The notes under the pieces: model-generated
What the model was told of the DNA's origin: nothing
What the model saw: the letters and a program-made list of their open reading frames with translations, nothing else
The model's database searches: none
Assembly (NCBI RefSeq): GCF_963677005.1
Contig: NZ_OY781616.1
Location: 2,489,001 to 2,553,000, forward strand
DNA: 64,000 bases
Direction: 5' to 3'
DNA from: Maridesulfovibrio sp.
Lineage (GTDB): Bacteria; Desulfobacterota; Desulfovibrionia; Desulfovibrionales; Desulfovibrionaceae
Program-made: the position numbers and the translations under genes
Part shown: piece by piece, positions 1 through 64,000 of the stretch
Layout: every line of letters begins with the position of its first letter
Position numbering within the stretch: position 1 is the first letter of the stretch

Positions 1-952
1 GGTTCCTACTATTGGGCTTGTCGGGAATGGTCATTTCCACAAGCCCTTCTTCCAGTGCTGGCTTAAGGTAAAGCTCCCTGAATGACTTGCGGTCTTTGAG
101 GCCCAAAGCAGTTTGCAGCTCATCACGGCTCATTTCGCCAGAAATGACTTCAATCAATGCTTTTACTTGGGGGGTGACTTGAGGGCCAACTTGGGGGGTG
201 GCAGATGAAACGGCATTCAGAATCATTCTGAGCATGAACTCTATGAACGGTGCCGAGTCCGCCTTATTCGTGCTCTGCTGGAGGGCGTCATAATATTCTT
301 CTTGGTGTTCGAAAACCAGACTTTCCACTGGGATATCCGCGAAAAGTGGATTCCATCCTTTCAGGATCAAAGTCTGCCACAAACGGCCCATACGACCATT
401 GCCGTCAGCGAATGGGTGGATAAATTCAAACTCGTAATGAAAAACCGAACTGGCAATCAAAGGATGGTCTTCAGTAGCACCCAGCCATGAAAACAGATCC
501 TGCATCAATGCCGGGACTCTATCGGCAGGCGGGGCCATATGAATCACCCTATCCCCGGCAACCACACCCACACCGGAACGGCGATACATGCCAACCTCGT
601 CAATCAATCCGGCCATGAGCACGCTGTGCGCTTCCTTCAAATCCGCTTCGCTCTCCACCGACCAATCATCGAACCGGTCATAAGCAGCAATGGCGTTACG
701 TACCTCCTGAATCTCACGGGGCGGAGCTATTACTCTTTTGCCGTCCAGAATCGCTGTTATCTGCTCTTCGCTAAGGTTGTTACCTTCAATAGCCAGTGAT
801 CCGCGAATAGTGCGCACACGGTTGATGCGTCTTAGCCTTAGCTCCTTTGAGCTATCGGTTAAAACAGTCAAACGCCCTACTTCCTCGCTTATCTGGGCTA
901 GCAGATTTACGATGAGTGGGGTTATTGTGTGGGGTGGGTGGTAGGTTGGCAT
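1..952 (-). CDS. Fic family protein, 3' end cut by window edge
   Basis: Read leftward from an ATG at 952, the frame stays open to base 1. It carries the Fic signature HPFADGNGR (coded around 390-415), which binds nucleotide and catalyses AMP or other NMP transfer onto hydroxyl side chains of target proteins. Upstream of it, near residue 55, is SLAIEGN, matching the (S/T)xxxE(G/N) inhibitory helix of auto-inhibited Fic proteins, so activity is probably held off by a Glu contacting the ATP site. After the Fic fold comes a PQV repeat (PQVGPQVTPQV) and a winged-helix-like tail, common in chromosomal Fic proteins with a DNA-binding C-terminus. It starts 17 bases after the reverse transcriptase stop on the same strand and could be co-transcribed with it. 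Target unknown; it may be a toxin or defence cargo. The true end lies outside the window. Confidence 0.85.
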   Translation of the reverse strand, partial: MPTYHPPHTITPLIVNLLAQISEEVGRLTVLTDSSKELRLRRINRVRTIRGSLAIEGNNLSEEQITAILDGKRVIAPPREIQEVRNAIAAYDRFDDWSVESEADLKEAHSVLMAGLIDEVGMYRRSGVGVVAGDRVIHMAPPADRVPALMQDLFSWLGATEDHPLIASSVFHYEFEFIHPFADGNGRMGRLWQTLILKGWNPLFADIPVESLVFEHQEEYYDALQQSTNKADSAPFIEFMLRMILNAVSSATPQVGPQVTPQVKALIEVISGEMSRDELQTALGLKDRKSFRELYLKPALEEGLVEMTIPDKPNSRN

Positions 953-969
953 TTTAATTCAAATCTGCA

Positions 970-2427
970 TTATAATATGTGCGATTTAAGAGATGCAAGA
1001 ATTCCTTCATAATCACTTATGCATTTCTTATCTGCCAAGTGCGGATATCCTTTAATGTAACTAATATATCCTTGAAGCTCATTAACTCTTGCATAATACT
1101 TTTCTGGATGCAACGAAGCCTGATGAAACATAGCCCGAATACGCTTTCTAAGTTTTCTGGGAGGTTGAGCAACTTGATTTACAACAACCCCGGTAACATT
1201 CTGTTGCCCCGATAACGAAGCAATTCTTGTCTTCTTTTGGTTAATCTTTAAACGATATATTGCCAACTCTTGTGTTGCAAAATCTAAAGATCTCCTGACA
1301 CTATCTATGCAATCACCACTAATAGTTATATCGTCTGCATATCTTGAATACTGAAGTGAAGTCTCATCACAAAATTGATTCATCCTATCATCAAAATTCT
1401 TCAAACAGAAATTAGAAAGAATAGGGCTTGTTGGAGCTCCTTGAGGCAATGAGTCATTTGCTGTGCATAATTTTGCTATCCACATAGAGAGCGCTGACCC
1501 GAAATGAGACAAGAGTCTTCTTCTGATCAAACCTTCTGATATCGACCCAAAGTAATCGACTATATCTATGTTAGCGACAAACTTACTACCTACATGGTTA
1601 TTAGCATTCGTCAAAATAGAATGCCCACGACGAAAAGAATGACAGGAATCATTTAAAGGGAGGGAATACAGGATGTAATCCAAAATCCAATATTGAACGG
1701 TTTTCAGAAAAACACGAGGAGAGTGAATGACTCTTCTCCCCCCACTTCTTTTACCGATCTCAAATCGACGATAGAAACTTTCGGATTTATTTCCAAGTGA
1801 TGTAAGCAAATTTGGACTGACACCAATTGCCGTAGCGAGCTGACCTATATCTAAATTTAATCTATCAAGCTCAAGAACCATGCATGCGTTCGCTAGTTCA
1901 TCTGTGCTGGAAAATGAATACAAATCAAAACAAAGAGAATCGGAGCAGGGATTTGGACCAGCAAATTTATTATGCTGCTTGAAAATCGGCGACCAATAGA
2001 TTCGGTCGACGGTATCGGCGAGCGTAGCTATTGGACGCCGATGTTGTATGTTACTGCTACTCTCCGAGACTGGCGAAACACCAGTCAATTCCAATCCCTG
2101 CTCCTTTAATTTACATGACTTACGTGCAGCTTGCGCTACATCTTTAAGAAAAAAAATACGAGCTTTATCTCTATGTTTCCTTAACTTATAAGGAATAACT
2201 TGACTACCCAACTGAGTCAAGGAATACAAATAATCTATATCATTTAAAGCCCTTACCACAAGATGAACTTCAAACATCTCTTCTAATTTTTCTTTTACGT
2301 CTTTTGTTCGCAAGCCCTCTGATGCATTTGGGAAAGCTTTCTCTAGAAACCTACGAATAGCGGTTGGCGTCACAGGTTGCAGAACCCCCACAGCCCATAA
2401 ATATATTTGAAATTGACTACGTCTCAT
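970..2427 (-). CDS. Retron-type reverse transcriptase with N-terminal winged-helix-like domain
   Basis: A 485-residue protein. The C-terminal ~280 residues are a group-II-intron-like reverse transcriptase: NANNH near residue 274 fits the retron NAxxH motif, the catalytic YADD is near 364, and NVTG near 410 fits the retron VTG motif. Together these separate retron enzymes from intron, DGR and Abi-type RTs. A retron RT primes from a 2'-OH in its own msr RNA and makes msDNA. The first ~110 residues are extra: a helix-rich segment ending in YSLTQLGSQV, which resembles the wing region of the winged-helix tail of the Ec86 effector. It starts 3 bases after the effector stop, so the two are translationally linked. 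The DNA is clearly richer in A+T than the chromosome to the right, as expected for imported cargo. Confidence 0.88.
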   Translation of the reverse strand: MRRSQFQIYLWAVGVLQPVTPTAIRRFLEKAFPNASEGLRTKDVKEKLEEMFEVHLVVRALNDIDYLYSLTQLGSQVIPYKLRKHRDKARIFFLKDVAQAARKSCKLKEQGLELTGVSPVSESSSNIQHRRPIATLADTVDRIYWSPIFKQHNKFAGPNPCSDSLCFDLYSFSSTDELANACMVLELDRLNLDIGQLATAIGVSPNLLTSLGNKSESFYRRFEIGKRSGGRRVIHSPRVFLKTVQYWILDYILYSLPLNDSCHSFRRGHSILTNANNHVGSKFVANIDIVDYFGSISEGLIRRRLLSHFGSALSMWIAKLCTANDSLPQGAPTSPILSNFCLKNFDDRMNQFCDETSLQYSRYADDITISGDCIDSVRRSLDFATQELAIYRLKINQKKTRIASLSGQQNVTGVVVNQVAQPPRKLRKRIRAMFHQASLHPEKYYARVNELQGYISYIKGYPHLADKKCISDYEGILASLKSHIL

Positions 2428-2430
2428 AAC

Positions 2431-2985
2431 TTAGTCCAAACACAAACTAAATCTTTGTACACGCAAATCATTTCTTACCGCAGAAACTATTTCAGTAAAA
2501 TCTTCATCATTGCTTTTAAAATTTGCATAAAAAACTTTACCTCGTGATTCTACCAACTTAACTGGCCCTAAAGATAGATACATTTCATTATCTCTATAAA
2601 ATTCATCAACAACTATAATAAAAGAAAAATTACACTTTGGAGAACTATGAAAATGAGCAAATAAACCTAGCTCAGAAAATGATCCAGAACTGTCTGCGAC
2701 AAGTACAACGGCATTTGCATGTTTTTTTATAAAACCAAGTTCATTTGTCTGTGCATCTCCTCCAAAACAATCCTGTAGCTCCATCAGTCCATCATCTTCT
2801 CCAAGAACAACAGAAAAACCATCACTCCTAAGATCATCAAGCAAAAGCTGTCTTAAAACAGAGCTAGGCTTTTCTGACAAATCTTGCAACGTGGGACCAC
2901 ACAGAAAAACAGTAAACTGCTTTTCTATTATAGCACTCTGAACTTCTTTTTCATAATTTTCAATTGGAAAAGAAACACTAGACAT
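2431..2985 (-). CDS. Retron effector, nucleoside deoxyribosyltransferase-like (Ec86 type)
   Basis: About 184 residues from the ATG at 2985; an in-frame GTG at 2991 would add two. Three blocks recall the NDT-like toxin of retron Ec86 (type II): an N-terminal strand VFLCGP, the central SGSFSELG (Ec86 has PGSFTELG; the Glu is the likely catalytic or nucleotide-contacting residue), and LGPVKLV (Ec86 YGPVRLL). In Ec86 this protein forms a filament with RT and msDNA and acts on nucleotides when phage disturb the complex. Here it stops after the NDT fold and lacks the C-terminal winged helix of Ec86. A similar domain appears at the N-terminus of the neighbouring RT. Assignment rests on motif memory, not a search. 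Confidence 0.75.
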   Translation of the reverse strand: MSSVSFPIENYEKEVQSAIIEKQFTVFLCGPTLQDLSEKPSSVLRQLLLDDLRSDGFSVVLGEDDGLMELQDCFGGDAQTNELGFIKKHANAVVLVADSSGSFSELGLFAHFHSSPKCNFSFIIVVDEFYRDNEMYLSLGPVKLVESRGKVFYANFKSNDEDFTEIVSAVRNDLRVQRFSLCLD

Positions 2986-3058
2986 CCACACTCACACTTT
3001 TTTGAAAATTTACTCTGTTTTTCTCAGCATATGCTACCTATTTTTGATTTAAATGTCA
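2986..3058 (-). other. Short AT-rich gap where a retron msr-msd would be expected
   Basis: In the known relative Ec86 the non-coding RNA sits directly upstream of the effector. Here only 73 bases separate the relaxase stop from the effector ATG. They hold one perfect 10-bp palindrome, AGCATATGCT at 3026-3035, and no long stem of msd type. No complementary a1/a2 arms were found by eye. If the RNA exists it must overlap the relaxase 3' end or the effector, or lie elsewhere. Confidence 0.4.
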
Positions 3059-4501
3059 CTAATCTCTCACAATAGACTTCTTATTACCTATCTTCCTCAC
3101 CGCCCGCACAACTTCCCCAATTCCCGCAAAACACCTTCCAATTCGCTCTGCAAGTCCCGACAACCCTGAACTTCCTTTTCCAGCTCCGAAATCCTGCGCC
3201 CCTGCGCGGCTATTTTCTGATCCTGCTCTTTCAAGCGGCGGGACTGCTCCTTCTCCATTCCGGCTAGGGCCTCCGACAAGCTCCTTGATAATTCGTTCAT
3301 GATCTACCTCTGCAATAAAACGGCTGGCTGGCCGCTCTTGGTTTCTCTTATTTGCAACTGGGTGCCTTTCGGAAAGGCCAGATACCGCTGGTTCCTGCTC
3401 TGATGTGCTTCGATTCCCCATTTGGTGAACGCGCTTACGTTCTTCTTCTGGCTCTCTATCTGCGCGTTGATTATTTTCAGCTCTTCGTGACTGACCTTGA
3501 TTCTCCAGCCGTAAAATCCGGTTATGCAGACCGATATTATGAGCAACAGTAGCGCGGATACGATGTTCGCCAAGATGTTTTGTTTCCAGTAGCTTGCTGA
3601 AATCGCGGACTGCTTTTTCCTGAGCTTCTGGATGTGGCCGTCCATATCGGCTGTGATGGAATTCAGCTCGCTTTCGGCATATTTCAACAAGTTCCCGCTC
3701 AAGTCTTTCAATGCGCTGCTTACGACCTGCTCCACTTCCTGCGACTGCGAGTTCATTCGCTCTTTCAGCTTGTCGCTCAGCTCTCCAAGATGATTCATAT
3801 ATTCCTCCCTTCAATCTAACTCGTGTATTGTCTTCGGGTAACTCCAAGGTGATATACTTCTTGCCCTGCCGGACCACGGAAAGCCTTTCTCCCTCCAAAG
3901 CGTTAACCAGATCCGCACGGTCCTTGTGCAGACCGTCAGCTATGCCTTGAGCTAGGAAGTCTGTTACGGTTTTCCTGAAATTGTGCAGTTGTTTTCCTTT
4001 GGGTGAATGAATGTCTTTCCCCGGTTGCAGCAACCGGGACCGTTTCAGCTCATCAGGCTTTGCCCACTCCATACGCTCATTCCAAAGGTCACGCCAGACG
4101 TCATATTGCTTATGCCAGTTAGGCGGGCAGGGATTCATGGCCTTGTCACTGCGCAGCTCTGTACGCGGGATAATGAAATGCATTTCATGATGACCGGCAT
4201 GGCTGTGCCTGACCCAAAGAATTGAATATTGATCCGGCTCAAGCCCTGCGAAAGCGACCTTCTCAAAGTCGTCCATCACTTCTTTTTCAAGCTGTGGTGA
4301 AACCTTGTCCTGCGGTGCCCATGAGAGCACCCCGGATGTAAACTTCCATACCCGATCAGTTGAACCAATCACCCGCTGCACGGCTTCAGGATCTCCGCGC
4401 AAAACTTCCGGGGGCGATTTTTCTCGCCCTTTACGCCGAGGATCAATTACATAATCAATAGCCTTGGCTCCGTTTCCCCGGCCATGGGCGAAAACCTTCA
4501 T
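3059..4501 (-). CDS. mbeA: Relaxase, ColE1 MbeA type (MOBP)
   Basis: About 480 residues. The N-terminus MKVFAHGRGNG, the segment TSGVLSWAP and above all YSILWVRHSHAGHHEMHF follow the ColE1 MbeA pattern (TSGVLSFAE, QYSILWVEH...LELNFVIP). The relaxase nicks one strand at oriT and stays bound by a tyrosine ester; this subfamily uses an H-E-N/H triad, here H, E and H within HAGHHEMH. The rest is charged and coiled. The start at 4501 is chosen because its ATG overlaps the mobC stop as ATGA; an ATG two codons earlier is possible. Two smaller genes lie wholly inside its 3' half in another frame, as mbeB and mbeD do in ColE1. A plasmid-type relaxase beside a tRNA suggests an integrative mobilizable element. 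Confidence 0.88.
   Translation of the reverse strand: MKVFAHGRGNGAKAIDYVIDPRRKGREKSPPEVLRGDPEAVQRVIGSTDRVWKFTSGVLSWAPQDKVSPQLEKEVMDDFEKVAFAGLEPDQYSILWVRHSHAGHHEMHFIIPRTELRSDKAMNPCPPNWHKQYDVWRDLWNERMEWAKPDELKRSRLLQPGKDIHSPKGKQLHNFRKTVTDFLAQGIADGLHKDRADLVNALEGERLSVVRQGKKYITLELPEDNTRVRLKGGIYESSWRAERQAERANELAVAGSGAGRKQRIERLERELVEICRKRAEFHHSRYGRPHPEAQEKAVRDFSKLLETKHLGEHRIRATVAHNIGLHNRILRLENQGQSRRAENNQRADREPEEERKRVHQMGNRSTSEQEPAVSGLSERHPVANKRNQERPASRFIAEVDHERIIKELVGGPSRNGEGAVPPLERAGSENSRAGAQDFGAGKGSSGLSGLAERIGRCFAGIGEVVRAVRKIGNKKSIVRD
3097..3300 (-). CDS. mbeD: MbeD-like mobilization protein nested in the relaxase gene
   Basis: 67 residues, nearly all a predicted heptad coiled coil (starts MNELSRSLSEAL, rich in Leu, Glu, Lys and Gln). 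It reads on the same strand as the relaxase in a different frame and starts just after the MbeB-like stop (TAG-ATC-ATG). ColE1 MbeD has the same length, the same coiled-coil character and the same nested position, and takes part in mobilization and entry exclusion. Assignment is by position and composition; sequence identity could not be measured. Confidence 0.6.
   Translation of the reverse strand: MNELSRSLSEALAGMEKEQSRRLKEQDQKIAAQGRRISELEKEVQGCRDLQSELEGVLRELGKLCGR
3304..3798 (-). CDS. mbeB: MbeB-like mobilization protein nested in the relaxase gene
   Basis: 164 residues in another frame of the relaxase gene. The N-terminal ~75 residues are amphipathic helix (MNHLGELSDKLKERMNSQSQ), followed by a transmembrane segment (residues ~77-98, ILANIVSALLLLIISVCI) and a short cytoplasmic tail. 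ColE1-family MbeB proteins have an N-terminal helical domain that stabilises the relaxase-oriT complex and a membrane anchor that may bring the relaxosome to the coupling protein. A random out-of-frame reading would be unlikely to give both features. The next gene (MbeD-like) starts 3 bases after its stop. Confidence 0.65.
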   Translation of the reverse strand: MNHLGELSDKLKERMNSQSQEVEQVVSSALKDLSGNLLKYAESELNSITADMDGHIQKLRKKQSAISASYWKQNILANIVSALLLLIISVCITGFYGWRIKVSHEELKIINAQIESQKKNVSAFTKWGIEAHQSRNQRYLAFPKGTQLQIRETKSGQPAVLLQR

Positions 4502-4794
4502 ATACATTTCAGCTCCCTCTCAATGGCTGCCAGTTCAGCAAGGATGAGAACAGAATCGGCATTGCTCTTATAGGTATTTGCCCAGCGAGCGAGCTGATTG
4601 ATGTTGTTGCCGATACGGGCAAGGTGAAGAAGCTTCTCCCGTTCACGTCTGGTCTTGCGTACCCGTCTTTTACCCAGAAGCTGACGCATAAAATCACCGA
4701 GGGTCATGCCCTTGGCTTCTGCTTCTTCCACAACGCTATTTTTCTCATCGGGCGTAACCCGGACATTCAACCATCTAGTGCGAGACGTGCTCAT
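4498..4794 (-). CDS. mobC: Relaxosome accessory protein MobC/MbeC
   Basis: 98 residues. A ribbon-helix-helix-like start (RWLNVRVTPDEKNSVVEEA) is followed by the MobC hallmark LARIGNNINQLARWAN at ~60-75. MobC proteins bind oriT and help melt it for the relaxase. The start overlaps the DUF3987 stop as ATGA and its own stop overlaps the relaxase ATG, so the mobilization and replication genes form one transcript. No oriT is visible directly upstream because the reading frames are contiguous. Confidence 0.88.
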   Translation of the reverse strand: MSTSRTRWLNVRVTPDEKNSVVEEAEAKGMTLGDFMRQLLGKRRVRKTRREREKLLHLARIGNNINQLARWANTYKSNADSVLILAELAAIERELKCI

Positions 4795-6425
4795 ACGGCC
4801 TCCATTTTTCTGGAGTAAACGGAGGGTTCGAAGGGAGGCTTGCCTCCCTCGCCAGCCCCCACGGGGACACCTGTTGCGCAGCTAACAGTGTCACAGTGGG
4901 TAGGCTGGCTAGGATTCGATATTGGGATAGCTTCGGCAGCATGCACAGCTGGATGAACTTGGTAACTCGGACTCGGCGGACGCCCCGGACCGGACGATTG
5001 AACCGGGACCGCAACCACATATCCAAACTCCACGAGCATGGTTAGTCCCTGCTCAATCTGCTTTTTTTTCGGAAACCGTCCACGGATCGCACGCTGACAT
5101 TCACGACCAGTGAACAGCTCAATTTTCCGGTTCGTTATCCATTTCAAGATAGCCTGTGCGCAGGAAGTAAGGTCATCACACCCCATATCATGAAATGCGT
5201 AGCGGGCATGATGAACAAGCTTCTTTCCCAATTCAGTAGCCGCAAGCATGACAGCGGAATCAACCTTCGACTCAATCTGTTGCGCTGAAGCCAGATGCAG
5301 CAGACCAGCCAAACGAGCAACCTGCCCTGGAACCTTGCCCGCCCAATCAGTCATATTTTCCAAGCTGCTCCCCGGTCGCAACTCACCCTCAATGAGCAGG
5401 AAAAAGTTTTTCCACGACTCATATGCCCCGGCACTAAGCAGCAGGGACTGACTCTTTGCATTCATTTTGGAATTGCTTTTAAGGGAAAGCAGGTGTTCAA
5501 CCCGCTCAAGGAAAGCACGTTCCACCCGCAATGAAACTTGCGGAGGCTCCGCGACCCGGAAACCAAGCCTGCTTTGTCCAAAAAAGTAGAGGAAGCGCGC
5601 CAGAAAACCGCGCCCACGGAACTCAGGATTACCAGCCATTGCACGCAGTACATCCGGCTGGGTGGTAACGCAGATAGTCAGCAGCGGATGTTTCAGGCCG
5701 ATATACTGCCCGTGTTTACGATCCACTCGGCACGGCTCACCACTGAACGCCTTCAGTATCAGATCGAGGTTGGGCATACGACTGTAACGCCCTGCAAAGG
5801 TATCAAAGAGGCCACCCTCTGCTTCTATGATGGACATGCATTCATTCTGCTGCTCCATGAGCATGGCCAGACATTCGGGGGTAATGTCGTCGGCAAGCAG
5901 ACGCGGGACAGTGATCAGCTCCGGCATTTCGTCTTCGAGTTCCCGGATTTCTCTAATTATGGAATCCCGACTCTGAGAGTTCTTTGCTTTTGCCGCCAAG
6001 TTGCGCCGGTGCTCGATGGCCCGTTCAAGGGTCAACCGTTTTGAACGCGCTTCCTGAGCCAGAGGTCCAACGAGCTTTTCCTGCTCATTTTCCCAGTTGC
6101 TCAGAGGTTTGCGTGCGGCATGCGTCACCGCACTTTTTCGCTCTCCGGGTGGAAGCGGAGAAAGCAGGTATAGATTCAAGGACTCGTGATAGCCGTCCTT
6201 TACCTGTATCTGGAACCTACGCTGCGCTGCGGTTGATAGGACTCCAAAGAGATTGCAGAGAACCATCTCATACGGAACCTGCAAAGACTCGCTGAGTTCA
6301 TGGCTGTAGTCGGCCAGAATTGAAGGAAGTGAGATTGAGGCAAGCGAGGGAGGGTCCTTGGGCCCCAATGGAACAGGGGCCTTGTTCCCGAACAGAGAGA
6401 GAATGTCGTGACCGGACTCGTTCAT
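4791..6425 (-). CDS. DUF3987 family protein (YfjI-like, helicase/primase-associated)
   Basis: 544 residues. The conserved N-terminal DUF3987 region includes VPYEMVLCNLFGVLSTAA and a P-loop-like SPLPPGERKSAV near residues 90-101, in place of the classical GxxGxGKS. Further on are the IIEAEGG and family GF-rich segments. Proteins of this family occur in prophages, plasmids and integrative elements next to AlpA regulators and are thought to act in element replication; no activity is proven. A variable basic C-terminus follows residue ~430. It overlaps the AlpA gene by 4 bases upstream and mobC downstream. Confidence 0.8.
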   Translation of the reverse strand: MNESGHDILSLFGNKAPVPLGPKDPPSLASISLPSILADYSHELSESLQVPYEMVLCNLFGVLSTAAQRRFQIQVKDGYHESLNLYLLSPLPPGERKSAVTHAARKPLSNWENEQEKLVGPLAQEARSKRLTLERAIEHRRNLAAKAKNSQSRDSIIREIRELEDEMPELITVPRLLADDITPECLAMLMEQQNECMSIIEAEGGLFDTFAGRYSRMPNLDLILKAFSGEPCRVDRKHGQYIGLKHPLLTICVTTQPDVLRAMAGNPEFRGRGFLARFLYFFGQSRLGFRVAEPPQVSLRVERAFLERVEHLLSLKSNSKMNAKSQSLLLSAGAYESWKNFFLLIEGELRPGSSLENMTDWAGKVPGQVARLAGLLHLASAQQIESKVDSAVMLAATELGKKLVHHARYAFHDMGCDDLTSCAQAILKWITNRKIELFTGRECQRAIRGRFPKKKQIEQGLTMLVEFGYVVAVPVQSSGPGRPPSPSYQVHPAVHAAEAIPISNPSQPTHCDTVSCATGVPVGAGEGGKPPFEPSVYSRKMEAV

Positions 6426-6631
6426 CTGTGCCTCGACAAGTCAGCCAGTTCTTCAAGAGGAATGACCTTGCAGGATTCCACATAAGCGTCCAGATCTTTA
6501 AGGTCGTACCCGACCCGCCTGCCGATTTTGATATAGCGCGGCCCTTTTCCAAGACAACGCCAAACTTCGAGAGTTCCGGGGCTGAGTCCTAATTTTTCAG
6601 CAGCTTCTTTTGTGCTTAATAGTCCTTGCAT
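6422..6631 (-). CDS. AlpA/excisionase-like helix-turn-helix protein
   Basis: 69 residues: LLSTKEAAEKLGLSPGTLEVWRC is a MerR-like helix-turn-helix with the usual second half (GPRYIKIGRRVGY.LKDLDAY) of the HTH_17/AlpA family. Such proteins activate integrase genes or act as excision factors. The start is ATG 6631, supported by AAGGAG six bases upstream; a longer frame to 6679 has no such signal. First gene of the mobilization/replication operon, so it may also control it. Confidence 0.85.
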   Translation of the reverse strand: MQGLLSTKEAAEKLGLSPGTLEVWRCLGKGPRYIKIGRRVGYDLKDLDAYVESCKVIPLEELADLSRHR

Positions 6632-6992
6632 CGATTTCTCCTTGTTGGTTGGAGGTGTGTTTTCTTCGATGCAAGGCAACCACGTTTAATCAAACTGTAA
6701 AACCATCAGAAAGGGTAAAATTTCTGTGCTAGAAGCTTCAATCTCTGTAAGCACACGACAGAACTTAGAGGCATAATATCAACTTTTTCAAGATATTAAG
6801 AAAATATAAATTGGAAGAATATAAATATTGAAAAAGTCCAAAATTTATAAACAAGACTTGTCGAGGGGCAGGGTTCAGCTCAAGAATAAACCGGATAGAA
6901 GAATAAAAGAGAAAGTAGATAGGCCGGGACAATATGGACAAAATGGACAGAAATCGAATTTTGTCCATATTGTCCATTTTGTCCCGTTGTTT
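6632..6992. other. Non-coding control region of the mobile element
   Basis: About 360 bases without a gene between the AlpA operon and the membrane protein gene; strongly A+T-rich. It holds a spaced inverted pair TGTGCT (6725-6730) / AGCACA (6750-6755) and, nearer the left-reading membrane gene, the GGACA repeat array listed separately. This is the only long gap in the element, so oriT, oriV or an operator for the regulator most likely lies here. Confidence 0.5.
6926..6985. repeat. Inverted array of six GGACA/TGTCC units
   Basis: Left arm (6926-6949) holds three units, GGGACAATAT, GGACAAAAT and GGACA. Right arm (6959-6985) holds three in reverse orientation (TTTTGTCC, ATATTGTCC, ATTTTGTCC). 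The arms pair over about 25 bp with two mismatches, around a 9-base centre. Nine-to-ten-base spacing places units on one face of the helix, as for iterons or cooperative operators. It lies just beyond the stop of the membrane protein gene, so it could also act as a hairpin terminator, but no T-run follows. Confidence 0.7.
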
Positions 6993-7931
6993 TTATTTTG
7001 CTGTATTGCTTTCGTTTCTAAAATCAGTAGGAAGGTTATCCCTGAATTCTTTGATGACCGAATCGGCAGGTCTGACCATTTCCAATTTCTTGATGTAGTC
7101 TTTATCTCGAACTTTATCAGCGATGACTTTATATTCGTCGGCCGTAAATTGTTTTTGCGACACAGGGTCTTTGACCATTTCCAACATCATATTAGCAAAG
7201 AAGAACCCTTCTTTGCGTGAGCCAGCAAGCTTATTTTGAGCAACAGTTAAACGAGCTTTCAAAGTTCGGGAATCTTTTAGTTCCTTCTCCAGCTTTTCAA
7301 TCTTTAATTTGAGTTTATCAATAGCAGCATAATCACCCAGTTTTAATCTAGGAAAAGCTTCTTCAGCCCGCATAACTTCATCAAAATCAAAAAAGCATCT
7401 TTCATTGAATAACTTAGCCACTCGATCTTTGTTTGGGAAAAACTGAGAGTAAAAGCTCTTAACAATCAAGATTCGCTCAACTTCTACTTCGGACCTAAGG
7501 TAAACATTGAGCTTTGTCTCAAAAACGACGTTTAGAAAATCATGACTAACCTCTCTACCCCAACGTTTACGCAATTCAGCCGCAGAAATTTTACTATCCA
7601 CACCTTTTTTAAAAATAACTGTATCTTCCTTGATCCATAGAACAACCGCAGCCTTAAGGATCGAAATAGACAAGACCGACAATAAAGTGATTACAAAAGC
7701 CTTAAAATAAATATCCATTTCAGGACTGGGTGGAACTAAAGAATATATCAAACACCCAAGAAATATTGCGACTGAAAACAGTATCCACCTGACTGTCTTC
7801 TCTTGAAGATTTCTTTCCAACTCCAAGCCGGAAGTAACAAAAGGATGTTGAGATATGCCCTTTATCTCTGGAACACTGTCTTTGTCCGTATCTACTCTTC
7901 CTATCGATTCATCATTATGTGCTTTACTCAT
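6993..7931 (-). CDS. Hypothetical membrane protein with coiled coil
   Basis: About 312 residues from ATG 7931, chosen for GGAGAG seven bases upstream; the frame extends to a GTG at 7967. A charged N-terminus is followed by two hydrophobic segments (WILFSVAIFLGCLIYSL and an IYFKAFVITLLSVLSISIL helix), then a long soluble part with a heptad coiled coil (KLKLKIEKLEKELKDSRTL). No family recognised. Low G+C and position between the tRNA and the element's control region suggest cargo. Confidence 0.65.
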   Translation of the reverse strand: MSKAHNDESIGRVDTDKDSVPEIKGISQHPFVTSGLELERNLQEKTVRWILFSVAIFLGCLIYSLVPPSPEMDIYFKAFVITLLSVLSISILKAAVVLWIKEDTVIFKKGVDSKISAAELRKRWGREVSHDFLNVVFETKLNVYLRSEVEVERILIVKSFYSQFFPNKDRVAKLFNERCFFDFDEVMRAEEAFPRLKLGDYAAIDKLKLKIEKLEKELKDSRTLKARLTVAQNKLAGSRKEGFFFANMMLEMVKDPVSQKQFTADEYKVIADKVRDKDYIKKLEMVRPADSVIKEFRDNLPTDFRNESNTAK

Positions 7932-8047
7932 GCTCGATCTCTCCATAATCTTATCAGGCTTAGCCACACTTAACCGAGCTAAATTATATTTACAAATCTA
8001 AAAATAATTAAGTTAACTGAGTGGTTAAATAGACATGGGAATGCCAA

Positions 8048-8091
8048 GTGAAAAAAAGTTTGAACTTTATCAAACTTTTTTCACTTTTTTT
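8048..8091 (+). terminator. Hairpin with T-run near element/tRNA junction
   Basis: GTGAAAAAAAGTTTGA pairs with TCAAACTTTTTTCAC around a 6-base loop, followed by seven T on the plus strand. It would stop rightward transcription toward the tRNA. No plus-strand gene ends here, so it may insulate the element. Confidence 0.5.
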
Positions 8092-8133
8092 CATTTTATG
8101 GGGAAGAGTATGGGGAGAGCTATTTTGGACATG

Positions 8134-8169
8134 AAAAAAGGGCCTTTCACTTTTAGCGAAAACCCCTTT
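8134..8169 (-). terminator. Terminator of tRNA-Leu
   Basis: On the minus strand, AAAGGGG...GGCCCTTTTTT forms an imperfect hairpin with a six-T tail about 10 bases after the tRNA CCA end. Confidence 0.6.
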
Positions 8170-8178
8170 GATTTCAAG

Positions 8179-8265
8179 TGGTACCGGGAGCGAGACTCGA
8201 ACTCGCAAGGGCGTGAACCCGGCGGATTTTGAGTCCGCTGCGTCTACCAATTCCGCCATCCCGGC
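8179..8265 (-). tRNA. tRNA-Leu (anticodon CAA)
   Basis: Minus-strand cloverleaf beginning GCCGGGATGGCGGAA, with anticodon stem GCGGA/TCCGC and loop CTCAAAA giving anticodon CAA (decodes UUG). There is a long variable arm as in class II tRNAs, a GTTCGAGTC T-arm and an encoded CCA end at 8179-8181. The acceptor ends G1-U72 on this reading. Mobile genes begin on its 3' side, so the 3' part probably contains the attachment site. Confidence 0.95.
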
Positions 8266-8280
8266 ATATGTGAGGGATTG

Positions 8281-8309
8281 TTAATATTAAATGAGGTCAA
8301 TAGTGTCAA
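8281..8309 (-). promoter_or_regulatory. sigma70 promoter of tRNA-Leu
   Basis: On the minus strand TTGACA (8304-8309) and TATTAA (8281-8286) are separated by 17 bases, with the mature tRNA starting 15 bases downstream. Confidence 0.65.
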
Positions 8310-8486
8310 GGTAATTAATTGGCTCTCAGGTCCGGGGTGGAAAAATCGGAGGGGCTTTTATCTAAGAATGAACTGCCGGGACGCACACTTTTCGAAGCAT
8401 AACCGACCTTGACCTATTGTAAAGGCTCAGACTCGGTGATAGACGTATTTGCCTGTTCACAATCAATTCCAACCAAAGAGTTCTCC

Positions 8487-9170
8487 ATGCTTCCCATCGG
8501 TTCGTTTGTTAACGGGGCAGCCATTATCGGCGGTTCCATCATCGGTGTCCTGCTGCACAGCCATTTTCCGGAACGGATCAGACAGATAATATTTCAGGCG
8601 CTGGGACTGGGGGTTATCATCATCGGCATCCAGATGTCCCTGAAGGTACAGAACATCCTAATTCTGATGTTCAGCCTGCTCATCGGGGGAGTGCTCGGAG
8701 AACTGTTGCGGCTGGATACTCTGTTTGAGCGGCTCGCTGGCAAATTGAAAAAAGCAGTGGGATCAAGTGATACGGGCTTCGTTGACGGAATAATTACTGC
8801 ATCGCTGATATTCTGCATCGGGGCCATGGCTATAATCGGATCATTTGAAGAAGGCATCAAGGGCGATACCACCATTCTGTACACAAAATCCATCCTGGAC
8901 GGATTCGCTTCAATCGCGCTGGCTTCCACCTACGGACTGGGGGTACTTTTTTCATTCATTCCGGTGGTAATTTATCAGGGGGCTCTTACACTTTTCGCCA
9001 GTTCCTTTCAGGAATGGTTCTCACCGCTTATCATTGATCAACTCACCGCCACCGGCGGACTGCTTATCATCGGCATCAGCCTTACCCTGCTGGAAATCAA
9101 GCGCATCAACCTCTCGAACCTGCTTCCATCGCTGGGAGTTGTCATACTGCTGACCGTTCTTTTTGGATAA
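8487..9170 (+). CDS. DUF554 family membrane protein
   Basis: 227 residues from ATG 8487; the N-terminus MLPIGSFVNGAAIIGGS and the GxxIGxxQ/LLIGGVLGE pattern match DUF554 (YdfK-like) proteins. Six or seven hydrophobic helices. The inner GFVDGIITASLIFCIGAMAIIGSFEEG block is the family core. Function unknown; a transporter role is presumed. The frame is open further upstream (8409), but that part is not hydrophobic and lacks a ribosome site. Confidence 0.85.
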   Translation: MLPIGSFVNGAAIIGGSIIGVLLHSHFPERIRQIIFQALGLGVIIIGIQMSLKVQNILILMFSLLIGGVLGELLRLDTLFERLAGKLKKAVGSSDTGFVDGIITASLIFCIGAMAIIGSFEEGIKGDTTILYTKSILDGFASIALASTYGLGVLFSFIPVVIYQGALTLFASSFQEWFSPLIIDQLTATGGLLIIGISLTLLEIKRINLSNLLPSLGVVILLTVLFG

Positions 9171-9232
9171 CATAACCAAGACAGACAATTTTACTGATTG
9201 AACATTCCTGTCGGATAAGGTTAAATAAGCTT

Positions 9233-11425
9233 ATGAAAATCCGCTGGAAAATTCTTCTCATACTGCTCACCTTTTCGCTCGCGCCCCTGTTCGTGCTGAA
9301 AACGCACGGGCTGAACTCGCTCAAGGAGCTTGGTTCGGACCTGCAGGCGCAGATAAGAATAACGCTGCTGGAAAGAGCCACCGACAGCCTGTCCAAACAG
9401 GCCAAGGGAACTGCGGCAATGATCAATCTTGAGGACCGCCTGTATCGGACAACTCTCAAAAGCGTGCAGGGGGAAGCCGACATAAGATTGAACGATGACG
9501 ATTATCCTCCTCTTGAAACCAAACCGTTTATAACCACCCCGGAAGGAGCCCTGAACACTCCTGAATTGATTAACGACCCATCCTACAAGAAAAGAGCACT
9601 CATGGGCCGGGGAATGAACAGATCCGAGCATAGAATGGCGGCAATTCAGCGCGGCGACCTCATTGATCTGCCGATTTCGCTTGAACATGTTTCATTCTGG
9701 CTGGCCCAGGGGCTCACGCCCGAGCAGGCTATGCCCGACATCACCAGACTCGCTCCACTGCTCTCCGCATTCAAGGCATGCAGTTCCACATTGAAAAATC
9801 TGGCCCTTTGGCAGGAAGTAATCCTTGAAAACGGTCTGGTGGCGACGTATCCGGGACACAATTCATTTCCACACAAATATGATCCCCGCACGCACTCATG
9901 GTATAATGATATCAAAAAAAACAGAGAGACCACCTGGGCCATGCCCACACCGGATGCGGCAAGTCGAACGCTCTGCTACAGGCTCAGCGCGCCGATTCTT
10001 TCCAACTCCGGCAGATTTCTAGGTGTTGCGTCACTGGTTGTTCCGGTGGGAGCCACCTTGAACAATACGCTGATTGCAGGGAACAATGGAAAGACCGAAA
10101 TAATGATGGTCTCCTCAGCAGACGTGCAATCGCGAAACGGAGCCCTTATGGTGGTCGGAAAGGTCGGGGATGATCCGCTGTACGAAGCTCCTCACACAAT
10201 GGGTGGAAGGTTTTGGCTTGCCCCGCAGGAACCTCAATGGCTGCATGAGGACAACCCCGAATTCAGAACCATGATCAAGGATATCGGCAAAGCCGAGTCC
10301 GGTGTTATCCAGATTAAATACAAGGGAGTTCCCAGTCTTTGGACTTACAGCCCCATCAATTCACATCTTTCCCTGCTGATAATAACTCCGGTGCGTGATT
10401 TCACGGCTGAAGCAGATGAAGCGGAACAGTATGTGCGGGAAAGTATCGCCAATCAATATGAAGGAACTTCGGTAATAGCCTTTTTCGTCATCTGCGCCAT
10501 TGCAGTAGTAGCTTATTTCGCTTCCATGAGCTTTTCCCGGCCCATCAGCAAACTTTCAAAGGCGGTGATAAAAGTTGGGGAAGGCGACTGGGACGTGCGC
10601 GCGGATTTCCACTCAAAAGACGAACTGGGGGAACTGGCCGAAAAATTCAATAACATGGTGCCGCAGCTTAAGGAACACTCCATCACCCAGCAGGCCCTCT
10701 CACTTGCGGATGAAGCACAACAGTCCCTTTTCCCGCAGGGGCCACCCACTGTGAACGGAGCGGACATCGGAGCGCGCTGCACATTTTCGGAAAAAACCGG
10801 CGGAGATTATTACGATTTTCTCAGTTGCGCCCAGTGCGACGGGACTGACCGTTTCGGCGCAGCCATAGGCGATGTTTCCGGGCACGGCGTAAGCGCAGCT
10901 TTGCTCATGACCAGCGCCAGGGCTTACATCCGGGCTCTTACCGGTCAACACCTGTCTCTGGTGGAGGTTTTTGAAAGAGTCAACAGACTTGTAACCACGG
11001 ACTGTGCAAAAACCGGCCACTTCATGACCGCTTTTACGGTGATCTGTGATACAAAAGAGAAAACTGTAAACTGGATCAGGGCAGGACATGATCCGGCTCT
11101 GATCTATACCCCGGAATCCGACTCCTTTGAGGAACTTGTCGGCACGGGACTGGCTCTCGGGGTTGACGGGGAATACCGTTACGAGGAGAATCTGACCAGA
11201 GTTGAACCGGGACAAATTCTCATACTCTATACTGACGGGATATGGGAGGCCCACAGTCCTGCGGGAGCTACATTCGGTAAGGATAATCTGCGCCGTATAA
11301 TCTGTGAAAACAGCCATAAACCGGCCCAGGATATGGTGGACATGCTTCTGGCGGAAGTACAGAACCACCGCAGGGGACTGCCCCTGGAAGATGACTGCAC
11401 CGCCATCATAATAAAATTCCTATGA
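9233..11425 (+). CDS. Membrane receptor with HAMP and SpoIIE/PP2C phosphatase domain
   Basis: 730 residues. A membrane anchor (residues ~5-22) precedes a large periplasmic Cache-like sensor (to ~410), with a second helix at ~413-433. A HAMP linker follows (SRPISKLSKAVIKV...ELAEKFNNM) and then a SpoIIE/RsbU-type phosphatase (~505-728) with GGDYYDF, GDVSGHG, AGHDPALI and LEDDCTAIII metal-binding blocks. Such proteins dephosphorylate anti-anti-sigma factors (STAS) in partner-switching circuits in response to an external ligand. No anti-sigma or STAS gene is adjacent. The last four bases overlap the next gene as ATGA, implying co-expression. Confidence 0.85.
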   Translation: MKIRWKILLILLTFSLAPLFVLKTHGLNSLKELGSDLQAQIRITLLERATDSLSKQAKGTAAMINLEDRLYRTTLKSVQGEADIRLNDDDYPPLETKPFITTPEGALNTPELINDPSYKKRALMGRGMNRSEHRMAAIQRGDLIDLPISLEHVSFWLAQGLTPEQAMPDITRLAPLLSAFKACSSTLKNLALWQEVILENGLVATYPGHNSFPHKYDPRTHSWYNDIKKNRETTWAMPTPDAASRTLCYRLSAPILSNSGRFLGVASLVVPVGATLNNTLIAGNNGKTEIMMVSSADVQSRNGALMVVGKVGDDPLYEAPHTMGGRFWLAPQEPQWLHEDNPEFRTMIKDIGKAESGVIQIKYKGVPSLWTYSPINSHLSLLIITPVRDFTAEADEAEQYVRESIANQYEGTSVIAFFVICAIAVVAYFASMSFSRPISKLSKAVIKVGEGDWDVRADFHSKDELGELAEKFNNMVPQLKEHSITQQALSLADEAQQSLFPQGPPTVNGADIGARCTFSEKTGGDYYDFLSCAQCDGTDRFGAAIGDVSGHGVSAALLMTSARAYIRALTGQHLSLVEVFERVNRLVTTDCAKTGHFMTAFTVICDTKEKTVNWIRAGHDPALIYTPESDSFEELVGTGLALGVDGEYRYEENLTRVEPGQILILYTDGIWEAHSPAGATFGKDNLRRIICENSHKPAQDMVDMLLAEVQNHRRGLPLEDDCTAIIIKFL

Positions 11426-12276
11426 GTTATTCCGTATACGAACTTGCCACCTACGCATTCGACCCCCTGCATGCCTTCTGGGAAAACGAACGAACCCAGC
11501 GGGCAGTCGCCGGAGCGCTGATAGCCTGCTTCATCGCCGCTCTGATAGGCGTGGAGCTGGGCAGACAGGGATTGCTGCCGGCGGCCATTGCGGCCAAAAC
11601 ACCCGGCAGTCATTATGCCGCGGTCGGAATTGCTTTCACTCTGGTGCTGGCACTTGAGGTCGTCAGCTTCATTTTCGTACTGCCCTGCTCGTTTGCCAAG
11701 TCAGTCGGAAAACAGTTCGAAATACTGTGCCTCATACTGATGCGCAACTCGTTCAAGGAGCTGGTGAACTTTCCTGAGCCCATTTCCTTCACGGGCAACA
11801 TGACTCCCATCTACCAGATTCTGTCCGACGGGATGGGTGCGTTTATTGTTTTTGTGCTCCTCGGCGTATATTACCGCATCCAGAAACAGGGCACACCCCT
11901 GATCCCTTCATTCAAGTTTCGGTACGTGGCTTCCAAAAAACTTGTAGCGCTGCTGCTTCTTTTCATTTTCGCAGGACTGGGAATATACGATCTCTTCCTG
12001 CTTTCACATGGAAAACATACGTTCGACTTCTTCAGCACCTTTTATACCGTGCTGATATTCAGTGACATTCTGCTGGTGCTGATCTCCCAGCGCTTCCTGC
12101 CCACGTTTCACGCGGTTTTCAGGAATTCCGGCTTCGCTTTGGTCACTCTGCTGATCCGTCTTGCTCTGGCTTCACCGCCTTTCTACAACGCCGCTCTGGG
12201 AGTAGTCTCTGCAGCCTTCGCAGTGCTGCTCACCCTTGCATACAATTCCTTTCACGGGACAGGCAAACAGACCTAG
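11422..12276 (+). CDS. Hypothetical polytopic membrane protein
   Basis: 284 residues with about seven hydrophobic helices. Two of them are VAGALIACFIAALIGVEL and LLLLFIFAGLGIYDLFLL. The start overlaps the phosphatase receptor stop (ATGA), so the two are translationally coupled and may share a signalling role. No family recognised. Confidence 0.7.
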   Translation: MSYSVYELATYAFDPLHAFWENERTQRAVAGALIACFIAALIGVELGRQGLLPAAIAAKTPGSHYAAVGIAFTLVLALEVVSFIFVLPCSFAKSVGKQFEILCLILMRNSFKELVNFPEPISFTGNMTPIYQILSDGMGAFIVFVLLGVYYRIQKQGTPLIPSFKFRYVASKKLVALLLLFIFAGLGIYDLFLLSHGKHTFDFFSTFYTVLIFSDILLVLISQRFLPTFHAVFRNSGFALVTLLIRLALASPPFYNAALGVVSAAFAVLLTLAYNSFHGTGKQT

Positions 12277-12288
12277 AGCGCGTATTCC

Positions 12289-12498
12289 TTATGATTCGTC
12301 GCAGTCTTCCCCGGACAGGGAGATGATATACGACTTGTTGATCCACGCATCTCCTTCTTCTTCAGTGAGGTCCTGCAGCGAGTCACGCTGTACGCCGACA
12401 TATTCCACAGAATATTTCTTTACATACGAGTCTACTTCAAGACCCTTTTCATTACTCAACTTATTAAAGATAAGTATCTGGATACGATTAAGTTTCAT
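12289..12498 (-). CDS. Small hypothetical protein
   Basis: 69 residues, acidic at the C-terminus (ends GEDCDES). Starts ATG 12498 with only a weak ribosome-binding site. Convergent with the membrane protein gene at its left, 12 bases from that stop. No known domain; could be a chance frame. Confidence 0.4.
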   Translation of the reverse strand: MKLNRIQILIFNKLSNEKGLEVDSYVKKYSVEYVGVQRDSLQDLTEEEGDAWINKSYIISLSGEDCDES

Positions 12499-12598
12499 AC
12501 GTTTCTTTGAGTTAGCAGATTAATTGTGTCCCAAGCCGCACACAACTGTGCCGGACTTGTTTTCAGCCGGAACGAATCCCGGAAAATATCCGGGAAAC

Positions 12599-14062
12599 TC
12601 ACCGGGAACCCTTACCGCCCTCTTTCCGTCTGGCCGCAAGCCTGTAATGCAGCATGCGAATGGAAATACCCAGTTTTTCAGCAGCCCTGGTCTTATTGCC
12701 GCCGGTTGCTTCAAGTGCAGCATCAATATCATATTCTGTAGGACGAGACCTCATCTTTTTACCGGTCCTGCCCGTGGCCGGACCTTGTTCAGCACCTGAA
12801 GCCGTCTTTTCCGCATCTGCGAGGAACCCGGCCAGATGTCCGGGGACGAGAACACGTGCATCATGCATGACAGAGACCCATTCCATAGCGTTCTTCAGTT
12901 CGCGAACATTCCCCGACCATTGGTGGTTCAGCAGCATTTCGGCAGCTTCCGGGCTTATCTCTTCAAAAGCCTTGCCGCGTTTTTTCGAAAAAGCTTTCAG
13001 GAGCAGCAGAGACAGCGGGACAATATCGTCGATCCGTTCCCGCAGAGGCGGCACCGCAATGCTGCCCACTCTGAGCCGATAATAAAGATCCCTGCGGAAA
13101 AGCCCCTTTTCAATCCGTTCCGTCAAATCAAGATTTGTGGCCGCGATGATGCGTATGTCGGTCCTGACCTTGGTCAGCCCCCCGACCCGATAAAAGCTTT
13201 TATCCTCAATCACGCGCAGCAGTTTGGCCTGCAATTCAACAGGAATTTCGCCGATTTCGTCCAGAAAAAGGGTTCCGCCCCTTGCAAGGTCCATCTTGCC
13301 GCGTGCTCCGCGGGAACCGCTGCCGGTAAACGCCCCGGCCTCGTAGCCGAACAGTTCACTTTCAAAAAGATTGGCTGGAAGCGCAGCACAGTTGATGTCC
13401 ACAAAGGGCAACGGCGACCGGGGGTGGTCCTGTCCGTAATGGATAAGTTTTGCCACGATATCCTTGCCCACTCCGGTTTCGCCCTGAATAAGCACAGGAA
13501 GATCACGATCCTCGTGATAACGCCTTGCCTGAGTCACCACATCCCACATGGCCGCAGAGAAAATTCCGATATTATCCAGCCCGGCCTGACGGGCCAGCAG
13601 TTCGCGCAGGTGCGACAACTCGGCCCGCACCTCGCTTGTCGCCTCGGCCACTTCCTCCTCGAAATGACCGGTCAGGCGATCGTTTTCCTGCAGCAACGCC
13701 TGATGTTCGGCCACGCGGTCAAGGACTGCACCGAGTTCTTCAAGGTTGATGGGCTTGGTAAGATAGTCGTAGGCTCCGGCCCGCAGGGCTCCGATTGCCA
13801 GCTCAAGATCCGCGTGTCCCGTGTAAAGGACTACATCCGGCCTGCCGGGCAGAGCAAGAGAACTGATATCGCGCACCAGTTCAATGCCGGTCCTGCCGGG
13901 CATCTGGATGTCCGAAAGGACCATTTCAAAACAGTGGTTGCGGCAGATTTCCAGCGCGGGAACAGCTCCGGCACAGGCTGTGACCGCATGCCCCAGCAGG
14001 GTCAGGTATTCGGCCAGGGAATTGCGGGTCGCCGCATCGTCTTCGACAAGCAGAATACGCAT
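12599..14062 (-). CDS. NtrC-family sigma54 activator (response regulator)
   Basis: 487 residues: receiver domain 1-120 with MVLSDIQMPG phospho-Asp near 56, an AAA+ domain with Walker A GETGVGKD near 195, the sigma54-contact loop GAFTGS, Walker B FLDEIGE, and a C-terminal Fis-type helix-turn-helix (NKTRAAEKLGISIRML). Last gene of the formate/hydrogenase operon, 3 bases after its partner kinase. It is the obvious candidate for the activator bound at the palindromes upstream of fdhF. E. coli uses FhlA plus sigma54 for the corresponding genes. An imperfect hairpin (TCCCGGA...TCCGGGA, about 12577-12595) follows the stop. Confidence 0.88.
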   Translation of the reverse strand: MRILLVEDDAATRNSLAEYLTLLGHAVTACAGAVPALEICRNHCFEMVLSDIQMPGRTGIELVRDISSLALPGRPDVVLYTGHADLELAIGALRAGAYDYLTKPINLEELGAVLDRVAEHQALLQENDRLTGHFEEEVAEATSEVRAELSHLRELLARQAGLDNIGIFSAAMWDVVTQARRYHEDRDLPVLIQGETGVGKDIVAKLIHYGQDHPRSPLPFVDINCAALPANLFESELFGYEAGAFTGSGSRGARGKMDLARGGTLFLDEIGEIPVELQAKLLRVIEDKSFYRVGGLTKVRTDIRIIAATNLDLTERIEKGLFRRDLYYRLRVGSIAVPPLRERIDDIVPLSLLLLKAFSKKRGKAFEEISPEAAEMLLNHQWSGNVRELKNAMEWVSVMHDARVLVPGHLAGFLADAEKTASGAEQGPATGRTGKKMRSRPTEYDIDAALEATGGNKTRAAEKLGISIRMLHYRLAARRKEGGKGSR

Positions 14063-14065
14063 GAT

Positions 14066-15184
14066 CTAATTTCTCTCCATATCAGCCGCAGGAAATACAG
14101 CCCGAAGTAAGGCCCCTCCGCCGGGAAGATTTTCAGCTATGATCGAACCTCCTGCCGCCTGCACTATGGTGCGCACAATAGACAGCCCCAGCCCCATGGA
14201 AGTTCCCGGAGATTTGGTGGAAAAAAAAGGTTCGAACAGTTCGTCCGCCAGCTTCGGATCAAATCCGGGACCGTTGTCGGCAACGCTCAACTCCACCGCA
14301 TCATTGCCCTGCGCAGCCACCCGGATGGAAATGGTTTTCGGCGAAACCTCATATCCTTCCAGAGCCTGCATGGCATTGGCCACAAGGTTCATGATCAGTT
14401 CTTCAAAGCGGATACAGGTTCCCACAACAGGATTTGCATCCTTATCGACTGCTGTTTCCAACAGAATGCCCCTTGCAATTAACTGTGCGTTGAGCAGGGA
14501 AAGCGCTGACTGCACAGCATCGCCGAGGTTGCACAGTTCCCCGGTATTGGACCGGTTGTAACGCAGGTGTTCACGCAGATGGTTGACTATGGAATCTATG
14601 CGATCCACCTGTCCGGCGATATCCTTCAGGATGCGGACCACTTCACTGTTGGGCATATCCGAACGGCCCTCCAGCAGCAGGGCCGAAGCGGACAGTATGC
14701 GAATAGCGTTAAGAGGCTGATTGATCTCGTGGGCGATACCTCCGCCGATAACAGCAAAGGTGGTCACCCGGCTGGCCCGTTCCATGGCTGCGCGGGCTTC
14801 GGCCAGGGTGGCCTCGGCCTGCCGCCGGGCCGTCACATCACGCCCAACGGACTGGTACTCAACAACCCCGCCGTTTTCATCAAAGATCGCTCGGGTAACA
14901 TATTGAACGTAATGAACCGTCCCGTCCTTTCCCTTGAAACTGGGTTCGGTGGCTATTTCCGGATTATCGGGGGTAAGTGAATAGAGTTGGCTGACAATCT
15001 CCTCCCGCTCATTGGGTTCCAGAAGATCCTGAAACCTGGTCGCAAGAAGTTCCTCGGCACTTCTGCCGTAAAAACGACAGAAAGCCCGGTTAACGAAGGT
15101 CAGCCGTCCATCGGGACGAAAACGCCGGATGAGTTCGGTCTGCTCCTCTACAACTGCGCGGTATATGGCGTCCTGCGGTGTCAT
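14066..15184 (-). CDS. PAS-domain sensor histidine kinase
   Basis: 372 residues with no membrane segment, so a cytoplasmic sensor. PAS domain at 5-125 (FVNRAFCRFYGRS), then DHp helix with GGGIAHEINQPLNAI (His near 152), and HATPase with MNLVANAMQAL, VADNGPGF and GLGLSIV. Starts 15 bases after the upstream ferredoxin gene and ends 3 bases before the NtrC regulator, making an operon-encoded two-component system. The signal may be redox or a metabolite bound in the PAS domain; unknown. Confidence 0.85.
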   Translation of the reverse strand: MTPQDAIYRAVVEEQTELIRRFRPDGRLTFVNRAFCRFYGRSAEELLATRFQDLLEPNEREEIVSQLYSLTPDNPEIATEPSFKGKDGTVHYVQYVTRAIFDENGGVVEYQSVGRDVTARRQAEATLAEARAAMERASRVTTFAVIGGGIAHEINQPLNAIRILSASALLLEGRSDMPNSEVVRILKDIAGQVDRIDSIVNHLREHLRYNRSNTGELCNLGDAVQSALSLLNAQLIARGILLETAVDKDANPVVGTCIRFEELIMNLVANAMQALEGYEVSPKTISIRVAAQGNDAVELSVADNGPGFDPKLADELFEPFFSTKSPGTSMGLGLSIVRTIVQAAGGSIIAENLPGGGALLRAVFPAADMERN

Positions 15185-15199
15185 TGACTGAATATACCC

Positions 15200-15715
15200 C
15201 TAGTTGCCGTCAAAGGCCACCCGGACCGCACTTGCCTGCCGTTTTAAGCTGGAAAACCGCTGCAGCTTACTGTCTGAAAACACACGCAACGCATCTGCAG
15301 GGCAAACGGACACACAAGCCGGAGTGTCGCGATGTCCGGCACAAAGGTCACATTTGTGGGCCACAGGGACTTCAAGGAATCCGTCAATCATACCGACCTG
15401 CATGGCTCCGAAAGGACAGGCGGCCAGACAAGCCTTGCAGCCGATGCACCTTTCGGTAAGAACGACAACGGACCTCCCGTCAAACGTAATTGCCCCCGCA
15501 AGACAGGCGGACGCGCATGGCGCATCTTCACACTGGCGGCACTGGATCGGTGCGGTCACCCCGGATTCACGCACAACGGATATCCGCGGACTGAACGGCA
15601 GCCCCTCTTCCATGGCACCGGCCATGTCCAAAGCTGTATGGGCGTCCACGCAGGCTATTTCACAGGCCCGGCATCCGATGCAGCGGGAGGGATCGGCAAG
15701 GACAAAATCGTTCAT
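15200..15715 (-). CDS. HycB-like polyferredoxin subunit (second copy)
   Basis: 171 residues with four Cys groups for four [4Fe-4S] clusters: CIGCRACEIAC, CRQCEDAPCASAC, CIGCKACLAAC and CDLCAGHRDTPACVSVC. This is the HycB/HydN fold that wires formate dehydrogenase to hydrogenase. Its ATG overlaps the HydA stop by four bases. Similar in plan to the other HycB gene in the operon, so the complex probably holds two different electron-transfer subunits, as in the hydrogen-dependent CO2 reductase of acetogens. Confidence 0.85.
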   Translation of the reverse strand: MNDFVLADPSRCIGCRACEIACVDAHTALDMAGAMEEGLPFSPRISVVRESGVTAPIQCRQCEDAPCASACLAGAITFDGRSVVVLTERCIGCKACLAACPFGAMQVGMIDGFLEVPVAHKCDLCAGHRDTPACVSVCPADALRVFSDSKLQRFSSLKRQASAVRVAFDGN

Positions 15716-17106
15716 GATCCGTGCCCCTCGGCATCCACCCCGTAATGAGTATGCAGAAGTTCATGCGAACGATGCCCAAGGGGTTTTCCAAGATATTTTT
15801 CATACAGGGCCGCAACACATTCGTTTTTGTGTGAAGCGCGCACCGGAAGTTCCCGGTCATGTTGGTGCAGACCGCTGCGGCGCATGGCAATCGCATCCGC
15901 CACGTTCACTCCGGGCAGAAGTTTGGGCTGCCCTCCTCCGGCCACACAACCGCCGGGACAGCACATGACTTCCATGAAATCGAAGTCGGCCTTTCCGGCA
16001 CGCACAGCCTCAAGCAGCGGCGCCGCGTTGGCCAGCCCTGAAACAATTACCGCCGTAACTCTTTTGCCGGCCACTTCGATTGACGCCTTGCGGACGCCCG
16101 GACCTGCCGGAGAAAACACCACCCCGCTTTCACAGACGTCAGTGCCGGTTGTAACGGCGATGGCCGTGCGCAGCGCAGCTTCCATAACACCGCCGGATGC
16201 CCCGAAAATCACTCCGGCACCGGAATACAGCCCCATGGGTATATCAAAAGGTTCATCCGGCATTTCAGCCAGATTTATGCCGTTATCCTTCAGCATGGCT
16301 GCAAGCTCGGTAACGGTGAGCACGGCATCCACATCGGGCCTGCCGCTGGCCTGCATCTCCGGCCGGGCAGCCTCATGCTTCTTGGCGGTGCAGGGCATAA
16401 CCGAAACGCTGGCGATTGCTTCCGGACCGACTCCGGCGATTTCAGCGCCGTAGGTCTTGAAGAGCGCTCCGGCCATCTGCTGCGGCGATTTGCAGCTGGA
16501 AAGGTGATCAGTCAGGTCAGGCCAAGCGGTTTCCATATAGCGGACCCAACCCGGACAGCAGGATGTGAACATGGGCAGCGGGCCGTCCGATTCCAGACGC
16601 GCAAGCAGTTCCGAAGATTCTTCCATGATGGTCACGTCCGCCGCGAAAACGGTGTCGTAGACAAAATCGAAGCCCAGACGACGCAGGGATGCGGCAAGCT
16701 GTCCCGGTGTCAGGGTTCCGGGAGCGAGTCCGTATTCCTCGGCTATGGAGGTGCGAACCGCCGGTGCGCACTGGACCATGGACTTCATGGACCGGTCGGC
16801 CAGCATGGATGCTACCCGCTTTGTGTCACTGCGAAAGTGGGCGGCGAAAAGCGGGGACTGATCATTCTCAGGAAGACCGCGCTCACGGCGCATGGCCGGA
16901 AGATCGTCCGCAGCATCATCAAAAGGGGTAACAAATGCCGAACAGGTCAGCACACACTGTCCGCACATTACACAGCGTGACGCATCAATGGTCTGCGGTT
17001 CACCTTCGGCACCGCCGATGGCGTCCACGGGGCAGACCTCGGAGCAACGCCGACAGCCGGTACAAATCACCGGGTCTATGGATACGACTTGAGAAAATGT
17101 TGTCAT
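15712..17106 (-). CDS. hydA: [FeFe]-hydrogenase catalytic subunit, HydA2-like
   Basis: 464 residues. Two N-terminal [4Fe-4S] motifs (CTGCRRCSEVC, CVMCGQCVLTC) lead to the H-cluster domain, with L1 TSCCPGW, L2 MPCTAKKHE and L3 EVMCCPGGC all complete. There is no N-terminal [2Fe-2S] or NADH module and no Tat signal, which fits a soluble cytoplasmic enzyme that takes electrons from HycB subunits. Catalyses reversible proton reduction to H2. Overlaps both neighbours by four bases. Active-site Cys residues are all present, so an active enzyme is expected if HydEFG maturases exist elsewhere. Confidence 0.92.
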   Translation of the reverse strand: MTTFSQVVSIDPVICTGCRRCSEVCPVDAIGGAEGEPQTIDASRCVMCGQCVLTCSAFVTPFDDAADDLPAMRRERGLPENDQSPLFAAHFRSDTKRVASMLADRSMKSMVQCAPAVRTSIAEEYGLAPGTLTPGQLAASLRRLGFDFVYDTVFAADVTIMEESSELLARLESDGPLPMFTSCCPGWVRYMETAWPDLTDHLSSCKSPQQMAGALFKTYGAEIAGVGPEAIASVSVMPCTAKKHEAARPEMQASGRPDVDAVLTVTELAAMLKDNGINLAEMPDEPFDIPMGLYSGAGVIFGASGGVMEAALRTAIAVTTGTDVCESGVVFSPAGPGVRKASIEVAGKRVTAVIVSGLANAAPLLEAVRAGKADFDFMEVMCCPGGCVAGGGQPKLLPGVNVADAIAMRRSGLHQHDRELPVRASHKNECVAALYEKYLGKPLGHRSHELLHTHYGVDAEGHGS

Positions 17107-17696
17107 GAAAGCTCCTCAGCCGCTCTTGCCCCGGCACCGGCAAGGGCTAATGCAGCTTCAAGGTTGCGGCGTTTTTTTATTTTCAGCGGATCCACCAGAG
17201 TCAGCGCATCCCTGGGGCAGGCTTCCACACAGGCAGGACCGCGGTCACGGTCATGGCACAGGTCGCACTTGCTGGCCAGCAGAGCCGGTTCAACGTGATA
17301 GGCATCGGGTTCAAGAGGGTCCGGCACGCGGCGCAGAACAGGACTGCCGTTTTTCCAGATCTGGGCCATTTCCATGGCTCCGAAGGGACATGCGGCAAGG
17401 CAGGTCTTACATCCTACGCAGAGGTCTTCGCGGACCTGCACACCTGAATCGGTGCGATAAATGGCCGAATTGGGACACACGGCCGCGCAGGGAGCATCCT
17501 CGCAATGACGGCAGCCGACCGGCACACAGACTTCAGCGGTCCGTACAAGATAAAGACGCGGAGACAGGGCGCCGTTAAGGCTGCCCACGGAAACTCCGCC
17601 CTGCAGATGGGCAGCAGCACAGGCCAGTTCACAGGCCCGGCAGCCGATGCATCTGGATGCGGTCGCCATAATAAAAGGGGTCAGACGCTTAGACAT
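17103..17696 (-). CDS. HycB-like polyferredoxin subunit (first copy)
   Basis: 197 residues with four Cys groups (CIGCRACELAC, CRHCEDAPCAAVC-type, CVGCKTCLAAC and CDLCHDRDRGPACVEAC) for four [4Fe-4S] clusters. Starts at 17696 because AAAGGAAG lies upstream, overlapping the 3' end of fdhF by 16 bases, and overlaps hydA by four. Predicted to relay electrons between FdhF and HydA. Confidence 0.85.
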   Translation of the reverse strand: MSKRLTPFIMATASRCIGCRACELACAAAHLQGGVSVGSLNGALSPRLYLVRTAEVCVPVGCRHCEDAPCAAVCPNSAIYRTDSGVQVREDLCVGCKTCLAACPFGAMEMAQIWKNGSPVLRRVPDPLEPDAYHVEPALLASKCDLCHDRDRGPACVEACPRDALTLVDPLKIKKRRNLEAALALAGAGARAAEELS

Positions 17697-19780
17697 GAAA
17701 GTTCTTCCTTTGTGGATACGGTCGCTGCTGTTTCGGCAGGTTCCCTGAATTTACGGATGGAAACGGCGCAGACTTTGAGCTGCGGCGTGCCGGTAACCGG
17801 ATCGGCCTCCGAGGTGGTGAGCATGTTCCCGGGACTTTCGGAAAAGTGAAAGGTCATAAAGACCAGCCCCTTGCGCACACGCCGTGTAACCCATGCACGC
17901 GCCCGCACGGTTCCCCTGCGGGAACTTATTTCAATGAGATCACCATCGGCAACGCCATACGTGGCAGCGTCATCCGGATGGATTTCAACCAGTTCCTCCG
18001 GCCAGGTTCCGGACAATCCGAAACAGCGCCGGGTCATGGTCGCAGTGTGATAATGAGCCACCACTCTGCCGGTGGTCAGGGTCAACGGATATTCGGCGTC
18101 CGGCAGTTCCGCCGGTTCCCGGTGGGTCAGGGGGACAAAACGTCCGGGACCGCGCATGCAGCTCCCGACATGGAGAATGGGTGTTCCCGGATGCGATTCA
18201 TCCGGGCAGGGCCACTGGATGCCCCCGGACTCAAGACGTTCATAGCTGATTCCGGCGTGTGTGGGAGTTACCCGGCGCATTTCGTCAAACACATCACAGG
18301 CTGTTGCATAACGTTCAGGTCGGCCGAGGAGCTTAAGCAGTCCGGCCAATATTTCCCAGTCCGGACGGCTTTCCCCGACAGGCTGAACTGCCCGGCGGAT
18401 ACGTTGAACACGGCGTTCCGTGCTGGTGAAGGTCCCGTCCTTTTCGGCGAAACTGGCACCGGGCAGGACAACGTCCGCCAATGCGGCTGTTTCGGTCAGG
18501 AAAATATCCTGCACAACCAGAAAATCAACATGGTGCAGACAATGCTCCACGTGAGTGATGTCCGGATCGCTGCGCATGGGATTTTCACCGAAAACAAACA
18601 GGCCCTTAAGCCGATCATCTTCAATCGCGTTCAGCATTTTGGGAATAGTCAGCCCCGGATCGGACGGCAGCTTTACGCCCCAGACGGACTCGAATGCTGA
18701 CCGGACTGAATCGTCCCCTACCGGACGATAGCCGGTCAGCACGTTGGGTAGAGCGCCCATATCGCAGGCGCCCTGCACATTGTTCTGGCCGCGCAGCGGG
18801 TTCACCCCGGTTTTGGGACGGCCGAGATTTCCTGTGAGCAAAGCGAGATTGGATACGGCAAGAACATTGTTGGTCCCTGTCGTATGCTGGGTTACGCCCA
18901 TGGTATAATAGAAGGAGGCGTTTGCCGATCCGGCAATAAGCCGGGCGGCCTTGCGGATATCATCAGCAGGCACCTCGGCGATGGCAGAGACGCTTTCGGG
19001 ATCGAACGATTGCAGTCCCTGCCTGAAGGCTTCGAAATCTTCGGTGGATGCAGCAATCTTTTCCACATCCGCAAGCCCTTCATCCAGAATCACGCGGGCA
19101 ATGGAAGACAGGAGCGGCGTGTCGGTTCCCGGACGCAGCCGAAGCCAGACATCAGCCTTGCGCGCGAGGTCTATCTCTCTGGGGTCCACGACAATCAGAG
19201 CGGCCCCCCTGCGCCTTGCCTCCAGCATGCCCAGCCCGATAATCGGATGGCATTCAGTGGTGTTGGTACCGATTGCGCAGACGCAGTCGCCCCTTCCCAT
19301 ATCCCACAGCTCACGAATGGAATTGGTCATGGAGCCGCTGCCAAGCGATGTGGCCAGTCCGGCCACGGTTGGAGCGTGTCAGAGACGGGCGCAGTGGTCT
19401 ATATTATTGCTTCCGAGCCCGGCACGGAAAAGTTTCTGGAAAAGATAGTTCTCTTCATTGGAGCACCGGGCACTGCTGAATCCGCCCACTGCCTGCGGTC
19501 CGTATTCGGCCACGATCCGGCCAAGCTTCCTAGCGACCAGATCAAGGGCCTCGTCCCACGAAGCAGGGACCAGTTCTCCGTTTTTGCGGATAAGAGGAGA
19601 GGTAAGGCGGTCCCGGTGGTGGACAAAATCAAAACCGAAACGTCCCTTGGAGCACAATGCCCCCTGATTGACGGACGGTTCCGGTCCGGGCTGAACACTC
19701 ACGATGCGCCCGTTTTCGACTTCCAATGATAGGGAACACCCGGCACCGCAATATGGACATGTTGTAGTCGTTCTTAACAT
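17681..19780 (-). CDS. fdhF: Selenocysteine formate dehydrogenase H-type catalytic subunit
   Basis: About 699 residues when the in-frame TGA at 19379-19381 is read as selenocysteine. The local reading CAR-L-U-HAPTVAGL fits E. coli FdhF CARVUHGPSVAGL exactly at the Mo/W ligand. N-terminal CPYCGAGC plus a later Cys bind a [4Fe-4S] cluster; MGVTQHTTGTNNV and the PLRGQNNVQGACDMGALP block are typical bis-MGD pterin segments, and the C-terminal dinucleotide-binding domain is complete. Interconverts formate and CO2. No signal peptide, so cytoplasmic. The ATG at 19780 is preferred; a TTG lies three codons upstream. Heads an operon with two HycB genes, hydA and a two-component system. Confidence 0.92.
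19350..19381 (-). promoter_or_regulatory. Sec codon and candidate bacterial SECIS hairpin in fdhF
   Basis: UGA at 19381-19379 is followed after 12 bases by a perfect six-base stem GTGGCC (19366-19361) / GGCCAC (19355-19350) with loop GGACT. A short stem with a G-rich loop at this distance after UGA is what SelB recognises in E. coli fdhF. Confidence 0.75.
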
Positions 19781-19791
19781 GCGGCTCAATT

Positions 19792-19807
19792 AGCATAAGG
19801 CATGCCA
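19792..19807 (-). promoter_or_regulatory. Candidate sigma54 (-24/-12) promoter of fdhF operon
   Basis: Minus strand TGGCATGCCTTATGCT has GG and GC separated by exactly 10 bases. The -24 half is perfect; the -12 half is ATGCT against TTGCA. Predicted start of transcription falls about one base before the fdhF ATG, which would make a nearly leaderless mRNA, so this remains uncertain. Confidence 0.5.
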
Positions 19808-19891
19808 CAAACCAAGCAGAGGCACAAAAAACCCAACATCCTGTAAACATGGTGTTTTATAAAAAAGTCTTTGTAACGGAAAAGCAGCGCA

Positions 19892-19941
19892 GTGCAATTG
19901 CACGGTTTTATTGCATGCAATAAAACTGCATTGCGTGCAAT
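19892..19941 (-). promoter_or_regulatory. Three palindromic activator sites upstream of fdhF
   Basis: GTGCAATTGCAC (19892-19903), TTTTATTGCATGCAATAAAA (19906-19925) and ATTGCGTGCAAT (19930-19941) are consecutive palindromes; the last two share TTGC-N2-GCAA. They lie 85 to 135 bases upstream of the candidate -24 element, the usual place for enhancer sites of NtrC-family proteins. The operon's own regulator gene is the likely binder. Confidence 0.6.
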
Positions 19942-20116
19942 AGACAAAATCTGGTGGACCGACACATGATTTCCTGTTGTCCTCTTCAATCTATGTCATT
20001 AGGCGAGCACCGGAGGAAGAATACAGTATTTGCAGAGCAAGTCACTCTGGCCTATAATTCTGACCGCGAACAAGGAAAACAATGACAACTCTATACTCCA
20101 GACAGGAGATAAACTT

Positions 20117-20716
20117 ATGAAAAGCATATGTATTTTTCTGGGCGCCAACCCCGGAAACGACCCTAAATACGCGCAGGCCGCCCGCAACATGGGCCGGGAA
20201 CTGGCCAGCCGCAAGATAAGAACCGTATACGGCGGTTCAAATATGGGACTTATGGGCATTCTGGCTCAAAGCGCACTTGAAGCCGGTGGGGAAGTAGTAG
20301 GCGTAATCCCGGAAAGCCTGGCCAAAAAAGTGGTCGCCCATAACGGATTGACCGACCTCCACGTCACCGACTCCATGCACGAAAGAAAAGCCCTCATGGC
20401 CGAACTTTCAGACGGGTTCATCGCCCTGCCCGGCGGAATTGGCACCATGGATGAGATTTTCGAAATCTTTACCTGGGCCCAGTTGGGATTTCACACCAAA
20501 CCGTGCGGACTGCTTAATCTTGACGGCTACTACGACAAGCTGATCGACTTTCTCGGCGGAGTTGTGAACGAAGGATTCCTGCGTACTGCACACAAGGAAA
20601 TGCTCATCACCGGAACTTCTCCGGCCCAGATACTTGATGCCTTCGGCAATTACGAAGCTCCGGTACTGAGCAAGTGGACCGAAAAGGACATGGCTCAGCC
20701 GTTGAAACGTCAATAG
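20117..20716 (+). CDS. LOG family protein (nucleotide 5'-monophosphate phosphoribohydrolase)
   Basis: 199 residues from ATG 20117 (AGGAGA about eight bases upstream). Carries the family motif GGIGTMDEIFE near residue 112 (PGGxGTxxE) and the N-terminal Rossmann start ICIFLGANPG with VYGGSNMGLMG. LOG enzymes cleave cytokinin-type or purine nucleoside monophosphates to the base and ribose 5-phosphate; in bacteria the physiological substrate is often unclear. Monocistronic, with a terminator at 20793. Confidence 0.88.
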   Translation: MKSICIFLGANPGNDPKYAQAARNMGRELASRKIRTVYGGSNMGLMGILAQSALEAGGEVVGVIPESLAKKVVAHNGLTDLHVTDSMHERKALMAELSDGFIALPGGIGTMDEIFEIFTWAQLGFHTKPCGLLNLDGYYDKLIDFLGGVVNEGFLRTAHKEMLITGTSPAQILDAFGNYEAPVLSKWTEKDMAQPLKRQ

Positions 20717-20792
20717 AGAACCGCAAAAGACAGAAAAGAACAAATGAACTGTCGGACCTGACGAGAACAGGAGCCGAAACGGTCTGTATCTT

Positions 20793-20827
20793 AATCCCTT
20801 TCCACTCTGCAGGAGAGGGATTTTTTT
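20793..20827 (+). terminator. Terminator after the LOG gene
   Basis: ATCCCTTTCC pairs with GGAGAGGGAT around an eight-base loop and is followed by seven T. Confidence 0.7.
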
Positions 20828-20996
20828 ATGCGCAAAAAACTTTTGCAACACATATCAGGGAAAAATAAAATCATAAAATTTGCCAAATCAAGGACTAAAA
20901 AATATATTTTTCGAAAAATACAATGTTGTGCTGGCCTAAACATCTCTATCTTAGTAAATAAGAGATTAAATAAGTATGCCGAGGAGGCTGTTGACA

Positions 20997-22199
20997 ATGC
21001 TGCAGAGCGATTATGTAGAGCTTGAAGACAGATACGGAGCGAACAACTACAACCCGCTGGATGTCGTAATCACGCAAGGTAAAGGCGTCTGGGTCCGGGA
21101 TGTTGACGGCAACAGATATATGGACTGTCTGTCCGCATATTCAGCTGTAAATCAGGGACACTGTCATCCGCGCATACGAAAGGCCCTTGTGGAGCAGGCT
21201 TCCAGGCTGACTCTTACATCACGGGCTTTCCGCAACGACCAGCTAGGTCTCTTCTACAGGGAACTCTGCGATCTCACCAACTCCCACAGGGTGCTGCCCA
21301 TGAACAGCGGCGCAGAAGCGGTGGAGACCGCAATAAAAGCCGTGCGCAAATGGGGCTACATGGTCAAGGGAGTTCCTGAAGATCAGGCTGAAATAATTGT
21401 CTGTTCCGACAATTTCCACGGACGCACAATCACCATAGTGGGGTTTTCCACCGATCCGGTAGCCCGCAGGGGATTCGGACCGTTCACCCCCGGATTCAGG
21501 GTCATACCTTTCGGGGACGCTGAAGCCCTCAGAAAAGCAATCACTCCCCGCACTGTAGCCTTTCTTGTCGAGCCCATTCAGGGTGAGGCAGGCGTCATAA
21601 TTCCCCCTTCCGGCTACCTGAAACAGGTCAGGGAAATATGTTCCTCAGCCAACGTGACACTTATTCTGGACGAAATACAGACAGGTCTCGGACGAACCGG
21701 AAAACTCCTTGCAGAAGAACATGAAGGAATAGAATCAGACCTGACTCTTGTCGGTAAAGCTCTTTCCGGAGGGTTCTATCCGGTTTCCGCAGTGCTCTCC
21801 AACAACGAAGTGCTTGAAGTGCTCCGTCCCGGAGAACACGGCTCCACCTTCGGCGGAAACCCGCTGGCCTGTGCTGTGGCACGGGAAGCGCTGAAAGTAC
21901 TTGTAGAGGAAGATATGATCGGCAACGCCGCCGCCATGGGGAAAAGGTTCATGGCCGGACTCAGGAAAATTAGAAATCCGTCAATTAAGGAAGTCCGTGG
22001 TAAAGGGCTGCTCATGGCAGTTGAATTCACTGATATTCCCGGCGGGGCAAGACCTTTTTGCGAAAAACTCAAGGCGAACGGACTGCTCTGCAAGGAAACC
22101 CATAACAACATCATACGGTTTGCACCTCCTCTTGTAATAACGGAGGATGAAGTGGACTGGGCACTGGACAGAATATCTTATACATTATCCAGCAAATAA
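20997..22199 (+). CDS. rocD: Ornithine aminotransferase-like class III transaminase
   Basis: 400 residues from ATG 20997, supported by GAGGAGG at 20981. Fold-type I PLP enzyme: [12 protein letters not shown] binds phosphate, FHGRT and [13 protein letters not shown] are typical, and the Schiff-base Lys lies in [18 protein letters not shown] and [11 protein letters not shown] near the start are characteristic of ornithine-oxo-acid transaminase, which makes glutamate semialdehyde from ornithine. Acetylornithine transaminase is the alternative, but the N-terminus favours ornithine. No arginine pathway genes adjoin it. Confidence 0.82.
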
Positions 22200-22354
22200 C
22201 GTAATAATAAAGGACTAAAAGGAAAATTTAATTTACATGAAGCACAGTTAACTTTCCATTGGGCTGCAATACCACTGGTGTGGATACGGCAGACAATCTC
22301 CAGCCCGACACTTCCGTGTGTTTCATTTAACCGCATCCGGAGACTGATACAACC

Positions 22355-25300
22355 ATGCAGGGCAGAATACGTCTTACAAGATTCATCAGCGCGCTCGTTC
22401 TTGCCTTTATTGTGACAGCAGCACAAAATGCACAGGCATTTCAGCAGGATCTCAGATTCCGACGTTTTTCCCTGAACGACGGGCTGTCGCAATCATCTGT
22501 CTTATGCATGCTTCAGGACTCGAAAGGGTTCATGTGGTTCGGGACCTATGACGGTTTGAACCGGTATGACGGCCTGAATATCAAAATTTACTCCAATACC
22601 AAGTCTCCCGGATCGCTGACAGACTCCAACATCTGCGCACTGTATGAAGACAGCGCCGGCATGCTCTGGGTCGGCACCAAAAGCGGAGGTCTTAACTACT
22701 ACAACCGCAAAAACGACACCTTCGAGCATTTTCTTCCGGAACCGGACAACCCGGAATCCATTTCCGGCAAAAACGTAAGCTGCATATACGAGGACTCCAA
22801 AGGCAGACTCTGGGTAGGGACATACAACGGGCTCAACCGCTATGACCGGGCGAGCGGTAAATTCAAGCGCTTCCAGCACACAGACAACCCCGGAAGCATA
22901 AGCGGCAACGAAGTCAAATGCGTTTTCGAGGACCTGCAGGGTACCATCTGGGTGGGAACTGCAAGCGGACTCAACATGCTCCACGAACTGGAAGGCACAT
23001 TCGATAGATATCAGCCCGACCGTACAGGCAAAAATTCAATCTGCGACAACGCGGTCCTGTGTTTTTACCAGAAAAACCCAGGAAGTTTGTGGATCGGGAC
23101 CAAAAACGGCATTTCCATTTTCAATACGCACACCGGTAAATTCACAAATTTTTTCCGCTCTCTTGAAATCAACGACATATATGAAGACAACGCCGGCAAC
23201 CTCTGGCTAGGAACACTGGAGGGACTGGGCAAACGCTATCCGGAAACGGCTGAACTCAAACCGGAAGAGATGCGCTTCGCCTTTTTCAAGAACAACCAGC
23301 TTGATCCGCAGAGCCTCGGTGACAACAAGGTTACCTCAATTCTTGAAGACCAGTCCGGAGTCCTGTGGGTCGGCACCTACGCAGACGGATTGAGCATACT
23401 CACTCCCAAAATGCAGTCATTCGGACTTATAAACCGCCAGCCATGGAAGGAAAACACCATTCCGGGACGGCAGGTCAGCGCCGTGCTGGAAGACAGACAG
23501 GGACTCGTCTGGATAGGGACATATAAAAAAGGGATAAGTGTCTACAATCCTTCCGATGGAACTTTCACGAATTACAGCAGCAGATCTCCCGCGCCCTGGG
23601 ATCTGAGCGGAGACCGGATAAACTGCATCTTTCAGGACTCGTCCGGGCTGATATGGGTGGGGACCCGCAAAAAGGGTGTTTTTGTCATAGACAAGCAAAA
23701 AGGTGTTGTCGCCCGTTACCGCAGAAGCCTGAAAGATAAGAATTCCCTGAGCCAGGACAATGTATGGTGGATATACGAAGGCAGCATGGGCTATATCTGG
23801 GTAGGGACGAGCAAACAGGGATTGAACAGGCTTGACAGAAAGACCGGACTGTTCCGCCGTTACAAGCCGATACCCGGAAATCCCAGAAGCCTCGGACACA
23901 AGAGAGTCCGCAACATTTTTGAAGACAGCAGGCATAACCTCTGGATATGCACGAACGCCGGACTGGACCTGATGGACAGGAAGAGCGGCACTTTCAAGCA
24001 CTATTCCCATGACCAGAATAACCCTGAGTCCATTTCCAACAACAGGGTCACGCCTATTGCGGAAGCCGCGGACGGTTCTCTCTGGGTCGGCACAGACAAG
24101 GGACTGAACCGATTCGATCCGGTTTCGGGAATTTTTACCCGCATCACTGAAAAAAACGGGTTGGCCAATGACGGTATTCAGGGGCTGTGTATAGACAGCG
24201 AGGGCAAAATCTGGGTTTCCACATTCAAGGGTATTTCCGCACTTGATCCGGCCACAGGTAAAATTTGCAACTTCAGCCTTTCAGACGGGCTGCAGGGAAT
24301 TGAATTCTGGATAAATTCCTACAACAGGGGGCAAAGCGGCAGGATCTATTTCGGAGGTCTCAAAGGAATGAACATGTTCAACCCGAGAGACATCCGCACA
24401 AACCCCACCCCCCCGCCGGTTGTGATAACCGGCCTGAATATTATGAACACGCCGGCCTATCTGGGAACAAACATTTCCGAGACAAAGGAAATAACCCTGT
24501 CCTGGAAAGACCCTATGTTCACATTTTTCTTTGCCGCTCTGGACTACCAGAACCCCAGACTCAACAAGTACAGATACAAGCTTGAAGGCTTTCATAACAG
24601 CTGGATTGACGCATCTTCCGCCGGAACGGCAACCTTCACCAACTTCGACCATGGAGATTACGTTTTCCATGTAATAGCGTCCAACAGCGACGGGGTCTGG
24701 AACGAAACAGGAACCAGCCTGAAAATTCATATTATCCCGCCTTTCTGGAAGACCTGGTGGTTTGCAACACTCGCGCTTCTCGGCCTCATCCTGCTCCTGA
24801 TGCTGGCTGTGCATATACGCATACGGTCCATCCGCAAAAAAGGAGAGGAACTCAGTCGACTTGTTGAGGAAAAAACCGCCGACCTCAATGAAGAAATCAG
24901 CAATCACATGAAGACAGAGGAGCAGTTGGAGCAGGCCATCATCCAGGCCAAAGAGGCAAATGAGGCCAAAAGTTCATTTCTGGCCAGCATGAGCCACGAG
25001 ATACGCACTCCCCTTAACTCGATAATCGGCATAGCCGACCTGCTCAAACATACGGACATGTCCGAAGAACAGGCCGAGTACGTCAGCATTTTCGAATCAT
25101 CCGGCGAAATACTGCTTGCGATCATCAACGATATTCTGGACTTCTCTAAAATTGAAGCAAACCATGTGACCCTGGAACACATCTCCATGGACCTGCTGCA
25201 GGAAGTTGAATCGATAGTCGGCCTGCAGAATACGGCGGCCACGACCCGGGGAATAGACCTTGTCTGCCGGTTCAAGCCGGATGTACCGGAATTCGTTATC

Positions 25301-26482
25301 GGAGATCCCACGAGACTGCGCCAGATACTGCTGAATATTTTCTCAAACGCGGTGAAGTTCACCTCCTGCGGTCAGGTAAGCATTACGGTCGAGCGCAATT
25401 TTGCACACGGTCCCGATGACATCACGTTTGTTATCTCCGATACAGGCGTAGGTATAGTGCAGGATAAAATGGAAGCCATATTCGCCCCGTTCTCACAGGG
25501 AGACAGTTCGACAACACGTAAATTCGGCGGTTCCGGGCTGGGGCTCTCCATAAGCAAAAAACTGGCTGAACTCATGGGCGGAAGCATTACGGCATCCAGC
25601 ACTCCCGGGGAAGGAAGCACTTTTTCAGTGACCCTGCCGCTGCCCCGCGCCGGTATGACCTCCCCGCAGGTTGTTCGGGATCTGAATGGTGCCGAAGTTG
25701 TAGTAGCAGCCGTCAATAAAGACATCACGGCCTCACTGTGCGAAACAGTAAACAGCTTCAACGGCAATGCCACCCCATGCACCAATACCGAATCTCTCCG
25801 GGCTCTGCTCGCTCAGACCGGAGACAGAAAATGCGACCTGCTTATCTGCGACCTCGCCTTCGACGGAAGATCGGTTCTGGACACCTTGAAAATGCTGAGC
25901 AGTACAGGAGTAACACTTCCTCCGGTTCTCATGCTTCAAAAAGGGGCCAGCTTTGACCGTTCCAATCTGGAAAAAGGAATCTACGGAATGGGACTCACCC
26001 TGCCTCCGCCACGCAGACTGCTGCTGAGTACGGCGGCAAAACTGCTTGAAATCGACAGCGGAAAAGAAAGTGGTCGCGCAGGGACTGAACTCCCGAAGCT
26101 TCCGGAACTGAAAATCCTGCTGGCGGAAGACAATCTCTCCAACAGGGAACTCATAAGGCACTTCCTCAAACACTGCCCCACCACCCTGATCATGGCCTCA
26201 AATGGTGAGGAAGCACTCAAACTGGCGCAAAATGAAAAATTCGATATAATACTTCTGGATATGGAAATGCCGCTCATGGATGGTTATGAATTCATGCGCA
26301 GATTCCGTAGCCCCGGACATGGCCCGCAGGCTGGAATAATCGCGCTTACGGCACATGCCTCCGCAGACTTCAGGCAGAAATGCATTGATGCCGGGGCCGA
26401 TGAATTTCTTTCCAAACCGATTAAACAAAAAATCTTACTGCAGGCCATACTGGACCTGCATAACAGGCTGAGCAATGCGTAA
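22355..26482 (+). CDS. Hybrid two-component sensor with double beta-propeller (HTCS)
   Basis: 1375 residues. A signal peptide (FISALVLAFIVTAAQNAQA) is followed by 13-14 Reg_prop repeats of pattern GxLWVGTxxGLNRYD up to ~680, enough for two seven-bladed propellers. Next come a Y_Y_Y immunoglobulin-like domain, a membrane helix (~800-822), and a DHp with MSHEIRTPLNS (His near 880). An HATPase with GSGLGLSISKKL precedes a poorly conserved receiver-like segment (~1110-1220, LLICDLAFDG) and a full receiver (~1252-1370, IILLDMEMPL). There is no DNA-binding output, unlike Bacteroides HTCS proteins, so phosphate must pass to a separate protein. Ligand probably periplasmic; unknown. Overlaps the next gene by eight bases. 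Confidence 0.88.
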   Translation: MQGRIRLTRFISALVLAFIVTAAQNAQAFQQDLRFRRFSLNDGLSQSSVLCMLQDSKGFMWFGTYDGLNRYDGLNIKIYSNTKSPGSLTDSNICALYEDSAGMLWVGTKSGGLNYYNRKNDTFEHFLPEPDNPESISGKNVSCIYEDSKGRLWVGTYNGLNRYDRASGKFKRFQHTDNPGSISGNEVKCVFEDLQGTIWVGTASGLNMLHELEGTFDRYQPDRTGKNSICDNAVLCFYQKNPGSLWIGTKNGISIFNTHTGKFTNFFRSLEINDIYEDNAGNLWLGTLEGLGKRYPETAELKPEEMRFAFFKNNQLDPQSLGDNKVTSILEDQSGVLWVGTYADGLSILTPKMQSFGLINRQPWKENTIPGRQVSAVLEDRQGLVWIGTYKKGISVYNPSDGTFTNYSSRSPAPWDLSGDRINCIFQDSSGLIWVGTRKKGVFVIDKQKGVVARYRRSLKDKNSLSQDNVWWIYEGSMGYIWVGTSKQGLNRLDRKTGLFRRYKPIPGNPRSLGHKRVRNIFEDSRHNLWICTNAGLDLMDRKSGTFKHYSHDQNNPESISNNRVTPIAEAADGSLWVGTDKGLNRFDPVSGIFTRITEKNGLANDGIQGLCIDSEGKIWVSTFKGISALDPATGKICNFSLSDGLQGIEFWINSYNRGQSGRIYFGGLKGMNMFNPRDIRTNPTPPPVVITGLNIMNTPAYLGTNISETKEITLSWKDPMFTFFFAALDYQNPRLNKYRYKLEGFHNSWIDASSAGTATFTNFDHGDYVFHVIASNSDGVWNETGTSLKIHIIPPFWKTWWFATLALLGLILLLMLAVHIRIRSIRKKGEELSRLVEEKTADLNEEISNHMKTEEQLEQAIIQAKEANEAKSSFLASMSHEIRTPLNSIIGIADLLKHTDMSEEQAEYVSIFESSGEILLAIINDILDFSKIEANHVTLEHISMDLLQEVESIVGLQNTAATTRGIDLVCRFKPDVPEFVIGDPTRLRQILLNIFSNAVKFTSCGQVSITVERNFAHGPDDITFVISDTGVGIVQDKMEAIFAPFSQGDSSTTRKFGGSGLGLSISKKLAELMGGSITASSTPGEGSTFSVTLPLPRAGMTSPQVVRDLNGAEVVVAAVNKDITASLCETVNSFNGNATPCTNTESLRALLAQTGDRKCDLLICDLAFDGRSVLDTLKMLSSTGVTLPPVLMLQKGASFDRSNLEKGIYGMGLTLPPPRRLLLSTAAKLLEIDSGKESGRAGTELPKLPELKILLAEDNLSNRELIRHFLKHCPTTLIMASNGEEALKLAQNEKFDIILLDMEMPLMDGYEFMRRFRSPGHGPQAGIIALTAHASADFRQKCIDAGADEFLSKPIKQKILLQAILDLHNRLSNA

Positions 26483-26978
26483 ACTCACTCCCGTAGAGGC
26501 CAAATGGAATAAAACATTTCACATGCTCAGCGCCTGCCTTTGGGGAGGCGGTGCGTTCGCCATGGTGCTTCTGCACAGCATGTTTTCCCCGGTTTCGGGC
26601 GAAGCACTATACGGCAGGGATATCTGCTTAAAAATTATTGATCAGTATGTGGTAACCGCCGGTGCATTCGGCTGCCTCATCAGCGGTCTAATCTATGCGT
26701 TGATGAGCAATTGGGGCTTTTTCAAGTTCAAGTGGCTGATTATAAAATGGGCGGTCAACATCGGATTCATCGTTTTCGGATTCATTTTCTACATGCCCTG
26801 GCTGGACCATATGAGCAGACTTTCCGGAAATGCAAAGGAAATGGTTCTCCAAACCCCGGAATACCTGCGCAGCCAGACTTTGAACGAAATAACCTCCTTT
26901 GCGGTTTTCGGCTGTCTGGTCATGCTGGTCTGGCTCTCGGTTTTCAAACCATGGGGCAGGACATCCCCCGGAAAATAA
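26475..26978 (+). CDS. Hypothetical four-helix membrane protein
   Basis: 167 residues with four hydrophobic segments (ACLWGGGAFAMVLLHSM, VTAGAFGCLISGLIYAL, LIIKWAVNIGFIVFGFIF, SFAVFGCLVMLVWLSVF). Starts inside the last codons of the hybrid sensor gene, so both are coupled. Its layout resembles DUF2269-like integral membrane proteins, but no motif is decisive. Confidence 0.65.
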   Translation: MRKLTPVEAKWNKTFHMLSACLWGGGAFAMVLLHSMFSPVSGEALYGRDICLKIIDQYVVTAGAFGCLISGLIYALMSNWGFFKFKWLIIKWAVNIGFIVFGFIFYMPWLDHMSRLSGNAKEMVLQTPEYLRSQTLNEITSFAVFGCLVMLVWLSVFKPWGRTSPGK

Positions 26979-26997
26979 ATATGTATTTGATTGAAAA

Positions 26998-27043
26998 GAC
27001 AAGGCTCCATGCCTGCCGTGAAAGACGGGCAAGGAGCCTTGTC
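26998..27043. terminator. Bidirectional hairpin between convergent genes
   Basis: GACAAGGCTCC pairs perfectly with GGAGCCTTGTC over 11 bp, with a smaller inner stem (GCCTGCCGTG...GACGGGC). It separates the plus-strand membrane gene from the leftward nqr-associated genes. Confidence 0.7.
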
Positions 27044-27066
27044 AGACTGTAATAAGGTTTAATTGA

Positions 27067-27525
27067 CTACAAGGTTTCAATCTTCAAAGCGTTTTTGGCC
27101 AATTTAATCTTTTCGCGCTTTTCCATATCAAGCAGCCCCTGAAAGACTTCGCTGACATCATCAGGGATATCATTCTGCAGCATGGCTTCGTAGGTTTCCA
27201 GCAGACATTTATCCAGATCAACGGCCACCTGTACGACCTGCTGGGCGGTCATGTCCGGACCGAGGTCGGCACTGAAAAATGGACTCAGGTCACACTCCTT
27301 GTTCACGTACATGAACCAGGTTGTCAGTACTTTTTCCGACAGTCCGGATTCATATTCGTCCATGATACCGGCCAGATTTTCATGGTGCCGGCTCATGTAA
27401 TCCAGAAGAAGCTTTACCCTCTCCTTTTCGACCTTGTCGGACAGTTCCTTATAAAAAGAGCCCAGCCTCTTGTGAAAGGCCTTGGTCTGTTCAATAACAT
27501 CCTTGGCGGTCTGAACTGTTGTCAT
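27067..27525 (-). CDS. Hypothetical helical protein (ferritin-like?) linked to nqr
   Basis: 152 residues, almost wholly alpha-helical by pattern, with RHHENLAGIMDEYE and several Glu/His pairs reminiscent of four-helix ferritin-like or hemerythrin-like folds, though no complete metal-ligand set is obvious. Reads in the nqr direction 16 bases after the nqrM stop, so probably the last gene of that operon. No function can be given. Confidence 0.6.
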   Translation of the reverse strand: MTTVQTAKDVIEQTKAFHKRLGSFYKELSDKVEKERVKLLLDYMSRHHENLAGIMDEYESGLSEKVLTTWFMYVNKECDLSPFFSADLGPDMTAQQVVQVAVDLDKCLLETYEAMLQNDIPDDVSEVFQGLLDMEKREKIKLAKNALKIETL

Positions 27526-27541
27526 ATGGGTTCTCCTGCTT

Positions 27542-27745
27542 TTACATCAACGGCTTCAGAGTGTTTGAATTTTCGGCACATTTCTTTTCAATATCGTACC
27601 TGCCGCATTTGCATCCCGAACCGTCTGCCGACTGGATAGTGCCGTGGCAGGAGCCACGGATGCAACCGCGCTTGAACATAACTCCTATTGCCAGAGCCGC
27701 GAAAGCGGCAACAAAAATACCTGCTGTCAGCAAAAGTGTTTCCAT
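27542..27745 (-). CDS. nqrM: NqrM, iron-site maturation protein of Na+-NQR
   Basis: 67 residues from ATG 27745 (GAGG nine bases upstream). One N-terminal membrane helix (LLLTAGIFVAAFAALAIGVMF) is followed by a Cys cluster (RGCIRGSCHG...GCKCGRYDIEKKC), the NqrM (formerly DUF539) layout. In Vibrio, NqrM is needed to deliver the Fe between NqrD and NqrE. It directly follows apbE. Confidence 0.82.
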   Translation of the reverse strand: METLLLTAGIFVAAFAALAIGVMFKRGCIRGSCHGTIQSADGSGCKCGRYDIEKKCAENSNTLKPLM

Positions 27746-27756
27746 GGGATATATCC

Positions 27757-28791
27757 TCAATTCAAAGTTTCATGTTTAGGGAAATTGCCTGTCGCGGTCT
27801 CCGCAAAACCGTCTGCTGTTTTTGCTATGAAAAACACGGACAGATTGTATTTGCGGGCCACAGCAGCGCCCTTTTCCGGTCCTAGGACCGTAAGTCCGGT
27901 AGCCAGTGCATCGGCACGGGAACAGGTGGCGTCAATAACGCTGACCGACACGAGCTTGTGGGTTATGGGCCGTCCAGTGGTCGGATCTATTATGTGTGAA
28001 TAGCGTTTGCCACCCACCTCAAAATAGTTCCGATAATCTCCGGACGTGGCCATCGCCTTGTCCGTCAGACTTATTACGGCCTGAACGGAACGTTCCATGC
28101 TCACCGGTTTTTCCACGGCAATACGCCACGGCACATTCCCCGGCTTTGTTCCGCGGGTTCGTATTTCACCGCCGATCTCGACCATAAACCCGGATACCCC
28201 CCGGCTTTCCAGCCAGTTACTGACGGCATCCACACAATACCCCTTGGCTATGGCGGCAAGGTCAAGGGTCAACCCCGGCTTCAATTTCTTAATGGCCGGA
28301 GGATCAAGCCGCACTTCAACCAAGTTGGAACCGACATCGGCCGAGGCTTGCTTGATTTCAGCCTCGCTCGGCACAATCTCGGGACGCTTGTCCGGTCCGA
28401 ATCCCCACAGATTGACAAGAGGAGCCACTGTAATGTCGAAAGCCCCGCCGGTCATACGGTTGACTTCCTTGGCGGTCGACACCACCTCAGCCAGTTCCCT
28501 GGAAACCGGGAACCAGTCCGTCTCATTGCAGGCATTGAACCGGGACAGTTCGGAATCGGGTTTAAAAAGGGACATGGCCGAATTAACACCGGCCACCACC
28601 TGCTTTACACCCCGATCCAGACTTTCGGAGGTGAGGTTCTCCGGAAGCCCGTATACAAGAATGGAGTAGGTTGTCCCGATGGCCCTTCCCTGAAGACGTA
28701 CCGGTCCCTGCTCGCTGCCGCATCCGCCTAAAAAGACGGACAGGACCAGCAGCACGGCTACTTTTACTGACAAACCCGGAAACAACTTCAT
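27757..28791 (-). CDS. apbE: ApbE, FAD:protein FMN transferase
   Basis: 344 residues. Lipobox VFLGGC near residue 24 predicts a lipoprotein at the outer face of the inner membrane. ApbE motifs GAIGTTYSI-type start, LDLAAIAKGYCVDAV, VEIGGEIRTRG and HIIDPTTGRP are present. It attaches FMN by phosphoester bond to Thr in NqrB and NqrC, both encoded just upstream. Stands 119 bases after nqrF with a stem-loop between. Confidence 0.9.
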   Translation of the reverse strand: MKLFPGLSVKVAVLLVLSVFLGGCGSEQGPVRLQGRAIGTTYSILVYGLPENLTSESLDRGVKQVVAGVNSAMSLFKPDSELSRFNACNETDWFPVSRELAEVVSTAKEVNRMTGGAFDITVAPLVNLWGFGPDKRPEIVPSEAEIKQASADVGSNLVEVRLDPPAIKKLKPGLTLDLAAIAKGYCVDAVSNWLESRGVSGFMVEIGGEIRTRGTKPGNVPWRIAVEKPVSMERSVQAVISLTDKAMATSGDYRNYFEVGGKRYSHIIDPTTGRPITHKLVSVSVIDATCSRADALATGLTVLGPEKGAAVARKYNLSVFFIAKTADGFAETATGNFPKHETLN

Positions 28792-28850
28792 GGGTAAATT
28801 CCTTATTTTTTAAACCGCCGGACACGGTCCGGGCCGATTTTCTTCCCTTT

Positions 28851-28887
28851 ATCCCGACCGACCGGGCAGATTCCGGCCGGTCGGGAT
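28851..28887 (-). terminator. Stem-loop between nqrF and apbE
   Basis: ATCCCGACCG (28851-28860) pairs with CGGTCGGGAT (28878-28887), with more pairing inside. No T-run follows on the minus strand, so it may attenuate or stabilise the upstream mRNA rather than fully terminate. Confidence 0.45.
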
Positions 28888-28910
28888 ATTTAATTCATGC
28901 ACCCCGGAGG

Positions 28911-30137
28911 CTAGCCTCCGAAGTTATCGTACATTATGTTTTCTTTCTCCACGCCCTGCGAGATAAGCATATTCTCAACAGCGGAAGCCATCATCGGCGG
29001 CCCGCACATGTAGAATTCGCAATCTTCGGGGGCTGGGTGCTGCTTGATGTAGTTGTCATAAAGAACCTGATGGATGAAGCCGGTGTATCCGGTCCAGTTG
29101 TCCTCAGGCTGCGGATCGGACAGGGCTACATGCCAGGTGAAGTTCGGGCATTCTTCGGCCAGCTTGTCGAATTCATCCACGTAGAACATCTCGCGCAGGC
29201 TGCGGGCACCGTACCAGTAGCTGATCTTACGCGTGCTGGCGAGCCGCTTGAGCTGATCGAAGATGTGCGAACGCATGGGAGCCATACCCGCACCGCCGCC
29301 TATGAAGATCATCTCGGCATCCGTATCACGGGCGAAGAATTCACCGTAAGGTCCGGAAATGGTGACCTTGTCACCCGGTTTCAGACTGTAGATGAATGAA
29401 GACATCTGCCCCGGAGGCGCATCCGGCGCAAACGGAGGCGGCGGACACACGCGGACGTTGAGCATTATGATGCCTTTTTCACCGGGATAGTTGGCCATGG
29501 AGTAAGCACGTACAATGGGTTCCTTGACCACTGAAGTGTATCTCCACAGGTCGAACTTGTCCCAGTCTCCCTTGAACTTGTCGCCCACTTCAAAATCCTT
29601 GTAGTGGACGGTATGGGCCGGGGCTTCAATCTGGATGTAACCGCCGGCGCGGAAGTCGACGTTTTCGCCTTCAGGAAGCTGCAGAGTGAGTTCCTTGATA
29701 AAGGTCGCACGGGGAATATTGGATTTGACCGTACACTCCCACTTCTTGATATCGAAGATTTCCGGCGGAACCTCGATCTTCATATCCTGTTTTACGCTTA
29801 CCTGGCAGGCAAGACGGACTCCCTCGCGGGCTTCACGTTTGCTGACATGCGAGGTCTCGGTAGGCAGGATGTCACCGCCTCCTTCAAAAACCTTGCACTT
29901 GCACTGGCCGCAGGACCCACCCCCGCCACAGGCGGAAGGCACGTATATTTCCTTTTCGGCCAGAGCACCCAGCAGTTTGGCTCCCGGTCTGACTTCAATG
30001 GTCTTTTCCGGGTCGCCGTTGATTTCAATGTTCACCTCTCCGCTCGGGACAAGTTTTGCCCGGGCCAGCAGGATGAACACGCACAGCGCAAGAACTACGC
30101 CGGTAAACATCACGACACCGAGTATTATTTCAACCAT
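28911..30137 (-). CDS. nqrF: Na+-NQR subunit F, NADH dehydrogenase
   Basis: 408 residues from ATG 30137, the usual NqrF length. An N-terminal membrane helix ([21 protein letters not shown]) is followed by a ferredoxin-type [2Fe-2S] domain ([14 protein letters not shown]...CQV), an FAD domain with RAYSMANYP, and an NADH domain with [12 protein letters not shown] and MCGPPMM. It takes electrons from NADH and passes them to the Fe in NqrD/E. Last structural nqr gene, 60 bases after nqrE. Confidence 0.95.
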
Positions 30138-30197
30138 GGTTTTTCCCCACAGTTTGACGGTTCTTGTAAACAGGGACGCCCGAAGCGCCCGAAGCAC

Positions 30198-30806
30198 CTA
30201 CATCTGAATACCGGAAAACGACAGGAAGCCGAATGACATAAGGCCGACCACGATGAACGTGATGCCGAGTCCCTTGAGTCCTTCCGGTACGTCAGAGTAC
30301 TTCATCTTTTCGCGGATACCGGCCAGTACAACGATGGCCAGTGCCCAGCCCACGCCCGAACCGAACCCGAAGGTAAGCGATTCCGCAAAGTTGTAATCAC
30401 GTTCCACCATGAAGAGGGATGCTCCGAGAATGGCGCAGTTAACCGTGATCAGGGGCAGAAAGATGCCCAGGGCGTTGTAGAGCGAAGGTACATATTTATC
30501 GAGAGCCATTTCCAGAATCTGAACAATTGCCGCAATAACTCCGATATAGGAGATGAGGCCGACAAATGTCAGGTCGGTGTTGTCAAATCCGGCCCAGGAC
30601 AGAGCTCCCTCCCGCAGGAAGTAGTTGTAGAGCAGGTTGTTGACCGGAACCGTGATGGTCATGACCACGACAACGGCCACACCAAGACCCAGAGCGGTGG
30701 CAACTTTCTTGGATACTGCAAGGTAGGTGCACATACCCAGGAAGAAAGCCAGGGCCATGTTCTCGATAAAGATCGATTTGACGAATATATTAATAAGGTG
30801 TTCCAC
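30198..30806 (-). CDS. nqrE: Na+-NQR subunit E
   Basis: 202 residues with six membrane helices; the N-terminus [20 protein letters not shown] and [12 protein letters not shown] are near-identical in pattern to Vibrio NqrE. Conserved Cys residues ([13 protein letters not shown]) are those that hold the buried Fe with NqrD. Inner-membrane, part of the sodium pump. Confidence 0.95.
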
Positions 30807-30817
30807 GGCTCACTCCT

Positions 30818-31441
30818 TTAGCGCTTGCTGCTGTTCTTGCGCTTTTCATACTCGTTCACCGACCAGATAAGCAGGCCGATGATGAAGAAAGCGCTGGGAG
30901 GCAGAAGCATAAGCCCGTTGGGCTCGTACCAGCCGCCGGCGGAAGACAGTTTGAAAACGGTCAGTCCGAAGATCTTGCCGGAGCCGAAAAGCTCACGCAG
31001 GAAGGCGACCGTGATCAGAACCAGGCCGTAGCCCAAACCGTTCCCGATACCGTCGGCAAGGCTGAGCCGGGGCTCATTCTGCATGGCAAAAGCTTCAGCA
31101 CGCCCCATGACGATGCAGTTGGTGATGATGAGTCCGACGAAAACGGACAGCTGCTTGCTGATTCCATAAGCAAACGCCTTCAGGAACTGGTCGACGATAA
31201 TGACCAGCGTCGCGATGATGGTCATCATGACGATGATTCGGATGCTTGAAGGAATATGCTTGCGGATTGCACTGACCGATACGTTGGATGCCGCGGTGAC
31301 GAAAGTAACCGCCAGTCCCATAACAAAAGCCGTTTCCAGCTTGGTGGTGACAGCCAGAGCCGAGCAGATTCCGAGAATCTGGACGGCAATGGGGTTGTCT
31401 TCCAGAAGCGGTTTGAGAAGAACTTCCCTGAATTTAGCCAT
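30818..31441 (-). CDS. nqrD: Na+-NQR subunit D
   Basis: 207 residues starting [11 protein letters not shown] at ATG 31441, supported by GGAGGAGG upstream; the open frame runs further back into nqrC but without homology. Six helices with [13 protein letters not shown] and [13 protein letters not shown], whose Cys residues are the Fe ligands. Partner of NqrE. Overlaps the nqrC 3' end. Confidence 0.94.
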
Positions 31442-32213
31442 TCTGACCTCCTCCCTCAGCGGCGAGGCGCTTGAGATAGGGCTCAAAGCCGCCCTGTCCG
31501 AGCCAGTACTGAACCAGCTTGGCAACACCGCGAGATGTCAGCGTTGCGCCGGCCAGTCCGTCCACCTTGTATTCGGCCTTGGGATCATCGGAGCCGACAT
31601 TGCCCTTGATGACGTCTATGACCGGTTCGCCATTGTCATCGTAGACTTTCTTGCCCACCCAGAGGATCTTCCAGTTGGGGTTGTCCACTTCGCCGCCCAG
31701 GCCCGGAGTTTCGGCATGTTCATAAAAACCGAAGTTCTTGACCGTATTGAAGTCCGGAGCGAGCGCGATGAATCCGTACATGGTGGACCAAAGCCCTTTT
31801 CCGTGGATAGGCAGAACAATGCGCTTCAACTCGTCGCCGTCCTTCAGCAGGTACACGTTGGCGAATTTCGCACGGCGTCCGATGCCTGCAAGGTCTTTAC
31901 CGGAAGGTATGGCGATACTGGATTCGGAATCCTTCGCCGCCTTGCGCTGGTCATAGGCAACTGGATCCATGTCCACATATTCACCGGTGGAAAGGTCCAC
32001 AACCTTGGGTTCAATCTGTTTGTAGAGTTCGTCTACAGGCACATCGTCTTTATATATGCCTGCGGCCTTGAGAATGTTTTCCTTGCGTTCCAGGACCTTG
32101 TTCTTTTCCTGGATGGATTTGAGCCCGACCGCCGCCGTGGAAACCAGCAGCGAACAGACCAGGCACAGGGAAAACGCCACAACAAAAACTTTTTTCGTGG
32201 AATCGTTAGACAC
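31434..32213 (-). CDS. nqrC: Na+-NQR subunit C, covalent FMN carrier
   Basis: 259 residues. A single N-terminal helix ([18 protein letters not shown]) anchors a periplasmic FMN-binding domain. The flavin-attachment site is GATLTS near residue 223 ([10 protein letters not shown]), where ApbE esterifies FMN to the Thr. Its start overlaps the nqrB stop by eight bases and its stop overlaps the nqrD start. Confidence 0.95.
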
Positions 32214-33405
32214 TGCGCACCATCCTTCGCTTGATATTGGCCCTCATGACAAAGTAGTCGATGATCGGGGCAAACACGTTACCGAAGAGAATCGCCAGCA
32301 TGACGCCCTCTGGATAGGCCGGGTTGACCGTTCGTATCAGGATGATCATGATCCCGATGAGCGCCCCGTAATAGAACTGTCCTTTAGGTGTCATTGACGA
32401 GGAAACAGGGTCCGTGGCCATGTAGACCATACCGAAGGCCAGTCCGCCCATGACCAGATGCCACAGGGGGCTCACGGTCATCATAGGGTTGGTGGCGCTT
32501 CCTACGGCGTTGAATACAACAGCCATGGTGAACGCACCGGCGAGAATGGATACCATGATACGCCACGAGGCGATTCCGGTAATGATCAGGACCACCCCGC
32601 CGATAAGGCAGGCCAGGGTTGAAGTTTCACCGAGTGAACCGGGAATGGTGCCGATGAAGCAGTCCCACCACGAATACTTGGCCATGACAGCGTTGATGCC
32701 GCCACCGGAAGCCAGGGCCAGCGGGGTTGCACCGGAATATCCGTCCACAGCCACCCACACGCCGTTACCGGAAATCTGTCCGGGATAGGCGAAGAAGAGG
32801 AAAGCGCGGGCAAGCAGTGCCGGGTTGAGAATGTTTTTACCTGTTCCGCCGAAGATCTCCTTGCCGATGACCACACCGAAACTGGTGGCCAGAGCCACCT
32901 GCCACAGGGGGATATGCGGCGGGACGATAAGCGGGATCAGCGATCCGGTTACCAGAAAGCCTTCGTTGATTTCATGTTTGCGCACAACGGCGAACAAAGT
33001 TTCCCAGAATCCGCCCGCGATGTTGCAGACGATGTAGATGGGAAAGAAGTAAAGAGCGCCGAGAATCACATTCGCACCGAAACTTTCCGGATTGGCTGCG
33101 AGTCCGAACATGCCCATCACACTCCAGCGCCAGCCTGTTCCGGCCTGCAGGCCCATGGCGGCCAAAGCCGAGTTGGCCTGGTATCCGGTGTTCCACATAG
33201 CCATGTAGAAACAGGGGATAAGGGCGAAGACAACCGTGATCATGACCCTCTTGAGGTCAATGGCATCTCGGGCATGGGGCGCTCCCGAACTGGTCTCCGT
33301 GGGGGAGAACAGAAAGGTGTCCACCATCTCGTAGACCGGATAGTATTTTTTATACTTTCCATCTCCGGTGACGGCACTGTGTAGTTTTTTAAGCAGAGTT
33401 CCCAT
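32206..33405 (-). CDS. nqrB: Na+-NQR subunit B, main membrane subunit
   Basis: 399 residues, about ten helices. The covalent FMN site is [10 protein letters not shown] near residue 235, with Thr as acceptor. Also binds riboflavin and forms the sodium path. N-terminal cytoplasmic stretch ([12 protein letters not shown]) as in other NqrB. Five bases after nqrA. Confidence 0.95.
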
Positions 33406-33410
33406 AGATC

Positions 33411-34754
33411 CTATCCTTCCTTCTCGATAAGAGTGAGGACTTCGCGCAGCATGAGCCCGAAATCGTTCTTGCCGCAGTCCACAAAGGACAGCAGGGCGAC
33501 GTCTTCCTCATCGAGTTCCAGGCAGCCGAGCGCCTGGGCTTCATCCGTGTCCATTACGGCCAGCGCACGCACGAGATACGTCGGCAGGATGTCCAGCGGC
33601 ATGACCTCGTCAAACGCTCCGGTCGGGAAGATGGCACGATGGCTGCCGCCCAGAAGAGTGTTCAGCGCAAAACGGCGGCCCTTGTTGCGGAACGCAGACA
33701 GGAACACGGACTTTGACGAGAACTTGTTTCCGCCCGGAGCCATCCAGCCCATGAACTCGCTTTTGCCGCCTTCGGCAATGGCTGTGATCTGGGAATGGAA
33801 CCGGCCGAGAAAGGCCAGACAATCGTCGGCCTTGAAACCGGAAAGTATTGATCCGGAAATTACCCGGACATCACCGTTAAGCAGTTCTCCGAAAAGAATG
33901 TCGCCGATATTCGCGCCCAGACGGGTCTTGATTATGCGCGGATTGGCGACCATCGGACCGGCCAGGGAGATATATCTTTCCGTAGCCAGTCTGCCCGTGG
34001 TGAAAAGCTTGCCGATGGCGATAACGTCCTGGCAGTTCAGATGCCAGACCGTCTTGTTCGGCCCTACGGGATCTATGAAGTGGATGTGGGTACCGGCCAG
34101 ACCTGCAGGATGCGGCCCGGAAAAAATCCGGAGCTTCACGTCCTGAATGAGCGGCAGGGTGACTCCGTCTGCTGCGCAGACGTTCACGTCGCCGTCGGTG
34201 AGCCGGGTAAGAATTTTCAGGCCGTCCAGCCATGCATCGGAATCCTTCCAGATTATGGGGACGGGGTTTGCGGCCAGCGGATTGGTATCCATGGCCGTTA
34301 CAAAAATGGAATGCGGAACTGATCCGGGAACCGGGGTCTTGCTCATCGGGCGCGTGCGGAATGCCGTCCACATGCCCGAGGCTACCAGGTTGTCTGCAAC
34401 GGTCTGGCGGTCCAGCCCGGACAGTTTTTCCGATTCATATACCGGAAATTCAACCGCTCCGGCAGATTCGTCCAATTCGATGACCACGGACTGCAACGCC
34501 CTGCAATCACCTCGATTGATGGCAACGACCCTGCCCGCTCCCGGTGCCGTAAAAACGACGCCTTCGGTCTTCTTGTCCATAAAGACCGGCTGGCCGAGCT
34601 TAACCGTATCCCCCTCGGAAACAACCATGCTGGGCTTCATGCCGACATAGTCACTGCCAAGGACCGCTACGGTACGCGGAGGATTTCCCTCGAAGAAATC
34701 CGGCGCAGGCTCGCCCGAGATAGGAATATCGAGTCCTTTCTTGAGTTTTATCAT
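33411..34754 (-). CDS. nqrA: Na+-NQR subunit A
   Basis: 447 residues from ATG 34754 ([12 protein letters not shown]), the conserved start; AAGGTG lies upstream, and a GTG three codons earlier is possible. Soluble peripheral subunit with a barrel-sandwich hybrid domain near residues 30-110, implicated in quinone binding. First gene of a co-directional nqrABCDEF-apbE-nqrM operon. Presence of NQR marks use of sodium motive force. Confidence 0.94.
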
Positions 34755-35135
34755 GGAAAACACACCTTGTCCCTAAAGGTTACAACGGACTTTAATTCGG
34801 GTGCAACAGATCAATACGCATAGGCTATGACGCCCTGGCGCATCCTGGACAGGTGGACTGTGAGATTTCATCTTGTTCCGTGTGTACGAATAAAGAAATC
34901 CGTTTGAGTGGGATAAATCACACGGAGATTTTTGCGTTGGAATTGAAGCCTATCTTCAACAAAATGTTACGTCAAGATTTTGTGAAAATTTTCTCCTGAA
35001 CATTTGCAAAAAAAGAGACAACATGCCGGAATAAACCGGAATCATGCGCATTAAGCTCGTGTTACGCCAAGAAGGAGAGGTGAAAAAAAGACCAGGCATG
35101 CAGAAAAAAACACCCTGTTTCCGAAAATCTCTTTT
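34755..35135. other. Non-coding region upstream of nqrA
   Basis: About 380 A+T-rich bases that must hold the nqr promoter. No clear -35/-10 or sigma54 element, and no operator, could be defended by eye. Confidence 0.4.
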
Positions 35136-35164
35136 AAAAAAACGAGGCTATTGCCTTAACCTCG
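35136..35164 (-). terminator. Rho-independent terminator for leftward MFS transcript
   Basis: Minus strand CGAGG...CCTCG hairpin (35143-35164) followed by seven T (35136-35142). About 250 bases after the MFS stop; it also keeps that transcript out of nqr. Confidence 0.7.
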
Positions 35165-35194
35165 CAAGGTATTCGATTTAAGTGGATACTTTAA

Positions 35195-35400
35195 ATGCCG
35201 CCTTTTTCAACAACTAGGGATTCCAAAGGCCCATCAGCCCTTAGGCGAGAAGCTTTGCTTCGAGTCTTAGGGATGTGGAGAGCAGAGATGGATTATCCCC
35301 TTTGGCTGCCAGCGGCGAAATCCGTTTATCAAAAGCGCGAAGCGCATCAAATCCAGTGTGTTAAATGTTTTTTTCTGGGTAAAGACATCATATTCAAAAA
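35195..35400. repeat. Folded intergenic element, possibly repetitive
   Basis: Nested inverted pairs: CCAAAGG (35223) with CCTTTGG (35299), an inner imperfect hairpin (CCCTTAGGC...GTCTTAGGG, about 35237-35272) with AAGCTTTGCTT at its tip, and GCGCGAAGCGC (about 35336). No protein is credible. It lies within the MFS 3' untranslated region. It looks like a dispersed intergenic repeat, but only a genome-wide comparison can show this. Confidence 0.4.
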
Positions 35401-35417
35401 AAACGGAACAAAAGCTT

Positions 35418-36620
35418 TTATTCGGCGTAAAGTCTCCTGCTCATAACCAGAAAAGTGGGTAAAAGACACAACCCGCTGAAAAGCGCGACCAGCTCGAAGG
35501 CATCCGCCATTCCCCCGTTTCGCACAGCAAGACCGGACAATGCCGGCCCAAGGACGAAACCTAGATTGGAAGCACCAAGAAAGACGCCCATCACGCTTCC
35601 TTTGGCCGGTCCCATCTCGGAGGCAAGCGACATGGAAGCCGGGAGAGACAGCGCAGACCCGAATCCCATCAAGGCTGCAAGCCCGGCAAAGCTCCACACC
35701 GAAACAGGCTGCCCGAATGCGAAAAGGCAGGCCGCACATATGCCCATACCCAGAAAGGTAAGCCCGGATTTATCACGAACATCCGCCCAGCGGCTGGTCA
35801 CCGGCATGCCTACAATAATCATGATATTGGGCAGGGCAAACAAAAGCCCGGCAAGCATGCCGTCAAGGCCGAAACGCTCATTGATCAGACGCGGCAGAAA
35901 GGTGATGACAACGGATGCCCCTGTTGTGCGTCCCAGAACAGCCAGAAGCAGGGAAAGAAAAGACATGTCCCGCCATGGAGGACCGCCCTTTGCTTTATCT
36001 TTCCGCATGGAGCTGACAGGAGAAGATGTGCTGGCACGCAGAAAGGCCAGAAAGGCAAGCCCCATACCCACGCCGGGGCAGAACAGAATCAGGGACTGTA
36101 TTCCCCCCTGCAGGTTGACGGCCAGTCCACCGACAAGCGGCCCGGTAACCAGAGCGGCGTAAAGAAAGGTATTGTATGCCCCGAACAGCCGCCCCCGCCT
36201 TTCATCGGGAACACAATCGCCAAGCAGAGACATGCTGACCGGCTTGACGATACCGGAACAGAATCCGAGGCTGATCTGGATGACTCCCAGAGTTTCCGTT
36301 GCAGGAAAAAAAAACTGCAGCAATGGAACTGCCGCCCCCAGCCCCGTTGCGGTGAGCAGCATAGGCATGGGACCGATGAAATCGGCACAGTAGCCGGCCA
36401 ATGGGGCAAGCACCAGCCGGGCAAGGAAATAGCCGGAAAAAGCGAGTCCCAGCCAATATGAGGAAAGTCCTGATGATCCGGCACTCAGGGACATGGCAAA
36501 AGTAAAGGCCCCCACACCGAGAGTGGAAAAAAAAGCGGCGGCAAGCACTCCCTGAGCGGTACGCCTCCGGGATTCGGAACATTCATCAAGCATGCCCCGC
36601 CAGAACAGATCAAGCCTCAT
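35418..36620 (-). CDS. MFS transporter
   Basis: 400 residues from ATG 36620 (GGAGG nine bases upstream); the frame extends to 36746 without homology. Twelve hydrophobic helices, with DERRGRLFGAYNTF after the first half matching the MFS loop signature, and a second copy-like SEMGPAKGSVMGVFLGA in the C-half. Probably a drug or metabolite exporter of the DHA1 sort; substrate unknown. Stands alone. Confidence 0.82.
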   Translation of the reverse strand: MRLDLFWRGMLDECSESRRRTAQGVLAAAFFSTLGVGAFTFAMSLSAGSSGLSSYWLGLAFSGYFLARLVLAPLAGYCADFIGPMPMLLTATGLGAAVPLLQFFFPATETLGVIQISLGFCSGIVKPVSMSLLGDCVPDERRGRLFGAYNTFLYAALVTGPLVGGLAVNLQGGIQSLILFCPGVGMGLAFLAFLRASTSSPVSSMRKDKAKGGPPWRDMSFLSLLLAVLGRTTGASVVITFLPRLINERFGLDGMLAGLLFALPNIMIIVGMPVTSRWADVRDKSGLTFLGMGICAACLFAFGQPVSVWSFAGLAALMGFGSALSLPASMSLASEMGPAKGSVMGVFLGASNLGFVLGPALSGLAVRNGGMADAFELVALFSGLCLLPTFLVMSRRLYAE

Positions 36621-37389
36621 CCTGCAGAACCTCCATAACTTTCCGCTTATACGGGATTTCTGCATACGTCTTTTCCTGATGACGGGCCAGTCTATTTTTT
36701 GTTGCAGCGACAGAGAAAGCAAGAAATTCATTACGGGCGGCGACATTTTCCAGCGCCACTGAAAAGCAAGGATATCCTGAAGACCGAGTCGAAAATACTA
36801 TTCTTTCAAGAATTCCAGATGAAGGCTATTACCCACACAAAACTCAGCATGTGGAGGATATTTATCCGCAGTCCGAGAGGATATTCCGGAAATAAACCTT
36901 TCCAGTGGAAATAAATGCCTCACGGCCTCGACATGGTGAAGGAGCAGAAATACCGGTACAAAACCGGACACACAACTGCACTGCACAGCAGATTCTGCAA
37001 ATTACAAGCCTCGTTACCGTCTTATGAGTGCCCGGCAATTCCACAGGAACAGCTTCCAGATATTTTTATTTCCAACAAGTCTAGCAAGTTACAGCTATCC
37101 AAAAGAGCACAATCGGTACTGTACCCAAAAGCCTGAGAATGAAAGCCTCTCTGTTCGTGTCATTCTGACCCATTACGATAAGACAAATGGGTTAAAAATA
37201 CCGCATCAAAGATAACGCACTGAAATATAAAATATTTTCTTGAGCAACATCTTGCAGGCAAATGAGGAACATGTTTGCAGATTTATATGCTGCTAATTTT
37301 TCGGCCCACTCCGAACCACCTGAATAACAGTCAACAGCCCGTTATTAAATAATAAAACAATTTGGTTCATATTTTGCTATACTATTTCA

Positions 37390-37770
37390 ACCTGCGTTGG
37401 GTGGACTGTATGATGAAAACATCAAGTGGGGATGTTTTATGTACAACTTTAACAGACAGGAGTGTATGCTGAAAAAATATTTTATTTAAAACCATAGAAT
37501 TGTAATCCCAATTTTCGTTTTTGATGATTGTGAATAATTATATCAACTATTCATAAAAATATCTGGAACGTGTATCGAGTAAAATATTTATTTTATCCGA
37601 TTTATTTTCTGATTGGGATTTTATTTATATAGTTCTGCAGGTGAATAATTACCTGCTAACGATTTTCCTGAAAATTTTGTCGCATTTCAATGAAATGTGT
37701 ACAGCGGTATATGTTGGCTTAATCAGTAAAATTAAAGGGTTGATATCTTCCAGGATATCAGCCCTTTAAT
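37390..37770 (+). ncRNA. Candidate small transcript
   Basis: A transcript unit is suggested, not shown. TATACT near 37377 could be a -10 box, AAAACATC (37416-37423) and GATGTTTT (37431-37438) form an eight-base stem, and a strong terminator ends it. A 20-codon frame (starting MMKTSSGD, about 37411) and a 16-codon frame (about 37440) lie inside, either of which could be a leader or chance. No known RNA family is recognised. Confidence 0.25.
37732..37770 (+). terminator. Strong rho-independent terminator without an obvious gene
   Basis: TTAAAGGGTTGATATC pairs with GATATCAGCCCTTTAA (one G-T-type bulge) around TTCCAG, followed by five T. One of the best terminators in the window although no gene precedes it within 1 kb. 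Confidence 0.8.
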
Positions 37771-38055
37771 TTTTATATACAAATTTTACTCAATAAATCT
37801 GCTCAAAGTGCTGAATATAAATTCATTAGCATTCAACAGTACACGAATATACGTTCTTATGCGGCAGGCGTAGTCCGCTATTTATGCTGCACTGGATTTG
37901 CCTTCCCGGAAATTATGAAGAAAACCAACTTGGGAGTTGCGCAGAACCGCCATAACCAATTATAGTTGATAAGAGACTCCGCAGTCCAGAAGATGTCCTG
38001 TCCGGGCAGCTATCACGGCAGGATCAACATTCATACAAGGAGCAATTTTATCCTT

Positions 38056-39861
38056 ATGACAGTTACTCCAGATATCGTGCTGGTCCTTTGCGTTCTACTT
38101 GTTGTTATCATCCTGTTCATTATTGATCGTGTCCGCGTTGATGTCGTGGGTATAATCGTCATGGTAGGCCTGCCGCTGCTTGGTCTTGTCACGCCGCAGC
38201 AGGCTGTGAGCGGACTGAGCAGTAACGCGGTTGTATCGATAATTGCCGTCATCATCATCGGTGCTGGGCTGGACAGAACAGGTGTTATGAACAGGCTGGC
38301 AAGACTGATTCTCCGCTTTGCCGGCAAAAGGGAAAGCAGAATCACCGCCATGGTATCGGGAACTGTAGCAGTCATTTCCGGATTCATGCAGAACATAGGT
38401 GCAGCGGCACTGTTTATGCCTGCAGCAAGACGTATAGCCTCGCAGACAGGAATACCGGTGGCCCATATCCTTCTGCCGATGGCTTATTGTGCCATTATCG
38501 GCGGGACCCTGACCCTTGTTGGCTCCAGCCCGCTGATACTGCTTAACGACCTGCTGGTTGTCCAAGGCAAATCATACGAACATTTCGGCATGTTCAGCAT
38601 GACCCCGATCGGAATCATGCTCATTATAGCCGCTCTTATCTATTTCTACCTGCTGGGCAAAAAAATTCTTCCCGGCTGCAAGCAGATTCGCGAACGCGGC
38701 CCTCTATCCCCTCTGCTGGATAAAACCTACCACGAAGTCGGTAAGATATACGAAATGGTCATTCCGGAAAACGGTTTCACCAAAAAGTCGCTGGGGCAAT
38801 TAAGGATTCGCGCCAATTATGCCTGCACAGTCCTTGCCGCATACAACCACGTTACCCACAAGCGTATTGTAGCCCCCCTTTCCGAAGACGAACTTTCACC
38901 GGGGGATTGTCTGGCAGTTGTCGGGCCGCCCATGTTCGTGGAAAAACTGGCCCGGGATTTCGGCTGGATCTACAAAGATGAGCTCAAGGTGTTTGCCGAT
39001 GATCTGGCCCCCGCCAATGCAGGGATCATGGAAGGGATAGTCACCCCGCGCTCAGCACTCATAGGCAAGAGGGTCGGCGACTTTCAATTCAGGCGGAAAT
39101 ACGGAGTTTCACCGCTCGCCATTTTCATGGGACATGAAATCACTGTAAGTGACCTGTCGGTCCAGACGGTAAGCGAAGGCAATGCCCTGCTGCTGCACGG
39201 AAAATGGAGTGCCTTTCACCGGCTGAAGGATCAGAACGACCTTGTCTTTACTGAACCGATAAGGGGAGAAGAGATAAGGGAGGATAAAGCTACCGCAGCA
39301 CTGACCTGTCTCGCCATATCACTGTTCATGATCCTTGTGCTGAACATACAGCTGTCCATAGCACTCTTCTTCGGCGCTCTGTGCATGGTCCTCAGCGGGG
39401 TCCTGTCCATTGATGAAGCATACCTTTCCGTGGACTGGATGACCGTATTCCTGCTGGCCGGACTGATCCCTCTGGGACTGGCCTTTGAGAACACCGGCGC
39501 GGCAAAACTCATTGCCGATTCACTCATGCACATGCTCGGGGTTCCTTCCCCCATAGTCCTGCTGGCCAGCATAGCCCTTCTGACTTCCTTCTTTACTCTG
39601 TTCACGTCCAATGTAGGGGCCACGGTTCTGCTTGTTCCTCTGTCCATGAACCTGGCTTTATCCTGCGGATGCGACCCCAGGGCGGCGGCCATGACTGTGG
39701 CGCTGGCAGCATCGAATACTTTCGTCCTTCCGACCCATCAGGTCAACGCGCTTATAATGCGGCCTGCAGGCCTGAGACCGATAGACTACCTGAAGGCAGG
39801 TGCGGGCATGACAATCATTTTCCTGATCGTGCTTGTGGCGGGGATGCGTATTTTCTTTTGA
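38056..39861 (+). CDS. SLC13-type permease with two TrkA-C domains
   Basis: 601 residues from ATG 38056; the frame opens at 37966, but the paralogue at 40351 begins at the equivalent residue (MTPEILL against MTVTPDIVLVL), and AAGGAG lies upstream. Membrane helices fill 1-200 and 400-601, with two soluble TrkA-C (RCK_C) domains between (~215-390). GFMQNIGAAALFMPAA and TSNVGATVLLVPLS are the paired hairpin signatures of the divalent anion:sodium symporter fold. May carry sulfate, dicarboxylates or similar anions with Na+; RCK_C domains often bind nucleotides. Confidence 0.85.
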   Translation: MTVTPDIVLVLCVLLVVIILFIIDRVRVDVVGIIVMVGLPLLGLVTPQQAVSGLSSNAVVSIIAVIIIGAGLDRTGVMNRLARLILRFAGKRESRITAMVSGTVAVISGFMQNIGAAALFMPAARRIASQTGIPVAHILLPMAYCAIIGGTLTLVGSSPLILLNDLLVVQGKSYEHFGMFSMTPIGIMLIIAALIYFYLLGKKILPGCKQIRERGPLSPLLDKTYHEVGKIYEMVIPENGFTKKSLGQLRIRANYACTVLAAYNHVTHKRIVAPLSEDELSPGDCLAVVGPPMFVEKLARDFGWIYKDELKVFADDLAPANAGIMEGIVTPRSALIGKRVGDFQFRRKYGVSPLAIFMGHEITVSDLSVQTVSEGNALLLHGKWSAFHRLKDQNDLVFTEPIRGEEIREDKATAALTCLAISLFMILVLNIQLSIALFFGALCMVLSGVLSIDEAYLSVDWMTVFLLAGLIPLGLAFENTGAAKLIADSLMHMLGVPSPIVLLASIALLTSFFTLFTSNVGATVLLVPLSMNLALSCGCDPRAAAMTVALAASNTFVLPTHQVNALIMRPAGLRPIDYLKAGAGMTIIFLIVLVAGMRIFF

Positions 39862-40307
39862 GGTCTGTTCGCCTGAACACGCCTTGTCCCGTTCCGGAGG
39901 AGGAGATCCGCCGGAACGGGACGCGCCGCTTGGCTGCGGGACGGCTGCCCGGTTGAACCGGACTGCCGCAAGTCCCGTAAGGGACATGGTGATGGTGTAT
40001 GGTAATACGAGACTACCATCCGGCCGCAGAAAAATCCGCATGACCGGAGTGCGGGCCTGTGTCAGGAGAGATGGATAATCAACCCGGCCGTCAGGGGGTG
40101 CCACACCGGGATTATTGAATCCGATGTTTATTGCTGCTGGCCGGTATGTCGAATTTATACGAGCTCTTAGACTACCTTGGCGGAGGAGAACAGATACCCG
40201 CTTACGACAACACAAGCCCGCAATGATGCGGGCCTGTCAGTTTATCGATCAGGGCCTGACAACTCATCCTAGTCAGGAGAGTGGGCCCGAAAGATTATAA
40301 AATATCC
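39862..40307. other. Non-coding region between the two permease genes
   Basis: Contains a 12-bp perfect inverted pair GTCCCGTTCCGG (39886-39897) / CCGGAACGGGAC (39911-39922), which may end the first permease transcript, plus further G+C-rich stems (GCCCGCAATGATGCGGGC about 40211-40228; GGGCC...GGCCC about 40253-40288). No known riboswitch is recognised and no frame is convincing. Confidence 0.45.
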
Positions 40308-40344
40308 ACGGAAAAAGACCGGAGCAGATCCGGTCTTTTTCCGT
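40308..40344. terminator. Bidirectional terminator after second permease gene
   Basis: ACGGAAAAAGACCGGA pairs perfectly with TCCGGTCTTTTTCCGT (16 bp) around a five-base loop. Confidence 0.8.
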
Positions 40345-40350
40345 AACTTA

Positions 40351-42150
40351 TTAATAAAGTGTCATCAGAGCGAAGATCATGACAACCATATACAATACGG
40401 TCATCCCTGCTCCGGCCCTGACGTAGTCGATAGTTTTGTATCCGCCCGGACGCATGATCAAGGCATTGACCTGATGGGTAGGCAGAACAAAGGTGTTGGA
40501 CGCTGCAACAGCAACGGTGAGAGCCGCAATGCGGGGATCAACACCGGCGTTAAGCGCCATGTTCATGGACAACGGAACCAGCAGAACCGTTGCGCCCACG
40601 TTCGATGCGACCAGAGTGAAGAACGAGGTCAGTGCACCGATTACAGTAAGCAGAACAAGAGCCGAAGGCTGTCCCAGCGCCGCCATGATGGTATCGGCTA
40701 TATATTTAGCCGCGCCCGTATTTTCAAAGGCCATTCCCAGGGGAATAAGTCCTCCGAGGAGAAATACGGTCATCCAGTCCACAGACTGGTAGGCTTCGTC
40801 AATGGACAGGACCTTGGTCAGGACCATACCCAGAGCACCTGTGAGAAGTGCTATGGAAAGCTGGATATGAAGTCCCAGAATCATGACCAGCGAAACGCCG
40901 AGCCACATGAGGGCCACCTTGGCCTTTTCAGTGCGCAGAATTTCGCCCTTTACATCTTCAGTGAAGACGAAGTCGGGTCTGTCCTTGAGCATGTGGAACA
41001 TTTCCCAGCGTCCGTGCAGGAGAAGCGCGTCACCGGATTCCAGCTTGATATCGGTAAGTCCGCTGATGAAAAGTTTCTCTCCCCTGAAAATCGCAAGAGG
41101 GGAAACCTGAAAGCGGTCCCTGATGCGCAATTGTCTGAGAGTCATGCCCACAAGCTCGGAACGGGGGGTAATGATACCCTCCATGATACCGGCATTGTTG
41201 GGTGAAAGTTCTTCAGCAAACGTGGCAAGTTCTTCTTTGAGTTCCCACCCTAAATCAGCGGCCATGTTGCGGACGAAATCAAGGGGACCGACGACAGCCA
41301 GATGGTCTCCGGGAAGTATCTTTTCCAGAGCCTCCGGGGCTATCTTGTGCGTTTTACCCTTATCACGCGCGATGGCTACGATTGTGGAGAAGTAGATGGG
41401 ACGGAGCTCAAGTCCTCTGAGGTCCCGGTCGGAACTCCATGTTTCGGGCACATGAAGCTCAAAAAGGGAACCGATGCCGCCGTAGGTGTCGGTCAGCAGT
41501 TCGGACATGGGCCCGGAAACCTCATCAACGCTCTTGCTCGGCAGAATGAATCTTCCGAAGAGGATGAAGTATACAATTGCGGCGGCTATCAGGATCAATC
41601 CTATGGGAGTAACCCCGAAAAGACCGAAAGGTTCATAATGCTTGCCGCCGACAATCATGAGATCGTTAAGGAGAATCAGAGGGCTGGAACCGACCAGAGT
41701 CAGACAGCCGCCGATAATGGCACAGAAGCCCATCGGCATCAGCAGTCTTCCGATAGGAACCCCGGTCTGGTTGCCGATTCGCTTGGCCGCAGGCAGAAAA
41801 AGAGCTGCGGCCCCGATATTCTGCATGAATCCTGAAATGATTGCTACGGTTCCGGCGATCAGGGACATGATCCTTGTCTCGCTTTTACCTGCAAACTTCA
41901 GGATGACTCTTGCCATTGAATTCATCACACCGGTCTTATCAAGCCCGGCGCCAATGATGATTACAGCTATGATCGAAACAACCGCATTGCTGCTTAAACC
42001 GCTGATCGCCTGCTTAGGAGTGACGAGCCCGAGCAGAGGGAGCAGTACCATCATGATGATGCCTACCACGTCCACTCTTACCCATTCGAATATGAAAAGC
42101 AGTACAGCAAAGGCCAGTACTGCCATTACTAGAAGAATCTCTGGAGTCAT
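40351..42150 (-). CDS. SLC13-type permease with two TrkA-C domains (paralogue)
   Basis: 599 residues, similar along its whole length to the convergent permease at 38056: same VRVDVVGI, GFMQNIGAAALFLPAA, two RCK_C domains (~215-390, VSPLAIFRGEKL) and ASNVGATVLLVPLS. Likely an old duplication with divided expression or substrate. Followed upstream by a stress-protein-like gene on the same strand, 46 bases away. Confidence 0.85.
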   Translation of the reverse strand: MTPEILLVMAVLAFAVLLFIFEWVRVDVVGIIMMVLLPLLGLVTPKQAISGLSSNAVVSIIAVIIIGAGLDKTGVMNSMARVILKFAGKSETRIMSLIAGTVAIISGFMQNIGAAALFLPAAKRIGNQTGVPIGRLLMPMGFCAIIGGCLTLVGSSPLILLNDLMIVGGKHYEPFGLFGVTPIGLILIAAAIVYFILFGRFILPSKSVDEVSGPMSELLTDTYGGIGSLFELHVPETWSSDRDLRGLELRPIYFSTIVAIARDKGKTHKIAPEALEKILPGDHLAVVGPLDFVRNMAADLGWELKEELATFAEELSPNNAGIMEGIITPRSELVGMTLRQLRIRDRFQVSPLAIFRGEKLFISGLTDIKLESGDALLLHGRWEMFHMLKDRPDFVFTEDVKGEILRTEKAKVALMWLGVSLVMILGLHIQLSIALLTGALGMVLTKVLSIDEAYQSVDWMTVFLLGGLIPLGMAFENTGAAKYIADTIMAALGQPSALVLLTVIGALTSFFTLVASNVGATVLLVPLSMNMALNAGVDPRIAALTVAVAASNTFVLPTHQVNALIMRPGGYKTIDYVRAGAGMTVLYMVVMIFALMTLY

Positions 42151-42196
42151 GAAAAGTAATCCTTTGATATCTGGAGAGCAATGTCGGCTGTCGGGT

Positions 42197-42808
42197 CTAT
42201 TTTACCCGGAGCATCGCTCGTGTGTACACGGGGATGGCCCTGCCGGCCGACTTGCTGGTAGCAACATCTTCCATAACGAAACGAAGGTTGCCGTCCTGCT
42301 CGTGAAGATCAGCAACGACCGAGTCTTCCTTTCCATGCTTCACTACGTGAGCAAAGAGAAGTCCGGCTTCCTTGGCCTTTGACGAAAAATCGGAGATATT
42401 CTCCTCGGACTGGGAACAGAAGTTACCGAAATCCGAACCCTGTTCGTCAAGGTTCAAAGCCACAAGGCTGCTTTTTGTTCTGGCGGCCATTTCTACAGCA
42501 TAGCTGACGACCTTGCCGGAAAATGCAGCGCCCTTGCTCACGACCAGGATCTTTCCGCCAACCGAGGTTGTTTCGGAAAGATTGTCTACCAGTTTATCGT
42601 TTTCTACTTGAGGTACGGCAGTCTTTCCGCTGTTGACTCGAAAACGGTTAAGTAATGACTTCAAGAAAACCCCCCTTTCTTTTGGGTCAGTTAATGACTG
42701 GTCCCGATTAATGGCCCATTTGCCCACGTTACAGGTGTTGGAATGATTCTCCGCCTTTGTTGCGTAAAACCGTTCTAAGAGACCGATAAAATTCTGTACG
42801 GTAGCCAT
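42197..42808 (-). CDS. Protein with C-terminal universal-stress-like domain
   Basis: 203 residues. The second half opens GKILVVSKGAAFSGKVVSYAVEMA and has KSSLVALNLDE, the usual first strand-helix-strand of a UspA fold, but without the Gly-rich ATP loop at the end. The first 75 residues match nothing. It precedes the permease gene on the same strand and could modulate it, as USP domains do for several transporters. Inference only. Confidence 0.55.
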   Translation of the reverse strand: MATVQNFIGLLERFYATKAENHSNTCNVGKWAINRDQSLTDPKERGVFLKSLLNRFRVNSGKTAVPQVENDKLVDNLSETTSVGGKILVVSKGAAFSGKVVSYAVEMAARTKSSLVALNLDEQGSDFGNFCSQSEENISDFSSKAKEAGLLFAHVVKHGKEDSVVADLHEQDGNLRFVMEDVATSKSAGRAIPVYTRAMLRVK

Positions 42809-43297
42809 GGTGCCTCCTGGTTAAATTTCCTTTCTGCCCCTCTTTTCATCAATAAGCGTGCCAAGAAGAGTAACAGCGATAACATTCGTAAATTCAGAAT
42901 GTTACAGAAAATAATCTTTTTTTCGCCAAATTTAACCGTTACTATACGCAACGATTGTGAAAGGCTTAACAATCACAAAAGCCAAATTTCCCGATTACAA
43001 AAGGTTTTGAAGGCGTTGCTATTTGCAACAAGGACTGTTTTTAGACCGGCTTTAATCCGGCAGCCAGAGCTGTTCGCAAATGTAAACGCACACTCATTAA
43101 GAAAAAAATATAATAAAATCAGTATAATTTGCTCTGAACACTTTTTTTGAGCGGACCAGAAAAACTCATTGGAAGGTATGTTTCAAAGTGCAACATTAAC
43201 AGCCGACTTTATAAGTGATATGTTGCCACGATCAGTAAGTGAGGCCCGCACGGGTTCACTTTAACCGACATATGAGAGCAGCCTGGAGGGATGGCGG
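42809..43297. other. Divergent intergenic region with leader hairpin
   Basis: About 490 A+T-rich bases serving both the leftward stress/permease pair and the rightward Lon fusion. A near-perfect hairpin AAGTGAGGCCCG / CGGGTTCACTT lies at 43237-43261, 37 bases before the Lon ATG. No sigma54 element seen. Confidence 0.45.
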
Positions 43298-45346
43298 ATG
43301 AAGTGGTTCAACAGGAAGAATTCAGAGAGTCAAAAGCCGGTGGAAAAAGAGGTCCAGGAGCCGGAGGAAATAAACCTCAAACCGGAGAGTGCTGCGGAAG
43401 AACTGCTCAAAAGAGTCGAGGAATCGGACCTGCCTGAGCAGATACTTGCAACTGCCCGCGAAGAATGTGAACGTCTTCTCAAGATAGACAGTTCCGCACC
43501 TGAATTCGCCCTTGCATATAATTATGTGGACTTCATCCTTTCTCTTCCGTGGAACAATACAACAAAAGATGACCTGGACCTTGAAAGAGCCAAGGATATC
43601 CTTGATGTCCGCCACTACGGACTGGACAACGTCAAGGAAAGGATTCTTGAATTTCTTGCGGTCAAGAACCTGCACAGCCGCATCAATCCGAATCTCATTA
43701 TAGCGGATGACGAAATCATCGCGCGGGAGAACCTTTCCATAATTTTCGAGCATGAAGGCTTTACGGTCCGTACTGTCGGAAACGGGCTGGAAGCCGTTGC
43801 CGCCATGGAAGAAGAGCAGGCGGATATAGTCATAACCGATCTTAAAATGGACGGAATGGACGGCCTTGAACTGCTTCAGGTGCTGCGCAGCCGCTGGCCG
43901 GATACGGGCGTCATAATGCTTACCGGCTATGCCACGGTAAAAACCGCAGTTACCGCCATGAAACGGGGAGCCGACCAATACCTTGGAAAGCCGGTAAACC
44001 TGACCAGACTCAGGGACTATGTTTACGAACTGCTGGGCAAGAACCAGCGCATACAGGGCCTCCGGGGTCCGGTACTGTGCTTCAGCGGCCCTCCGGGAAC
44101 CGGCAAGACTTCCATAGGCAAGGCCATTGCCGAGGCTATGGGCAGAAAATTTATCTGCCTGTCTCTGGCCGGACTGCGGGATGAATCGGAACTGCGCGGA
44201 CACCGCAGGACCTATGTGGGCTCCATGTCTGGCAGACTCCTGCAAAGTATACGCAAATGCGGAGTACGCAACCCGGTTATCATGCTTGATGAGCTGGACA
44301 AGATAATCCAGAGCTTTCAGGGGGACGCAACCTCCGTACTTCTGGAAATTCTCGATCCGCAGCAGAACTCGGCATTCGTTGACCACTATCTGGGGCTGCC
44401 CTTCGACCTGTCCGGGGTCCTGTTCATTGCCACGGCCAACATCATTGAGCGCATCCCCGGACCGCTGCTTGATAGATTGGAAATGATAGAATTTTCAAGC
44501 TACACCCTTCGTGAAAAACAGAAAATCGCAAGCGAATTTCTGCTCCCGTCCCAGTTGCGGCAGCACGGGCTGGTTGTCTCCGAAGTGGAGGTAAGCAACG
44601 AAGCGATAAAAACGCTGATAAGCGATTATACAAGAGAGCCCGGCCTGAGGAGTCTTGATAAGCAGATCGCCGCGCTTTGCAGAAAGCTGGCCCGCAGAAA
44701 GCTGGCCGATGAAAACGGTTCCGGCCCCCTTGAAGTCGATACCGGAAGCCTCGCGGCCCTGCTCGGCCCTCCGCCGCATTTCAGCGCCTCGGTAGGGAGT
44801 GCCCCGAAAGTTGGTGTGGCTACGGGACTGGTCTGGTCGGAAAACGGCGGAGAGATCATTTTTGTTGAAGCGGCCAAGATGTTCGGCAACAAAAAACTCA
44901 TTCTCACCGGATCACTGGGGGAAGTCCTGCAGGAGTCGGCGCAGACTGCTCTGAGCTACCTGCGTGCCAACGCCGGAAAATTTGACCTTGCTCAGGACTT
45001 TTTCGAGTCTTCGGACATCCATGTCCACATCCCCGCAGGAGCGGTAACCAAGGAAGGTCCGTCGGCCGGGGTAACCATTGCGGTAGCCATTCTTTCGCAG
45101 CTTACGGAAAGACCTGTTCCGGAAGACATGGCCTTCAGCGGGGAGATTTCACTGCACGGGGACGTACTGCCGGTAGGCGGAGTGCGCGAAAAGGTCATGG
45201 CCGCATCACGAGCCGGCATCCGCACAATAGTACTTCCGGACAAATGTGCGAACGCGGTCGAGAGTATCGAAGAGGAAGTTCTCGAAGGCATGGAGATACG
45301 TCTGGTAAGCAGGCTTGACGAAGCCCTGAAACTGGCAATGAGTTGA
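43298..45346 (+). CDS. Lon-type protease with inserted receiver domain
   Basis: 682 residues. Residues ~30-125 are the C-terminal helical part of the Lon N-region (SLPWNN...LDVRHYGLDNVKERILEFLAV). A complete response-regulator receiver occupies ~130-250 (IIADDE, phospho-Asp in VITDLKMDGMDG near 182, Thr in MLTGYA, Lys in GKPVN). Then the Lon sequence resumes at once: Walker A GPPGTGKTS near 265, Walker B IMLDELDK, a sensor/helical region, and the protease domain with catalytic Ser in GPSAGVT near 589 and Lys in REKVMAA near 630. The PUA-like substrate domain of ordinary Lon is missing. All catalytic and phosphorylation residues are intact. Start ATG 43298 follows GGAGGG. Proteolysis may be switched by phosphorylation. 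Confidence 0.9.
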   Translation: MKWFNRKNSESQKPVEKEVQEPEEINLKPESAAEELLKRVEESDLPEQILATAREECERLLKIDSSAPEFALAYNYVDFILSLPWNNTTKDDLDLERAKDILDVRHYGLDNVKERILEFLAVKNLHSRINPNLIIADDEIIARENLSIIFEHEGFTVRTVGNGLEAVAAMEEEQADIVITDLKMDGMDGLELLQVLRSRWPDTGVIMLTGYATVKTAVTAMKRGADQYLGKPVNLTRLRDYVYELLGKNQRIQGLRGPVLCFSGPPGTGKTSIGKAIAEAMGRKFICLSLAGLRDESELRGHRRTYVGSMSGRLLQSIRKCGVRNPVIMLDELDKIIQSFQGDATSVLLEILDPQQNSAFVDHYLGLPFDLSGVLFIATANIIERIPGPLLDRLEMIEFSSYTLREKQKIASEFLLPSQLRQHGLVVSEVEVSNEAIKTLISDYTREPGLRSLDKQIAALCRKLARRKLADENGSGPLEVDTGSLAALLGPPPHFSASVGSAPKVGVATGLVWSENGGEIIFVEAAKMFGNKKLILTGSLGEVLQESAQTALSYLRANAGKFDLAQDFFESSDIHVHIPAGAVTKEGPSAGVTIAVAILSQLTERPVPEDMAFSGEISLHGDVLPVGGVREKVMAASRAGIRTIVLPDKCANAVESIEEEVLEGMEIRLVSRLDEALKLAMS

Positions 45347-45350
45347 GTTT

Positions 45351-46693
<1,343 letters not shown>

Positions 46694-46697
<4 letters not shown>

Positions 46698-48109
46698 GCA
46701 TTATGCTCCGTATCCAGGGGGATTGTAATGACGAAGGTGGTACCCTCACCGGGACGGCTTTCCGCGCGTATTTTTCCCTGATGCTTTTCAATGATTCCGT
46801 ACACTATGTACAATCCAAGTCCGGTTCCCTGCCCGACTTCCTTGGTGGAAAAAAACGGATCGAAAATCCTTTCCAGTATGTCCGGAGACATCCCCTGTCC
46901 GGTATCGCTTACGGTAACAACGATATTTCCCTTATCCACGGAAGCGCTGACACGAATCTCCCCGGACTTCTCTCCGATGGCCTGAATGGCGTTTATGAGC
47001 AGGTTGATGAAGGCTTCCTGCATTTTCCTGCGGTCCACATGCACGGCGATGTGATCAGGTATATTCGTGGAAAGGGATATGTTGGACGGCACCTGACTGG
47101 AAACCAGACTGACGGCCGACTGGACTATCTTGTCGATTTCTATCGGTCCGGGAGAATATTCGCGCTCTCTGGAAAATTCCAGCAGTCCCTTAACGATATC
47201 ACGGGAACGCAGCGTCTCCTGCATGATGTTGTCCATCATTTTATCAGCAAGTGCGTCCTCCCCCTTTTTACCTTCCATCAATATCTGGCAGGAAGTGGAA
47301 ATATTGTTCAGGGGGTTGTTCAACTGGTGGGCAATGCCGGAAGCAAGGGTCCCTATGGAGGAAAGCTTCTGGGCCTGCACCAGTTGTTTGCGCCTTTTCA
47401 GAAGCTGCTCAACCATTGAATTGAGCGCGGCAAAAACCTGCTGAATCTCATCATGAGAGTTCTTGATCGGCAAAGCCTTGAAAGTGCCCTGTGATATTTT
47501 CCTTGTCGCTTCCTGCACCTGAGTAAGCGGCTTCAGTATATTTGATGACACAAATCCGACCAGAGCCAGAACAACCGCAGCGATGCCGACCATGGAAAGC
47601 GTCAGGTTTGAGCGCAGTTCCTGATTTATGCTGAGGATATTCGCGCGCTCGAACCTGGAAATGGATTTTGAATACTCCACAAGGGCCTGCCCGACCTCCC
47701 TCAGTTTGCTGCTCCGGTCCGGCCCGGTTCTGACCTTGTTATCGGCAGCAGGCGCCAACTGCTGCAGCAGATCCCTGTAGCGCGACATATCGGTCTTTAG
47801 ACCCTGTCCGCTTTTCTTCACCTCCGAATTGCCGAATTCCCCCATCAGTACGTTCAGGAGCTTCTCGGCCCGGTCCAGATAACTGAACCCCTGCGAAAAC
47901 AGGCTGGGGTCCCGGTACAGGAAGTAGTTCTTCTCAATGCGCCGGACCTCCAGAATAAGGTTACTCAGGTCGTCCACCCGTTCTATGATCAGAACTTCCC
48001 GCTCCAACTGCAGTGTGTTCATATAAGAAATCATTCCTATGCAGCCGAAGCAGATGGAAAAAATGACTATACCTAATATGATTTTCTGACGGATATTTAA
48101 TTTCAGCAT
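46694..48109 (-). CDS. Membrane sensor histidine kinase
   Basis: 471 residues from ATG 48109 (MLKLNIRQKII); the longer frame to 48250 lacks membrane character. Two helices (IILGIVIFSICFGCIGMISY and LSMVGIAAVVLALVGFVSSN, ~185-205) bracket a helical periplasmic sensor, then HAMP, a DHp with GTLASGIAHQLNNPLNN and an HATPase with VSDTGQGMS and GTGLGLYIV. Forms a pair with the overlapping NtrC regulator, and may also phosphorylate the receiver of the Lon fusion (inference from receiver similarity). Confidence 0.88.
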
Positions 48110-48298
48110 AACACCATGTCCGGGGAAGAGTTGGAAATCCCAAAAAATATTTACTGTTACGGAGTTACCCAGCCTACGATGAGTACAGGCAAAAGGCAAT
48201 CCGCCGGGACAGTCGAAGGCATCCGGGTTTGATGCACGCAGCACCTGCAATTATCAACACAGGTTATCTCATTCATTCTCACGGCAGTGGAAATGGTC

Positions 48299-48314
48299 CG
48301 GAAAAGTTATTGCA
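48299..48314 (+). promoter_or_regulatory. Weak sigma54-like element before the AEC gene
   Basis: CGGAAAAGTTATTGCA has GG and GC 10 bases apart and a perfect -12 TTGCA, but only CGGAA for TGGCA at -24. It would give a leader of about 75 bases for the carrier gene, which is divergent from an NtrC system. Confidence 0.3.
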
Positions 48315-48398
48315 GGCACTGCCCTTTATACTCTTTGCAAACCGTTCGCCTTTTCTATACTCTCCTGCTTTTCACCCACCCCAACACAGATTCAACCC

Positions 48399-49364
48399 AT
48401 GCTCACAATAGTTCTTTCCGCGCTGATTCCGCTGTTTCTTATGGTCCTTGCAGGGGCATTCTGCCACCGCAGAGAAATACTTCCCGAAAATTCGGCAACA
48501 GTCCTGAACGGATTCGTCTACTATTTTTCCCTGCCGGCACTCCTGTTCGTATCCCTGGCCGAAACACCCTTTGAAGAAATTGCCCAGGGAGACTTCATCG
48601 GCGGCTACCTTGTCGCCATGTTCATCGCATACGGGCTGATGTTTATTACATCCGGGATCATGTTCAAGGGACATTTCACGGAACACGGCATCCGGGCCTG
48701 TTCGGGCTGCTTCCCGAATTCAGCATACCTGGGTCTGCCGATCATGATGTATCTGTTCCAAAGCAGCAGACAGGCTCTCCTGGCCACGACTCTGGCCATC
48801 ATCCTGCCGATAGTCATCATCATAACGGTGGTTGTCACATTCGAAATACATAGGGCGGACAAATCCAAACCCGTACTTCAGACGGTCTGGCAGATTTCCC
48901 TTTCAATGCTCAAGACCCCCCTGATCGGTTCATCCTTTGCGGGCGCGCTTTTCTCTTTTCTGCACCTGCAACTGCCTGAATTCCTTGCAAACGGCCTGCA
49001 CAGCTTCGGGATGGCTTCCATTCCCTGTGCCCTTTTTGCAATCGGAATCCTGATAGTTCGTCAGAAAATGGAAATGAAACTGCTGAATATCGGTGTTGTG
49101 AATGTGTTCAAACTGATTGTGCACCCGATATTGACCGCAATATGCCTGCTGGCATTCGGGGTGCGTGGGCAGATGCTTCTGATGGGAATAATACTTGCCG
49201 GTATGCCCACAGCGACCCTTTCATGCATTCTGGCCGAGACATACCGGACCTGCGAAACGGAAACATCGGCAACTATGCTGGTTTCCATGATCCTGTACAT
49301 ACCGGCCATGCTCTTTACATTGATGATCACCGAACATTTCGGCTTCAAGTTGGTGGCTGGTTAG
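48399..49364 (+). CDS. AEC family transporter
   Basis: 321 residues with ten hydrophobic helices in the 5+5 arrangement of auxin-efflux-carrier proteins; the family core CSGCFPNSAYLGLPIM (~100-115) and the GMPTATLSCILAE block (~272-284) are clear. Bacterial members export or import organic anions such as malate. Divergent from the kinase/NtrC pair; substrate unknown. Confidence 0.85.
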   Translation: MLTIVLSALIPLFLMVLAGAFCHRREILPENSATVLNGFVYYFSLPALLFVSLAETPFEEIAQGDFIGGYLVAMFIAYGLMFITSGIMFKGHFTEHGIRACSGCFPNSAYLGLPIMMYLFQSSRQALLATTLAIILPIVIIITVVVTFEIHRADKSKPVLQTVWQISLSMLKTPLIGSSFAGALFSFLHLQLPEFLANGLHSFGMASIPCALFAIGILIVRQKMEMKLLNIGVVNVFKLIVHPILTAICLLAFGVRGQMLLMGIILAGMPTATLSCILAETYRTCETETSATMLVSMILYIPAMLFTLMITEHFGFKLVAG

Positions 49365-49408
49365 TCCTGTTTACGCTTTTACAGCGGTCTCAAAGACTTC
49401 AATTCTGC

Positions 49409-50473
49409 TTACCCCATTTTCTGCAGGGCAATGGCTCGGAGCTGCTGCATTTTTTCCTTGTTTTTGAGCAGAGCCTTCATTTCAGGGTTGTTTGAAATAA
49501 TGAAAGAGATGAGTGAAGATGTCAGACCCGGATCATATTTCTTCTTGCATTCAGTCAGGATAATCGCGGCTAAAATCGGGTTGAGTGCTGCACGCTGATT
49601 GCGTTCCTCTATCATCCCGCAAAAGGCATCGGCTATTGCGCAGACCCTGGCCTCGGTGGACAGCGCATCCCCTCTTCTTCCCTTGGGGTATCCGCTGCCG
49701 TCCAGACGTTCGTGGTGGTCCATCACACATGCTTTGACAATTTCATCCTGAATATCCAGCCTGTTGAGCATTTTCTCCGCAATATCGACGTGCTCCTGCA
49801 TGCGCATCTTTTCTTTATAGAGGAAGGGACCTTTCTTGCCCAGCAGGGCGGAAGGAATCTGGGTCATCCCAAGATCATGGAGCACCAGCCCCATTGCCAA
49901 CGGATTCATATTCTGTTTTTCACCGGGATTATACGCCTGTTTGAGATGAATAGCCGTGCCCACGAAAAGCGTATTCACAATGTGATTGCAAAGATCCATA
50001 TCACGCCGGAGAGCATTAAAAAAATGTGTCCACCTGTTCGGGTCAATCCAGACATACTCACAGTAGATCGCGAGCACTGCCCGGACTTCCTCCAGGGTTT
50101 CGCCGACAGGATTGCCGTAAAAGGCCCGCACCTTTTCCAGAACACCGTCGTAAAAAATCTTTGCTGCATCCGCTTCATCAAGATAGTGCTCTGTCAGCAA
50201 TGCGCCCAGGTTCTTGCTGATGTGTCCGGCAAGCTTCTCATAATCATCTTTTAATATGAAAAGATTGCCTTCATTTACATAACGGCGCAACTGTTCCTGC
50301 TTTTTATCGGACAGCCTTGTATCCTTTGCAAAGAGCGAAACCACTCTTTCAACCTCCTCATCATAAATACAAAGAGGCACAGGCAGCCTGCTTCCGAATG
50401 TACTTACGATGTTGGTGCTGATCTGCAAAAATTCTTCCGAGCCAATGTCCTGAGGAGCTGCATTGTTTCCCAT
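49409..50473 (-). CDS. HD-GYP domain protein (c-di-GMP phosphodiesterase-like)
   Basis: 354 residues. C-terminal HD-GYP domain with HDLGMTQIP near 198 and HHERLDGSGYPKG near 252, including the full GYP. Metal ligands appear intact. The N-terminal ~120 residues are a helical region unlike REC or PAS, resembling the DUF3391-like leaders of similar Desulfovibrio proteins. Probably hydrolyses c-di-GMP; cytosolic. Confidence 0.83.
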   Translation of the reverse strand: MGNNAAPQDIGSEEFLQISTNIVSTFGSRLPVPLCIYDEEVERVVSLFAKDTRLSDKKQEQLRRYVNEGNLFILKDDYEKLAGHISKNLGALLTEHYLDEADAAKIFYDGVLEKVRAFYGNPVGETLEEVRAVLAIYCEYVWIDPNRWTHFFNALRRDMDLCNHIVNTLFVGTAIHLKQAYNPGEKQNMNPLAMGLVLHDLGMTQIPSALLGKKGPFLYKEKMRMQEHVDIAEKMLNRLDIQDEIVKACVMDHHERLDGSGYPKGRRGDALSTEARVCAIADAFCGMIEERNQRAALNPILAAIILTECKKKYDPGLTSSLISFIISNNPEMKALLKNKEKMQQLRAIALQKMG

Positions 50474-50826
50474 CCCGGCATCCTTGGTAAAAACTTAAGA
50501 TAAATAAAGATGTTTTATTTTAAGAATTTTTACCGTATGCCAGATACAATAAAATGTAAATTACATTAGCAACTTCAGGCATTCATCATTTCATATTTTC
50601 CGCCCTACCTCGCATACAGACATCTTCATTTTTATTCTTTATCTAACAATCCTTGAAGTGATTTAATAAATAGGCTAATTTCCATACTTACGATTTTCAT
50701 ACTGTTCAGCTCCGGGCCGGAATGCCCAAACTTAAGTAACCCTGTACAACAGTCTGAACAAAACTTGCCCGGACCGCTGGGCAACGGCCTTTAAAATTAA
50801 TCATGCAAGTCGGATGGAGACTGCTG
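50474..50826. other. A+T-rich divergent promoter region
   Basis: About 350 bases between the HD-GYP gene and the small protein gene. No defined promoter or structured RNA seen. Confidence 0.4.
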
Positions 50827-51015
50827 ATGAAGGATAAAATCCCCGGAAATTTCATGGGCGCCGCCCGCAGGATCATGGATGAAAACCCGGAGCTTAAGGA
50901 ACAATTGCAGAAAACCATGGGCAATGTGGCCGATTCCGTAGTTAAGAAAAAATACGTACCTGCAAACAACGGTAATGGGGAAAAGGGTAAAAGCATTGAT
51001 AATAAAAAATCTTAA
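50827..51015 (+). CDS. Small hypothetical protein
   Basis: 62 residues (MKDKIPGNFMGAARRIMDEN), charged, with a Lys/Asn-rich tail. GGAG precedes the ATG; the frame opens eight codons earlier. Overlaps the next gene by 41 bases. No domain known. Confidence 0.45.
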   Translation: MKDKIPGNFMGAARRIMDENPELKEQLQKTMGNVADSVVKKKYVPANNGNGEKGKSIDNKKS

Positions 51016-51772
51016 GCTTGCACTCCGAACAATACTGGCCAGCATATTTATCCTGATCCTATACACTGCTCCGGCAAGCTCGGAAGCGCCTGTGAAGGTC
51101 GGCGTTGCACACTTCCCGCCGTGGGCAACTGTGACCGAAGGCAAAGCAGGAGGATTTGATCCGGAACTGGTGGATCGTCTGCTCAAACGTATCGGGTTCA
51201 AGGCGGAATTTCTTCCCATGAAATTCAGTGACCTGCTGAACGGCCTGAAATCCGGAGAAATAGACATTGCCGCCAGCCTGCTTTTCAGGCGAGACCGCAA
51301 TGAGTACATCCGCTATCTTTCACCACCTTACAGGACTCAGTCAGATGTCCGGTTTTACGCCAGAAAAAGTTCCGGTATACGGATAAACAAATACATCGAT
51401 ATGGCCGGTTACAAAATCGCCATAAGTAAAGGTGTAAGATATTTTCCCGTATTCGACATGGATGACCGGATGGTTAAAAGAGCCTATCCCTCTCAATTAG
51501 CCGCGTTCAAGGCCCTTGCAGAAGGGGAAGTAGACCTTGCTGTGTGCTCCGGTGTTTCCGGAGAATACTACATAAGGGAATTGGGAGCGCAGAACACGAT
51601 CCGCAAGTGTCTGTTCAGCTATGTCCCCAGACTGATGCCCGTATATATAGGCGTGTCCAGAAAATCGCCCTTGATGTCCCGCACGGATGAGCTTGATCAG
51701 ATTCTAGGCTCAATGAAAGAATTCGGTGTTCTTAATGAACTGGCGAACCAGCAGGGTGTGTCGCTGCATTAA
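50975..51772 (+). CDS. Periplasmic solute-binding protein family 3
   Basis: 265 residues: signal peptide (LRTILASIFILILYTAPASS), then a type II periplasmic-binding fold with VGVAHFPPWATV, GFDPELVDRLLKRIGF and GEIDIAASLLFRR. Amino-acid-binding or sensor-type domain; no permease or ATPase genes adjoin it, so it may feed a distant transporter or a sensor. A TTG at 50996 is an alternative start. Confidence 0.78.
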   Translation: MGKRVKALIIKNLKLALRTILASIFILILYTAPASSEAPVKVGVAHFPPWATVTEGKAGGFDPELVDRLLKRIGFKAEFLPMKFSDLLNGLKSGEIDIAASLLFRRDRNEYIRYLSPPYRTQSDVRFYARKSSGIRINKYIDMAGYKIAISKGVRYFPVFDMDDRMVKRAYPSQLAAFKALAEGEVDLAVCSGVSGEYYIRELGAQNTIRKCLFSYVPRLMPVYIGVSRKSPLMSRTDELDQILGSMKEFGVLNELANQQGVSLH

Positions 51773-53514
51773 AAAAGATTGTCACTTGCCCCGTAGGATT
51801 TCATTTCTCCACGATAGGCGGATAGGATGTCTTCCTTTGTTATGAAACCCTGAAATTCTCCCCCCTTGATAAAAGGAAGAGTCCGCTTTCCGCTGCGGTT
51901 CATTATCTCCAGAATTTCTTCCGCCCCCATGTCCTCGTCTATGACCGGAGCATTCCGGTCCACAGCCACTTCCCCAATGTTGCTGCTGCGTTGTCCCGGA
52001 TCAAGTATGGAAGATCTGGCAGCGACAACATCCACCATGCCAATGAACTTGCCGTCATCGCCGTCAACAATAGGTATGTGGGTCTGCGGCGTACTGGTAA
52101 GCACCCCGATAAAATCGCTCACCGGCATCTGGGGGCTTACCGAAGTCAATTCCCTATGCACAAGAGTTGTGGGGTCGATATCGGCCAGAATCTTTGCATC
52201 GGTCTTCGGCCGCAGCAGCTGACCTTTCTCAACCAGGTCCTTAAAGTAGAAAGAGGACGGCTCAAAGGCATGGGTCAACATGGACGAAAGAAATGTGACC
52301 GTCATTATATGCATTACCGCATGGTAGCCGTTGGTAATCTCCAGAACAAGAAAAACGCTGGTCAAGGGGGCCTGCATCACTCCGCTGAGAACTCCGGCCA
52401 TGCCCATAAGTGCGTAAGACCCCTCTCCGGTAAGCCAATGTACAGGCAGAACCATGGCCGCGCCCCGGTAAAAAAGAGCGCCGAAAAGGGAACCTATTAC
52501 CAGACAGGGGGCGAATATTCCGCCGAGCCCTCCACTGCCAAGGGTAAGTGATGTTGTGGCTATCCGGGTTAAAAGCATCAGACTTACTACAAGAAAACCG
52601 GTTGGAAGGGTTCCGTGTATCGCCATTTTGATGGAGTTGTATCCTTCACCCAGCGAATAGGGGAATACCAACCCGATCAACCCCACGCACAACCCGCCGA
52701 TTCCGGCCCTGATCCACTGCACACCGGACATCCCGGCCCAGATTGACCCTACCTGCCTTATGGCCCGGACAAAACCGACCGAAACCAATGAAGCCAGCAT
52801 GGCCAGCAGAACGGAAACGCCCAGATCAATAAAGCTCATGGGTGGAAAATCCTGACTGAAAGGAATCACATTGCCTTGCAGCAACCGAGATGTCTGGGTT
52901 GCCACCACCGAGGAGATGGCTATGGGGATAAGATGGTACGGAGTCCACTCTCCGAGGATTATTTCAACCGCGAAAATCATCCCGGTAACCGGCGCATTGA
53001 AGATTGCTGAAATTGATCCCGCGGCACCGCAGCCGATCAGGGTCATGCGCGACTGACCGCCCATCCGGAGCAGCCGGGAAAGGTTGGAGCCCATTGACGA
53101 GCCGCTGAGTACGACCGGAGCTTCAGGTCCGGCAGATCCGCCGCTGGCAATCGTCAGCAGGCTGGTCACCAGAGCGCTTATAATGGAAACGGGACGCAGA
53201 AACCCCTGCTTGAGCCCGACCTTTGCGATGACCTCCCCCACCCCGTGCCCGCCGGATTCCTTGAGAATATTCCTGCTCAAAAAAACTGCGGCCGCAGCTC
53301 CGGCAGCAGGCAGCATAAAGACCCACCAGTGTCCGGAATGAGTTACGCGCATGGTGGCAAGATAATCCAGGGCTCTGTTCAGGGCGACTGCGGCCAACGC
53401 CGAACAGGCCCCCACAAGAATAGCCGCAAAAATAAGCAGGGCATTTTTGGAAGGACTGCGGAAATGAAGAAAAGCCCTCAGCTGTGCCGGACTGTAATCT
53501 GTATGGTGGAACAA
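51769..53514 (-). CDS. ClC family chloride channel/antiporter with CBS pair
   Basis: 581 residues. Membrane part (~25-420) has GSAGPEAP near residue 127, at the place of the ClC GREGP selectivity and gating segment, followed by GSGGLGGIFAP near 330 (GxFxP motif). Two CBS domains occupy ~445-575 and likely sense adenine nucleotides. Convergent with the binding-protein gene, overlapping at the stops. Confidence 0.87.
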   Translation of the reverse strand: MFHHTDYSPAQLRAFLHFRSPSKNALLIFAAILVGACSALAAVALNRALDYLATMRVTHSGHWWVFMLPAAGAAAAVFLSRNILKESGGHGVGEVIAKVGLKQGFLRPVSIISALVTSLLTIASGGSAGPEAPVVLSGSSMGSNLSRLLRMGGQSRMTLIGCGAAGSISAIFNAPVTGMIFAVEIILGEWTPYHLIPIAISSVVATQTSRLLQGNVIPFSQDFPPMSFIDLGVSVLLAMLASLVSVGFVRAIRQVGSIWAGMSGVQWIRAGIGGLCVGLIGLVFPYSLGEGYNSIKMAIHGTLPTGFLVVSLMLLTRIATTSLTLGSGGLGGIFAPCLVIGSLFGALFYRGAAMVLPVHWLTGEGSYALMGMAGVLSGVMQAPLTSVFLVLEITNGYHAVMHIMTVTFLSSMLTHAFEPSSFYFKDLVEKGQLLRPKTDAKILADIDPTTLVHRELTSVSPQMPVSDFIGVLTSTPQTHIPIVDGDDGKFIGMVDVVAARSSILDPGQRSSNIGEVAVDRNAPVIDEDMGAEEILEIMNRSGKRTLPFIKGGEFQGFITKEDILSAYRGEMKSYGASDNLF

Positions 53515-53537
53515 TTCACGTGCCTCGCAGGTTGAGG

Positions 53538-54779
53538 TTAATAAAGCATTCCCACAATAGCTCCGGTCATGCAGGTGGCCAGGGTTCCTCCCACAACCGA
53601 CTTCACGCCGAGCTCGACAATCTCCGCCTTACGTGACGGAGCAATAGAAATGAGACCACCGATAAGAATACCCAGACTTCCGAGGTTGGCGAACCCGCAC
53701 ATTGCATACGTCATTATCATGGTAGAACGAGGCGAAAGCGCACCGGCAGGAAGAGCCGCCAGTTGCAGATAAGCCAGAAATTCGTTCAGGATCGTCTTGG
53801 TGCCCATAAGCGAGGATGCTGTAAAGGCCTCTCCTGCCGGAATACCCATGAGCCAGACGATGGGCCACATGATGAAACCCAGAATCCGCTGCAGAGTCAG
53901 AGGAGCCCCGTAGACATCCGGCAGAAAGGACAGAACCTGATTGCCCAGCGAAACCAGCGCCACCAGCACCAGCAGCAGAGCAATCACATTTATAAGCAGG
54001 GTCACACCGTCAGACGTTCCTCTCACGACTGCGTCCATGGAACTTTCAGACTGCCGGCCTATCTCAACAATGCTGTCGCTGGAAATTTTTGATTTTTCCG
54101 GGACAATAAGCTTTGAGATCAATATGGAAGCCGGAGCACTGATGATCGAAGCGGTCAGTATATGGCCTATGGCCCCCGGAATAACAGGGTTCAGAATGCT
54201 GGCGTAAAGAACAAGCACGGTCCCGGAAATCGTGGCCATGCCGCTTATCATCAGGGTCATCAGTTCACTGCGGGTCATACCTTTAACATAGGGTGAAATA
54301 ATAATCGGGGCCTCTACCATACCGACAAAAATATTCGATGCCACCCCAAGCCCCAAGGCCCCGCCTATTCCCATTGTTTTCTGCAGGACGAATGAAAACC
54401 CTCGCACGACCACCGGGATGACTCTCCAGTGAAAAAGCAGGGCCGAAAGAGCGCTGACCACCAGAATCAGAGGCAGAGCCCTGAAGGCCAGCGTCCAGCT
54501 TGCACCGGGGGAAGTCTCCACAAAAGGCAGCGGTCCGCCTCCTATGTATCCGAAAATGAAACTCGAACCGGCGGTTGTAGCTTCCTGCAAAGCGTCCACC
54601 ACATGGTTGAGGTAGAGCATGACTTTGCTGAAAGCAGGAATCTTAAGCATCAATCCGGCTACCACCAGTTGAAGAGCTATACCGGCAACCATATTTCTTA
54701 TACTGACATTTCGTCTGTCTTCACTGAACAGCCAGGCGACACCAATCAGTCCGATCAATCCTGCAATGCTTTGAACCAT
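53538..54779 (-). CDS. nupC: NupC-type concentrative nucleoside transporter
   Basis: 413 residues from ATG 54779 (AAAGGG upstream); the frame extends to 54866 without homology. CNT-family order: three N-terminal helices, nucleoside-recognition region (ALGLGVASNIFVGMVEAP), GMATISGTVLVLYA, and C-terminal gate MTYAMCGFANLGSLGI. Imports nucleosides with Na+ or H+. Stands 23 bases before the ClC gene on the same strand. Confidence 0.88.
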   Translation of the reverse strand: MVQSIAGLIGLIGVAWLFSEDRRNVSIRNMVAGIALQLVVAGLMLKIPAFSKVMLYLNHVVDALQEATTAGSSFIFGYIGGGPLPFVETSPGASWTLAFRALPLILVVSALSALLFHWRVIPVVVRGFSFVLQKTMGIGGALGLGVASNIFVGMVEAPIIISPYVKGMTRSELMTLMISGMATISGTVLVLYASILNPVIPGAIGHILTASIISAPASILISKLIVPEKSKISSDSIVEIGRQSESSMDAVVRGTSDGVTLLINVIALLLVLVALVSLGNQVLSFLPDVYGAPLTLQRILGFIMWPIVWLMGIPAGEAFTASSLMGTKTILNEFLAYLQLAALPAGALSPRSTMIMTYAMCGFANLGSLGILIGGLISIAPSRKAEIVELGVKSVVGGTLATCMTGAIVGMLY

Positions 54780-55111
54780 ATTTTTCCCTTTCACAGGCAG
54801 TCTGCCGACGGCAGGTATATTTGTATTTATATCAGCAGAGTTACACCATAGCCATACGGCACGCAACCTTGGCGTTCACCGACAGATCCCGGAGCCCATA
54901 CTGTTGAAAAAGGTATTTCCCGGTCATATCTTCAGGACCGTATCCGTACATCAATAACAGCCTGCAACAAAAAAGACGCAGATTATAAGCATCCTTCTTG
55001 AACCTTTCTGTTTTTATCGTTAATATCATAAAAATTTTTTTTGGCTTATGTCGCGGATAAAGTAGAGCTGAAGCCCCGACTTGGGGAAGAACGTCTGGAA
55101 AGGGACCTGTT

Positions 55112-55573
55112 ATGAATGTGGAATTAGCCAAGCCTTTTATCAAGGCCGCTGTAGACGTATTATCAATGATGGCCATGATTACACCGAACCCCGGTAAACC
55201 GTATGTAAAAAAAACCAATACCGCCATGGGTGATGTTACAGGTCTTGTGGGCATCACCGGGGACATGAACGGTACGATCTCCATTACTTTCAGCAAAAGC
55301 TGTGCTGTTGCCATCGTCAAGAACATGCTCGGCGATGACATCCAGGATATAGTCCAGGATGTGCAGGATGCCGTAGGCGAAATTGTAAACATGGTTTCCG
55401 GTCAGGCCAGGGCCGGGCTGGCGGAACAGGGCATGGTTTTTTCCGGTTCAACTCCTTCTGTAATCATGGGAGACAACCACTCCATTACCCACATTGCCAC
55501 CTCTCCGATAATGGCCATTCCGTTCAGTACGGACGCCGGGGAATTTACAATTGAATTCTGCTTTCAGAAATAA
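55112..55573 (+). CDS. cheX: CheX-type chemotaxis phosphatase
   Basis: 153 residues. The conserved helix DAVGEIVNMVSGQA carries the Glu and Asn of the CheX ExxN active site, which removes phosphate from CheY-like receivers. TGLVGITGDMNGTISITFS is the family strand pattern. Followed after 35 bases by a receiver-containing gene, its likely substrate. Confidence 0.88.
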   Translation: MNVELAKPFIKAAVDVLSMMAMITPNPGKPYVKKTNTAMGDVTGLVGITGDMNGTISITFSKSCAVAIVKNMLGDDIQDIVQDVQDAVGEIVNMVSGQARAGLAEQGMVFSGSTPSVIMGDNHSITHIATSPIMAIPFSTDAGEFTIEFCFQK

Positions 55574-55608
55574 GAATCAGCTTCAGCATAAAAAGGTGAG
55601 TTATTGAT

Positions 55609-57198
55609 ATGTCTATGTTAACAGGTTTCAGAGAAAAATCTTTTTTGGACAAAATCAGCATCCTTAATGAAATTGCCATGGGCAAGGATGCAGCAGAGCT
55701 GGAAGAACTGCTTGAGCTGTTCAGGACTCCGCTGGATGATACATCGGTAGATTACATGGTGGTGACCGCTCTGAACGGAGTTCTGTCCGCAGATGAAGCC
55801 AGTTCAGTCAAGCTTCTGGAATCCGAGGACGAAAAGCTGAAAATTCTCTGCATCAGAATATGCGGTGAATTCAGGTTCAAAAGCGCCGTACCAGCCCTGC
55901 TGAAGATGGCGGATGAAACATCCGAAACAGACCTTCTTTTCGAAGTCCTCACCTCTCTCTCCAAAATAGGAGGAAGCGAAGCGCTGGCGCTTTACCGTGC
56001 CAACCTGAATAACAAGGATGACCTTGTTGTAGTAATGTGCATTGAAATGATCGGCGAACTGAAGGACGAGGATTCCATAGACGCCCTCAAAGAATTTGTC
56101 ATCCGCAACAACGCGGACGGCCACTACGAAGTTTGTGATCTGACCACCTGGAAGGCGGTTGAAGCTCTGAGCGCAATAGGCTCTGAAGACGCGCTGCAAT
56201 TCGTGGTGGACAACCTGCACCACCGCAACCCCACTGTGCGCAGGGTTGTAACGGACTCCCTGACTTCGTTGGGTCCCGTTGCCGTTCCTTTCCTCAAGAA
56301 AATAATCACTCCGGAGGCAGAAAAGGACGACATGATCCTTGCCGCCAACGTACTCGGATTCATCGGCGACAAGGACGGGCTGGACGTTCTGATGGACGCG
56401 GTGGAAAAAGGCTACTCCGATGATTCAAGCGTAAGGTACGCAATATACGAAGCAATGGGTCGCATCGGGACAATGAAAGGGGTGATAAGCCTTATCGACG
56501 GCCTTGAAGACGGTGATGAGCTTATTACCGTGGCGGTCATGACCGGTCTGGACTCGCTAGTAAATGCCGGGGTGCTTAAAAAGCTGATCGAAATGATCAA
56601 CAGCGGCGGAAGCAAGGGCGGCAAAATACTGCGGGCCATTGTCACTGCCAGGGCAGTTAATATTTTTGCAGGTCTTTACGGAGAAGGCAAAATCGGCCGC
56701 TTTCTGATGAACGCGGTTGCGGCCTCCAAAGACCATGTGGTCCACGATGCTTTCCGGGACAAACTGCGCGAAATCGGAGGCGAAGAAGCCGAAGCAGATA
56801 TCGCCAGATTGCCGGTAATGGATTCCGGAACCGGACGCAGAGCGCTTGCAGTGGATGATTCGAAATCCATGCTGGCCCTCTACCGCAGCATCCTGACCGG
56901 GGCGGGATATGAACCCACCGTTGCCGAAAACGGGCAGGACGCATACACTCATGTGGAAAACGGTGCTGTTTTCGATGTGATCATAACCGACATGAACATG
57001 CCGGTCATGGACGGTATGGAACTGGTTTCCAAACTGCGCCAGACGGACGGATTCCAGTCCGTCCCGGTGATCATGGTCACTACGGAGTCGGAATACTCCC
57101 AGCAGGATCTGGCAAGGAAAACCGGGGTGAACGATTTCATCACCAAACCCTTCACTGCGGATCAGCTCAAAGGGAAAATCGCCGAATACGTCAAGTAG
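55609..57198 (+). CDS. HEAT-repeat protein with C-terminal receiver
   Basis: 529 residues. Residues ~20-390 are HEAT/PBS-like repeats (for example VPALLKMADETSETDLLFE, DALKEFVIRNN, RRVVTDSLTSLG), a protein-binding scaffold. From ~410 is a CheY-type receiver with AVDDSKSM, phospho-Asp in VIITDMNMPVMDG and Lys in ITKPFTADQ. No DNA-binding output, so it acts by protein contact. Adjacent cheX could dephosphorylate it. Terminator at 57235. Confidence 0.85.
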   Translation: MSMLTGFREKSFLDKISILNEIAMGKDAAELEELLELFRTPLDDTSVDYMVVTALNGVLSADEASSVKLLESEDEKLKILCIRICGEFRFKSAVPALLKMADETSETDLLFEVLTSLSKIGGSEALALYRANLNNKDDLVVVMCIEMIGELKDEDSIDALKEFVIRNNADGHYEVCDLTTWKAVEALSAIGSEDALQFVVDNLHHRNPTVRRVVTDSLTSLGPVAVPFLKKIITPEAEKDDMILAANVLGFIGDKDGLDVLMDAVEKGYSDDSSVRYAIYEAMGRIGTMKGVISLIDGLEDGDELITVAVMTGLDSLVNAGVLKKLIEMINSGGSKGGKILRAIVTARAVNIFAGLYGEGKIGRFLMNAVAASKDHVVHDAFRDKLREIGGEEAEADIARLPVMDSGTGRRALAVDDSKSMLALYRSILTGAGYEPTVAENGQDAYTHVENGAVFDVIITDMNMPVMDGMELVSKLRQTDGFQSVPVIMVTTESEYSQQDLARKTGVNDFITKPFTADQLKGKIAEYVK

Positions 57199-57234
57199 CT
57201 TCTGAGCCGCTTTTCATTCAATACGAAAAATATA

Positions 57235-57269
57235 AATACGCCCCCGAAAGATCTTTCGGGGGCGTATTT
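57235..57269. terminator. Terminator between HEAT-receiver gene and acoR
   Basis: AATACGCCCCCGAAAG pairs with CTTTCGGGGGCGTATT around AT, followed by a TTTG tract; serves both convergent genes. Confidence 0.85.
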
Positions 57270-57356
57270 GTTTATAAAAATCCTTCAAAGCAGGCAGTGC
57301 AGACAAGTTCCGTGCAATCCGGAAAATCCATGACACGGACATACCCCCGGCAGGTA

Positions 57357-59429
57357 TCACGCCTGTATGCTGTGACGCTCCATCTTGGCGTACAGGGTGT
57401 TACGGCCGATCCCCAGCGCCTTGGCGGCCTTGCTGATATTCCCGCCATGGAAATCCAGTGCTTCCCGGATAGCATCAGCCTCCCTGTCCTTGAGCTGAAA
57501 CCCGCTGCCGACAGCCTTAGGGCTTCCGGAAGACGGCACAACGGCTTTCTCCAGCAGGTAGTGCGGCAGATGTTCTTCCATAAGCACCGGACCGGACATG
57601 GTATTCACGGCATACTCGATGCAGTTGACCAGTTCGCGTACATTACCGGGCCAGTCGTAGGCCAGCATCCGTTCCGCAGCCCGGCTGTTCAGCCCTTCGC
57701 AGCGGATTCCGAACTCGGCACAAAGCCTTTCCAGATGATATTCAGCCAGCAGGACAATGTCCGTCCCTCTTTCTCTGAGTGGAGGAAGCCCTATGCCCAC
57801 AACGTTTAGGCGATAAAAAAGATCTTCCCTGAAACGGCCCTGCCGCACAAGCTCCCGGAGGTCCTTGTTGGTGGCGGCAATAATCTTCACATCCACCGGC
57901 ACCGGGGTGGTTCCACCCACAGGGACAACGGACCGTTCTTCCAGAGCCCGGAGCAGGTTGACCTGCTGCTGCAGAGGCATTTCGGAAACCTCGTCCAGAA
58001 AAAGAACCCCTTTGTCGGCCTTACGGAACTTGCCCTCCCGTCCCTGCTTTGAAGCGCCGGTGAATGAACCGCCACGATATCCGAACAATTCGCTTTGAAC
58101 CAGTTCGCCGGAAAACGCGCCGCAGTTTACGGCAACAAAAGGCTTGTCGGCTCTCGGACCGGCCCGGTGTATTCCACGGGCGAACAACTCCTTGCCGGTT
58201 CCTGACTCTCCCTGCAGCAAAACTGTAGACGGAGTTCTGGCCACCCTTGCGGCCTTGAGTATTGCTGTGCGCATGGCCCGGCTGGAATGAAGCACATGCT
58301 CAAATCCGGCCGGTATGTCTTCGCTGTCATCAACGTGGCTATCCGCAGCATGACCGCAGGCCGCGGCGACCTGATGGACGGATTGGGGCTCACAGATGGT
58401 AACCATTGTGTTCAGGCAGGTTCCTCCGGCATTTCCGACCACCAGAGCCCGGACAAAAAGTTCGGGATTGCTCAGGCAGCGCATCACGATGGGGCCGCCA
58501 TTCTTCGATTCCCTGGCCCGGACAAGAAAATCACCATAGTCGAAAAACTCGTCGGCCTTGCGACCGCGCAGGGTTTCCCACGGACTTCCCAGCAGTGTTT
58601 CCGCTGCTCCGTTGGCGCTTACTATATGTCCTGTCCTGTCCAGCGAAAGTATTCCGGTCATTACGGAATTGAACATGGAGGAAAAGATGGAACCCAGCTG
58701 CCCTTCAAGTTCCGAGCAGTACAGCCTGCCCAGACGCTGCTCAAGCGATCTTGTGGCCTGAAGCACAAGTTCAAGGCTTTTGCTGTGATCGGACGAAGCG
58801 GGTCCTGAAATGTCGAAACAGCCCCAGATATGCCCGTGCGGGTCCATTATCGGCGCGGCTGTGCATGACCAGCTGTGATGGCTTCTGCAGAAATGCTCCT
58901 CGGCAAAGACCTGCATCGGACGTCCCGTAACCAGAGAGGTCCCGATGGCGTTCGTACCTACACATTCCTCGGCCCAGTTGGCGCCGGGCCCGAAATTGAG
59001 CTTGTCCGCCTGCCTGAGCACTTCCAGATCGCCGCAGGTTCTTACGACACGGGCATTGGCATTGGTAAAGGTAAGCAGCAGTCCCCTGCCGCGAATTGAT
59101 TCATAAGCAGTGCGCTCCACATCTCCGCAGATCTTCTGCAGAGTGGAGGAAAACGCTTCCAGCTGGTCCATGGGCATAAAATCCCAACAGCTTCTCGGCG
59201 CCGGATCAATCTCCATCTTCCGGCATCTGTTCCAGGAATCGACTATCCCCTCGTCGAGTCCGTCAAAAACCACCGGACGCCCATCCACGAAATTTTTCCA
59301 TTTGGAATAGTCAACCCGTGACCCTTTCTGCCCGCAGGAACCGGACAACGGGAATTCCATGGGAATATGAGCGGAGTTTCCTGATGTGCGTATTTCAAAG
59401 CTGTCACCGTCCCTAAGAAGTAAATACAT
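57357..59429 (-). CDS. acoR: AcoR-type sigma54 activator of acetoin genes
   Basis: 690 residues from ATG 59429 (GGAG seven bases upstream); the frame runs to 59708 without support. Begins with an AcoR-like sensory region (IVDSWNRCR..., GAF-type fold with [16 protein letters not shown] and [12 protein letters not shown]), then PAS (~275-370), AAA+ with [15 protein letters not shown] and FLDEVSEMP, and a Fis-type helix-turn-helix ([16 protein letters not shown]). Divergent from the aco operon. Binds acetoin or a related signal and activates the -24/-12 promoter at 59692. Confidence 0.88.
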
Positions 59430-59505
59430 ATGCGTTCTCCGTGACAAGGTGAAAATAAGTACCCCAGCTTGGGCTATCTGACTCATGCATATCCAGACTG
59501 TCAAG

Positions 59506-59522
59506 TGTTCACATTTCGAACA
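59506..59522. promoter_or_regulatory. Distal palindromic activator site
   Basis: TGTTC-ACATTTC-GAACA, a 5-7-5 palindrome, 171 bases before the -24 element of acoC. Confidence 0.6.
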
Positions 59523-59610
59523 CAAGCCCATCCGAACATCCATATTTAATCCTTTTATATCATATGAATAGATCAAAAATAACCCTTCCACCGAACCTTT
59601 TCCGCCGTAT

Positions 59611-59627
59611 TGTTCCACTCCTGAACA
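59611..59627. promoter_or_regulatory. Proximal palindromic activator site
   Basis: TGTTC-CACTCCT-GAACA has the same half-sites and spacing as the site at 59506; centres are 105 bases apart, ten turns of B-DNA. Likely AcoR enhancer sites. Confidence 0.6.
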
Positions 59628-59691
59628 CAGCCGGGTGCCGCACAAAGCTATAACCCTGATCATCATACTGTAATAATTTGATTTTACGCCT

Positions 59692-59707
59692 TGGCACCTC
59701 CGTTGCA
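59692..59707 (+). promoter_or_regulatory. sigma54 promoter of aco operon
   Basis: TGGCACCTCCGTTGCA fits TGGCAC-N5-TTGCA with no mismatch in the core and GG-N10-GC spacing. Ends 42 bases before the acoC ATG, which follows AGGAGG. Confidence 0.9.
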
Positions 59708-59749
59708 ATCCGGGATTCCAACCACGTTAATAAATCAGGAGGATCGATC

Positions 59750-61099
59750 ATGGCTCAACAAGTGATCATGCCCAAGTGGGGCCTGACCATGACAGAAGGG
59801 AAAGTCGTTCGCTGGCTCAAAGGCGAAGGAGATTCGGTGGAGGCCGGAGAACCTCTCTTTGAGGTGGAGACCGATAAAATAACCAACTCGGTGGAAGCCC
59901 CTGCCAGCGGCGTCCTGTTTCAGATCATCGTACCGGAAGGAGAAACGGCCGAAGTCAAGGCCGTGCTGGCAATCATCGCCGCTCCAGGCGAAACACCTGA
60001 AAAATCAGCCGGGGGTGCAGCAAGCGCGGAAGCCCCCAGTGAGGCTCCCGCCGCAGCCGCACCGGAAAAAAAGGAAACTCCCGCATCCGCACCTGCCGGT
60101 GAAGGAGAGTTCGCAAGGGCCATGCCCGCAGCGCGCAAACTGGCTGAAGAACTCGGAGTGGACCTCTGCACGGTTGCCGGAACCGGGCCCAGAGGGGCCA
60201 TAACCATGAAAGATGTCCAGTCTGCTGCGGATGCGGCTTTTGACGGCATCAACGCCAGCCCCAAGGCAATCGAATTTGCCCGCAAGAAAGGCATTGACCT
60301 GTCACTTGTAACCGGTTCCGGAGAAGACGGGCGCATCACCAAGGCGGATATCCTCAAAGCCATGAATCCCGCTGCCGAACAGCCGGCTCAGGCGGCACCG
60401 GCGGAAGCACAGGACACCATCCTTCCCATGGACGGTGTTCGCAAGCTGATTGCGGACAATATGCACGCAAGCCTGAACTCTGCCGCCCAGCTTTCGGTTT
60501 TTGTGGAACTTGACGTTACCGAAATGGTCCGCCTGCGCGCAGACCTGCTGGCCCGCAACAAACGCAATCCCGAATACAGGATGTCATACAACGACATCAT
60601 TTCCTACGCCGTATGCCGCGCTCTCAAACGGCATCCGATCATGAACTCCACCCTGCAGGAAGACGGGATTCACCTTCACCCGCACGTCAACCTCGGCATC
60701 GCCGTCTCCCTGCCCAACGGCCTCATAGTTCCCAACGTCAAGAAGGCCGACACCATGACCCTTGAAGAACTGAGGACCGAAGTCCGCGATGTTGCCGGAC
60801 GTGCCCGCAAGGGCGGCCTGAACATGGACGAAATATCCGGCGGAACATTCACCATCAGTAATGTGAGCATGCTCGGAGTGGACGGCTTCACACCCATTCT
60901 CAATCCGCCGGAAACAGGCATCCTCGGCATAGGACGCATTATCGAAAAGCCTGCTGTCAAAGACGGTGAAATAAAAATACGCAGCATGATGACCCTTTCA
61001 CTGACATTCAACCATATGACCACGGACGGAGCTCCGGCCATGACCTTCCTGCGCGAGCTTGGAGACATGCTGGAAAATCCCGGCCTGATGATCATGTAG
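59750..61099 (+). CDS. acoC: Acetoin dehydrogenase E2, dihydrolipoyl acetyltransferase
   Basis: 449 residues from ATG 59750 (AGGAGG upstream). Lipoyl domain (residues 1-80) with ETDKITNSVEA around the lipoyl Lys, an Ala/Pro linker, then two E3/E1-binding domains (ARKLAEELGVDL...GPRGAI at ~125-165 and AIEFARKKGIDL...EDGRITKADI at ~175-210), and the acyltransferase domain (~220-449) ending in the catalytic FNHMTTDGAPA segment. Transfers the acetyl group from cleaved acetoin to CoA. Two binding domains are unusual for acetoin E2. Confidence 0.9.
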   Translation: MAQQVIMPKWGLTMTEGKVVRWLKGEGDSVEAGEPLFEVETDKITNSVEAPASGVLFQIIVPEGETAEVKAVLAIIAAPGETPEKSAGGAASAEAPSEAPAAAAPEKKETPASAPAGEGEFARAMPAARKLAEELGVDLCTVAGTGPRGAITMKDVQSAADAAFDGINASPKAIEFARKKGIDLSLVTGSGEDGRITKADILKAMNPAAEQPAQAAPAEAQDTILPMDGVRKLIADNMHASLNSAAQLSVFVELDVTEMVRLRADLLARNKRNPEYRMSYNDIISYAVCRALKRHPIMNSTLQEDGIHLHPHVNLGIAVSLPNGLIVPNVKKADTMTLEELRTEVRDVAGRARKGGLNMDEISGGTFTISNVSMLGVDGFTPILNPPETGILGIGRIIEKPAVKDGEIKIRSMMTLSLTFNHMTTDGAPAMTFLRELGDMLENPGLMIM

Positions 61100-61106
61100 G
61101 CAGACC

Positions 61107-61496
61107 ATGTCCAGAAAAAGATTTGCAGTGGAACTCGGCTACGCAGCCGACCTTCACGGGGAAGACATGACCAAGGCCGCTGTTCGCGCAGTCCGCGACG
61201 CTGTTTCACGGATATGCCTGTGCGGGATTGTGGAGATATGCGGGCGGGACCGTTTTCAGGGCGTGTACGTCCATGCGGTTCTTGCCGTTCCCGATCCGGA
61301 TGGAGTTGACCGGGAAGCGGTCCTGGCCTGCATCCCCATAGGCGAACCATCGCTGGAACTCGTCAAGGGAGGCATGAGCGTCCCCGGAATCGAGGTCCCG
61401 TGTTTCGCCCCCGGGGTCAGCAATATAGTCGTGGCTTGTGCCGCCCTGACCGTCTACGTCGAGACGGACCCTGAAGGCGCTGAAACAGGAGCATAG
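61107..61496 (+). CDS. Lin0512 family protein in aco operon
   Basis: 129 residues, starting seven bases after acoC. RKRFAVELGYAADLHGEDMTKAAVRAVRDA and CIPIGEP...VVACAALTVYVE match the Lin0512 family, small proteins of unknown role often placed beside dehydrogenase genes. Possibly a subunit assembly or carrier factor; no catalytic motif. Confidence 0.75.
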   Translation: MSRKRFAVELGYAADLHGEDMTKAAVRAVRDAVSRICLCGIVEICGRDRFQGVYVHAVLAVPDPDGVDREAVLACIPIGEPSLELVKGGMSVPGIEVPCFAPGVSNIVVACAALTVYVETDPEGAETGA

Positions 61497-61554
61497 GAGT
61501 AACGGGTCCGGCGATACCATGGCCGGGCCTATCAACCCAGAGGAGTTTTAAACA

Positions 61555-62514
61555 ATGGCTCTCAGCAAGAAGACATTGATCAAGATGTATGAAACCATGA
61601 ACAGGATCCGGATGTTCGAGCTGAAGCTGCAGGAGCTTTTCGCAGCAAGCGAGATTCCCGGCTTCGTACACCTTTACCTCGGCGAAGAAGCCGTGGCCAC
61701 CGGAGCATGCTCGGCCCTCACCGATGCCGACATGATAACCAGTACCCACCGCGGGCACGGACATCTGCTGGCCAAAGGCGGAGACCTGAAGCTGATGATG
61801 GCGGAAATTTTCGGCAGGCAGACCGGTTACTGCAAGGGCAAGGGAGGCTCCATGCATATAGCCGACCTGGACCTCGGAATTCTCGGAGCAAACGGCATTG
61901 TCGGCGGCGGCGGTCCGCTGGCGGCAGGAGCTGCCCTGGCTGCCAAATACAGGAAAAGCGAAGATGTGGCCATGTGCTTTTTCGGAGACGGTGCATCCAA
62001 CCAGGGAACCACTCAGGAATCCCTCAACATGGCCAGCGCCTGGAAACTGCCCCTGATCTTCATCAATGAAAACAACGGCTACGGCATTTCATGCCCGCAG
62101 TGCAAATCCATGGCTGTGGTCGACATCGCCGACCGCGCCGCCGCCTACGACATGCCCGGCGTGGTTGTGGACGGTAACGATGTCCTTGCCGTGTACGAAG
62201 CTGTATCCGAAGCAGTTAAGCGCGCACGCAAAGGTGAAGGCCCCTCATTGGTTGAATGCAAGACCTACCGCTGGCGCGGACATTTCGAAGGTGACGCCTG
62301 CACCTACCGCTGCACTCAGGAACTTGAAGAATGGATGGCCAAAGACCCGATTCCCCGTTTTGAGGAAAAACTCATCGAAGGCAAGACTGTCACCAAGGAT
62401 GAAGCGGAAGCTATCAAGGCCCGTATCGCCGATGAGATTGCCGAAGCCGTCGATTTCGCCAAGAACAGCCCCATGCCGCCCTCCAGTGCACTGATGGACG
62501 ACGTATACGCGTAA
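61555..62514 (+). CDS. acoA: Acetoin dehydrogenase E1 alpha (TPP-dependent)
   Basis: 319 residues. TPP-binding motif GDGASNQG...NNGYGIS (~145-180), HRGHGH near 65 and RWRGHFEGD near 240 are those of branched E1 alpha. With AcoB cleaves acetoin to acetaldehyde and hydroxyethyl-TPP. GAGGAG precedes the ATG. Confidence 0.92.
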   Translation: MALSKKTLIKMYETMNRIRMFELKLQELFAASEIPGFVHLYLGEEAVATGACSALTDADMITSTHRGHGHLLAKGGDLKLMMAEIFGRQTGYCKGKGGSMHIADLDLGILGANGIVGGGGPLAAGAALAAKYRKSEDVAMCFFGDGASNQGTTQESLNMASAWKLPLIFINENNGYGISCPQCKSMAVVDIADRAAAYDMPGVVVDGNDVLAVYEAVSEAVKRARKGEGPSLVECKTYRWRGHFEGDACTYRCTQELEEWMAKDPIPRFEEKLIEGKTVTKDEAEAIKARIADEIAEAVDFAKNSPMPPSSALMDDVYA

Positions 62515-62560
62515 ACAGGCTGCGTTACCTTTCACGAATTTAAATCCAACGGAGAAAACA

Positions 62561-63532
62561 ATGTCCGAAAAAACATATCTTCAGGCACTCAACGAAGCGA
62601 TGAAGCAGGAAATGGAGCGTGATAAAAACGTCTTCATCATCGGCGAAGACGTGGGCCAGTTCGGCGGCTGCTTCGGCGTAACCCAGGGTCTTTTCGACAC
62701 TTTCGGCGAAGACCGGGTAATTGATACCCCCATCACCGAAAGTGCCATTGTCGGCGCTGCCGCCGGTGCTGCAGCCTGCGGTCTGCGTCCTGTTGCGGAA
62801 CTGATGTTCGTTGATTTCATCGGCGTATCCATGGACCAGCTTTTCAATCAGGCTGCCAAGATGCGCTTCATGTTCGGCGGCAAAACCACCGTCCCCATGA
62901 CCCTGCGCATGCCCCAGGGTGCAGGGATCGGCGCTGCCGCTCAGCACTCGCAGTGCCTGGAATCATGGTTCATGAACATCCCCGGACTCAAGGTGGTCAT
63001 CCCCTCCAGCCCGTATGACGCCAAAGGGCTACTCATCAGCGCCATACGCGACGACAACCCGGTGGTCTTTCTGGAACACAAACTGCTCTACGGAGTGAGC
63101 GGAGAAGTGCCGGACGAAAGCTACGCCATCGAGATAGGTAAAGCAGACATCAAACGCGAGGGCAAAGATGTGACCATCGTGGCAACCTCCAAGATGGTCT
63201 ACTCCGCCCTGGAAGCAGCCGAAAAGCTGAAAGCGGACGGAATCGACGTTGAAGTGGTCGACCCGCGCTGCCTGCTGCCGCTGGACAAGGATACCATTCT
63301 TGAGTCCGTCAAAAAGACGCATGCACTGGTCGTAGCCCACGAGGCAGTTCAATTCGCCGGACCCGGTGCCGAAATTGCCGCAATGGTTGCCGAAGAAGCA
63401 ATCGAATATCTGGACGCCCCCGTAAAAAGAGTCGGCGCTCCCTTCTGCCCTGTTCCCTTCTCTCCTCCTCTGGAACAGCACTACATTCCCGGAGCGGCCG
63501 ACATCATCGAGGCCGTCAAGAGCATCCGTTAA
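62561..63532 (+). CDS. acoB: Acetoin dehydrogenase E1 beta
   Basis: 323 residues. FIIGEDVGQFGGCFGVT, DTPITESAIVGAAAG and FLEHKLLYG are standard E1 beta blocks; C-terminal transketolase domain (~195-320). Forms the alpha2beta2 E1 with AcoA. Starts 46 bases after acoA with GGAGAAAACA upstream. Confidence 0.92.
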   Translation: MSEKTYLQALNEAMKQEMERDKNVFIIGEDVGQFGGCFGVTQGLFDTFGEDRVIDTPITESAIVGAAAGAAACGLRPVAELMFVDFIGVSMDQLFNQAAKMRFMFGGKTTVPMTLRMPQGAGIGAAAQHSQCLESWFMNIPGLKVVIPSSPYDAKGLLISAIRDDNPVVFLEHKLLYGVSGEVPDESYAIEIGKADIKREGKDVTIVATSKMVYSALEAAEKLKADGIDVEVVDPRCLLPLDKDTILESVKKTHALVVAHEAVQFAGPGAEIAAMVAEEAIEYLDAPVKRVGAPFCPVPFSPPLEQHYIPGAADIIEAVKSIR

Positions 63533-63540
63533 ACATATAC

Positions 63541-63564
63541 GGGAAACGACTCCGGTCGTTTCCC
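63541..63564 (+). terminator. Intra-operon hairpin between acoB and acoX
   Basis: GGGAAACGAC pairs perfectly with GTCGTTTCCC around TCCG. The T-tract after it is short and interrupted (CTTACTTTTTC), so it likely lowers acoX expression rather than ending the operon. Confidence 0.5.
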
Positions 63565-63589
63565 CTTACTTTTTCAGAAGGGCGAACAA

Positions 63590-64000
63590 TTGAGTGTTGC
63601 AGCAATCATAGCCAATCCCGCTTCCGGTAAGGATATCCGCCGTCTTGTGGCTCACGGCAGCGTTTTCGACAATCAGGAAAAGGTACGCATTGTCCGAAGA
63701 CTGATTCTAGGTCTGGAACGCGCCGGTGTAACACGCATACTTTACATGCCGGACTCCTACAGCATCATCCCCCGTGCGCTCAATTCCATTTCGCCATCCA
63801 TTCCCGTGGATGCGGTGGAGATGCCCGTGCTCAACAACCAGAACGACACCACTGTTGCGGCAGGCATCATGGAAACCCTCGGAGCGCAATGCCTCATCGT
63901 CCTCGGCGGCGACGGCACAAGCAGAGTGGCATGCAAGGGGAGTGTAGCCATTCCCCTGCTGCCGCTCTCCACCGGGACGAACAACGTATTCCCCTTCATG
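63590..64000 (+). CDS. acoX: AcoX, ATP-NAD kinase-like protein, cut by window edge
   Basis: Open from a TTG at 63590 (AAGGGCG upstream) to the window end, 137 residues seen. VAAIIANPASGKDIRRL and the LIVLGGDGTSRVACKG loop (GGDGTxR) place it in the NAD/ATP-NAD kinase superfamily, and PLLPLSTGTNNVFP is the AcoX version of the STGTDN motif. AcoX accompanies acetoin dehydrogenase genes in several bacteria, with no settled function. The 3' end lies outside the window. Confidence 0.8.
   Translation, partial: MSVAAIIANPASGKDIRRLVAHGSVFDNQEKVRIVRRLILGLERAGVTRILYMPDSYSIIPRALNSISPSIPVDAVEMPVLNNQNDTTVAAGIMETLGAQCLIVLGGDGTSRVACKGSVAIPLLPLSTGTNNVFPFM

Follow-up and report, generated by a model that had tools for sequence, protein, structure and literature searches.

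What a response-regulator receiver does within the motor of an ATP-dependent protease, and with which partners it does so, is the question raised by a gene at positions 43298..45346 (+) of the window, i.e. the complete stretch of 64,000 nucleotides from Maridesulfovibrio sp. that was analysed. The gene is an open reading frame for a protein of 682 aa, referred to below as REC-Lon, in which Pfam recognizes the domains REC, AAA, Lon_lid and Lon_C. The claim that such an architecture had gone unreported was dropped, as DVU3303 of D. vulgaris has been in print since 2011 as the Lon-containing response regulator of a three-component system (Rajeev et al. 2011, PMC3333781). Rajeev et al. also suggested that DVU3303 may require phosphorylation for protease activity (PMC3333781), and both the fusion and the core phosphorylation idea are thus already published; the preliminary description of the locus, in which Lon was taken to be controlled by substrates and polyphosphate and not by phosphotransfer, had overlooked that work (PMC3333781). 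What is new, in that the portions of the literature that were examined hold no statement on it, is a single tree group of such proteins, the sister relationship of two receivers and a module with an exchangeable transporter. The best explanation of the locus, to which we assign a probability of roughly 0.6, is that REC-Lon serves as the post-translational arm in a dedicated two-component module with two outputs, where one kinase drives two sister receivers.

The protein is composed of a short N-terminal tail, the Lon helical region, the receiver, an AAA+ ATPase with its lid and the Lon proteolytic domain, in that order. Pfam places Response_reg at residues 134-242 (101.4 bits), AAA at 260-399, Lon_lid at 422-472 and Lon_C at 480-681, and NCBIfam assigns the protein to endopeptidase La (TIGR00763, 670.1 bits against a cut-off of 608.05). 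In terms of the DNA, the helical region (residues 29-128, kept according to the alignment with LonA and helical in the model) is encoded at 43382..43681 (+), the receiver (residues ~131-248 by Pfam and model, bounded by LEFLAVKNLHSRI and NQRIQGLRGPVLCFSGPPGTGKTS) at 43688..44041 (+), the ATPase (Pfam, residues 260-399, with Walker A GPPGTGKTS and Walker B LDELDK) at 44075..44494 (+) and the proteolytic domain (Pfam, residues 480-681, with the Ser589/Lys632 dyad) at 44735..45340 (+). Reading frame, Pfam order and alignment with LonA therefore bear out the initial placement of the receiver between the Lon helical region and the P-loop. A LON substrate-binding domain gave no Pfam match in REC-Lon at E 0.001 and appears as a gap when the protein is aligned to LonA, so that its reported absence holds; the earlier reading had passed over the ~100 residues of helical N-terminal region (29-128) that remain. 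Judged by its sequence, REC-Lon is a Lon relative without the standard LonA N-terminal domain. Its N-terminus carries an aromatic-basic motif, MKWFNRK (43298..43318, +), in a low-confidence region of the model, and possibly makes a membrane or partner contact there; starts of the form M-x-FF/WF-R/K-K are found in most REC-Lons (a loose version of the pattern fits 67/69, a few of these being misplaced).

The junction was studied in an alignment of 29 sequences, namely the window protein, 12 other REC-Lons and 16 LonAs. Where the receiver sits, just ahead of the Walker A strand, the 16 LonAs hold either nothing or a short insertion. Extra residues were seen where REC sits in REC-Lon in cyanobacterial LonAs (L035, L038, L044, L085 and others, and L042 by alignment), and on account of these sequences the Lon loop before the P-loop seems to tolerate insertion. 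In the AlphaFold2 model of the monomer (mean pLDDT 86.4, pTM 0.77) helix 110-128 runs into beta1 of the receiver, and alpha5 of the receiver is a single helix (235-254) that is followed by the Walker A strand (259-263). The fold that surrounds the receiver insert is that of LonA according to Foldseek, with a top target-normalised TM-score of 0.91 among the 50 matches listed (e.g. 4ypl_F).

Residues needed for phosphorylation and for catalysis are conserved throughout. Identical in all 69 aligned REC-Lons are Asp137, Asp138, Asp181, Thr209 and Lys231 of the receiver as well as Lys270, Asp331, Ser589 and Lys632 of the ATPase and protease, and Glu332 of Walker B is kept in 68/69. The receiver's Asp, Thr and Lys positions are filled and the protease Ser and Lys are intact, both as previously noted; the phospho-acceptor had been numbered Asp182 and is in fact Asp181 (codon 43838..43840, +). 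This conservation bears on the possibility that the receiver is merely a structural stand-in for the lost N-terminal domain and that its phosphorylation is irrelevant. The N-terminal substrate domain is indeed absent from the window protein and from the 12 other aligned REC-Lons, but a mere scaffold should have little need for five invariant phosphorylation residues and the receiver is not located N-terminally, which makes this a very improbable explanation.

To place REC-Lon in an evolutionary setting, 80 loci from its own phylum and from Nitrospirota were collected (the window plus sets of 12, 27 and 40), 69 of which were aligned. All genome counts are lower bounds, as 65, 9 and 19 candidates per genome were scored in the sets of 58, 395 and 198 genomes, respectively. 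Among the 58 related genomes 28, the window's own included, contain the gene, and all 27 others that were fetched are fusions, in line with the expectation that relatives would show the same order. Within the genus REC-Lon was found in 13 of the 16 other genomes and was not seen in the remaining 3 (in the search with 65 candidates scored in each), which counts against the explanation given above. In the own phylum at least 48 of the 395 sampled genomes (own included) have a match that includes the P-loop and lies in a frame at least 640 aa long, and all 42 of these 48 loci that were inspected are fusions; in the phylum of a Nitrospirota locus at least 25 of the 198 sampled genomes have such a match by bulk count, and in one further genome a stop breaks the match. 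A scan of genome contigs, in which 80 of 119 loci were kept, yielded 12 fusions (ten from Nitrospirota, two from Desulfobacteraceae/Desulfobacterales). None of 398 Pseudomonadota genomes gave a REC-Lon at the threshold, a weak negative at 9 candidates scored per genome that is tempered further by the mention of Thioalkalivibrio and Dechloromonas in Rajeev et al. (PMC3333781). A chance or assembly fusion was ruled out by the recurrence in related genomes and by the residue conservation in 69/69; an artefact of assembly or annotation has a negligible probability, given that REC-Lon is present in 80 loci of different genomes and was also described in D. vulgaris (PMC3333781).

In the unrooted tree all 69 REC-Lons are separated from 66 LonAs by one branch (SH-aLRT 99), and because they lie together on one side of it the simplest reading of the sequences is that REC-Lon arose once. 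Besides REC-Lon, the window's genome has two proteases of the LonA type and another two frames that resemble Lon more distantly.

The genes that surround REC-Lon provide the clues to its partners. Convergent with it lies a gene for an NtrC-type response regulator (45351..46697, -; REC, sigma-54 AAA+ and Fis HTH by Pfam), next to one for a sensor histidine kinase (46694..48109, -; HAMP, HisKA and HATPase by ORF and Pfam, with a sub-threshold match to a helical sensor). The kinase start was set at the ATG at 48109, the frame being open to a TTG at 48250, and the stretch scanned was 46697-48130. Divergent from REC-Lon is a gene for a Usp-like protein (42197..42808, -), followed by one for a CitMHS-type anion transporter with TrkA_C domains (40351..42150, -; Pfam, with an NCBIfam DASS match below cut-off). 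The Usp-like protein matches Pfam Usp at E 0.074, below the cut-off, as do several other members of its family, and its cluster mate L210:7303-7857 exceeds that cut-off; a structural model made from its one sequence was unusable (pLDDT 36.4). A second CitMHS-type transporter (37966-39861, +), 61% identical to the first, is encoded beyond it in the other direction. The convergence of REC-Lon with the regulator-kinase pair is the layout throughout the loci examined in the window's genus, and from this layout it follows that in the genus the REC-Lon gene is separate from the regulator and kinase genes.

Within 6 kb of the 80 REC-Lons a kinase was found 71 times, an NtrC-type regulator 63 times and both 62 times, as compared to 1, 0 and 0 times at 68 LonA control loci. 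A Usp-like domain is present at 76/80 REC-Lon loci versus 3/68 controls, and a CitMHS or TauE transporter at 71/80 (33 and 38, never both) versus 0/68. The neighbour families were defined from these same loci and the controls come from other taxa, with flanks of up to 6 kb, so that the contrast is large rather than unbiased. SulP occurs near 3 REC-Lons and 1 LonA control. Of the 76 Usp-like cases 65 were assigned by best hit; in the other 11 the frame gives a match to a small-membrane-protein model as well. The four loci without it are L008, L013, L016 and L135, three of which are cut by a contig end. At 18/80 loci the 6-kb neighbourhood did not show the kinase, the regulator or both, and contig ends truncate some of these loci; the shortfall counts against the dual-output reading. 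Pfam searches with representatives back the family names: HisKA and HATPase were recovered in all 11 kinases analysed (the window's and ten others), HAMP fell below cut-off in one, and a helical sensor domain (HBM or 4HB) gave weak matches below cut-off in 4/11. The window's regulator has EAFTGA and not an intact GAFTGA in the sigma-54 contact loop, the sigma-54 domain itself being present; among 66 neighbour regulators 30 have EAFTGA, 20 GAFTGA and 14 another sequence, and in 2 the loop was not found. DVU3305 is listed with GAFSGA (PMC4641369).

Two side observations concern the same neighbourhoods. At 17 loci a single frame matches both the Usp-like model and that of the small membrane protein which accompanies TauE, and these frames look fused (L134, L173, L174, L176-L179, L181-L188, L198 and L204). 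A cytidylate-kinase-like protein is encoded at 7/80 loci (L007, with PF13189, and L014, L141, L184, L185, L204 and L210).

In terms of gene content, then, the module is made up of five parts: kinase, regulator, REC-Lon, Usp-like protein and a transporter of the CitMHS or TauE type. The Usp-like protein and the anion transporter had escaped attention when the locus was first described. At the level of their families the transporters may be tied to sulfate or other oxyanions; the TSUP family, in which TauE is included in that discussion, is described as abundant in sulfate reducers and as not allowing function to be predicted (PMC5840216).

The receivers of REC-Lon and of the neighbouring regulator proved to be closely related. 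In 26 of 28 genomes the best non-Lon receiver match lies within 8 kb of REC-Lon (about half of the candidates being scored), and in the two exceptions (G028 and G021) REC-Lon is near a contig end. A tree was made of 133 receivers: a hand-picked set of 33 from the 80 REC-Lons, 32 from the regulators of the same loci and 68 background receivers from three genomes. Lon and regulator receivers cluster together with 4 of the background rows (SH-aLRT 91, or 85 for the grouping with 3), the other 64 falling outside, and are split from each other by one branch with a support of 76 in an alignment of few columns that leaves many forks open. Asn145 is found in 32/33 Lon receivers and 32/32 regulator receivers. 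In known two-component systems the alpha1 helix carries much of the kinase specificity. Both groups mostly have I-A-R-x-N-L in that helix, unlike 22 background enhancer-binding proteins (EBPs), and the mean alpha1 identity of a Lon receiver is 0.55 to its own regulator (n=32), 0.53 to the regulators of other loci and 0.24 to these 22 EBPs. As the first two values are nearly equal, the motif reflects conservation across the module family and not a locus-by-locus co-variation, and at the level of sequence it may be due to ancestry alone.

The common motif would also suit a role of REC-Lon as a phosphate sink, i.e. a competitor for the kinase that tunes the regulator while its proteolysis is ungated. 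For a sink, an intact ATPase and protease would be superfluous, yet Lys270, Ser589 and Lys632 are invariant in 69/69. Furthermore, a sink is expected to have a fitness effect opposite to that of kinase and regulator, yet in D. vulgaris the kinase DVU3304, DVU3303 and DVU3305 were found in 2023 to have pairwise cofitness values >0.9 (PMC10102598), which could partly be transposon polarity if DVU3303-3305 form one operon. We consider this role quite improbable. The same cofitness, with the same caveat on polarity, weighs on the view that the receiver serves for docking or delivery, pairing with the regulator's receiver or the kinase and carrying that protein to the Lon ring, with phosphorylation-dependent feedback degradation of the regulator as the outcome: such a protease should oppose the fitness of kinase and regulator (PMC10102598). 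The close relationship of the receivers makes a cross-pairing via the alpha4-beta5-alpha5 faces plausible, and receivers elsewhere serve AAA+ proteases as adaptors, as RssB does for ClpXP (PMC7226468), but the receiver of REC-Lon resides within the motor and not at the N-terminus, where LonA has its substrate domain. On balance docking appears rather unlikely, and the cofitness, if not a matter of polarity, speaks for a protease that works alongside kinase and regulator rather than in opposition to them. The sign of regulation is ambiguous, as under chlorate the three genes are detrimental, yet the target DVU3299 is important for growth (PMC10102598).

The transcriptional arm of the module left its traces in the DNA upstream of REC-Lon. 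Between the genes for the Usp-like protein and REC-Lon a motif search found two palindromic, operator-like sites (no strand assigned), CGTTGCTATTTGCAACA at 43014..43030 and TGTTTCAAAGTGCAACA at 43179..43195, the latter beginning 119 bp ahead of the REC-Lon ATG and aligned in 8 rows of the genus, the window included; one further palindrome lies within the transporter gene. With one mismatch allowed, a related pattern picks up these three sites as 6 strand matches in the window where 0.19 are expected. The strict palindrome occurs six times in the 4.26-Mb genome: two times here, three times within open frames and once outside frames of at least 120 aa. In the upstream regions (420 bp) of 65 REC-Lons there are 139 TGTTGCAnnnTGCAACA-like sites (at least 10/14), versus a mean of 9.7 and a maximum of 17 in 50 mononucleotide shuffles, a control that keeps base composition only. 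These 65 of the 69 regions rest on REC-Lon starts that were picked by pattern and are too far downstream in at least 8 rows; L016, L135, L157 and L169 were dropped, their frames lacking a chosen start. Ten of the 65 regions have no such palindrome at the threshold, a point against the dual-output reading. In many upstream rows the palindromes are seen by eye to be paired at a distance of ~76-89 bp, pointing to two phased sites for the regulator. Rajeev et al. report a conserved binding site of DVU3305 (PMC3333781), and the recurrent palindrome is, as judged from that report of conservation, a likely candidate for this motif. A sigma-54 promoter ahead of REC-Lon was looked for in close genus members and not found, and in the intergenic region sigma-70-like pairs are about as frequent as chance predicts (2 versus 1.1 expected). 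Ahead of usp a sigma-54-like element with a conserved TGCCAA was noted by eye, read on the other strand.

Taken as a dual-output module, the system would operate as follows. The kinase (46694-48109) would sense a cue and subsequently phosphorylate both sister receivers. The NtrC-type regulator, once phosphorylated, would act on the palindromes in the gap that separates the usp-transporter genes from REC-Lon, and phosphorylation of REC-Lon at Asp181 would shift its alpha4-beta5-alpha5 face. Since alpha5 extends unbroken to the Walker A strand in the model, this change may reach the AAA+ ring and alter its assembly or the cycling of the ATPase, by which the degradation of a small set of targets would be switched in one direction or the other. 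Most plausibly, the targets would belong to the same module, being the Usp-like protein, the transporter or an antagonist. We favour such gating of ATPase and protease over mere docking on account of the position of the receiver inside the motor and the continuous alpha5 of the model, and by analogy with the rings of NtrC-type proteins and with RssB. The two-component pathway with a proteolytic output that had been proposed for the locus fits the invariant phosphorylation site, the nearby kinase and regulator and the common alpha1 motif; its output is probably dual, i.e. transcription and proteolysis.

A more far-reaching version, which we put forward tentatively and as somewhat less probable than not, holds that a receiver shared with a sigma-54-type activator entered the Lon motor once, such that one kinase would control two AAA+ rings and the level of the Usp-like protein or transporter would be set by proteolysis. 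One ring would then remodel RNA polymerase and the other unfold and degrade proteins, and the CitMHS/TauE transporter would have been swapped between loci while the control module stayed unchanged.

Should phosphorylation gate the ring, then a sensor kinase would be wired directly to an AAA+ protease that works processively. In cases like RssB-ClpXP the same link needs a separate adaptor, and REC-Lon would be switched by a kinase without one, illustrating how regulatory domains can pass from one AAA+ machine to another. The suggestion made in 2011 on the phosphorylation of DVU3303 becomes directly testable in a sulfate reducer amenable to laboratory work, and the link with anion transport could, judging from the transporter families, bear on the control of sulfate reduction. 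In a literature search that covered few subscription papers, no biochemical work came up in which phosphate is passed to REC-Lon or its ATPase or protease activity is altered.

The closest known system is that of DVU3303, a likeness that is drawn from the published descriptions. There, too, a Lon response regulator is accompanied by the kinase DVU3304 and the sigma-54-type regulator DVU3305, and the target genes code for proteins with UspA-type domains and for DVU3299, a putative transporter of anions; the window correspondingly has a REC-Lon with a nearby kinase and NtrC-type regulator and with Usp-like and transporter neighbours. That DVU3305 controls two operons, its own and DVU3302-3298, has been established in D. 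vulgaris by others, as has the cofitness (PMC10102598), and D. baculatum is among the species with DVU3305 orthologues (PMC3333781). DVU3303-3305 are listed as one target unit (PMC4641369), whereas in the window REC-Lon converges with a separate regulator-kinase pair. With LonA (PDB 6u5z, 3m6a, 4ypl) REC-Lon shares the AAA+ module, the Ser-Lys protease, the helical region and the fold; it differs in the receiver before the P-loop, in the absence of the N-terminal substrate domain and in Walker A, where Thr268 is found in 65/69 REC-Lons (GPPGTGKTS) and Val in 63/66 LonAs. In regulators of the NtrC1/DctD type the receiver connects via its alpha5 helix to the AAA+ ring. These regulators (PDB 1ny5, 1l5y) have a receiver of the same sequence family as REC-Lon, and their output is sigma-54 remodelling and DNA binding, whereas the predicted output of REC-Lon is proteolysis. 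RssB, finally, likewise couples a receiver to an AAA+ protease, ClpXP, and the authors of that study speculate that an extended alpha5 helix transmits the signal (PMC7226468). As an adaptor, RssB is a protein apart, whereas the receiver of REC-Lon is built into the protease itself.
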